Shown: in pieces, positions 1 to 35,682 of the stretch | Layout of the letters: every line of letters begins with the position of its first letter | Position numbering within the stretch: the stretch's first letter is position 1 | Source: Methanobacteriota archaeon | Lineage (GTDB): Archaea > Thermoplasmatota > Thermoplasmata > Thermoplasmatales > Aciduliprofundaceae | Reading direction: 5' to 3' | Assembly: GCA_013154005.1 (NCBI GenBank) | Contig: JAADDK010000048.1 | Span: forward strand, 1-35,682 | Length of the DNA stretch: 35,682 nucleotides | Program-made: the position numbers and the translations under genes | Notes under the pieces: generated by a model | Seen by the model: only the letters and a program-made list of their open reading frames with translations | Databases searched by the model: none | Told to the model about the DNA's origin: nothing

Positions 1-58
1 ACGATTCATAATCCTTAATGCTCTCTTTTATTTATACTTGATTTGCATACTCCTCTTG

Positions 59-544
59 ATGTGCACCCGGATGAATTACGTACTTCAGAAGTTTGACGAG
101 CTGCCCGAGGAAAAACTCAAATCGCTATGGCTGGAACTGGTTCAAGATGAAGAAGGTGCTGACCTCAACATCGTACCCTCCGAGGAAAATGCCAGCAGAT
201 GGCTCAAATTTGTCAAAAACATCGTTTCTGCCAAAAAGGGCAACTTGGTTGCGGCGCGCGTTGATGAAGCAATTTGCGGATACATATTCTACTCGTGGAA
301 CTCTTCCCCGTTGGAGACAAGGAAAAAGGTGGGAATGATTTATGACCTGTACGTTGTACCTGAGTTCAGAAATAGAGGGCTCGGCACCGCGTTGCTGCAA
401 TATGCGTTAAATGATATGCAGAGCAATGGCGCGCAGCTCGTGCGTCTCACCGTGCTAAGTAATAACAAAAAGGCAATTTCACTGTACAGAAAACTCGGAT
501 TTGCGGAAAGGCTGAAATCGATGGAGTTATCGCTCCAAAATTAA
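59..544 (+). CDS. GNAT-family N-acetyltransferase
   Basis: Transfers an acetyl group from acetyl-CoA to an unknown amine; the substrate cannot be read from sequence. The acetyl-CoA binding motif A is clear in the C-terminal half: a beta strand (YDLYVVPEF) followed by RNRGLGTALL, then a helix and the SLYRKLGF ending typical of the family. Length (about 160 aa) is normal for a single GNAT domain. The start at 59 is chosen because a TATA-like TTTATACT lies at 31-38, about 25 nt upstream, which would give a leaderless mRNA; ATG at 71 (MNYVLQKF) is equally plausible as the protein start. It is followed after 24 bp by the alcohol dehydrogenase. The family is certain, the substrate unknown. Confidence 0.88.
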   Translation: MCTRMNYVLQKFDELPEEKLKSLWLELVQDEEGADLNIVPSEENASRWLKFVKNIVSAKKGNLVAARVDEAICGYIFYSWNSSPLETRKKVGMIYDLYVVPEFRNRGLGTALLQYALNDMQSNGAQLVRLTVLSNNKKAISLYRKLGFAERLKSMELSLQN

Positions 545-568
545 TATGTGCGACGCGTATTACCCTTT

Positions 569-1579
569 ATGAAAGCATGGGTGGTGGAAGAACAGAAGCA
601 AATCACTGAAAGACCGCTTAAAATGAAGAATTTACCGGTGCCAGAACCAAAGGAGAGAGAGATAAGAGTGCGTGTTACGCACTGTGGCATATGCCGCACG
701 GACCTGCACATTGCGGAGGGAGATATACCGCTTTCAAAAAAGCCGGTTATCCCGGGGCACGAGGTTGTGGGCGTGGTGGATGATGTGGGCGCGAATGCAA
801 AAAGATTCAGTGCAGGCGACAGAGTGGGTATCTCCTGGCTCAATTCTACCTGCGGTTCGTGCAAGTACTGCACCCGCGGTGATGAAAATTATTGCCCGCA
901 TATAAAGCGCACCGGCTACGATGTGGATGGTGGATTTGCAGAGTACGTGCTGGTTCACGAAGACTATGCGTTTGATTTGCGAAATATCAACCTCGCGTCT
1001 GAGGAGCTTGCGCCTATTATGTGTCCCGGCATCACCGGCCATTACGCGTTTCGCATATCCGAAGTGCGGCCCGGTGAAAAGCTGGGCATGCTGGGGTTCG
1101 GGCCAACCGCATATTATATACTCAAAGTGGCAAAAAGCATGGATATTGAGGTTTACATCAGCACTCGCAGCGAGGAGCATAAAAGAATAGCCAAAGAGCA
1201 CGGTGCCGACTGGGTGGGAAACTTGGCGCATGAGGATTTTCCACATAAAGTGGACGCGTTCATATTCTTTCCCACTGCGGGCGCACTTGTTGAAAGAGCA
1301 CTGCAAAACACCGTGCCTGCGGGCACTCTGGTGCTGGGCGCGGTGACCATGAGCCCGATTACCATCTCAAATTACACTGCAAACCTCTGGGGTCGAAAAA
1401 TAAAAACGGTGTATCAGGTCCGTAGAGATTATGGCGTAGAGTTTTTGAAGATTGCAGAGCGTTTAAACGTTTCCATAGACAAGGAGATTGTGAGTTTTGA
1501 AGAGGTGCCCGATGCAATGCTGCGCCTGAAAGAAGGAAATATAGATGGTATGGTGCAGGTTATAGACTTTTCACTTTAA
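569..1579 (+). CDS. Zinc-dependent alcohol dehydrogenase (MDR superfamily)
   Basis: NAD(P)-dependent oxidation of alcohols or reduction of aldehydes, probably cytoplasmic. The catalytic zinc site is shown by CGICRTDLH near residue 40 and GHEVVG near 63. The structural zinc lobe is complete (CGSCKYCTRGDENYC, four cysteines). The coenzyme domain starts at LGMLGFGPTAYY, where the usual GxGxxG is degenerate (GFGPTA). About 336 aa is normal. ATG 569 (MKAWVVEE) is preferred over ATG 548 because it matches the family N-terminus and a TTAATATG box lies 25 nt upstream inside the intergenic gap. The stop overlaps the convergent ferredoxin-like gene by 4 bp. In a peptide fermenter it could dispose of reductant by reducing aldehydes; that role is inference. 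Confidence 0.9.
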   Translation: MKAWVVEEQKQITERPLKMKNLPVPEPKEREIRVRVTHCGICRTDLHIAEGDIPLSKKPVIPGHEVVGVVDDVGANAKRFSAGDRVGISWLNSTCGSCKYCTRGDENYCPHIKRTGYDVDGGFAEYVLVHEDYAFDLRNINLASEELAPIMCPGITGHYAFRISEVRPGEKLGMLGFGPTAYYILKVAKSMDIEVYISTRSEEHKRIAKEHGADWVGNLAHEDFPHKVDAFIFFPTAGALVERALQNTVPAGTLVLGAVTMSPITISNYTANLWGRKIKTVYQVRRDYGVEFLKIAERLNVSIDKEIVSFEEVPDAMLRLKEGNIDGMVQVIDFSL

Positions 1580-1980
1580 CTTTTAGGATTATTTCTAACA
1601 AATTTTTCTTTATGCTCTTCGCGAAATACAAATTTTAGCCCGTATCTTTTCTTAAACGGAAGCTTTAATGTGTTGTACAGCAATACAAATCCCGGGTGTT
1701 TTATCTCCACACCTGCGGGTTTTAGAGCACCTGTGGGACACGCTTCCACGCATATATTGCATCTCCTGCACAGCTCAGGGTGCGCCATAACAGGTCTTCG
1801 CCGGGGTGCGTATTTGAACCCGAACATGCTCACTTTCATCTCTTTCACGGTCCATATCTTGTCTCCGAACGGACAGGCAGAGATGCACTCTTCTCCACCT
1901 CCACAAAGTGGATAATAAATATGCAGCGGTGCATTTTTCTGCAAATTCTCAAATTCACGCCAGTCGGGTGGCTCAGGCAT
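1576..1980 (-). CDS. Ferredoxin-like two-cluster iron-sulfur protein
   Basis: Electron-transfer or cluster-carrying protein of about 134 aa. The second cluster motif is complete: C71, C74, C77 and C81 followed by Pro (CRRCNICVEACP). The first motif has C26, C32 and C36-Pro, but the position of the second cysteine of CxxCxxCxxxCP is glycine (C-GGGEE-C), which in ferredoxins usually means a [3Fe-4S] or altered cluster. A basic tail follows (KLPFKKRYGLKF). ATG 1980 is chosen; a TTG at 2016 would add 12 residues and overlap the upstream dacZ stop. It lies directly downstream of dacZ on the same strand, so co-transcription is likely, though no functional link is known. Confidence 0.8.
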   Translation of the reverse strand: MPEPPDWREFENLQKNAPLHIYYPLCGGGEECISACPFGDKIWTVKEMKVSMFGFKYAPRRRPVMAHPELCRRCNICVEACPTGALKPAGVEIKHPGFVLLYNTLKLPFKKRYGLKFVFREEHKEKFVRNNPKS

Positions 1981-2012
1981 AATCCGGCATGAGTGCGCGA
2001 ATAAAAATATTT

Positions 2013-2807
2013 TCAAAAACTGGGCAACTCGTAAATTTTCTGACCATGGCGATACACGCGAATCAGGCCCTCACTCGCCACCACGAACCCGATGGCATTG
2101 GTTATCGAAGTTATGGACTTGGCGGCCAGATGCCTGCCGCCACCCAGGTCATGCGGCCCATCGACGCTCAGATTTTTTATATACACTCCACACGCGGTTA
2201 CGTATCCCATCTCATCGACCAGCGTGGCACCGTCCATGGTGGCAAATTCGCGGAGAGTGTCAAAGTTCGCAGAGTTGCGTATATCTCTGCTCTTCATATC
2301 CAGCGACCGGATGGGATTGGCTATTCTGTGTATAACATTATCTTCAACTGCCCGAAGGTCGCCAACCACAAAAAGCGCGCCTGCAGGAAAGCCCTCGCGG
2401 CCCTTGCGAATTATGTCCATGGACAGGCGAATTATGCCCTCTGTGAGTTTTGGGTTCAGCCTATCGCTCAGCGCGGAGATCAGAGAAGGATAGCCCAGTT
2501 CCGACATATCCAGCGAAATTTCGTATCGTTCACCACGTTTTTGAAAAAGTACCAGCACGCGGTCATCGGGCTCAATTTCGGATATGTTCAAAAGATAAAG
2601 TATGAAATTTTTCACCACTTCCAGACTCTCAATGTCTGGAAAGTTACGTGCATTTGCGGGAAATCTCTTTATGTTGGGTTTGAGCAGAAACTCTCTTCTA
2701 ACGGCCCTGTTTTGAGGGTACACCAGGATTAGCCCCGGATGGTCTATGTACTCTACCGCAAGCTTCTCCGGGTCATCACCCATAATCAATATCTTATCAT
2801 ACTCCAC
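2013..2807 (-). CDS. dacZ: Diadenylate cyclase (c-di-AMP synthase), DacZ type
   Basis: Condenses two ATP into the second messenger c-di-AMP. The DAC (DisA_N) domain fills the C-terminal half: FVVGD at 146-150, the catalytic DGA at 192-194 (MDGATLVDEMGY), and GGRHLAAKSIT at 223-233, the archaeal counterpart of the RHR motif. The N-terminal half (about 100 aa) is the archaeal-specific extension seen in soluble DacZ proteins. No membrane segment is present, unlike bacterial CdaA. The GTG start is supported by a TTTAAATA box at about 2829-2836, 25 nt upstream, giving a leaderless mRNA. About 265 aa fits the family. In other euryarchaea c-di-AMP is linked to osmotic and potassium control; that role here is inference. 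Confidence 0.9.
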   Translation of the reverse strand: MEYDKILIMGDDPEKLAVEYIDHPGLILVYPQNRAVRREFLLKPNIKRFPANARNFPDIESLEVVKNFILYLLNISEIEPDDRVLVLFQKRGERYEISLDMSELGYPSLISALSDRLNPKLTEGIIRLSMDIIRKGREGFPAGALFVVGDLRAVEDNVIHRIANPIRSLDMKSRDIRNSANFDTLREFATMDGATLVDEMGYVTACGVYIKNLSVDGPHDLGGGRHLAAKSITSITNAIGFVVASEGLIRVYRHGQKIYELPSF

Positions 2808-2831
2808 AATGCCGCATAGATATACAGATAT

Positions 2832-3458
2832 TTAAATCTTTGACTCATGGTTCAGTATCTTCCGCATTTTCTCCTCAAGGTTGCGATTCATTGTTGCTAT
2901 TGTTATCTCTCCTCTGGTCTTCTCCACCAGCGCCCGCGCCATGTCCTGTTTCTGCTTGATAGGCACCAGCCCGGACGGATAATTGAATAGCATTAACATC
3001 TCGTAGAGCTTCTCCATCATGCTCAAATCCCGCTCTGCCCGGGTAAAATCACCATTTCGCAGTGATTCCAGCACCTCTCTCCGCAGCTCGCCCACAAGGT
3101 CCCCCGCACCGAGAAGATACGCTCCTGGATTCACGTTCAGTTCCTGATGTCCCGGCAGCTCGCCGCTCTGCAAATAATGATACAGAAGCATTGCTTCCAC
3201 ATACTCCTGCAGGGCATTTTGCACAAATCCCGCGTAGAATAAGTCAGGGTACTCATTCAGAAGTAAACTTTTGAGGTGCCATACTTCCTCTTTGATTTTT
3301 CTCAGCGCTTCCATGCACTCTTCCCGGCGATGCAGTTTCATTATAATCTCAGAGGCCACGCGTATTATTTCTCTGGACGATTTAATTGCGATTTCTCGCA
3401 CAGAATCCTTATCATCAAGCTCCGATTCTATCGCCTTTGCAATCTCGCCGAGTTCCAT
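2832..3458 (-). CDS. Translin-family RNA-binding protein
   Basis: An all-helical 208-aa protein matching archaeal translin-family proteins (COG2178 type). The pattern is long amphipathic helices with the conserved segments SSREIIRVASEIIMKLHR and YAGFVQNALQEYVEAMLLYHYL, then GAYLLGAGDLVGELRREVLESLRNGD and a final helix with MEKLYEMLMLFNYP. The equivalent eukaryotic proteins bind or cleave single-stranded RNA as octamers. No signal peptide is present. The ATG at 3458 has a TATA-like element (read on the minus strand) at about 3480-3487, consistent with a leaderless transcript. It is divergent from acdA, with an 81-bp shared promoter region holding separate boxes for each direction. Confidence 0.88.
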   Translation of the reverse strand: MELGEIAKAIESELDDKDSVREIAIKSSREIIRVASEIIMKLHRREECMEALRKIKEEVWHLKSLLLNEYPDLFYAGFVQNALQEYVEAMLLYHYLQSGELPGHQELNVNPGAYLLGAGDLVGELRREVLESLRNGDFTRAERDLSMMEKLYEMLMLFNYPSGLVPIKQKQDMARALVEKTRGEITIATMNRNLEEKMRKILNHESKI

Positions 3459-3539
3459 ACACTGGGCATAACTTTAAAGATTATATGCTTTTCCACAGCA
3501 CAGTGCAAATTCTTTAATCTCTGAAACGCATACCCCTGT

Positions 3540-4925
3540 ATGTTCTCAAAACTGTTTAACCCGGATAGCATCGCGGTGATTGGCGCATCGCATGACCCGC
3601 GCAAGATAGGGTACGTGGTTCTGAAAAATCTCGCATCGCACAATTATCGGGGCAGCGTGTATCCTGTAAACCCGAAAGGTGGCGAGATACTGGGATACAA
3701 AGTGTATAAAGATGTATCTGAGATTCCCGACGTGGACCTCAGCGTAATCACGCTTCCTGCGGGGCTCACTGTGAAAGTATTTGAAGATGTGGCGAAAAAA
3801 TCAAAGTTTATAATACCCATAGCGGGCGGCTTTGGCGAGCTGGGTCCGGAGGGTAAGAAGATGGAGCAGAAACTTTTAGAGATTGCGCAGAAATACGGTG
3901 CAAGAATAGTTGGTCCGAACACAGTGGGCATACTCATTCCCTCCACTGGCGTGAACACCGCGCTGATCGTGCCAGAACGGAGCCGCTTTCCGGAAGACGG
4001 TGTGCTATCATTCATCACGCAGAGCGGAGCGCTCGGGCTTCTCACAATGGACTCTTTCGCAATGTACGGAGTCGGCGTGCATGCGTTTGTGAATCTGGGC
4101 AATCGCGTTGACGTGAACGAAAACGAGCTGCTGCGATATTTTGGTGAGGACCCAGATACGAAAGCTGTGGTGCTCTACATTGAAAGTTTCCGCAACGGCA
4201 GAGAGTTTATGGAAATTGCAAAAGAGGTGTCAAAGAAGAAGGGAGTGGTGGTTCTCAAAGCAGGGCGCACTTCCCGTGGGGGCAAGGCGGCGAGCCTGCA
4301 CACGGGCGCGCTTGGCGGTAATGATGCTGTGGCAGATGGTGCGTTCAAGCAGTGTGGCGTGATACGTGCTTACAACGAGATAGAGCTTATGGACTACGGT
4401 CGTGCTCTTGCCTATGGAAAGCCTCTGAACGGAAAAAGAATAGCGGTTGTCACCTCTGCCGGCGGGGTGGGCGTGGTCACCACGGATTACATAGAGAGCA
4501 ACGTGCACGGCGTGGGACTCAAAATGGCAGAGCTCAGCGAGGAAATAAAAAGAAAAATCAAGGAAGAAATAGTGCCTTTTGCCTCTGCAGAGAATCCCGT
4601 GGATATGACCGCACAGGCAAGCGATGATGATTACGACGAGGTGCTTCGCGCACTCAACGAAGATCCGAACGTGGACGCCATTCTGGTTTACGCGCTTTTC
4701 CAGACTCCGCTCATATCCGAGAAACTCGTGGACATAATAGTGAAATGGCATAAAGATGGCGATAAGCCCATCGTGGTGGGCACCATAGGCAGTGAATTTG
4801 CGCTCAATATGTTCCGAAAATTTGAGAAAAACGCGGTGCCTGTGTATCCAACAATTGAGCGGGCTGTGAAAGCGCTTCGGGTGCTTTACGATCGCGGACG
4901 AATACTGAGGAGGTGGAACGAATGA
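3540..4925 (+). CDS. acdA: Acetyl-CoA synthetase (ADP-forming), alpha subunit
   Basis: Converts acetyl-CoA + ADP + Pi to acetate + CoA + ATP together with the beta subunit, the archaeal route for substrate-level ATP synthesis from acyl-CoA. Visible are the CoA-binding Rossmann domain at the N-terminus (FNPDSIAVIGASHDPRKIG), the first ligase/CoA domain (SFITQSGALG at 157-166), and the phosphorylated histidine loop ASLHTGALGG with H254. At 461 aa it is the separate alpha subunit, not the fused alpha-beta form. A TTTAATC box at about 3512-3518 lies 25 nt before the ATG, so the mRNA is probably leaderless. The stop codon overlaps the acdB start (ATGA). Confidence 0.95.
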   Translation: MFSKLFNPDSIAVIGASHDPRKIGYVVLKNLASHNYRGSVYPVNPKGGEILGYKVYKDVSEIPDVDLSVITLPAGLTVKVFEDVAKKSKFIIPIAGGFGELGPEGKKMEQKLLEIAQKYGARIVGPNTVGILIPSTGVNTALIVPERSRFPEDGVLSFITQSGALGLLTMDSFAMYGVGVHAFVNLGNRVDVNENELLRYFGEDPDTKAVVLYIESFRNGREFMEIAKEVSKKKGVVVLKAGRTSRGGKAASLHTGALGGNDAVADGAFKQCGVIRAYNEIELMDYGRALAYGKPLNGKRIAVVTSAGGVGVVTTDYIESNVHGVGLKMAELSEEIKRKIKEEIVPFASAENPVDMTAQASDDDYDEVLRALNEDPNVDAILVYALFQTPLISEKLVDIIVKWHKDGDKPIVVGTIGSEFALNMFRKFEKNAVPVYPTIERAVKALRVLYDRGRILRRWNE

Positions 4926-5542
4926 ACGAGTATGAAACAAAAATGCTGCTCAGGCGCTACGGAATAAAAGTGCCGGAGGGCAGGGTTGTGGAAAAGCTGG
5001 AAGATGTAGAATCTCTGAACCTTAAATATCCTCTCGTGGCAAAGGTGCTCAGCGAGAAAATACTGCACAAGAGCGATGTGGGCGGCGTTATTCTAAATAT
5101 TCAGAACAAAGACGAGGCGAAAAATGCATTTTTGAAAATACACGAAAAATTCAGCACACCCGTGCTGTTTGAAGAGATGGCCGGCGGCGGCGTGGAGCTC
5201 ATAATCGGCGTGCTTCGGGACCCATCATTCGGGCCGGCAATAATGTTCGGGCTTGGTGGGATATTCACAGAAGTGTATCGCGACGTCACGTTTCGGGTGC
5301 TTCCCATAACGGAAGCGGACGCATGGGACATGCTCGAAGACATTCGTGGCAGCAAGATTCTGAAAGGATATCGCGGGGTTAAAGTGAACCGTGAGGCCAT
5401 AGTGGATACGCTTCTTAAAATATCGCGGCTGGTAATGGATAACGGTGATAAAATAGAGGGCATGGACCTGAACCCGGTGCTCGCGGGAGAGAACGATTGC
5501 ATCGTGCTTGATGCAAAGCTCATAGAAGCTTCTCGGCAGTGA
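4922..5542 (+). CDS. acdB: Acetyl-CoA synthetase (ADP-forming), beta subunit
   Basis: ATP-grasp subunit that passes phosphate from the alpha-subunit histidine to ADP. Typical segments are YPLVAKVLSEKILHKSDVGGV, FEEMAGGGVELIIGVLRDPSFGP and MFGLGGIFTEVYRDVTFRV, then GMDLNPVLA near the end. About 206 aa is normal for the beta subunit. ATG 4922 is chosen over GTG 4913 because GAGGAGGTG at 4907-4915 is a good Shine-Dalgarno for it and it gives the ATGA overlap with acdA, pointing to translational coupling and equal subunit output. The 3' end overlaps the convergent DHH gene by 23 bp. Confidence 0.95.
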   Translation: MNEYETKMLLRRYGIKVPEGRVVEKLEDVESLNLKYPLVAKVLSEKILHKSDVGGVILNIQNKDEAKNAFLKIHEKFSTPVLFEEMAGGGVELIIGVLRDPSFGPAIMFGLGGIFTEVYRDVTFRVLPITEADAWDMLEDIRGSKILKGYRGVKVNREAIVDTLLKISRLVMDNGDKIEGMDLNPVLAGENDCIVLDAKLIEASRQ

Positions 5543-6359
5543 TGAGCAGAGCGTTTAGTATCGCTTCGGCATCGCCAACACACCCCAGCCCGGCGGCCTC
5601 CGGGTGCCCGCCGTAGGTGCACCCAAACTCTTTTGCCACTTTTTCAAATATATCAAGGAGATTTGCCTCTCTGCTTCGGGCAGATACGCGCACCTCCTCT
5701 TTTCTCTGGGAAGCCACAAACACCACGTCCGCTATTTCAATGAGATTCACGGCCACGGAGCTCTCGTGTGCGCTTACCATCGTGGCCGCAACTATTTTGG
5801 AGCCTTTTGTTCTGTACCTGACCCTCTGCATTCCCTTCATAATGGATATGCGCTCGCCAAAGTTGTGCGGAAAATCGAACATACTCACATACTCCGCGTA
5901 ATCTCCGTTGATGCGTGAATCTATATCTCTGACTATCTCGAAGGTGCGGGTGTTGGCGAATCTGAACCACCGTGTGTCGGTGATTATGCCGCCCATCAGC
6001 AAAATGTACACCCTGTCGTCGGGAGGTCGAATCTCAAATGTATCATACAGCAGCTCTGCGCATGAGGGATACGACGGATCAACATGTTTTTCCGGGGCGT
6101 CAATATTGTTGCTCGCGTGGTGATCGTAAACTATATCCACATGCACCTCCGAGAACCTGCCCAGCTGCTCCCTGCTGGCGGTGTCCACGGTGATAACCTT
6201 ATCCCACTGCCCGTCTACATCGTCTCGTATCTCAATGTTCAACTCGCGGGCAAGCTTCTTTGCAAATCTGTCCAGCCCGTCCGCAGCAAGCTCTGCATCA
6301 TACACAAACTTGAGAAAATAGGCAGAGGCAAGTGCGTCAAGGTCCGCATTTTTGTGCAT
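5520..6359 (-). CDS. DHH/DHHA1-family phosphoesterase (nanoRNase/pAp phosphatase-like)
   Basis: Metal-dependent phosphoesterase. Motifs in order: HKNADLDA at 2-9 (motif I), VDTA at 58-61, DHHASNN at 79-85 (the name-giving DHH), DTRWFRFANTRTF at 128-140, and the C-terminal DHHA1 signature YGGHPEAAGLG at 249-259. Size matches the NrnA-like group that degrades short oligonucleotides or pAp; the exact substrate is unknown. The first strand before motif I is odd: in-frame codons upstream of the ATG read T-I-N-L-I-L, just the strand expected, but contain no ATG, GTG or TTG start. It is last in the pcc1-pfdB-DHH operon, with 5 bp between the pfdB stop and this ATG. Confidence 0.87.
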   Translation of the reverse strand: MHKNADLDALASAYFLKFVYDAELAADGLDRFAKKLARELNIEIRDDVDGQWDKVITVDTASREQLGRFSEVHVDIVYDHHASNNIDAPEKHVDPSYPSCAELLYDTFEIRPPDDRVYILLMGGIITDTRWFRFANTRTFEIVRDIDSRINGDYAEYVSMFDFPHNFGERISIMKGMQRVRYRTKGSKIVAATMVSAHESSVAVNLIEIADVVFVASQRKEEVRVSARSREANLLDIFEKVAKEFGCTYGGHPEAAGLGCVGDAEAILNALLITAEKLL

Positions 6360-6364
6360 CAGAA

Positions 6365-6724
6365 TCAGGTTGATGGTGCGCCGCCTCCGTAGCGAGAGAA
6401 TTCTTCCTGTATCTCTTTCAATTTTTTCTCAAGCAGCTCCTGCTGTTTCAGCACGGTTTTAAGTCGCAGCTCAATCATCTCTTTGCTGTCTTCCAGCTCC
6501 TTTTTTATCTCATCTTTTGACTTAACACGCACCAGCAGAGTGCCCACGCTCTTGTATATGGGTGCGTCGTCATCCAATTTATCCAGCTCCTGCAAACTTT
6601 TTTCCGTCTCTTTGAGCGTAACTTCCAGCTGATATCTCTGATTCAGAATAGCCTCAAGCTCGCCCTGAAGCCGCTGTGCCTGCTCCAGCTTCTCTTTAAG
6701 ATACGGATTCAAACTAACTGCCAT
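6365..6724 (-). CDS. pfdB: Prefoldin beta subunit
   Basis: Beta subunit of the hexameric archaeal chaperone that captures unfolded proteins and hands them to the thermosome, which is also encoded in this window. The 119-aa sequence is two long coiled-coil helices joined by a short hairpin (APIYKSVGTLLVRVKSKDEIKKEL), which is the beta-class pattern. The tail (SRYGGGAPST) is flexible. ATG 6724 is chosen over TTG 6730 because a GAGGTGA site sits 6 nt upstream (minus strand, around 6731-6737). The 5' end overlaps pcc1 by 11 bp, so the two are translationally linked. A pcc1-pfdB order is known in other euryarchaea. Confidence 0.92.
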   Translation of the reverse strand: MAVSLNPYLKEKLEQAQRLQGELEAILNQRYQLEVTLKETEKSLQELDKLDDDAPIYKSVGTLLVRVKSKDEIKKELEDSKEMIELRLKTVLKQQELLEKKLKEIQEEFSRYGGGAPST

Positions 6725-6956
6725 TATCAATCACCTCTTCTATATCCAGCGCCAGCGAGAGCCAGCGCATGTACGAGTTCAGCGCCGCCCTGAGCGCGTG
6801 CAGGTCCGAAGCGCGAATTTTTATTTCGAATCCTTCGTTAATGCTCATCGTAATCTGCGTTCTGGGAATCTCGCGTTCACCTTCCACGCTGAGAGCCCGA
6901 TGCAACCGCTCACACACACTGCGGGGCGCGTCCACTCGCACTACAATTTCCTGCAC
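6714..6956 (-). CDS. pcc1: KEOPS complex subunit Pcc1
   Basis: Small dimerising subunit of KEOPS, which makes the t6A modification on ANN-decoding tRNAs. The 80-aa protein shows the family hallmarks: an N-terminal strand (EIVVRVDAPRSVCERLHRAL), a middle strand (FEIKIRASDLHALRAALNSYMRWL) with the conserved DLxALRAALNSYxRW, and a short acidic tail. GTG at 6956 is the start because a TTTATA box (minus strand, about 6976-6983) lies 25 nt upstream, implying a leaderless mRNA. It leads the pcc1-pfdB-DHH operon. Other KEOPS genes are not in the window. Confidence 0.9.
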   Translation of the reverse strand: MQEIVVRVDAPRSVCERLHRALSVEGEREIPRTQITMSINEGFEIKIRASDLHALRAALNSYMRWLSLALDIEEVIDNGS

Positions 6957-7131
6957 GGTGGTGTATCATAATTCTGTATAAAGATATTTTCTTTTCGCCA
7001 CGCTTCTGTTGAAGGCACTTTTTTAACGAAAAACTTTTAAGCAGATATGAACTTCAATAATTGTAAATTTCAGTAACATCACATTAATTGCGAAAATCGT
7101 CAAAATCCCCTCGTCTTTTTTTCAGCAAAGA

Positions 7132-7181
7132 TTAATATTCTCCAATGCCATTCCCCCCTGCCTGATAAGGCAAAAAGGAGG
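7132..7181 (+). promoter_or_regulatory. gdhA promoter, 5' hairpin and strong Shine-Dalgarno
   Basis: A TTAATATT box at 7132-7139 would place transcription start near 7160. There TGCCT-GATA-AGGCA (7159-7172) can form a 5-bp stem with a 4-nt loop, followed at once by AAAAGGAGGT (7172-7181), 8 nt before the ATG. The mRNA would therefore begin with a small hairpin directly before a near-perfect ribosome site, unlike the leaderless genes around it. The rest of the 233-bp gap (6957-7131) holds the pcc1 promoter and otherwise nothing I can name. Confidence 0.5.
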
Positions 7182-7189
7182 TAATAAAT

Positions 7190-8557
7190 ATGAATGCCAA
7201 AGAATATGTGGAGAATATAATAGAGCACGTGAAGGCAAAGAATCCGGCGGAGCCAGAGTTCCACCAGGCAGTGACTGAGGTGCTGCACACCCTCATACCT
7301 GTGCTGGACAAAGAGCCCAAGTACATGAAGCACAAGATTCTGGAGAGAATCACAGAGCCGGAGCGCGTGATAATGTTCCGCGTGACCTGGGAGGATGATA
7401 ACGGCGAGATCCATGTGAACAAGGGTTTCCGTGTTGAGTTCAACAGCGCTATTGGCCCGTACAAGGGCGGTTTGAGATTCCACCCTACCGTTACGCTCGG
7501 TACTCTGAAATTCCTGGGCTTTGAACAGATTTTCAAGAACTCCCTGACCGGCATACCAATGGGTGGTGGCAAGGGCGGTTCTGACTTTGATCCGCATGGC
7601 AAGAGCGATGCAGAAGTGCGCAGATTCTGCGAGAACTTCATGATGGAACTTTATCGCCACATTGGCCCCAACACTGATGTGCCTGCCGGCGATATTGGTG
7701 TGGGCGGCCGAGAAATCGGATATCTGTTCGGTGCATACAAGAAGATTGTGGACCGCTGGGAAGGTGTACTCACCGGCAAGGGGCTGAACTGGGGCGGTTC
7801 GCTCATAAGGCCTGAGGCAACCGGCTACGGTGCAACCTACTATCTGATGGAGATGCTCAAGACATTCAAGAACAAGACCGACCTGAAGGGCTACAACGTC
7901 GCAATATCTGGAAGCGGCAACGTGGCGCAGTTTGCTTCCAAGAAGGTTACTGAACTCGGCGGTAAAGTCGTGACTCTGTCCGACTCCAAGGGCGCAATGC
8001 TCCTGCCTGACGGCATAAATGACGAAATCTGGAACGCTGTGTACGAGACCAAGGCCATCAAGCACGGCCGCCTGCAGGAAGTCGCAGAGAAGTTTGACCT
8101 GCCATGGTATCCTGGTAAGAAGGCATGGGAAATTGCAGCCAAGGAGGGCGAAGTGCACGTGGCATTCCCCAGCGCAACCCAGAACGAAATAACCCTTGAA
8201 GATGCAAAGCTTCTGACCAACGCGGGCCTGATTGCAGTGGTGGAGGGCGCAAACATGCCCAGCACCCTGGATGCAATAAACCACTACTTCGAGAACGATG
8301 TGCTGTTTGGCCCTGCAAAGGCAGCAAACGCTGGCGGCGTGGCCGTGAGCGGTCTGGAGATGAGCCAGAATGCGCAGTTCACCCAGTGGAGCGCAGAGGA
8401 AGTGGACCGCAAGCTCCACCAGATAATGGTGAACATCTTCAAGATTGGCCACAAGTATGCAGAGAAGTACGACAAGCCCACGAACCTGTTGCTCGGTTCC
8501 AACATCGGTGGCTTCGTGAAGGTCGCCGATTCGATGATCGACCAGGGCATATACTAA
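7190..8557 (+). CDS. gdhA: Glutamate dehydrogenase, hexameric, bacterial-type
   Basis: Interconverts glutamate and 2-oxoglutarate + ammonia; in a peptide fermenter it is the main entry of amino nitrogen and reductant. Catalytic lysines are in GPYKGGLRFHP (K92) and MGGGKGG (K128), with D168 in the PAGDIGVG loop. The Rossmann motif GSGNVA is at 241-246, and SDSKG follows the second strand, the pattern common in NADP-linked enzymes. At 455 aa with GPNTDVPAGDIGVGGREIGY it resembles the longer enterobacterial-type enzyme rather than the roughly 420-aa enzyme of Thermococcales, so ancient transfer is possible. Lysine is mostly AAG and glycine GGC, unlike neighbouring genes, as expected for very high expression. 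Confidence 0.95.
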   Translation: MNAKEYVENIIEHVKAKNPAEPEFHQAVTEVLHTLIPVLDKEPKYMKHKILERITEPERVIMFRVTWEDDNGEIHVNKGFRVEFNSAIGPYKGGLRFHPTVTLGTLKFLGFEQIFKNSLTGIPMGGGKGGSDFDPHGKSDAEVRRFCENFMMELYRHIGPNTDVPAGDIGVGGREIGYLFGAYKKIVDRWEGVLTGKGLNWGGSLIRPEATGYGATYYLMEMLKTFKNKTDLKGYNVAISGSGNVAQFASKKVTELGGKVVTLSDSKGAMLLPDGINDEIWNAVYETKAIKHGRLQEVAEKFDLPWYPGKKAWEIAAKEGEVHVAFPSATQNEITLEDAKLLTNAGLIAVVEGANMPSTLDAINHYFENDVLFGPAKAANAGGVAVSGLEMSQNAQFTQWSAEEVDRKLHQIMVNIFKIGHKYAEKYDKPTNLLLGSNIGGFVKVADSMIDQGIY

Positions 8558-8564
8558 ATCCCCT

Positions 8565-8577
8565 ATTTTTTTCTTTT
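8565..8577 (+). terminator. T-rich terminator after gdhA
   Basis: A run of seven T, then C and TTTT, begins 8 bp after the gdhA stop. Oligo-T on the coding strand without a hairpin is the usual archaeal termination signal. The next gene has its own TATA box at about 8584-8597. Confidence 0.6.
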
Positions 8578-8614
8578 ACGGCATTTTTAAATACTCCCGT
8601 GCTTATTTCCCTAT

Positions 8615-9439
8615 ATGGACGCGATTGTTCTTCACGGTGGTGCATCAAACCGCGAAGAGTTGAAAATTAAAGTGCAGAAATTTGCAGAAGAGGCGATTAA
8701 TGCCGGCTCCGCTCTCGACGCGGTGATTCATGCTGTGCGGTTGATGGAAGACGACCCTCTGTTCAACGCGGGCACGGGGAGCAATATGCGAATTGATGGC
8801 AGCATACAGATGGACGCTGCCGTAATGGTGCCCGGCGATTTTGGAGGCGTGATTAACATTGAAAAAGTGCGCAATCCGGTGCTGGTGGCAAGAGATGTGA
8901 TGCTTCGCTCTCCCCATATGCTTCTTGCGGGTGACGGTGCGGTGCAATTCGCCAGAAAGATGGGATACGAGGAGCATGACCCCACCACAGAGCGCGCAAT
9001 AGAAAAACGTGAGCGGGTGATAAAAAAACTGAAAAACGGCGAGATACCTGAGTATTATCACCCGGAGTTCCTTAAAGAATTTTTGTGCGACACCGTGGGC
9101 GCAGTTGCATACATCAATGGCGAGTTCGCAGCTGCGGTATCCACCGGCGGCACATCTTTAACGCTTCGAGGCAGAGTGGGAGATTCACCCATTCCCGGAG
9201 CAGGTATTTATGCAGGCGAGCAGGGCGCGGTGGTGGCCACGGGCATCGGCGAGGAGATTATACGGAGAATGCTCTCACTCAAAGTTTATGAGGAGATTGG
9301 CAAAGCGCCACTGGAAGAGATATGCAAAAGGCACGTTGCAGAATTTGGAACCGTACCGGTGGGCGTGATAGCGATAAGTAATGAGGAACGATGCGCAGTG
9401 TCCAATCTCAACATGCCTTACGGGATAGCAAAGAGATAG
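8615..9439 (+). CDS. Isoaspartyl peptidase/L-asparaginase, Ntn-hydrolase (plant-type)
   Basis: Threonine-type Ntn hydrolase that self-cleaves and then hydrolyses beta-aspartyl peptides or asparagine. The N-terminal half has LHGGA at 6-10 and FNAGTGS at 50-56. Autocleavage before T160 (CDTVGAVAY) frees the nucleophile, with the helper GGTS at 178-181 and VGDSPIPGAGIYA at 188-200 for substrate binding. At 274 aa it is a little shorter than bacterial homologues (about 310), mainly in the linker before T160. ATG 8615 has a TTTTTAAATAC box about 25 nt upstream, so it is probably leaderless. It may repair or recycle isoaspartyl damage, useful at high temperature, or feed amino-acid catabolism next to gdhA. 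Confidence 0.9.
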   Translation: MDAIVLHGGASNREELKIKVQKFAEEAINAGSALDAVIHAVRLMEDDPLFNAGTGSNMRIDGSIQMDAAVMVPGDFGGVINIEKVRNPVLVARDVMLRSPHMLLAGDGAVQFARKMGYEEHDPTTERAIEKRERVIKKLKNGEIPEYYHPEFLKEFLCDTVGAVAYINGEFAAAVSTGGTSLTLRGRVGDSPIPGAGIYAGEQGAVVATGIGEEIIRRMLSLKVYEEIGKAPLEEICKRHVAEFGTVPVGVIAISNEERCAVSNLNMPYGIAKR

Positions 9440-9470
9440 AGTTTAAATACCGTGTTTCATTCCCAAAATT

Positions 9471-10727
9471 GTGGAACTTCCGGAGATTGAGTATATATAC
9501 AATTTGCGCAGATTTGGCATGAAATTGAATCTTGACGTGATGTACGATTTTGCCCACCTGCTGGGCGACCCGCAGGATGAGTTAAATTTCGCGCATATTG
9601 CGGGCACTAACGGTAAGGGCTCTACTGCTTCGTTTCTGTACAATATTATGCGTCGCAGATATCGTACGGGACTTTACACTTCACCTCACTTGGTACGATA
9701 CAATGAAAGAATCGTTGTAAACGGAGAGGAGATACCCACCGAGTACATAGTGAAATTTGTCCGAAAATATCGTAAAACGATAGAAAAGATGGCTGATGAG
9801 ATGCGCAATCCCACGTTCTTCGAGGTGACCACTGCTCTGGCACTGAAATATTTCAAAGATGCAGGCGCGGAATTTGCAGTGATGGAGGTGGGTCTCGGCG
9901 GGCGTCTGGACGCAACAAACATAATAGTTCCGGATGTAACGGCGATAGTAAGTATCGACAAAGAGCATACTAACGTGCTTGGCAAGACCATACCGAAGAT
10001 TGCGAGGGAAAAGGCAGGGATAATAAAAAAAGGCGTGCCCGTGGTGGTGGGCGAGCACAAAAAAGCTGCAACACGAGTAATCAAAAAAATCGCAGATGCT
10101 CGCAACGCTGAGTACCATAACATACACGAAGAATGCGAGTTCAATGTGGAAAAAATGAGCATTGATGGTATGCGGGTGTCCATATCCACTCCGGTACGGG
10201 ATTATAAGCTTCACACAAAAATGATTGGCGAGCATCAATGCAAAAATATGGCGGTGGCAATTCGCATGGCAGAGCTCTTGCAGGATAATTATTCCATCAC
10301 GACCGAAGACATAATTCGTGGTGTGGATTCTGCGCTCTGGCGCGGCAGATTTGAGGTAAAAGCTCGTGAGCCGCTACTCATATTTGATTCGGCGCACAAT
10401 CCCGCCGGAGCGAGGGTGCTTGCCCGAACGCTGAGAGCATTGAACCTGAGACCCACGCTGGTATTTTCCATGCTTGCGGATAAGGACATCGACTCTTATC
10501 TACGTTATATGAAAGGAGTGACAAAGAGGGTGATAGTCAGCGAGATAAACTATCACAGGAGAATGCCCGCGGAAGAACTGGCAAATAAGGTAAAAACGCA
10601 TATTCCGAATGTGGAAGTGATAAAAGAACCGTGCGAGGCACTTCGCCGTGCGCTGGAATATGAGGACCCTGTGCTAGCCTGCGGATCAATATATTTTCTG
10701 GGGGAACTGGAACAATGTCCACTGTGA
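9471..10727 (+). CDS. folC: Folylpolyglutamate/dihydrofolate synthase family (FolC-like Mur ligase)
   Basis: ATP-dependent ligase adding glutamate to folate-type cofactors. The P-loop AGTNGKGST is at 44-52, followed by the FolC signature TGLYTSPHLVRYNERI, and the Mur-ligase metal and ATP region EVGLGGRLDATNI and SIDKEHTNVLG. The C-terminal domain begins near LWRGRFEV, with FDSAHNPAGARVL, a FolC hallmark. Length 418 aa is typical. In archaea the substrate may be a folate or a modified pterin; the sequence does not say which. GTG 9471 is chosen because a TTTAAATA box lies about 25 nt before it. hflX starts 13 bp before its stop. Confidence 0.88.
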   Translation: MELPEIEYIYNLRRFGMKLNLDVMYDFAHLLGDPQDELNFAHIAGTNGKGSTASFLYNIMRRRYRTGLYTSPHLVRYNERIVVNGEEIPTEYIVKFVRKYRKTIEKMADEMRNPTFFEVTTALALKYFKDAGAEFAVMEVGLGGRLDATNIIVPDVTAIVSIDKEHTNVLGKTIPKIAREKAGIIKKGVPVVVGEHKKAATRVIKKIADARNAEYHNIHEECEFNVEKMSIDGMRVSISTPVRDYKLHTKMIGEHQCKNMAVAIRMAELLQDNYSITTEDIIRGVDSALWRGRFEVKAREPLLIFDSAHNPAGARVLARTLRALNLRPTLVFSMLADKDIDSYLRYMKGVTKRVIVSEINYHRRMPAEELANKVKTHIPNVEVIKEPCEALRRALEYEDPVLACGSIYFLGELEQCPL

Positions 10728-11893
10728 TAGTGGCAAAGAAAAAGGGCGATTCGGAGTTTATGGAGCTTGTGCACTCCCTCGGCCATGACGTGTTTGCAGT
10801 TATTGAGTTCAAAGACGGCAAAAATCCAAAATATTTTCTCAGCGAGGGTAAGATTGAAGAGCTCAGGGAGCACCTGCACGACGAGGTGGATGCGGTGGTT
10901 GTGGACGGTCTGCTTCGCTCCTCGCAGTGGTACGCGCTGGAAAAAAGATTGGGCAAAGAGGTGCATGATAGAGTGCATCTCATTATCGACATATTTGCTC
11001 AGCGCGCCAGAAGCAGAGAGGCAATGCTGCAGGTGGAATACGCAAAACTCAAATACGAGATCCCGCTGGTCAGAGAGATGATTCATCACCAGCGCGCCGG
11101 AGAGCATGCTGGCTGGATGGGGGCGGGCGAGTACGAAGTGGCCGATTACTACGAGATGATTCGCAGGCGCTTGACACGCATAGAGCGGCGATTGAAAAAA
11201 ATCGAGGTGGAGAGAGAAGAGCGCCGCAAGCGTCGAAGAAGAGAGGGTTTTGTGCTGGTGGGCATAGCGGGCTACACAAATGCGGGAAAGAGCACGCTTC
11301 TCAAAGCGCTCACTGCCACGGAGCGTGTGATTGAGAGCAGAATGTTCTCCACGCTGGCCACCAAGACTGCAAGAATGGGCCGGGAAAGGATACTCATCAC
11401 GGACACCGTGGGCTTCGTGGCGGATATGCCTCCATGGCTGATTAAAGCGTTCAATCCCACACTTGAAGAGATATATGGAGCGGATGTCGTGCTGTTTCTG
11501 GTTGATGGTTGCGACCCGCTGCCCGTTTTTAAGCGCAAATTCGAGACCACGAGAACGATAATCGAATCGCGGGTTCACGGGCGCATTGTGCCGGTGCTCA
11601 ACAAGCTCGATTGTGCAGAGGAGCTCGAAGCAAAAATCGAAATAATGAGCGAGCTGGGAAAGGTGGAGAAGATATCCGCAAAGCGAGGCACGGGCATCGC
11701 AGCGTTAGTGGAGAGAATAAGAAAAGAGGCGGGGCTGGAGCGATACACCGTCGAGGTGGATAATCTGGGCAGCGATACTATGCGATACATACGCAGATTC
11801 GGTAAAATTGAGCAGATAGAGCCAACCTCCCACGGGTATAAGGTGCAGTTTATCATGCTTAAGCGTTTTTATCAGGGTCTAAGCTCCAGTTGA
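10715..11893 (+). CDS. hflX: HflX-type GTPase
   Basis: Ribosome-associated GTPase implicated in rescue or splitting of stalled ribosomes. The N-terminal HflX domain (1-170) ends in a highly basic coiled coil (RRLTRIERRLKKIEVEREERRKRRRRE). The G domain shows G1 GYTNAGKS at 186-193, G2 FSTLATKT, G3 DTVGF at 230-234 and G4 NKLD at 296-299. The loop usually reading GPGETQLE is GAGEYEV here. Its start overlaps folC by 13 bp. Pelota, another ribosome-rescue factor, is encoded in the same window but not linked to it. Confidence 0.93.
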   Translation: MSTVIVAKKKGDSEFMELVHSLGHDVFAVIEFKDGKNPKYFLSEGKIEELREHLHDEVDAVVVDGLLRSSQWYALEKRLGKEVHDRVHLIIDIFAQRARSREAMLQVEYAKLKYEIPLVREMIHHQRAGEHAGWMGAGEYEVADYYEMIRRRLTRIERRLKKIEVEREERRKRRRREGFVLVGIAGYTNAGKSTLLKALTATERVIESRMFSTLATKTARMGRERILITDTVGFVADMPPWLIKAFNPTLEEIYGADVVLFLVDGCDPLPVFKRKFETTRTIIESRVHGRIVPVLNKLDCAEELEAKIEIMSELGKVEKISAKRGTGIAALVERIRKEAGLERYTVEVDNLGSDTMRYIRRFGKIEQIEPTSHGYKVQFIMLKRFYQGLSSS

Positions 11894-11960
11894 AATGAAG
11901 CATGCATGTGGAACAATATAATGATTTTGGTAATGTTATTGTTAAAAAAACCTTTTTAAG
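11885..11960 (+). other. Possible replication-origin element upstream of cdc6
   Basis: TCCAGTTGAAATGAA at 11885-11899 agrees at 13 of 15 positions with the core of archaeal origin-recognition boxes as I recall it (TCCAGTGGAAACGAA). A half-site in the opposite orientation (TGGAAC, 11908-11913) follows across the palindrome CATGCATG. Next comes an AT-rich stretch to about 11960 that could unwind. The first box overlaps the hflX stop codon. Location beside cdc6 is typical of archaeal origins, but only one good box is visible, so this is tentative. Confidence 0.35.
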
Positions 11961-11997
11961 GGTGATTGACATACTCACCTTCACTTCGGGTGGAAAG

Positions 11998-13239
11998 ATG
12001 GGAAACATATTTGAAAAATACTTGAAGAAAACGTCGCTTTTCACGGAGCAGAGGCAGGCACTTTACCCGGGATATCTACCAGAGCACCTACCGCACAGAG
12101 AACGGGAGATAGACAAGATCGCCGAGATTCTTTCCACCGCGCTTGAGGGTGAGAAGCCGTCAAACATAATAATTTTTGGCAAGACCGGCACAGGTAAGAC
12201 TGCTGCAGTACAGTATGTAGGCCGAGAGTTAAAAAATGCCAACCAGGTTTATGGGAAATCAAAGGTAAAATTCATTTACATAAACTGTGAAACGGTCGAT
12301 ACACCCTATTCCGTATTGCAGAATGTGGGAAATATATTTATCGAGAAATGGGAGGATAAAATACCATTTACGGGCTGGCCCATCGATAAAATTTTCACAA
12401 CCACCAAATCGTACATAGACAACTGGAACGGCGTGGTCATAATCGTTCTTGACGAAATAGACAAGCTTGTGGCAAAAAGCGGTGATGACATACTCTACAA
12501 AATAATGCACATGAACGATATTCTCAAAAATTCAAAGGTGAGTATAATCGGCATCTCCAACGAACTGCGCTTTACAGACCTGCTTGATGCGCGGGTCAAG
12601 AGTCGGCTCACTGAGGAGAAGATGATATTTGCGCCCTATGATGCGCTTCAACTCCGCGACATACTCGAAGAACGTGCAAAAATTGCAATTAAAAATGGTG
12701 CGGTGGGTGAAGATGTCATTCAGCTCTGTGCGGCAATTGCGGCTCAGGAGCACGGTGATGCGCGCAGGGCGATAGACCTGCTTCGCATATCTGTGGAGAT
12801 TGCGGAGCGGGAGGGCAGTGATAAAGTCATGGAGCATCACGTGCGTCAGGCAAAGAACAAAATTGAGCTCGATTGCGTGGCAGAGGCAATACGCACCCTG
12901 CCTCTTCACTCAAAAATAGTGCTTTTAGGGCTCACTCTCGCGGAAGAAAGCGGCAGAGAAAATCTAACTTCTGGAGAATTGTATAACATCTACAGAAATC
13001 TTGCAACCAAAATCTCACATACACCGCTAACCTCAAGACGTGTATCTGATCTGATTACGGAGATGGATACTCTGGGATTAATAACTGCAAACCTAAAATC
13101 ATTTGGCAGATACGGACGCACAAAGGTTATAGAGCTTGCAGTGCCTTGGATGGAAGCAAAGAGGATACTTTTAGAAGACGAATTTCTGGTGGAATTAAAA
13201 AATGCAAAAATAACGAACCAGAAAAAGCTATTCTTCTGA
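11998..13239 (+). CDS. cdc6: Orc1/Cdc6 replication initiator
   Basis: AAA+ protein that binds origin boxes and loads the MCM helicase. Walker A GKTGTGKT is at 61-68, Walker B LDEIDKL at 151-157, sensor 1 near IIGISNEL, and sensor 2 region GDARRAIDLLR. The C-terminal winged helix is present (HSKIVLLGLTLAEESG through RRVSDLITEMDTLGLI). About 413 aa is the normal length. ATG 11998 is chosen because it matches the family start (LFTEQRQALYPGYLPEHLPHRE) and has GGTGG 5-9 nt upstream; an open frame continues upstream without homology. Its last 12 bp overlap the convergent signal peptidase gene. Confidence 0.93.
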   Translation: MGNIFEKYLKKTSLFTEQRQALYPGYLPEHLPHREREIDKIAEILSTALEGEKPSNIIIFGKTGTGKTAAVQYVGRELKNANQVYGKSKVKFIYINCETVDTPYSVLQNVGNIFIEKWEDKIPFTGWPIDKIFTTTKSYIDNWNGVVIIVLDEIDKLVAKSGDDILYKIMHMNDILKNSKVSIIGISNELRFTDLLDARVKSRLTEEKMIFAPYDALQLRDILEERAKIAIKNGAVGEDVIQLCAAIAAQEHGDARRAIDLLRISVEIAEREGSDKVMEHHVRQAKNKIELDCVAEAIRTLPLHSKIVLLGLTLAEESGRENLTSGELYNIYRNLATKISHTPLTSRRVSDLITEMDTLGLITANLKSFGRYGRTKVIELAVPWMEAKRILLEDEFLVELKNAKITNQKKLFF

Positions 13240-14139
13240 CTCTTCCTCTCTGCGTATCAACTTTTTGAGTTTTTCCCAGAGCTCTCTGCGATGGTCAACG
13301 GCATAATCTATGAGAAACGATGCCGCAACCAGTGTGACGATGGACACCCCAAGCCATAAATTGGTGTTCGCAGGAATTTCGTTGGTGTTTGTGCCTGTCA
13401 GATACAGTTTAATAGCGCCGAACCATGGCAATTCTCCGCGAGCCACGCCTGTTATCATATTATAACTCACAAGTTTTGGACATATTGGCGTGTATCCGTC
13501 CGCGCCATTCTGGTCGTATGCAGTGGGCCCGAACTCGATTAAATTATGGTCGCCCATGGTTATGAATCCCTCATCACCCACCACATTGGGATTCAGGTGC
13601 TTGGGGTCCAGATGAATCATAATCATATATTTTCCGCTGTTATCGCTCATTGTCACATTGTAGATTGTGAGCATCTCCTGCCCCGGAGTGCGGTCTATGT
13701 AAAGCCAGTTTGGAAGATGATTCTCGTTCACACCCCTTATCTTCCATTCATGACCATCCCACATAAGATAGGCAATGGCACGATGAATAATGGACATTCC
13801 ATTGTAGTTGTATATAAGCACATCGCCGTAATTTCCATACGTTTTATAACCGCTCATTCTTCCTTCTATATACGTGGTCACATCATCGGGAGAATACACC
13901 TTTTTAACCACCACAATATCTCCGGTATCAATGGTGCCTATATTAGAGTCATTACCGTGCTGCATGCTCCCCGACTCCACCACCACAATGGGAGGCCACA
14001 CTCCCGCATACGCGTAAAGAGCGAGAAAAACCACAGCGACAACTACAATTGAGATGATAATATCTTTAATCGTTTCTTTACCTTCTTTTTTGATGGAGCC
14101 ACTCATTTTAGCGAGCATGGATACAAGTGATAAAAACAT
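13228..14139 (-). CDS. Signal peptidase I, archaeal (S26B) type
   Basis: Membrane protease that removes signal peptides from exported proteins. A transmembrane helix at about 28-46 is followed by the nucleophile motif VESGSMQHG (S58), GDIVVVKKV at 73-81, and IIHRAI with H119, the archaeal His that replaces the bacterial Lys. GDEGFITMGDHN supplies the conserved acidic residues. A second C-terminal helix (WLGVSIVTLVAASFLIDYAV) ends in a charged tail. About 303 aa is longer than many archaeal enzymes because of an insert (100-200) between the catalytic boxes. ATG 14139 lies 26 nt from the TATA box shared with moaA; ATG 14106 is an alternative with its own TTTTTATC. Confidence 0.9.
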   Translation of the reverse strand: MFLSLVSMLAKMSGSIKKEGKETIKDIIISIVVVAVVFLALYAYAGVWPPIVVVESGSMQHGNDSNIGTIDTGDIVVVKKVYSPDDVTTYIEGRMSGYKTYGNYGDVLIYNYNGMSIIHRAIAYLMWDGHEWKIRGVNENHLPNWLYIDRTPGQEMLTIYNVTMSDNSGKYMIMIHLDPKHLNPNVVGDEGFITMGDHNLIEFGPTAYDQNGADGYTPICPKLVSYNMITGVARGELPWFGAIKLYLTGTNTNEIPANTNLWLGVSIVTLVAASFLIDYAVDHRRELWEKLKKLIRREEESEE

Positions 14140-14160
14140 TTCTTATGCTGCACCGACACA

Positions 14161-14168
14161 TTTATATC
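14161..14168. promoter_or_regulatory. Shared TATA box for divergent signal peptidase and moaA
   Basis: TTTATATC on the plus strand reads GATATAAA on the minus strand. Its centre is 26 nt from the moaA GTG (14191) and 26 nt from the signal peptidase ATG (14139), the spacing seen at other leaderless starts here. One box may therefore drive both genes. Confidence 0.5.
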
Positions 14169-14190
14169 GTTATGCTCATTGCAGTACTTC

Positions 14191-15126
14191 GTGCAGGACA
14201 GATTTGGCAGAGAAGTAAAAAGCATTCGTGTCTCCATAACCGAACGGTGCAATTTGAGCTGTTTTTACTGCCATCGCGAAGGCGAATGGCACAGACATCA
14301 CAACGAAATGACACCCGATGAGATCGAGCGAATACTCAGAATTGCAAGCGAACTGGGAATAAAGAAGGTGAAATTCACCGGCGGCGAGCCCATGGTGCGC
14401 GAGGACGTCGTGGAGATTGTGCGCAGAGCCGCACCGCTCATGCCAAGAGATATATCCATGACCACCAACGGCACGCTTCTCAAAAAATACGCAGCGGAGC
14501 TGAAAGATGCGGGGCTGATGCGCGTAAATGTGAGTCTGGACACCCTTGATCCCGCAAAATACAGAAGAATCACCGGGCTGGCGCTTCTCGATGATGTGAT
14601 TGACGGCATTTACGAGGCAATGGAAGTGTTTGGTGTGGTGAAACTAAACTACGTGCTTCTCCGGGGTCTGAACGATGACGAGCTTGATTCAATGCTTCGG
14701 TTCTCCGCAGATACCGGTGCGATACTACAAATCATTGAGCTTGAGGCACCTGTGGAGAAAGAGCACACCGAATTTTTCAGAAAATATCATCTCAGTCCAA
14801 AGTACATTGAAGAGCACCTTGAAAGCGTAGCCGAGCGTGTGATTTACAACGAGCTGCATCGGAGAAAGCGGTTCATATTCAATTTCGGAGGCAAGAGGGC
14901 GGAGGTGGAGATTGTCAGGCCCATGCATAACAGCGAATTCTGTATGAACTGCACGCGAATACGACTTACCAGTGATGGAAAATTGAAGCCCTGCTTGCTT
15001 CGTAATGATAACCTTGTGGACCTGCTCACACCCATGCGGGCGGGTGCCAGCGATGATACTCTCAAAGAACTGTTCAAAGAAGCAGTTTTGCGCCGAGAAC
15101 CGTACTGGAAAAACACCAAAAAATAA
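14191..15126 (+). CDS. moaA: GTP 3',8-cyclase MoaA (radical SAM)
   Basis: First step of molybdopterin/tungstopterin synthesis from GTP. The radical-SAM cluster is C20-C24-C27 (ERCNLSCFYCHREG), followed by KFTGGEPMVREDV. The second cluster that binds substrate has C251, C254 and C268 (FCMNCTRIRLTSDGKLKPC). GTG 14191 gives VQDRFGREVKSIR, matching the family N-terminus, and lies 26 nt from a TATA box; a TTG at 14179 is possible. About 311 aa. The C-terminus ends KNTKK and lacks the Gly-Gly pair that is functionally important in bacterial MoaA. moaE lies 13 kb away in this window. Confidence 0.9.
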   Translation: MQDRFGREVKSIRVSITERCNLSCFYCHREGEWHRHHNEMTPDEIERILRIASELGIKKVKFTGGEPMVREDVVEIVRRAAPLMPRDISMTTNGTLLKKYAAELKDAGLMRVNVSLDTLDPAKYRRITGLALLDDVIDGIYEAMEVFGVVKLNYVLLRGLNDDELDSMLRFSADTGAILQIIELEAPVEKEHTEFFRKYHLSPKYIEEHLESVAERVIYNELHRRKRFIFNFGGKRAEVEIVRPMHNSEFCMNCTRIRLTSDGKLKPCLLRNDNLVDLLTPMRAGASDDTLKELFKEAVLRREPYWKNTKK

Positions 15127-15152
15127 AAATACCGGGGTATGTATGCGTTAGC

Positions 15153-15983
15153 GTGGAGGTTAATGAAAACAATACTCCGATATACATTGCGCTGATGATG
15201 GTTCTTTTTATCCTGATTGCACTTAATTTAGGAAACGTGCATTTATCATATGCAGCAATGCCCGTGCCGCATCACAGCATGGAGCAAAATCCAGAGGGGC
15301 CGGGTGTGCATTATATGAGCGGTACGACCATAGCACTTGCCATAGAACTCGGAATTTTCGCGGCGGGAATAGTGGGCATAATACTTCTCGCGCTAAAATA
15401 CGGTAAAAAATACGTGCTGGGACTGCTTCTGTATCTGGTATTTGGGGTCATCATGGCGGCAGGTGTGGGTTTAATTATCGGTTATGGGCTGCAATGGGCC
15501 GCGAAAATCGCCACCAGCGGTGGCAACCATGTAGACGTGGGCTCGCAGATACCGCTGGGTGCGATTCTGTTTTATGTGGCAGTTTCTCTGTTTCTATTAC
15601 TCATTACACTTGTGATTCTTAAAAGCGTGAAACTGAAAAAAGAAAAAGAAGAAACACCGGAAAACATAAGCAAGTATGTGGAGCGTGCCATAAGCACCAT
15701 AAAAATCGGCGGAGATGTGCGCGGTGCGATTCTTCGAGCATATAAAGAGATGGAGCATATGATGCGGGCCAGGGGTGTGGTGGATAAAGAATACTTCACA
15801 CCCCGGGAATTTAAAGATTTTGCTCTGAACAAACTGAAACTCTCTTCCGAGCCCGTCAACGTGCTGGTTCGCCTTTTCGAAGTGGCACGATACAGCAATC
15901 ATGAAATGGAAGAATCGCAGAGAACTGCAGCTTTGAAGGCACTGGAGGAGATACGCGATGAGCTACAGGAAAATAATGATTAA
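15153..15983 (+). CDS. Membrane protein with C-terminal DUF4129 domain
   Basis: About 276 aa. The first helix at 9-28 looks like an anchor or signal segment; further helices are at about 57-76, 86-108 and 137-160. The cytoplasmic C-terminal domain (170-276) carries the DUF4129 pattern RGAILRAYKEMEHMMRARG followed by YFTPREFKDFAL and a final FEVARYSNHEM. Function is unknown; DUF4129 proteins often sit with MoxR/DUF58 genes, as here. GTG 15153 has an AATAAAAATACC box about 25 nt upstream, marking it as the first gene of the five-gene operon. Confidence 0.85.
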   Translation: MEVNENNTPIYIALMMVLFILIALNLGNVHLSYAAMPVPHHSMEQNPEGPGVHYMSGTTIALAIELGIFAAGIVGIILLALKYGKKYVLGLLLYLVFGVIMAAGVGLIIGYGLQWAAKIATSGGNHVDVGSQIPLGAILFYVAVSLFLLLITLVILKSVKLKKEKEETPENISKYVERAISTIKIGGDVRGAILRAYKEMEHMMRARGVVDKEYFTPREFKDFALNKLKLSSEPVNVLVRLFEVARYSNHEMEESQRTAALKALEEIRDELQENND

Positions 15984-16476
15984 GTTCGTCTATCTTATGG
16001 TGGTCTACACGATATACGTAATAGGCACCACCATATTCACGATGAAACTCAATATAGAGGGATACCTGTGGCTGTTTATTCTCCCGGCGGTGATATACTT
16101 TCCACTGAGCTTTGTGCACAGGGCCATGAAAAAATCCATCAGGGTCGAGGAAGAGAAGGATAAAATCATCGTGGAAAACGACCTTGCACATTTCAAAGAA
16201 GTCGTGAAAAAGGCCCTCGATGAGAATCCAATCTTTCAGAGAGAGGTTGAGATGCACCTCATTAACGTGGCATCGGTGGACCTGTCGATAAGATACGGCA
16301 TATCCGAGGTGAAATTGCGGGAAAAGATGGGCGATGCAAAGTTTCTGAGCAAGTACATGGGCCATGCGGGAGTGACCCTTGCCAGAATGTTTGACAGGCG
16401 TCATGACCTGAAAGAGCCCATCTCAAAAGAGCAGTTTGTGAAAGAGATTAGAGAAGTGATGGAGGCGATGAGATGA
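15958..16476 (+). CDS. Small membrane protein of the MoxR/DUF58 operon
   Basis: A 172-aa protein I do not recognise as a named family. Two transmembrane helices (about 8-28 and 36-54) are followed by a charged cytoplasmic domain of mostly helix (EEEKDKIIVEN onwards, with SIRYGISEVKLREKMGDAKFL). It starts 26 bp before the end of the DUF4129 gene, with GGAGGAG about 8 nt upstream of its ATG, and its stop overlaps the moxR start (ATGA). Tight coupling suggests it is a structural partner of the complex. No catalytic motif is visible. Confidence 0.8.
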   Translation: MSYRKIMIKFVYLMVVYTIYVIGTTIFTMKLNIEGYLWLFILPAVIYFPLSFVHRAMKKSIRVEEEKDKIIVENDLAHFKEVVKKALDENPIFQREVEMHLINVASVDLSIRYGISEVKLREKMGDAKFLSKYMGHAGVTLARMFDRRHDLKEPISKEQFVKEIREVMEAMR

Positions 16477-17402
16477 ATAAAGTAAACGAGATTTTAGACG
16501 AAATAGAGAAGGTGGTGGTTGGCAAACGAAACGTGCTGAAAGAGGTTATGTACGCGATTCTTTCAAATGGGCATATACTGTTTGAGGATAATCCCGGACT
16601 GGCCAAAACGCTCATTGCGAGGTCCTTTGCCGAGGTTATTGGTTTTGAGTTTAAGCGTGTTCAGTTCACCCCGGACCTGCTTCCGAGCGATATAACCGGC
16701 ACGTTCATTTATGACAGGCGCTCAACCGAGTTTCGATTCATAAAAGGTCCCATATTCACCAATCTGCTTCTGGCTGACGAAATAAACAGAGCACCTCCAA
16801 AGACGCAGGCAGCACTGCTTGAAGCCATGCAGGAGAAGCAGGTTACGGTGGAGGGCGAGACGTATCATCTTGAAGAGCCGTTTCTGGTAATAGCAACCCA
16901 GAACCCAATCGAGTACGAGGGCACATACCCGCTGCCCGAAGCGCAGTTGGACAGATTTCTGGTTAAACTTTCGGTGGGCTATCCCACCTACGAGGACGAA
17001 AAGGAAATATTGAGGCGCAGAATGGAATGGAAACAGGACTCGATTACTCTAAACCAGGTGGCCACTCGAGAGGACATACTGGAGATGCGCAGCGAGGTTG
17101 AGGAAATCTATATTGAAGACGACATTCTGGATTACGTGCTTCGCATAGTGCGCGCTACCAGAGAGCACATGCAGGTCGAGGTGGGCGCGTCGCCGAGAGG
17201 GAGCATCGCGCTTATGAAACTATCCCGTGCAAGAGCGTATGTAGAGGGTCGGGATTACGTGCTTCCGGACGATATAAAGGCTGTGGCACGAATCGCGCTG
17301 GTGCACAGAATAATCCTGAAACCAGAGCCGTGGATTCGCGGTGTGCGTGCAAAAGACGTGATAGAAGACGTGCTCAAAAAGCTGCCCGTGCCCAAGGTGT
17401 GA
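16473..17402 (+). CDS. MoxR-family AAA+ ATPase
   Basis: AAA+ chaperone-like ATPase thought to insert cofactors or remodel partner proteins. Walker A is EDNPGLAKT (38-46) and Walker B LLLADEINRAPPKTQ (98-112), then the MoxR signature LEAMQEKQVTVEG and ATQNPIEYEGTYPLPEAQLDRF. The C-terminal lid ends with SPRGSIALMKLSRARAYVEGRDYVLPDDI. Length 309 aa is typical. It overlaps the preceding gene by 4 bp and is 2 bp from the DUF58 gene, the usual partner. Confidence 0.95.
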   Translation: MNKVNEILDEIEKVVVGKRNVLKEVMYAILSNGHILFEDNPGLAKTLIARSFAEVIGFEFKRVQFTPDLLPSDITGTFIYDRRSTEFRFIKGPIFTNLLLADEINRAPPKTQAALLEAMQEKQVTVEGETYHLEEPFLVIATQNPIEYEGTYPLPEAQLDRFLVKLSVGYPTYEDEKEILRRRMEWKQDSITLNQVATREDILEMRSEVEEIYIEDDILDYVLRIVRATREHMQVEVGASPRGSIALMKLSRARAYVEGRDYVLPDDIKAVARIALVHRIILKPEPWIRGVRAKDVIEDVLKKLPVPKV

Positions 17403-17404
17403 GC

Positions 17405-18580
17405 ATGCATAGCTCGCTGTTCTACGCGTTCGTAGCGTTTTCGGCGTTGCTGCTTTTTCTCTCATTATTCACACTGTCCCCGGCGCCAGCACTGATGGCA
17501 CTGCCATTTTTCTGGATTGTGTTGCTCTCATTCATATTCAAATACGAGCCAGTAAAGGTGAAGAGAGAATACGAATCTCGAAGATACGTGGAGGGTGATG
17601 TGCTGGACGTAAAATACACGCTGTCCGGAGATGGCTATTATCGCATCTCTGACGAACTGTTCAATTTAAACGGATACGTTGAAGAAAAAGATGAACTCAA
17701 CAAAAAGAAAAAAATGAATTATTTTGGTGTGCGAAAACTTAGAAAGATGGACGTGTTTTCGGAAGACATCGGCGGCATGCGATTTTCTGAGTATTCGGAG
17801 AAGAGCAGAGAAGAAATCAAAGTGTATCCGAAGATAGAGTACGTTAGAAAATTTGTGATACGTCCCAGACGCACAAGAAGCCTGATGGGTGATTATCCCT
17901 CCCGTAGAAAGGGAATAGGTATGGAGTTTAGAGATATACGTGAGTACGTGCCGGGCGATAGCATGCGCTGGGTAAACTGGAAGGCCACCGCACGGAGAGA
18001 GAAAATTATGGTGAACGAATTTGAGAGCGAGAGGTCGGGAGACACGGTCATCTTGCTGGACGTGCGCAGATTCTACAAAGGCGATAAAGAATACGAAGAA
18101 CTGCTTAAATACTCCGTTCGCGCCGCCGCCACACTGGTAACGTATCTTTCACGCACAAAGAACCGGGTAGGGTTTGTCATGCTGGGCGATACCGTGGACT
18201 GGGTTTATCCCACCTACGGAAAGCGTGCAATGTACATTATCCTTGATCGGTTGCTGCATACCAAGACGAAGAGAATGAGCAGGCTTCCCTTCGAGTATGC
18301 CAAATTCATCGTGTCGAGATTTGTGCCGCCCAACTCATTCATTATTCTCATCTCGCCGCTGCTATCTTGGGACATCGACGAAGCCATCGTGGAGCTCATG
18401 GCAAAAAACTATGACATACTGGTCATCACGCCCACGCTGATAGGTGAGAAAAAGGACCTCGCTTCGGAGATTCTCCGCACTGAACGTTATGTGCGCCTCA
18501 GAAGATTGCGGCTTTATGCCACTGTGGTGGACTGGAACGTTGAATATCCGCTTACAAAAATTCTGATGGTGATGCGATGA
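17405..18580 (+). CDS. DUF58-domain membrane protein
   Basis: Partner of MoxR, about 391 aa. Two N-terminal transmembrane helices (5-24 and 29-45) precede a beta-rich region and then the DUF58 signature GMEFRDIREYVPGDSMRWVNWKATAR, followed by a vWA-like domain (DTVILLDVRRFYKGD). In related systems such proteins help assemble or activate membrane or periplasmic complexes; the client here is unknown. ATG 17405 lies 2 bp after the moxR stop; an open frame extends upstream inside moxR but has no family match. The stop overlaps the next start (ATGA). Confidence 0.93.
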   Translation: MHSSLFYAFVAFSALLLFLSLFTLSPAPALMALPFFWIVLLSFIFKYEPVKVKREYESRRYVEGDVLDVKYTLSGDGYYRISDELFNLNGYVEEKDELNKKKKMNYFGVRKLRKMDVFSEDIGGMRFSEYSEKSREEIKVYPKIEYVRKFVIRPRRTRSLMGDYPSRRKGIGMEFRDIREYVPGDSMRWVNWKATARREKIMVNEFESERSGDTVILLDVRRFYKGDKEYEELLKYSVRAAATLVTYLSRTKNRVGFVMLGDTVDWVYPTYGKRAMYIILDRLLHTKTKRMSRLPFEYAKFIVSRFVPPNSFIILISPLLSWDIDEAIVELMAKNYDILVITPTLIGEKKDLASEILRTERYVRLRRLRLYATVVDWNVEYPLTKILMVMR

Positions 18581-19068
18581 ACTTCAAGCCGTGGTATTCG
18601 AGAGCATACGCGTACCTTGGGGTGTACATGGCTCTGGTAATACTCATCTCAGGCCCGATAATGGGGCTGCAGCTGATTTTTCTAATTTTAATCTCCTTGC
18701 TGGTGGCGTTGTATTTCATAGTGGAAGACGAAATTGTGTTTTATATGTACGTGTTTTTGGCGCTTGCAATGCTGGCCATGGATTTTGTGGTTAGAGTGCC
18801 CACATTACAAAATTTCGCAGTGATGTATCTTCTGATGGCTCCACTGCTGCTCCACATAATCGAGATGCATTTTGGCAGATACGGAAAAATCCACACAAAC
18901 ACGTATATGATTTACATGCTCTCCATAGCGCTATCGTTTCTCACCGTGCTCATATTCCTGTTCGTGCCCAGAGTGCTCGGCACCTACGTGCTGGTGAGCG
19001 CGGTTATCATCACACTGATTCTGTACTTTATGATTACATTTACCCCGCCGGACGAAAACGAAGAATAG
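18577..19068 (+). CDS. Multi-helix membrane protein, last gene of the MoxR operon
   Basis: A 163-aa protein, almost entirely hydrophobic, with about five transmembrane helices (roughly 14-34, 36-47, 53-72, 80-95, 108-150) and a short acidic tail (PPDENEE). No family is recognised and no charged catalytic motif is present. ATGA overlap with DUF58 shows translational coupling. Its last 29 bp overlap the convergent pelota gene. Confidence 0.78.
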   Translation: MNFKPWYSRAYAYLGVYMALVILISGPIMGLQLIFLILISLLVALYFIVEDEIVFYMYVFLALAMLAMDFVVRVPTLQNFAVMYLLMAPLLLHIIEMHFGRYGKIHTNTYMIYMLSIALSFLTVLIFLFVPRVLGTYVLVSAVIITLILYFMITFTPPDENEE

Positions 19069-20035
19069 CCGCCACACCGCCCAGATTCTCGAGTATTTTT
19101 CCCTTTTCGTGAGCCGTGCTTATTATGTGAATCTCGGCACCGGAATCGTGGGCAAGCTTGATTAGCGATTCGTACTCTCTGTATTTTCTATCCGAGACCA
19201 TGAGCGTCTCCACCGCCCCCATATTCAGTGCATTTTTCACCTCTTCCATACCGTATGCGTAAAGTCCCTCTTTGCTAATCTCTTCCAGCAACCTATCTAT
19301 GAGTTTTTCCTCGCGGGAAAGCCGCGTATCCTGCAAAATTTTGTGCAGTGATGATTTCAGCACCTCGTATATACCGCGCATATCGCCGTGCGATGCCTGC
19401 AATACTGTGTAGTTTTTTAGCTTGCCAGCAGCAAATCTCACAAAATTATCTTTGTAGAAGCCCGGACCTAAAATTATCAACGGAAGCTCGTCTTTGCGCA
19501 GCTCGGTTATGGCAGATAGCACCTCTCCAAAAAATTCGTCATCGTCATCGCCCCTTTTTCTCAGGCTCACCAGCTCTTGCACGCCGTAAGCGCGCAGTGC
19601 TGCAATGGTTGCCAGCCCATGCTCCAACCCCAGAAAATACACCTGCGGACGCTCTGCGTTTTTCACCGCCTCGTTCAGAAGCTCTTTCTCTTCCGGGCTC
19701 CATCGCTCTTTTATGATGGATATTTCGTCTCCCGGTGCGAGATTTATCGCCTGATACAGCCCCAGCACGTCCTCAGGGCCCACGCGAATCTTGCCCACTA
19801 TCCGAAGCCGGTCTGAAAACTCCTGAAACTCAACCTTTTCCACAACTATGCCCACACGCATTCTCCGCCTTGCCGTTTTTTTAGCGCGTTTCATATCTCC
19901 ACTCTGCTCGTCTTTGCGGTACACGGTGCCGAACACGAGGTCTCCGGCTCTGAGCACATTTTTCAGATACCAGAGGTCATCAATGTTATCAATATGCACC
20001 GAAATCTCACCTTTTTCTCGCTCTTCAATCTTCAT
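19040..20035 (-). CDS. pelA: Pelota, mRNA surveillance/ribosome rescue factor
   Basis: Recognises stalled ribosomes with aEF1A (as aRF3/Hbs1 equivalent) and promotes their splitting with ABCE1. The order is N-terminal Sm-like domain (IDNIDDLWYLKNVLRAGDLVFG), central domain (LGLEHGLATIAALRAYGVQEL and LIILGPGFYKDNF), and the eL30-like C-terminal domain (MEEVKNALNMGAVETLMVSD). No GGQ motif is present, as expected for pelota rather than aRF1. ATG 20035 is chosen over GTG 20044 because GGTGA lies about 5 nt upstream. It overlaps the upstream Mut7-C gene by 11 bp, indicating one operon. Confidence 0.95.
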   Translation of the reverse strand: MKIEEREKGEISVHIDNIDDLWYLKNVLRAGDLVFGTVYRKDEQSGDMKRAKKTARRRMRVGIVVEKVEFQEFSDRLRIVGKIRVGPEDVLGLYQAINLAPGDEISIIKERWSPEEKELLNEAVKNAERPQVYFLGLEHGLATIAALRAYGVQELVSLRKRGDDDDEFFGEVLSAITELRKDELPLIILGPGFYKDNFVRFAAGKLKNYTVLQASHGDMRGIYEVLKSSLHKILQDTRLSREEKLIDRLLEEISKEGLYAYGMEEVKNALNMGAVETLMVSDRKYREYESLIKLAHDSGAEIHIISTAHEKGKILENLGGVAAILRFRPAG

Positions 20036-20483
20036 TTGCTTCACCGGTTAGCATGTTTATAAATTCTGCAATCTTCTGCGTGTGCGTGCCGTACCAGTAG
20101 ATTCGTTTACATGAGGGACACATATAAAACTCTTCGGTGTGCTCGTACACGTACTCTGGCACCTTTCCCCGCACCTCCTCTTTGGGAACTCTCACCAGTA
20201 CAGCATTGCAAACCGAGCACCTGCTAAGCATACGCCCGGCATTAAGATGAAAATGCTCAATCACGTCTCTTAACTGTGCCCTATACTCATCGCTCTGCAC
20301 AAAGTACGCATTGCCTCTCCGTGCGAGCTCTTTATCTCGAGTCAGGATTATTCTGTTCTCTTTCTGCGCCAGCGCCAGAATCTCATCATCGCTCATATTC
20401 CCGTCCGGATAATACGTGTCATAGCCCATGAATCTAAGGTATTTCGCCAGCTTTCCGAGCATGTGGTCCGCGAGAAACTTCAC
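20025..20483 (-). CDS. Mut7-C domain protein (PIN-like RNase with zinc ribbon)
   Basis: Archaeal COG1656-type protein of 152 aa. The N-terminal PIN-like domain has conserved acids at D6 (MKFLADHMLGKLAKYLRFMGYD), SDDE at 31-34 and ILTRDKELARR at 46-56. A zinc ribbon follows with C89, C92, C122 and C125 (CSVC and CPSC). The fold predicts ribonuclease activity but substrates are unproven. Its overlap with pelota suggests a role in cleaving RNA on stalled ribosomes, which is inference. GTG 20483 has an AT-rich TATA-like box about 25 nt upstream. Confidence 0.88.
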   Translation of the reverse strand: MKFLADHMLGKLAKYLRFMGYDTYYPDGNMSDDEILALAQKENRIILTRDKELARRGNAYFVQSDEYRAQLRDVIEHFHLNAGRMLSRCSVCNAVLVRVPKEEVRGKVPEYVYEHTEEFYMCPSCKRIYWYGTHTQKIAEFINMLTGEANED

Positions 20484-20564
20484 GGTGTAAGATACTTTTT
20501 TTACTTTAATATTTTATGCATCTTCCTGCAAAAGTATATATGCATCGGTAATGATACAGTTTTT

Positions 20565-21071
20565 GTGAAGTATATGGACGACGATGAGAGTATTATGGAT
20601 ATAGAATATTCGGAAAGTGCACCATCACCGTCTTCTCCGCCCCCGAGTCGTGTAAGCGCACCGCCGCCTCCCTCCAGACCCAGACATAGAACTGTGGTGG
20701 TAATCATAACGGCAATTGTGGCAGCATTAATAACCTTGGCGATTATCATTGCAGTTTTTAATCCGTTTCTACCACCATTTGTAGGAACATGGCATATCAC
20801 CTATGAAGAAATTTACTATGGTAACTACAATATTGGCGGTAAAGTCGATTATTACATAACCTTTTATGCAAATCATACAGGACAGACAAACGGTTCAGAA
20901 ATTATCACCGGACACTTTCAATGGAAGGATATAGGCAACAATCAGATAGAAATATACAAAAAGGGAGATTCCACCAACTTCACAGTATCGTACAGCATAT
21001 CTGGAAATAAAATAACTTTCACATACTCATCAGAGGGAAAAACCATAAAGCTGAAAGGAGTACGTGTCTAA
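20565..21071 (+). CDS. Anchored protein with proline-rich tail and lipocalin-like outer domain
   Basis: About 168 aa, not recognised. The N-terminal acidic and Ser/Pro-rich segment (residues 1-45, including PSPSSPPPSRVSAPPPPSRP) precedes one transmembrane helix (VVVIITAIVAALITLAIIIAVF) and a beta-rich domain beginning GTWHITYEEI and ending TIKLKGVRV, with several N-x-S/T sites. The GTWxxxY start and beta-strand periodicity recall lipocalin-like domains. Topology is probably N-in, domain outside. GTG 20565 lies 25 nt from a GTATATAT box (20534-20541); ATG 20574 is an alternative. Confidence 0.7.
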   Translation: MKYMDDDESIMDIEYSESAPSPSSPPPSRVSAPPPPSRPRHRTVVVIITAIVAALITLAIIIAVFNPFLPPFVGTWHITYEEIYYGNYNIGGKVDYYITFYANHTGQTNGSEIITGHFQWKDIGNNQIEIYKKGDSTNFTVSYSISGNKITFTYSSEGKTIKLKGVRV

Positions 21072-21126
21072 GTTTAGTCCGTGCCCCAAAGGATAAATTT
21101 TTTTATTTCCCCGTGCATACACCCGC

Positions 21127-23958
21127 ATGGATTTCAAAGAAATAGAGAAAAAATGGCAGAAGCGCTGGCAGGAAGCCCATGCGTTTGAACCAGATGTGGG
21201 CAGGGGTAAAAAATTCTTCCTGACTGTGCCGTATCCGTACATGTCCGGCTCGCTTCACATAGGGCACGGCAGAACGTTCACCATTGGAGATATTATTGCG
21301 AGATTCAAGCGTCTTGAAGGCTACAACGTTCTGTTTCCCATGGCGTTTCATGTGACTGGCACGCCGGTGCTGGCCATAGCAGATGCGATACGCAACGGCG
21401 ATGAAAAAGTTCTCACGTTATATCGCGATTATTTGAGAATTTACGAATCTGATGAGAAAAGGGTGGAAGAGCTGCTCCGCTCGTTCGTAGAGCCTGAAAA
21501 TATCGCCAATTATTTTGCAGAGAAGGCAATTGAGGATTTTCTGAGCATGGGCTACTCCATCGACTGGCGCAGAAAATTCAATACCGCCGAGCCGATATAC
21601 AACAGGTTTGTGGAATGGCAGTTCAAAAAGCTATACGAAAAAGGTGTGATAAAGAAAGGAAAGTACCCGATTACGTTCAGCCCGGTTGATGGTAATCCTG
21701 TGGGCGAAGATGACATTGCGGACGGAGACACTGACAAAGTCTCGATTATGGAGTTTACCGCCATAAAGTTCGGGTACGAGGACGGATATCTGGTGGCCGC
21801 CACGCTGCGCCCGGAGACAATATTCGGTGTGACCAATCTCTGGATCAATCCGGAGGGTGAGTACTGCAAAGTTCACGTGAACGATGAGATATGGTATATA
21901 TCCCGCGAGGCGGCTGAGAAATTAAAGTATCAGAAAGAGGGTGTGAGCGTGGAAAAATGCGTGCCGGGCACATATTTCATAGGCAAGTTTGCAAAAGAGC
22001 CGGTGCACGGAAGAGAAGTGCCCATTCTGCCGGCGGAGTTTGTGGACGTGGATAATGCCACGGGAGTGGTGTATTCTGTGCCCGCTCATGCGCCCTACGA
22101 TTATCAGGCACTGGAGGATTTGAAAAAAGATGCGGCATATATGAAAAAATTCAATCTGAGCGAAGAGATGGTGAAAAAAATCGAGCCGATTAAAATCATA
22201 GACATAAAAGGCTACGACATGCCTGCCCGGGACATATGCAAGAAAATGGGAATTACAAATCAAAACGACCCGCGGCTGGAAGAGGCTACCCAGGTAATTT
22301 ACAAAGATGAGTTCTATTCAGGAGTGCTCAACGAAAAATGCGGAGAGTTTGCAGGGATAAAAATCAAGGAAATCAAAGATGAGGTGAAGACATGGCTCAA
22401 AAATATGGGACGTGGCGATGTGTTCTATGAGACTTCACGCAAAGCGGTCACGCGCAACGGGCACAAGGTCATCGTGGCGGTGCTGCAGGAGCAGTGGTTC
22501 ATTGACTACTCGCAAAAATGGTGGAAGGAACTCGGACATAAGGCAGTGGAGCGCATGCTCTTCTATCCCGAGAAGTACAGAGAGATGATGCATGGCATAA
22601 TTGACTGGCTCAATCGCAGACCCTGTGCCAGAAAGCGTGGGCTGGGCACGCGTTTTCCGTGGAATAAAGAATGGATTATAGAGAGCCTGAGCGATTCCAC
22701 CATTTATATGGCGTTTTACACGGTGGCGCACATAATACGTGGCTCAAATATAAAGCCGGAGCAGCTCACCGAGGCGCTTTTTGATTACGTGTTCCTTGGG
22801 ATTGGCACCTTGGAAGAGGTTAGCGAAGAGACCGGGATACCCATCGACGTGATTGAGAAAATGCGCTCGGAATTCACATACTGGTACCCCAATGACCAGC
22901 GGCACACGGCACCCGCGCACATGAGCAATCATCTCGCGTTCTTTATAATGCATCACACTGCGATATTTCCCGAAGAGCACTGGCCCGGAGGTATCACGCT
23001 AAACGGATTGATGATTCGTGAAGGTGCAAAAATCTCGAAGAGCAAGGGCAACGTTATCCCGCTGGCGCATATATCCTCACGATACGGCGTGGACCTGTTC
23101 AGGCTGTACTGTGCAGTGGCATCGGACCTTGACACCGTTATGGACTGGAAAGAGAGCGAGGTGGCGTCGCTGCGCAGAAGATTTGAGCGTCTTGCAACCA
23201 TACTTGAAGAGAGTCTGAACAGCGAGACCCTCGCCGAGAAGAATCATTATGACCGGTGGCTTCTCTCGCGGTTTTATCGCAGATACAGTGAGAGCATCGA
23301 GATGTTCAGAGGCATGCGCATCAGAGACGCAATGCTCAACATGCTTTTCCATTTTATGAACGATTTGCGCTATTATGAGAAGCATGCAGGCGAGGAGCGG
23401 AGAAAGAAAATAGTGCGTGAGATAATGGAGGACTGGCTCAAAATACTCACTCCCGTGATTCCGCATCTCACCGAGGAGTTCTGGCACAGGCTCGGCCATG
23501 AGAGTTTCATATCTCTGGAAACGCTATCACCGCCCAGAGAAGAGTATATTGACCTTCAGATTGAGAGGGAAATGGAGTATGTGGATAACGTCATAGAGGA
23601 TATTCGCGAGATTCTGGAAGTGGCCAGGCTCCAGCCCACCAAAATATACATTTACACCGCGCCAGACTGGATGTGGAAGGTGTTCGATGCGATAAAAAAT
23701 GCCACGCCGAAAGATGCCATGCGCCTTGCAATGCAGAGTGGAGTTGATGTGAACAAGGGCGAAATAGCCAAATTCGTTAAAAGAATGCTCAAAGAAAAAA
23801 TTCAATATATCACGCTGAATGAGCAGAAGGTGCTGGAGCGCGAAAAAGATGTAATAGAACGGGAAATCGGTGCGAAGATTGAGATTAATGCCGAGTACGA
23901 CCCGAAGCATAAGCGCAGTTTAGCGCTGCCACTCAAGCCGGCAATCTACGTTGAGTGA
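21127..23958 (+). CDS. leuS: Leucyl-tRNA synthetase, archaeal/eukaryotic type
   Basis: Charges tRNA-Leu. Class I signature HIGH is at 44-47 (SGSLHIGHGRTF) and the KMSKS loop is KISKS at 635-639. The editing (CP1) domain is present between them, with TLRPETIFGVTNLWINPEG. WFIDYSQKWW and the TAPAHMSNHLAFFIMHH region are typical of the archaeal/eukaryal form. At 943 aa it is complete. ATG 21127 has an AT-rich TAAATTTTTTTATT element about 25 nt upstream. It is followed 40 bp later by tRNA-Ser. Confidence 0.96.
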   Translation: MDFKEIEKKWQKRWQEAHAFEPDVGRGKKFFLTVPYPYMSGSLHIGHGRTFTIGDIIARFKRLEGYNVLFPMAFHVTGTPVLAIADAIRNGDEKVLTLYRDYLRIYESDEKRVEELLRSFVEPENIANYFAEKAIEDFLSMGYSIDWRRKFNTAEPIYNRFVEWQFKKLYEKGVIKKGKYPITFSPVDGNPVGEDDIADGDTDKVSIMEFTAIKFGYEDGYLVAATLRPETIFGVTNLWINPEGEYCKVHVNDEIWYISREAAEKLKYQKEGVSVEKCVPGTYFIGKFAKEPVHGREVPILPAEFVDVDNATGVVYSVPAHAPYDYQALEDLKKDAAYMKKFNLSEEMVKKIEPIKIIDIKGYDMPARDICKKMGITNQNDPRLEEATQVIYKDEFYSGVLNEKCGEFAGIKIKEIKDEVKTWLKNMGRGDVFYETSRKAVTRNGHKVIVAVLQEQWFIDYSQKWWKELGHKAVERMLFYPEKYREMMHGIIDWLNRRPCARKRGLGTRFPWNKEWIIESLSDSTIYMAFYTVAHIIRGSNIKPEQLTEALFDYVFLGIGTLEEVSEETGIPIDVIEKMRSEFTYWYPNDQRHTAPAHMSNHLAFFIMHHTAIFPEEHWPGGITLNGLMIREGAKISKSKGNVIPLAHISSRYGVDLFRLYCAVASDLDTVMDWKESEVASLRRRFERLATILEESLNSETLAEKNHYDRWLLSRFYRRYSESIEMFRGMRIRDAMLNMLFHFMNDLRYYEKHAGEERRKKIVREIMEDWLKILTPVIPHLTEEFWHRLGHESFISLETLSPPREEYIDLQIEREMEYVDNVIEDIREILEVARLQPTKIYIYTAPDWMWKVFDAIKNATPKDAMRLAMQSGVDVNKGEIAKFVKRMLKEKIQYITLNEQKVLEREKDVIEREIGAKIEINAEYDPKHKRSLALPLKPAIYVE

Positions 23959-23998
23959 GAAAAAACCTTAAAATAATGGAAGGAGTTTAACCCAAGCG

Positions 23999-24082
23999 GC
24001 CGGGGTTGCCGAGAGGTAAGGCGCCAGCCTGGAGAGCTGGTTCCCAGTTTAGGGAGCGTGGGTTCAAATCCCACCCCCGGCG
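23999..24082 (+). tRNA. tRNA-Ser (GGA anticodon)
   Basis: The cloverleaf folds fully: acceptor GCCGGGG/CCCCGGC, D-stem GCC/GGC, anticodon stem CCAGC/GCTGG with loop CTGGAGA (anticodon GGA), a long variable arm with stem TCCC/GGGA, and T-stem GTGGG/CCCAC with loop TTCAAAT. The discriminator base is G, as expected for serine. The long variable arm and anticodon identify a class II tRNA-Ser reading UCC/UCU. CCA is not encoded. Confidence 0.97.
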
Positions 24083-24190
24083 CTCACTATCGTTCACGCC
24101 GTGGGTTGCTCGCAAAATTCTTTTTAATTTTTCTCACCCACCCCCGGCGCTCGTTCCACTCGCGCCGTGGTCTGCTCGCAAATTTTACTT
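24070..24190 (+). repeat. Imperfect tandem repeat of the tRNA-Ser 3' end, 67-bp offset
   Basis: The 16 bp from the T-stem to just past the tRNA end (24070-24085) recur exactly at 24137-24152. Further along, GCCGTGG and TGCTCGCAAA recur in the same order in both copies with a 1-nt indel. Each copy can form a hairpin (GGCG with CGCC and CCAC with GTGG). The first copy is followed by a T-rich run (24119-24133), so it may act as terminator. The second copy is not a tRNA. Confidence 0.75.
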
Positions 24191-24291
24191 ATTCAAAGTT
24201 TATCAATATGGTCTATACCACCACTATGTGCAGAAAAGCTTATGCAGTGTTTTTCAATTCCGAAACCATGACGCGACATTTTTCAGCATCT

Positions 24292-24753
24292 ATGCTCTCA
24301 GACACAGAAATACTCAGAGCATTAAAGGAAAAGAAAATACTCATCTCGGATTTTGATGAAAGTGCGCTCACTCCCAATGGATATGATCTGAGAATTGGAG
24401 AAATAATGGTGCCAGCTAAAGAAATACATATAAAAGACGGAAAGATACGTATCCCCCCGCTTACCCGCTTTCTGGTGGGCACTGCGGAAGAGATTACGCT
24501 CTCCAGTGAGTACGTGGCCCAGCTCTGGATCAAAAGTCGCTGGGCTCGAAGAGGAGTTCTTGCATCATTCGGGCTCGTGGACGCGGGGTTCAGTGGCATA
24601 CTCACACTTGGAGCATTTGCAACCGAAGAACTGGAGATAGAGGTGGGACAGCGCTTTGCACAAATCTGCTTTTTCAGGTTAAGCGAACCCGCAGAAAAAG
24701 ATTATTCAGCACGCTCTGGAAATTACCAGAATCAGAAAAATATAAAAATATGA
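24292..24753 (+). CDS. dut: dCTP deaminase/dUTPase family protein, probably dUTP diphosphatase
   Basis: A trimeric nucleotide hydrolase of the Dcd/Dut fold, 153 aa from this start. Family motifs are MLSDTEILRALKE, NGYDLRIG at 29-36, KSRWARRGVLASFG at 81-94, VDAGFSG at 96-102 and GQRFAQICFFRL at 119-130, ending SGNYQNQ. In dCTP deaminases the residue after TL in this strand is the catalytic glutamate; here it is G107 (ILTLGAFA). Archaeal relatives without that glutamate are dUTPases, so dUTP to dUMP + PPi is the more likely reaction. ATG 24292 fits homologues. In-frame ATGs at 24208 and 24226 have TATA-like boxes 25 nt upstream, so a longer N-terminus is possible. Confidence 0.8.
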   Translation: MLSDTEILRALKEKKILISDFDESALTPNGYDLRIGEIMVPAKEIHIKDGKIRIPPLTRFLVGTAEEITLSSEYVAQLWIKSRWARRGVLASFGLVDAGFSGILTLGAFATEELEIEVGQRFAQICFFRLSEPAEKDYSARSGNYQNQKNIKI

Positions 24754-24754
24754 G

Positions 24755-25492
24755 TTAGGCGTATATGGCGTTGCTTTCCAGCTCCGCAGCCTTAGATTCC
24801 ACAATTTCCGGCAAATCTCTCAAGTAGATGCTTTCAAATTTCTCTTTCAGAACGTGGGCTGTAAAATCGGCAAGCTGCCTTACCATACTGGCGCCTCTGC
24901 TGTACATGCGGTTGTATGCGGTGGTTATGCTCATATCTTTGAACTTCAGAAGTTCATCGCTATCAAATATCACATATGTGCCCAGTTCTTCTCTTTTTAT
25001 GAGTTCTAACGCTTCCAGGGCCCGGGCCCGGCGCTCTTTCTCGACGGAAAACGGCATGATTACAAACGCCATCATGGGCTTGGTAGTGGTTCTCTTCATC
25101 ATGCGCATGGTCTCTATCATACCACCGGTTCCCATTCCACCACCCAGGGCACCAATCAGCACCACGGCATCTGCAGAGTCGATTTCGTCTCTCAACAGCT
25201 TTTCAGAGCGGGAGATGACATACTCTGCCACCTTTGCCTCTCCCGCAGTATCACTGTGAATTCCCATAACCTCCTTACCCAGTCGCATCTTCTTATCAAC
25301 CTTCAGTCCACCAACCTTCTCATCCACATTCACTGCGATTACCTTCACACCGGTAATCCCTCTGGAGGCTATGTATTCTGCCATTCTCCCTCCGGCACCG
25401 CCGAAGGCAAAAACCTTGATTCGCGGTTCCACACCCATCTCTTCGTACATTATCTCCCGTATTTTTTCAACCATCTCATCATTTTTTCGCAT
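24755..25492 (-). CDS. Minimal FtsZ/tubulin-like GTPase-domain protein
   Basis: A 245-aa protein aligned by eye to the FtsZ GTPase domain. T1 is FAFGGAGGRM (28-37), T2 VNVDEK, T3 DTAGEAKVAE, and the tubulin signature T4 is GALGGGMGTGG (114-124). MPFSVEKERRARALEALE matches the segment after T5. The helix H7 region (TAYNRMYSRGASMVRQLADF) is followed by SIYLRDLPEIV where FtsZ has the catalytic T7 loop INxDFADV, so the key Asn and Asp are not conserved. The C-terminal activation domain of FtsZ (about 120 aa) is absent. It may bind GTP without forming normal filaments. ATG 25492 has GAGGTGAT just upstream. It is downstream of an RHH regulator, 29 bp apart. Confidence 0.82.
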   Translation of the reverse strand: MRKNDEMVEKIREIMYEEMGVEPRIKVFAFGGAGGRMAEYIASRGITGVKVIAVNVDEKVGGLKVDKKMRLGKEVMGIHSDTAGEAKVAEYVISRSEKLLRDEIDSADAVVLIGALGGGMGTGGMIETMRMMKRTTTKPMMAFVIMPFSVEKERRARALEALELIKREELGTYVIFDSDELLKFKDMSITTAYNRMYSRGASMVRQLADFTAHVLKEKFESIYLRDLPEIVESKAAELESNAIYA

Positions 25493-25521
25493 CCCATCAC
25501 CTCGGCATACCCATTTAATTT

Positions 25522-25917
25522 TTATCGTTTTTTGACTCGTATGCCCCCGGATATCCGGAGACTTTCATCAGGATACACGGACCGTACAAGTTCAGTATAT
25601 TCTTTGAGGATTTTTGTAAGAATCCCCTGCTTAAGACACTCCCGCAGAATGTATGTGATTGCATCCTGCATATCCCTGAAATAGCCATATTCTACATACT
25701 CCTCCAGCCCCAGAAGTATGGGATCTGGATTCTCTGCGTTTATTGCCGTTTCGGGCACTCTGCTAATTTCCTCCTCATGTGCCCTGCGTATGTATTCCAT
25801 TATTACCTGTCTGACAAACTCCGAGCGATTATGAAACTCGGGGTGCCTGGCTATGAAATCATCAATCTCCTCCAATTCCACATCGTTCAGTCTCAATGTT
25901 ATTCTGGCATCACTCAT
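25522..25917 (-). CDS. Ribbon-helix-helix (CopG-like) DNA-binding protein
   Basis: A 131-aa protein. The N-terminus is a classical RHH: strand ARITLRLN, helix VELEEIDDFIARHP, then RSEFVRQVIMEYIRR. The second half (EEYVEYGYFRDMQDAITYILRECLKQG) looks like a second, degenerate RHH, so a single chain may form a pseudo-dimer or a dimer of tandem motifs. It lies upstream of the FtsZ-like gene on the same strand and its promoter contains two palindromes, which suggests autoregulation. Regulator of transcription or a DNA-binding adaptor are both possible. Confidence 0.85.
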   Translation of the reverse strand: MSDARITLRLNDVELEEIDDFIARHPEFHNRSEFVRQVIMEYIRRAHEEEISRVPETAINAENPDPILLGLEEYVEYGYFRDMQDAITYILRECLKQGILTKILKEYTELVRSVYPDESLRISGGIRVKKR

Positions 25918-25935
25918 GGTCCCACCTGTTTCTAT

Positions 25936-25967
25936 ATGACATGTATGTCATTGAAGTATATATACTT
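25936..25967 (-). promoter_or_regulatory. RHH operon promoter with two adjacent palindromes
   Basis: ATGACAT-GT-ATGTCAT (25936-25951) is an inverted repeat of 7-bp arms with a 2-bp centre. Immediately beside it AAGTATATATACTT (25954-25967) is a perfect 14-bp palindrome that contains the TATA box. Transcription towards the RHH gene would start at about 25935, so a protein bound to the first dyad would block the start site. The RHH protein is the natural candidate to bind it. Confidence 0.65.
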
Positions 25968-25985
25968 TTCCACAGTTAATTTTTT

Positions 25986-26066
25986 GATGTCATACACAAA
26001 TCACAGATGGTAACAGAAAACAGCAATTTGACATACATATGGTGGACTGTCACACGGAACATATGT
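25986..26066. repeat. Cluster of TGTCA/TGACA half-sites upstream of the RHH/FtsZ-like operon
   Basis: Beyond the main dyad, half-sites related to it recur: GATGTCATAC (25986-25995), TTGACATACAT (26028-26038) and TGTCACAC (26048-26055). ACATATGT (26059-26066), a palindrome, follows. The spacing is irregular. The stretch contains no gene (188 bp between the RHH start and the SCP2-like stop) and may be an extended operator or centromere-like site. Confidence 0.45.
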
Positions 26067-26105
26067 GTGTTACACAATTACATAGTACTTGTGTTAAGTA
26101 ACAAC

Positions 26106-26435
26106 TTAACGGAGTATTTCACCTATGAGAAGCTTGTCCATCAGTTTGGCTTTTATCTTAATTTTCTTAGCGAAATATGCTGTCAGAGCGTCTTCTTCCT
26201 TATTGAGTATCCTCAAGAAAGTATCTGTGGTTGTGCTTACCACAATATCCGCTTTTACATCATCTCCCTGCTCAATATCACTAAGCTGCCCGTTCCTCAG
26301 CACGGTATAGTAATTGCCATCATCTTCAAAAGAAATAAGTATCACACGCTCCAGATCCTTAATCTTCTCTTTTTTCTTACTCTCGGATTTATTAAACTTA
26401 GTTACCAGTTCCTGTAATTTTTCTTGGATTTCCAT
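26106..26435 (-). CDS. SCP2 sterol-binding-domain-like protein
   Basis: A small protein of about 109 aa resembling stand-alone archaeal SCP2-like domains, which bind lipids in a hydrophobic tunnel. Seen are the strand pairs VILISFEDDGNYYTVLRNGQL and VKADIVVSTTTDTFLRIL, then NKEEDALTAYFAKKIKIKAKL, the pattern of the fold's later part. The N-terminus is a charged helix (KKKEKIKDLE). The ligand is unknown. ATG 26435 is chosen over GTG 26444 because GAGGTGA lies 5 nt upstream. It starts 10 bp after the adenosyltransferase stop, so the two are co-transcribed. Confidence 0.75.
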   Translation of the reverse strand: MEIQEKLQELVTKFNKSESKKKEKIKDLERVILISFEDDGNYYTVLRNGQLSDIEQGDDVKADIVVSTTTDTFLRILNKEEDALTAYFAKKIKIKAKLMDKLLIGEILR

Positions 26436-26445
26436 ATTTCTCACC

Positions 26446-26958
26446 TCAAAATTCTATACCCTCCCGGGCTAAAATGCCTTTTCTAAAGTAATGCTTAACT
26501 TCTCTCATCTCAGTTACAAGGTCTGCTATCTGAACTATTTCATCAGGTACATACCTGCCGGTTAGAACTATTTCAGTGCGCTGTGGACGCGATTTGAGCA
26601 TATCTAAAATATCATTTACATCCAGTAACTTATAGTTAAGCGCCACATTTATTTCGTCCAGAACCAGCAGATCATAATCACCAGATGCCATTTTCTCACG
26701 GGAAAGTTTCAATCCTGCTTCCGCAAGTTCTATATCTTCCTTTCGTGGATTTTTTTTGTTTACAAACTTATTGGTTCCGAAAGAATATACTTCTATACCC
26801 AGCTTTCTTGCAGAAATCTGCTCTCCATACCCATTATCTGGCTTCATAAACTGCACTATACACACCTTTTTTCCTCGTCCAGCCGCACGCATGGCAAGTC
26901 CAAAAGCTGCCGTGGTTTTACCCTTGCCATTTCCGGTATAGACATGAATATAACCCAT
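26446..26958 (-). CDS. cobA: Corrinoid (cob(I)alamin) adenosyltransferase, CobA/CobO type
   Basis: Adenosylates cob(I)alamin or its precursors using ATP to make the adenosyl cofactor. The P-loop TGNGKGKTTAAFGLAMRAAGRGKKV starts at residue 8; VCIVQFMKP, DLLVLDEINVALNY and RPQRTEIVLTGRYVP are all family hallmarks. About 170 aa is typical. ATG 26958 gives the usual MGYIHVYTGNGKGK start. ATG 26985 adds nine residues and lies 25 nt from a TTTTTTATC box, so a longer leaderless product is also possible. The gene sits in an operon with the SCP2-like protein; no other cobalamin genes are visible. Confidence 0.92.
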   Translation of the reverse strand: MGYIHVYTGNGKGKTTAAFGLAMRAAGRGKKVCIVQFMKPDNGYGEQISARKLGIEVYSFGTNKFVNKKNPRKEDIELAEAGLKLSREKMASGDYDLLVLDEINVALNYKLLDVNDILDMLKSRPQRTEIVLTGRYVPDEIVQIADLVTEMREVKHYFRKGILAREGIEF

Positions 26959-27062
26959 TATGTAGCCCTCATGAAAGTCGTCCATAAAAACATTGAGTTT
27001 TTTGAAGTTTGATAAAAAACTCCAATTTTAAAATTTTTATACTCTTCTACTATTATCCATTT

Positions 27063-27863
27063 ATGATAGGGGCGAAATTTATGGCCATCAACATAGCAGT
27101 GGCCATCTCACTTATTGCACTGTATGGATATACCGCGTCTATCCCTCCTGCAGACATAAATATCGCCAACTGTAAACATCATCTGGGTGAATACGTCAGA
27201 ATCACAGGGATAGTCAAAAGGACCACTCACAACCTAATGTTTTTTTATTTAGTAGATGATGATTTTAAATATGAAGTAAATGTGTATGACGTATACAAAA
27301 TCCCCGTGAATCCGGGGGCTAAAATATCCGTGGCGGGCATATTGCAAAAATATAAAAACAGTTACGAGCTTGTAGTGCAGAATCGCAAAGACATAAAAAT
27401 TCTAAGGAAATCATATACCACAACCATTCCCTTAATACTTAACAATCCTGAAAAATTTGTTGGAATGCAGGTAGATATATCAGGAGTAATAAAATACAGT
27501 AAAATTACACATTTAAGAGTTTCAGATTCAACTGGAATTTTAAACGTCTCCTGTTCTGGATATTCTGGACCACTTACAGCATACTTTTTAATTAAGTACA
27601 GCAATGGAGAATTTGTAGTAAAAAATGCATATGCAAATTCAACATACAGAATAACAAATATCTCTTCTGTCCGGTGCAAAGAAAATACCACTTACCTAAT
27701 CCATGGGCACATACTGAGCTTTGGTATCACTGGCATTATAACAGATGCGGAATATTCACTCAGATTTACAGAAGAGACTTTATACATACCCCATGGATAC
27801 ACGGAACTTACGGGAACTTATGTGTACATCCCGTCATACGGAGAGTATATCCTGAAAGGTTAA
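27063..27863 (+). CDS. Exported OB-fold repeat protein
   Basis: About 266 aa. An N-terminal hydrophobic segment (residues 7-24, MAINIAVAISLIALYGYTAS) is a signal peptide or anchor. Two OB-fold-like modules follow: GEYVRITGIVKRTTHNLMFFYLVDDD...YEVNVYD...PGAKISVAGILQKYKNSYELVVQ and FVGMQVDISGVIKYSKITHLRVSDSTGILNVSC. A C-terminal region repeats YLIHGHILS and ELTGTYVYI. OB folds of this kind bind nucleic acid in exported nucleases. ATG 27063 lies 25 nt from a TTTTTATAC box (27036-27044). The next gene, an exported PLD nuclease, begins 26 bp downstream. Confidence 0.75.
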   Translation: MIGAKFMAINIAVAISLIALYGYTASIPPADINIANCKHHLGEYVRITGIVKRTTHNLMFFYLVDDDFKYEVNVYDVYKIPVNPGAKISVAGILQKYKNSYELVVQNRKDIKILRKSYTTTIPLILNNPEKFVGMQVDISGVIKYSKITHLRVSDSTGILNVSCSGYSGPLTAYFLIKYSNGEFVVKNAYANSTYRITNISSVRCKENTTYLIHGHILSFGITGIITDAEYSLRFTEETLYIPHGYTELTGTYVYIPSYGEYILKG

Positions 27864-27889
27864 ATAAAATGTGTGTATGTTCGGAGTTT

Positions 27890-28507
27890 ATGAACATGCG
27901 TGCAATATTTACCGTAGCTGTACTCTTATCCTTCGTTGCAGGATTTATGTCTGCGGAAACTTTAATTTACCACAATTCTAATAATGAACCCAATGTCATT
28001 GTATCCAACAATACAAAAATTATGGTGATTAATGATAGAGATTACTATCCAGTGGCACAATCTAAAATTGATAATGCAAAGAAGAGCATACATATTGTAA
28101 TGTTTGAAATAGTATGGTACGGAAATCCAGATACTGATCACCATGACGTATCTAAACTGGGCCATGCTCTGGCAGTGGCAGCAAAACGAGGCGTGGATGT
28201 GAAAGTAATCATGGAAAACGGATGGACGTACGGGGGATTTGAATACAAAAACTTAGTGGACTATGTAAAAAACTGGTCTGCCTACTTTAAGGCACACGGA
28301 GTAAAAGTAGAACTGGACTGGAGCAATCAGACCACACACGACAAACTCGTGATAATTGACAATTCAATAGTGATCGTGGGTTCTACTAACTGGAGCCAAA
28401 GCGCTTTGAAATACAATCATGAAGCAGATGCGCTCATTGAGAATAAAGCTGTTGCAGAAGAATACGAAAAGTATTTTGATCATCTATGGAACCTTTATGG
28501 TTCCTGA
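27890..28507 (+). CDS. Exported phospholipase D-family nuclease (single HKD)
   Basis: About 205 aa. A signal peptide at 1-22 (AIFTVAVLLSFVAGFMSA) targets it outside the cell. The single catalytic HKD motif is H150, K152, D157 (THDKLVIID), followed by GSTNWSQSALKYNHEA, the pattern of Nuc-like PLD endonucleases that act as dimers. An early region KKSIHIVMFEIVW is also typical. ATG 27890 is chosen because a TTAAATAAAA box is centred about 26 nt upstream and the signal peptide then starts cleanly. It overlaps convergent moaE by 13 bp. With the OB-fold protein it may degrade DNA or RNA outside the cell. Confidence 0.88.
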   Translation: MNMRAIFTVAVLLSFVAGFMSAETLIYHNSNNEPNVIVSNNTKIMVINDRDYYPVAQSKIDNAKKSIHIVMFEIVWYGNPDTDHHDVSKLGHALAVAAKRGVDVKVIMENGWTYGGFEYKNLVDYVKNWSAYFKAHGVKVELDWSNQTTHDKLVIIDNSIVIVGSTNWSQSALKYNHEADALIENKAVAEEYEKYFDHLWNLYGS

Positions 28508-28866
28508 ACTTCCACTCTTTTAACCGGTTCGAGTTTTTTTATCTTATCAATTCCATATCTGCACGCTTCAAAGCCTTCTGCTCTATGCACAGTACTTACA
28601 ATCACGGCTGCCAGTAAATCACCAGGTTTTAATGTTCCCACAGAATGATACAAAATTAGATTTTCCACCGGATACTTATTCATTATGGATTCTTCGATTT
28701 CTTTGAGCGTTTCTTTAGTTCTCTCTGTGCTTGTGCAAATCATTTCCTTTATTTCTTTGCCATCGTTATAAGACCTCACGTATCCGAAATAACTAACTAT
28801 GCTACCCTTCTTTTCCCCTATCAAATTAAGCAATTCCTCCTCATCTGCCTTTCCTGCCAGTATCAT
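28495..28866 (-). CDS. moaE: Molybdopterin synthase catalytic subunit MoaE, divergent
   Basis: Large subunit of molybdopterin synthase, which adds sulfur from MoaD to precursor Z. The core pattern is kept: GSIVSYFGYVRSYNDGKEIKEM, ILYHSVGTLKPGDLLAAVIVST, and HRAEGFEACRYGIDKIKKLEPV. It is short (123 aa against about 140-150) and departs at key places: the usual HRxG is HSVG and the terminal PIWKxE with an active lysine is EPVKRVEV. It may still be active with shifted lysines. ATG 28866 has GGAGGAGA upstream and overlaps nop5 by 26 bp. Confidence 0.82.
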   Translation of the reverse strand: MILAGKADEEELLNLIGEKKGSIVSYFGYVRSYNDGKEIKEMICTSTERTKETLKEIEESIMNKYPVENLILYHSVGTLKPGDLLAAVIVSTVHRAEGFEACRYGIDKIKKLEPVKRVEVQEP

Positions 28867-29674
28867 TTTTTATCTCCTCCACTCTTTTCTTAAACTCCTC
28901 CTTGAGTTTGTGACCAATAAAATCCCCCCTGTAATAATCAACTCTCGCGGCTATAGCAAGCTTCCCCGCCAGTGCCCGCGCCGCACGACCACGGAGCCGG
29001 GGGGGAAGAGAACGCACCTCAAAAACCTGAAAAATTATTCCGTGTTTGGGACATGGTGTACCCTTTTTAAGATGCTGAAAAAATTTGTCTTCGGCACCCA
29101 GAACCTGAATGGTAGATGCAGGCATACGTGCCAGACGCTCCAGTCCCCCGGCATAACTTATGAGCCTTGCTGCAATTATATCACCCACCAATGCAGTCAA
29201 ATTCGGAATCAGCTGCGCACATCTATTTTTAATGCTATCCTCAAGATAATCTCTCAATGCAGTTAACCTTTCAATTTCAGCGTTTACAGCCTGGGTCTCG
29301 TCCAGACTCACATCTTTTATACTCTCAATTTTTCTAAGTTCTATAAGCCGTTCGCTCATAAGATTGAGTATGGTAATCACATCATCATAAGCATCCAGCG
29401 TTTGCATCAGAATATAGTCATCACTTAATCCGTCTTTCATTTTTTCTCTGACAATTTCAATCATTATCTTATGAAGTTGCTCTTTGTTTTTTAAATCTCC
29501 TCGAATAACCACCTCTTCACCAGGGTACTTTGAAATAAACCCGGCAACGGGACTTAAATCTCCTGAGGATAATTTCATCAAAATTTCAGAAATTTTATCT
29601 TCCGGATATTCGAAACTGTCTTTAATTTGGCCATCTCTGATAAGATACACACCATGCCACTTAATAACTATCAA
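28841..29674 (-). CDS. nop5: Nop5 (Nop56/58), C/D box sRNP core protein
   Basis: Bridges L7Ae-bound guide RNA and fibrillarin in 2'-O-methylation of rRNA and tRNA. The N-terminal domain binds fibrillarin; a coiled coil (about 85-150, YDDVITILNLMSERLIELRK) is followed by the Nop domain: CAQLIPNLTALVGDIIAARLISYAGGLERLARMPASTIQVLGAEDKFFQHL and PKHGIIFQ. The C-terminal tail is basic. At 277 aa it is shorter than most archaeal Nop5 (about 350-400), mainly in the N-terminal domain and tail. TTG 29674 is the only suitable start, with GGTGA upstream. Fibrillarin, usually adjacent, is not here. Confidence 0.9.
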   Translation of the reverse strand: MIVIKWHGVYLIRDGQIKDSFEYPEDKISEILMKLSSGDLSPVAGFISKYPGEEVVIRGDLKNKEQLHKIMIEIVREKMKDGLSDDYILMQTLDAYDDVITILNLMSERLIELRKIESIKDVSLDETQAVNAEIERLTALRDYLEDSIKNRCAQLIPNLTALVGDIIAARLISYAGGLERLARMPASTIQVLGAEDKFFQHLKKGTPCPKHGIIFQVFEVRSLPPRLRGRAARALAGKLAIAARVDYYRGDFIGHKLKEEFKKRVEEIKNDTGRKGR

Positions 29675-30188
29675 CGAATCTCACCCCCACCCAGTAAAAA
29701 TCCTTGTCCATTTCCTCTCTATACAATTCCAGCACACCCTCTTCCACGAGATAAACAAGTGCTTCTCTAATAAAAGAGATATCATATCCTTTTAAATCGC
29801 CATTTAGATATTTTGCAATTTCTGTGAATGCTTCTTCTTCCCAAGCAGGCGTATCTTTGATATTTACACGTAAATATCCCTTCATCTTTATCTCCGCTTT
29901 GATTATTCGCCCTATTTTTAGATGTATTGAGTCATAATATATGGCCCGTCCAGTTCCAAGAAAATCACCGTAATACCACCCACAGTGTGGACACATATAA
30001 AGAGGAATATCTGATTCAGAATCTACAAGAAGCATTTTTCCCTTGCCACAGTGCCTGCATACAAGCTCCTCAAAAACCTGAACTTTAGGGTATTCATATA
30101 CTGTGTATTCCTGAAGATTTGCACCGCAAAATGGGCAGTAATTCGAGTTGTCACTGAGCTTTGCTCCACAGTTTGGGCAGTACTTCAT
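29661..30188 (-). CDS. Double zinc-ribbon protein
   Basis: A 175-aa protein with a zinc-ribbon pair at the start (CPNCGAKLSDNSNYCPFCGA, residues 4-23) and a second ribbon CRHCGKGKM...CPHCGWYYGD at about 44-72. The rest is a mixed alpha/beta domain ending in a winged-helix-like stretch (AFTEIAKYLNGDLKGYDISFIREALVYLVEEGVLELYREE). No specific function is recognised; nucleic-acid or protein binding is likely. ATG 30188 has GTTAAATC about 25 nt upstream. It is first gene of an operon with nop5 (14-bp overlap) and moaE. Confidence 0.75.
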   Translation of the reverse strand: MKYCPNCGAKLSDNSNYCPFCGANLQEYTVYEYPKVQVFEELVCRHCGKGKMLLVDSESDIPLYMCPHCGWYYGDFLGTGRAIYYDSIHLKIGRIIKAEIKMKGYLRVNIKDTPAWEEEAFTEIAKYLNGDLKGYDISFIREALVYLVEEGVLELYREEMDKDFYWVGVRFVDSY

Positions 30189-30311
30189 AAGCGCATTATG
30201 TTTTTGCGGGATTTAACGTTTTCCTCATCCGGCATATATATCACTGGAAATTGAGATATCATACCATAAAACTTATAAATAATGTGTGCAACTCACCAGA
30301 GGGTGCGAAAT

Positions 30312-31286
30312 ATGTTTACTGAGTACAAATACGGCAAAGAAACCGTACCCGTATACGGTGTGAGCACGTCGGATGGTTCGAGTATCATTGTGGGAAGCAT
30401 CAGAGATGATAGATATCGAATAATGCTGGTAAAAATCGACGGCCACGGAAAAGTGGCGTGGAAAAGGTTCTATGATGGAGAAAATGATTGGGAAGGACAT
30501 TACATAATACCCGTGAAGGGGGGCTATATAGTGTCAGGGGCAGTTGAGGGACTGGCATCCAACACTGGTGGATGCAAATGGAAAGGATACCTCTTAAAAG
30601 TCAATGAATCAGGTGAGAGACTCTGGGAGCAGAAATATCGAATTCTGGGCAATGAATGCGTTTACTCCGTTCTGTCCGTTGAGGATGGTTTTATGCTTCA
30701 GGGAATTGCACAGGGCGAACGAACCGCACCATTTTTGATTAGAACAGATAAGGAAGGCAATATGCTCTGGACTAAATTTTACGGTGAAGGAGATACCGCG
30801 CTGGGCATCATATATTCGGATGAGAATTTTCTTATCGGGATCAGCGATTGGAGCCGCAATCGTGCACGTGTAATACGTGTGACATATGACGGGAAAACTG
30901 TTAAAACGGTTACATTTGAAAATGTGCTGTTGATAAATATGTTTAAGTTTGAACATGAGCAGTTTGTGATTGGTGAGAAAAATGGAACTGTATATCTTGC
31001 AAAGATTTCAAAAGAGGGAAGAAGTATCTGGGAGCACACATACGGCCCTGGCACTGGAATAGCTATGGTGAAAATGGGAACAGAATACTTCATAGCGGGG
31101 GAATCTGAAGAAGCGCCATTTATCTATCAAATCGATAAATCTGGCAAATTGATACGAAAACTAACTTCAGGACTCTGGGATAAAGGGTGGGTGGAGACTT
31201 TAGTTGCTACAGACGATAAGCTTCTGGCGGCTGGACCGGTAAGGAGTGAAAATGATATCAGTATGGGAATTTTGATGATTAGTTGA
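30312..31286 (+). CDS. Cytoplasmic beta-propeller protein
   Basis: About 324 aa with repeated blades of the form LxKxDxxGxxxWxxxY: LVKIDGHGKVAWKRFYDG, LLKVNESGERLWEQKYRI, LIRTDKEGNMLWTKFYGEG, LAKISKEGRSIWEHTYGPG and IYQIDKSGKLIRKLTSG, with one weaker copy. This gives a six- or seven-bladed propeller. No signal peptide or anchor is seen, so it is probably intracellular, which is uncommon for this repeat style. ATG 30312 is chosen because GAGGGTG (30299-30305) precedes it and a TTATAAAT box lies 30 nt further up. It converges on and overlaps the large P-loop/TPR gene by 8 bp. Confidence 0.75.
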   Translation: MFTEYKYGKETVPVYGVSTSDGSSIIVGSIRDDRYRIMLVKIDGHGKVAWKRFYDGENDWEGHYIIPVKGGYIVSGAVEGLASNTGGCKWKGYLLKVNESGERLWEQKYRILGNECVYSVLSVEDGFMLQGIAQGERTAPFLIRTDKEGNMLWTKFYGEGDTALGIIYSDENFLIGISDWSRNRARVIRVTYDGKTVKTVTFENVLLINMFKFEHEQFVIGEKNGTVYLAKISKEGRSIWEHTYGPGTGIAMVKMGTEYFIAGESEEAPFIYQIDKSGKLIRKLTSGLWDKGWVETLVATDDKLLAAGPVRSENDISMGILMIS

Positions 31287-33792
31287 ACACACTGTATTTG
31301 TTCTCATCTACGTATTTAAACGATTTTGAGAGTTCTTTCATCTTGGGCATAAGCTTCGGATCTTTGGTTATCTGGTAAAGCTCTTCTAAAAATTCATGAA
31401 GCTGAGCGAATGCCTGATTCTCCCTCATCTCTTTTTCGAGCGCTTCCAGTGCCTCAGAATATGGCTCATTGTTTCTGGCTTTAACAAGAATTTCCGACAT
31501 CAAAAGCTCCCATGAATCTTCCGGGGAATATATTTTAATTTTCTGTTTCATCAGCGGCAAATACTCTGAATCGCATCTGCTCAGGAGTCCGTAAATATGC
31601 GAAGCGCGGTCTTCGATTCCAAGTTTTCTATATATTTCCAGAGCTTTTTCCGCAAGAGACACACACTCCGTTTTTTTATTCATAAAATAACTTGCCTTTG
31701 CCACATAAAAATATGCATCAGCTGCATCGTATATATTATTACTCTCCTTCCCCAAATCCAGCGCTTTTTTTGCATGAATAATGGCATCCCGGAACCTGTG
31801 GTGATACATTTCAATAATGGAAAGCGCCAGATATCCACTTATTGTAAATCGAATACTTCCTGTATTTTTAGCTATAGTAAGCACCTTAGAAATATATTCT
31901 ATAGCACCCTTAAAATCACCTTTTCTCATAAGCAATGAGGCAATATTTGAATATGCATAACATAAACCATCTATGTTTCCAGACACATTATTGTATTCAG
32001 CGCTTTTTCTATACGCTTCCATAGCATCAAATATGTTTCCCATTGCCAGATACACAGTACCAATATTGTTGTAAGAAGTTCCCATTCCCTCATAATCATT
32101 CAGTTTCTCATCCAGCTTCAGACTCTTTTTGTAATATTCAAGTGCTTTCTTTTTGTCACCCTCATTGGAGTAATATATCCCCAGATTGTTATAAATGGCA
32201 GATATTCCATTGAGATTGCGAAGCTGACGAAACAGTTTTAGAGCTTTTAAATAATACTCCTTTCCCTCAGGATGTCTCATCATATCCATCAGAATATTTC
32301 CCATATTTTTATAGCCGGTTGCAAGTTCCTCCAGATTTTGCAATTTTTCAGCGAGAGAAATATGGTGCTTCTGGATATTATATGCTTTTTTATACAACCC
32401 CAGACGCCGATAGCACTCCGATTCGACGCCATACGCTTTTAAAGTAAGAAATGAATCAATATTTTTGGATATTACCTCATCACACAGATTAATTGCATCT
32501 TCGAATTTTCCTGATGATTTCAAAACGATACTTTTCTGTATTTTTGCCAGACTTGCCAATTTATCCGCATATTTTAAACTGGTATCTACGTCCCCGATAT
32601 GCTGCAGTGAATCCGAGAGAAGATGATATAGCCATACACGCTCGGCATCATTATTATAGGAATTTAAACATCGTTCAAAGTGTTTTAAATGAAATATCAT
32701 GGAATTGTAATCACTATCTTTCTTAGACATCTCCACACATCTTTTCAGGTAAGGCAATGCTTTTTTACGGGAATCAGCACTTATATAATGTGATGCAAGT
32801 TCATAAGTACGTTCCCAACGTCTGTATATTCTGCGTCTACGGATTGACTCTGCCACTTTAAAATGGTAATTTCTCTTCATCTGTAAATCCATCGTTGTAT
32901 ATATGTATCTTCGAAGCCGCGGATTGGTAAATACATAGCCATGATAGGTATGGCTGCCATACATACTTGAAAATTCAGTAAGTAATTTTTTATGCAGGAG
33001 GGAGTCAATAGCCTGCTTTGTGTCATTAACTATATCATTTACCACTTCCTCCCAGAAGAAGTTACCCATAACTGAGCCAACCCTCAACACCTCACGCTCC
33101 TTAGCACTAAGAGATTCAAAAATACATCTCAGTCCATCTTCCACGGTGGTGATGCTCTTATGAGCATGCTCTTTGCATGTTATCCAGAGATTAATAAGCT
33201 CCAGGTTACCTCCGCTTAATGAGTAAACTTCATCTGCATATTTTTCCATGCCAAACCTGCGGAGGTATTCCCGTACCTTTGTGGGCTTTAGATTCCCCAT
33301 AACCAGTACATCTGCGTAATCTTCCATAATCAGTTTTTCAAGAATCTCTGTGAGTTCACGACGCTCCGTTCCTATTGGATAGCTGATAACAAGAAGTACG
33401 TTTTTAGGCCGTTTAATGGTGAAATACTCGATGAACTTGAGTGAGAGCGTATCCGAATAATTCACATTTGCAATATGCACAATAACAGGTGCAGATGACT
33501 CGAGCTCTTTTATTATCCTCGAAAATAACCAGTACTTTTGCATGGTCATAGACTTTGTAGATTTCATATTTACCATTGCAAACCGCTTTATGGTGATTAG
33601 AGAGATATTCTGCTCACGTTCTTCACATCGATAGTACATGAGAGGTATATGCATGCTCTCTGAGAAGTTTTTAATTAGAAGATTCTTGCCACTACCATCT
33701 GGACCAACCAAAATCAGAACCCTGCCACCTTTTTCAGCTCTCGCCCACACTTCCTCAATTCTCCGGAGCTCGTCCTCAAATAGACAACTCAT
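31279..33792 (-). CDS. Large P-loop NTPase with TPR array (STAND/AAA_16-like)
   Basis: An 837-aa protein. The N-terminal NTPase has Walker A GPDGSGKN at 30-37, with Asn where Ser/Thr coordinates magnesium. The expected Walker B strand (PVIVHIANVNYSD) has no acidic pair. A helical and winged-helix-like region follows (SLSAKEREVLRVGSVMG and HKKLLTEF). From about 340 to 760 are TPR repeats, clearest at YNNLGIYYSNEGDKKKALEYY (534 on), YNNIGTVYLAMGNIFDAMEAY (574 on) and YSNIASLLMRKGDFKGAIEYI. The layout is that of STAND-type switches, regulators or sensors. ATG 33792 has a TTTATATC box 25 nt upstream. No effector domain is seen. Confidence 0.85.
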   Translation of the reverse strand: MSCLFEDELRRIEEVWARAEKGGRVLILVGPDGSGKNLLIKNFSESMHIPLMYYRCEEREQNISLITIKRFAMVNMKSTKSMTMQKYWLFSRIIKELESSAPVIVHIANVNYSDTLSLKFIEYFTIKRPKNVLLVISYPIGTERRELTEILEKLIMEDYADVLVMGNLKPTKVREYLRRFGMEKYADEVYSLSGGNLELINLWITCKEHAHKSITTVEDGLRCIFESLSAKEREVLRVGSVMGNFFWEEVVNDIVNDTKQAIDSLLHKKLLTEFSSMYGSHTYHGYVFTNPRLRRYIYTTMDLQMKRNYHFKVAESIRRRRIYRRWERTYELASHYISADSRKKALPYLKRCVEMSKKDSDYNSMIFHLKHFERCLNSYNNDAERVWLYHLLSDSLQHIGDVDTSLKYADKLASLAKIQKSIVLKSSGKFEDAINLCDEVISKNIDSFLTLKAYGVESECYRRLGLYKKAYNIQKHHISLAEKLQNLEELATGYKNMGNILMDMMRHPEGKEYYLKALKLFRQLRNLNGISAIYNNLGIYYSNEGDKKKALEYYKKSLKLDEKLNDYEGMGTSYNNIGTVYLAMGNIFDAMEAYRKSAEYNNVSGNIDGLCYAYSNIASLLMRKGDFKGAIEYISKVLTIAKNTGSIRFTISGYLALSIIEMYHHRFRDAIIHAKKALDLGKESNNIYDAADAYFYVAKASYFMNKKTECVSLAEKALEIYRKLGIEDRASHIYGLLSRCDSEYLPLMKQKIKIYSPEDSWELLMSEILVKARNNEPYSEALEALEKEMRENQAFAQLHEFLEELYQITKDPKLMPKMKELSKSFKYVDENKYSVFN

Positions 33793-33840
33793 TGTTGCTA
33801 AAAAGCAAAATCTGATATAAATTTTCCTCTTATCATTTAC

Positions 33841-33861
33841 AAAAATAGAAAAATTTAAAAA
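33841..33861 (-). terminator. T-rich terminator after the thermosome gene
   Basis: Read on the minus strand, three runs of T (five, five and five, broken by single or few bases) lie directly after the thermosome stop, within 25 bp. This is the normal archaeal oligo-T signal and separates the chaperonin from the downstream P-loop/TPR gene promoter. Confidence 0.6.
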
Positions 33862-33864
33862 GGT

Positions 33865-35478
33865 TTATTCCTCGTCACCGCTGGGGCCCTTCGGACCCTT
33901 GCTTTCGCCCTTAGCGGCAACCACATCATCGATACGGAGGATCATCACCGCAGCATCCGTGGCGCTGTTTATTGCCTGTCTGCCCACACGAATGGGCTCT
34001 ATCACACCGATTTTCTCCATATCTTCGACCTCGCCAGTGTATACGTTCACGCCCGCAGTGACATTTCCTTCCTTGTGCGCCTTACGCATCTTTATCAGTA
34101 TATCTATTGGGTCCAGACCCGCATTCTCTGCAAGGCTGCGAGGTATAATCTCCATCGCATCCGCAAACTTCTCGATGGCAAGCTGCTCTCTGCCACCCAC
34201 GCTGGCAGCATAATCTCTCAACTTCAGCGAAATCTCCACGGCGCTTGAGCCACCGCCAGTCACGTACTTACCATCTTCTATGGCCTTGGCCACCACATGG
34301 AGCGCGTCTTTGATGCTTCTCTCGATTTCATCCACAACATGCTCGGTGCCGCCGCGAATCAGTATGCTTATGCTCTTGGGGTTCTCGCAATCCATCACGA
34401 AGGTCATATTGTCATCGCCGATTTTGCGCTCTTCAACGAGCTTCGCATGGCCCAGGTCATCAGCGCTCAGATCATCAAGATTGGTCACTATCCTCGCACC
34501 GGTTGCGCGAGACAATTTCTCCATATCGCTCTTCTTCACCCTGCGCACCGCATAGATACCCGCCTTGGCAAGGAAGTGCTGGGCCATATCATCGATGCCC
34601 TTCTGGCACATAACCACATTTGCACCGCTGGCTTTTATTTTCTCAACCATTTCACGAAGTATCTTCTCTTCCTCCTCGAGGAAGTTATGAATCATCTCAG
34701 GGCTCTTAATCTGAATGTTTGCGTCTATCTCCGGCTTCTTAACTTCCAGTGCGGTGTTGATAAGCGCAATCTTCGCATCTTCAACTCTCTTCGGCATGCC
34801 GGGGTGCACCTTCTCTTTGTCAATAATCATGCCCTCAATCATCTCGGTGTTGTTTATCGCACCACCGTGCTTCTTTACTATCTGTATCGCGTCCACGTCC
34901 ACAACCCACTTATCACCCACTTTCTCAGCAACACGCTTCACTGCCTTTACTGCAATATCACTCAGCAAATCTTTAGCCATATTTGCGCTCTTGCTGCTCA
35001 GTGCAGTCTGTGAAATTTTCCTGAGCACTTCCTCATTATCGATGCTTATGGGCCTGGCAATCTCATCAATTATCTCTTTTGCCTTCTCAGCCGCAAGGCG
35101 ATAACCCTTGGTTATGACCGTCGGATGCACGTTCTGGTCGATGAGCTCTTCGGCGTTTTTGAGCAGTTCACCCGCAAGAACCACTGCGGTGGTGGTGCCG
35201 TCACCCACCTCGGTGTCCTGAGTCTTTGACACCTCCACCATCATCTTCGCTGCGGGATGCTCCACATCTATTTCTTTCAGAATGGTCACACCATCGTTAG
35301 TAATAACCACATCACCGAGAGAATCCACCAGCATCTTGTCCATGCCTCTAGGACCCAGTGTGGTGCGTACCGCCTCGGCAATCGCGCGAGCCGCGGCAAT
35401 GTTGTTCTTCATGGCATCTCTGCCAGTCTCTCTCCTTGTGCCTTCTTTGAGTATGAGAATTGGCTGTCCTCCCATCAT
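33865..35478 (-). CDS. thsA: Thermosome (group II chaperonin) subunit
   Basis: ATP-driven folding chamber subunit, working with prefoldin (pfdB is in this window). Typical features are [27 protein letters not shown] (41-67), GDGTTT at 92-97, the apical domain with its helical protrusion, and [17 protein letters not shown] near the C-terminus. Length 537 aa is normal. The C-terminal tail is [10 protein letters not shown] rather than the usual GGM-rich end. Lysine codons are nearly all AAG, unlike most genes around, as in gdhA. Promoter and GGAGGTGA site lie just upstream. thsA versus thsB cannot be told from sequence alone. Confidence 0.95.
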
Positions 35479-35482
35479 TTTA

Positions 35483-35523
35483 ATTCACCTCCGAAAGTGG
35501 TAAAAAATTTCTTCTATATAAAA
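35483..35523 (-). promoter_or_regulatory. Thermosome promoter and Shine-Dalgarno
   Basis: On the minus strand TTTTATATA (35515-35523) is followed 22-30 nt later by GGAGGTGAA (35484-35492), 5 nt before the ATG. This is a strong TATA plus strong ribosome site, unlike the leaderless genes. No clear heat-shock repressor palindrome is visible. Confidence 0.65.
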
Positions 35524-35560
35524 CTATCGCACATTCCCTTTAAGATTAGGCAAAGTAGAA

Positions 35561-35682
35561 CTAAAGCCGATACGGCACATCCTCTTCGCCATATAAATAA
35601 TAGTCCAACATTACCCTGCCATATTCATCTCTCTTACCCTTGTATTTTTTGAGTGTTTCAAGGTCAAATGTCGCCTCATAAT
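35561..35682 (-). CDS. C-terminal end of a gene cut by the window edge
   Basis: On the minus strand an open frame runs from the edge to TAG at 35561-35563 and encodes 39 residues beginning YEATFDLETLKKYKGK and ending GEEDVPYRL. Amino-acid composition and the lack of stops look like real protein rather than noise, and the next gene on the strand starts 83 bp downstream. The family is not recognised. Confidence 0.6.
   Translation of the reverse strand, partial: YEATFDLETLKKYKGKRDEYGRVMLDYYLYGEEDVPYRL

Follow-up and report, generated by a model that had tools for sequence, protein, structure and literature searches.

A ribbon-helix-helix regulator paired with a half-length FtsZ across Thermoplasmata: likeness to, and departure from, cdrS-ftsZ2

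TubZRC pairs a winged-helix TubR with TubZ, a full-length tubulin that polymerises; the NTPases of ParR/ParM and of the RHH-ParA systems are actin- or Walker-type and do not have the tubulin fold. The cdrS-ftsZ2 operon of Halobacterium and Haloferax joins a ribbon-helix-helix (RHH) gene to a tubulin gene and is reported to be conserved across archaeal genomes (PMC7439475, PMC8406309). Tubulin_2 proteins (PF13809) carry N/C-terminal extensions and are sparsely distributed, according to PMC9871819, which treats them and other divergent archaeal paralogues as divergent prokaryotic tubulin relatives; in this last respect they resemble the protein studied here. With ParR/ParM and the RHH-ParA adaptors our locus shares an RHH protein with upstream repeats, and with TubZRC a DNA-binding protein, a tubulin-fold GTPase and upstream repeats, but it differs from TubZRC in having an RHH protein, no T7 loop and a chromosomal location. 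The resemblance to CdrS-FtsZ2 lies in the gene order, with a tubulin-superfamily gene directly downstream of an RHH regulator, in the homology of the RHH proteins, in boxes upstream of the promoters and in a spread over many archaea. Yet FtsZ2 is full length, with both T7 and a C-terminal domain, whereas our tubulin has neither; the haloarchaeal CdrS model spans 61 positions and a single RHH, whereas our RHH protein has two modules; and the box is different. The original prediction had taken the union of an RHH protein and a tubulin-type GTPase to be new, a claim forestalled by cdrS-ftsZ2, as PMC7439475 and PMC8406309 make clear. A Thermoplasmata half-length FtsZ with an RHH gene was not found described in the available portions of PMC7439475, PMC8406309, PMC7617429, and PMC9871819; its undescribed status is provisional, most subscription papers and all supplements lying beyond the literature search.

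The window, that is, the whole stretch of DNA analysed (35,682 nucleotides), is one contig of the 1.64 Mb genome, 94% complete, of a deep-sea archaeon. Named records whose loci match closely belong to DHVE2 group archaea and Aciduliprofundum (NCBI lineage Thermoplasmatota); a search with the RHH alignment retrieved 16 named loci, and a first search of genome contigs using the tubulin-like protein as query gave no matches. Both genes have the coordinates, frames, and order originally proposed (table 1), with the RHH gene directly upstream, and chromosomal housekeeping genes surround them. The SCP2-domain and cobalamin adenosyltransferase genes upstream are kept in 11 of 12 loci of the family only. 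Outside Aciduliprofundaceae (f1) the gene neighbours vary, with the exception of a leucyl-tRNA synthetase gene, which 11 of the 23 class loci carry close to the pair; since most flanking genes are unconserved there, the linkage is specific to the RHH/half-FtsZ pair. The presence of the synthetase gene near the pair in the window and among class loci L204-L222 possibly reflects an ancestral gene order.

Table 1. Features of the RHH/half-FtsZ locus, in window coordinates
Feature	Position	Strand	Basis or remark
Leucyl-tRNA synthetase	21127-23958	+	Near the pair
half-FtsZ, tubulin/FtsZ GTPase domain only, 245 aa	24755-25492	-	Pfam, NCBIfam, structure matches, predicted fold
RHH regulator, 131 aa: N-terminal ribbon-helix-helix and second RHH-like module; CdrS relative	25522-25917	-	Profile comparisons
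Promoter/operator region, SCP2-domain gene to RHH start	25918-26105	-	
Perfect dyad ATGACAT-GT-ATGTCAT between TATA and start codon; probable operator	25936-25951	-	Sequence
TATA element preceded by AAAAGT; probable archaeal BRE/TATA	25954-25969	-	Position conserved in Aciduliprofundaceae
Box GTATGACA, reading TGTCATAC on the plus strand, some 30 bp ahead of TATA	25988-25995	-	Kept in all f1 promoters
Box copy with one mismatch, GTATGTCA	26029-26036	-	
Box copy with one mismatch, GTGTGACA	26048-26055	-	
SCP2-domain gene	26106-26444	-	Upstream of the pair
Cobalamin adenosyltransferase gene	26446-26985	-	Upstream of the pair

The protein encoded downstream, here called half-FtsZ, belongs firmly within the FtsZ superfamily. 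It scores 54.7 bits against Pfam Tubulin PF00091, above the curated cut-off of 33, and matches FtsZ structures (E=4e-14); its predicted fold (pLDDT 84.7, pTM 0.80) aligns with FtsZ in Foldseek over some 194 columns (E=7e-13). Against TIGR00065 (ftsZ) it reaches 64 bits, below the curated cut-off of 295, so it is not an FtsZ equivalog. The motifs T1 (GGAGG), T3 (N-x-D), T4 (GGGMGTG), and T5 (PFSVE) are present. The loss of the T7 loop, already proposed originally, is borne out by sequence and predicted fold alike, and the protein also lacks the entire C-terminal domain: in the model, helix H7 extends to residue 223 and is followed by one more helix before the chain ends. Some guanine-side residues of this copy are also lost (N replaced by S in T6; the region of the H7 Asp), leaving its affinity for GTP uncertain.

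For the RHH protein, Pfam matches stay under the cut-off (RHH_1, E=0.015), and the top NCBIfam match, CdrS NF058555 (E=1.6e-5), is likewise under its curated cut-off. Profile comparison of window-type RHH proteins with those of canonical RHH-ftsZ loci nonetheless gives 97.4% (hhalign, E=1e-11) with both RHH modules covered, and the profiles thus mark the window protein as a homologue of CdrS. A canonical pair exists elsewhere in the source genome (contig C19, L005/L119), where an RHH gene of 119 aa overlaps a 343-aa FtsZ with T7; the pair in the window thus represents a second and distinct version. In total, the genome holds seven tubulin-family genes. The seventh (L122, G000:C111, 3771-4544, minus strand) encodes 257 aa without the T7 motif, has T4 altered to GLGGVVGTG and no adjoining RHH gene.

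The original prediction had staked itself beforehand on the two genes being conserved as neighbours, and they are indeed kept together across Thermoplasmata. Loci of 26 families of the class, picked by RHH gene match alone, contain the pair in every family, scattered genomes excepted; as the sample consists of families with an RHH match (f10, f18, and f29, for example, are without one), we do not claim the pair to be universal. Within the source family, 13 of 18 genomes encode half-FtsZ at E below 1e-56 with an adjoining RHH gene. Four of the five genomes without the pair are 70-87% complete; in the fifth, the close relative G015 (99% complete), neither half-FtsZ nor a pair-type RHH gene was found. 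The same pair recurs in further loci across the order and in loci drawn from twenty more families of the class, while in G020 (family f4) only the canonical type was found. The RHH gene lies immediately upstream of half-FtsZ: 63 pairs fall within 400 bp, with a median gap of 2 bp and many 4-bp overlaps, and the gap in L220 is 605 bp. In other classes of the phylum, nine of the ten tubulin-bearing loci have an RHH gene ahead of a T7-bearing full-length FtsZ, the exception (L233) being a 361-aa tubulin without the T7 motif.

Scored as N-[LIVM]-D-x-x-D, the T7 motif occurs in none of 64 RHH-linked half-FtsZs, against 14/15 RHH-linked full-length FtsZs and 12/14 unlinked tubulins. Outside Thermoplasmataceae the nucleotide-pocket residues (T1 GG, T3 N, T4 GG..G, T5 PF..E) are nearly invariant across the class. 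In an unrooted tree without Thermoplasmataceae rows, half-FtsZs form one clan against all full-length FtsZs (100/100 support); with those fast-evolving rows included, the placement is unclear owing to long branches. In Thermoplasmataceae T4 is degraded (e.g. GGNFSQA replacing GGGTGTG), though the profile of their half-FtsZs still matches FtsZ (E=1e-8). A PF00091 search gave no match in eight genomes of 97-99% completeness. In seven PF00091-less genomes (L089, L090, L092-L094, L105, L114) the RHH gene is retained, and the ORF after it is about 155-180 aa long; compared with tubulin by hhalign, the partner ORF of FtsZ-less genomes stayed below 1%, with no homology detected, and its model (pLDDT 41) was too poor for use. 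The Cuniculiplasma-type partner does align with Thermoplasma half-FtsZ in profile comparison (85%, E=6e-6).

The dyad and repeated half-sites first noticed upstream of the pair are real, and they exceed chance. In the entire window TGTCATAC occurs exactly once; it is present in all ten non-redundant Aciduliprofundaceae promoters of the RHH gene, with 11 matches against 0.22 expected from dinucleotide shuffles. The core GTATGAC/GTCATAC gives 17 matches upstream of the f1 RHH genes against 0.41 expected (10/10 promoters), and 22 against 0.43 in other families (14/18). GTCATAC boxes often fall between -31 and -49 relative to the start codon; in three cases they form a perfect dyad. Genome-wide, the 9-mer TGTCATACA occurs eight times against five for its reversed pattern, which is no enrichment over background, so that no wider regulon is shown, and a search for paired TGTCATAC within 30 bp found none in the source genome; nor did family f3 or Thermoplasma show GTCATAC boxes at the promoters of their full-length ftsZ genes. 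A related but different box, TTGTCNGACAAA, stands at the canonical RHH-ftsZ pair and at an unlinked ftsZ promoter of the same genomes, and has few occurrences per genome, mostly at tubulin promoters. One of them (L162, G009:C2:48321) is flanked by an SMC-like gene and a gene for a membrane protein, a possible further target of CdrS-type regulators. Exact GTATGACA is found beside the TATA element of the unlinked ftsZ promoter in five genomes of the window's genus; in the source genome (L123, G000:C66, upstream of 3749, plus strand) it is accompanied by TTGTCAGACAAA downstream, an arrangement conserved in relatives. This ftsZ promoter is a candidate shared target of CdrS-type regulators, and the shared box hints at crosstalk. 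A scan for sigma-70 promoters and terminators was uninformative, the host being an archaeon.

How should such a pair be read? The original prediction favoured a segregation cassette of the TubZRC kind, with RHH adaptor, tubulin motor, and centromere, and the three-part layout with repeated boxes upstream would suit it. However, an NTPase without T7 would lack TubZ-type filament dynamics, the setting is chromosomal, and tblastn against 72,556 plasmids returned no match to the window pair. The boxes, moreover, are few and confined to the promoter, with no longer array, and the layout is identical to that of the known cdrS-ftsZ2 operon. We consider a partition function highly improbable, and rejected it on the loss of T7, the chromosomal setting, and the lack of plasmid relatives. 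That the locus is an ordinary canonical cdrS-ftsZ2, merely fast-evolving in the source strain, would agree with CdrS as the top curated RHH match and with the identical gene order; but the coexistence of a canonical pair in this and other f1 genomes, the separate clan of half-FtsZs, the uniform absence of T7, and the differing promoter box make it quite improbable. Scarcely better placed is the idea that half-FtsZ polymerises as a cytoskeletal element through a T7-independent contact, for which the predicted 35-residue helix 189-223 and helix 227-244, in the place of the C-terminal domain, might serve. Across the class this tail shows little conservation, and no tubulin-fold filament is known to us that forms without the T7/C-terminal face.

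The strongest rival holds half-FtsZ to be a filament-end cap: its intact nucleotide face would receive T7 from a genuine FtsZ subunit, nothing could then add onto a protein devoid of T7 and C-terminal domain, filaments would be blocked or shortened, and the RHH protein would set the dose. A pocket kept class-wide in a protein that has lost T7 and C-terminal domain is the pattern expected of a one-sided subunit, and a cap suits the families that keep the pocket. Family f3 also has a full-length ftsZ, in divergent orientation, some 4-6 kb away from the pair; this holds for each of the nine loci whose stretch reaches that far (L050, L055, L095, L100, L108-L110, L112, L124). Conversely, T4 has decayed in Thermoplasmataceae genomes that still have FtsZ, and a partner ORF still follows the RHH gene where no FtsZ was found, albeit one not recognisable as tubulin. 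A cap is possible but rather doubtful.

We give about an even chance to another reading, in which the pair is related to cdrS-ftsZ2 but diverged and specific to Thermoplasmata, and half-FtsZ is a probably non-polymerising, GTP-responsive partner of the RHH regulator; a GTP-controlled regulator had been the fallback of the original prediction, and on this point we judge it right. The CdrS-like double-RHH protein would bind GTATGAC/GTCATAC at its own promoter and set the level of the operon, an autoregulation that we infer from the conserved boxes. Half-FtsZ, to judge from the conserved pocket, should bind GTP; with T7 and the C-terminal domain gone, it would be unable to elongate filaments or to complete a neighbour's catalytic site, and it may instead act by contact with the RHH protein. 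Expression of the operon would then track GTP or division state, as perhaps would division genes with similar boxes, their promoters being putative RHH binding sites on motif likeness. In Thermoplasmataceae the GTP signature has decayed and the RHH pairing has been retained; it is because the pairing outlives the signature there that we favour a GTP-responsive RHH partner. More tentatively, and with considerable doubt, we suggest a history in which a duplicated FtsZ became part of a transcription regulator, as a subunit that senses GTP and does not polymerise, with pseudo-GTPase decay in Thermoplasmataceae.

CdrS-FtsZ2 is one of the few known regulatory links in the timing of archaeal division. 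The pair adds a second RHH operon, spread over a class some of whose lineages have no detectable FtsZ, and its own FtsZ presumably cannot polymerise by the known route. It offers a defined protein pair, a defined DNA box, and an either/or choice between regulator partner and FtsZ cap. Were the regulatory reading true, a tubulin-fold protein would have left the cytoskeleton for gene control.
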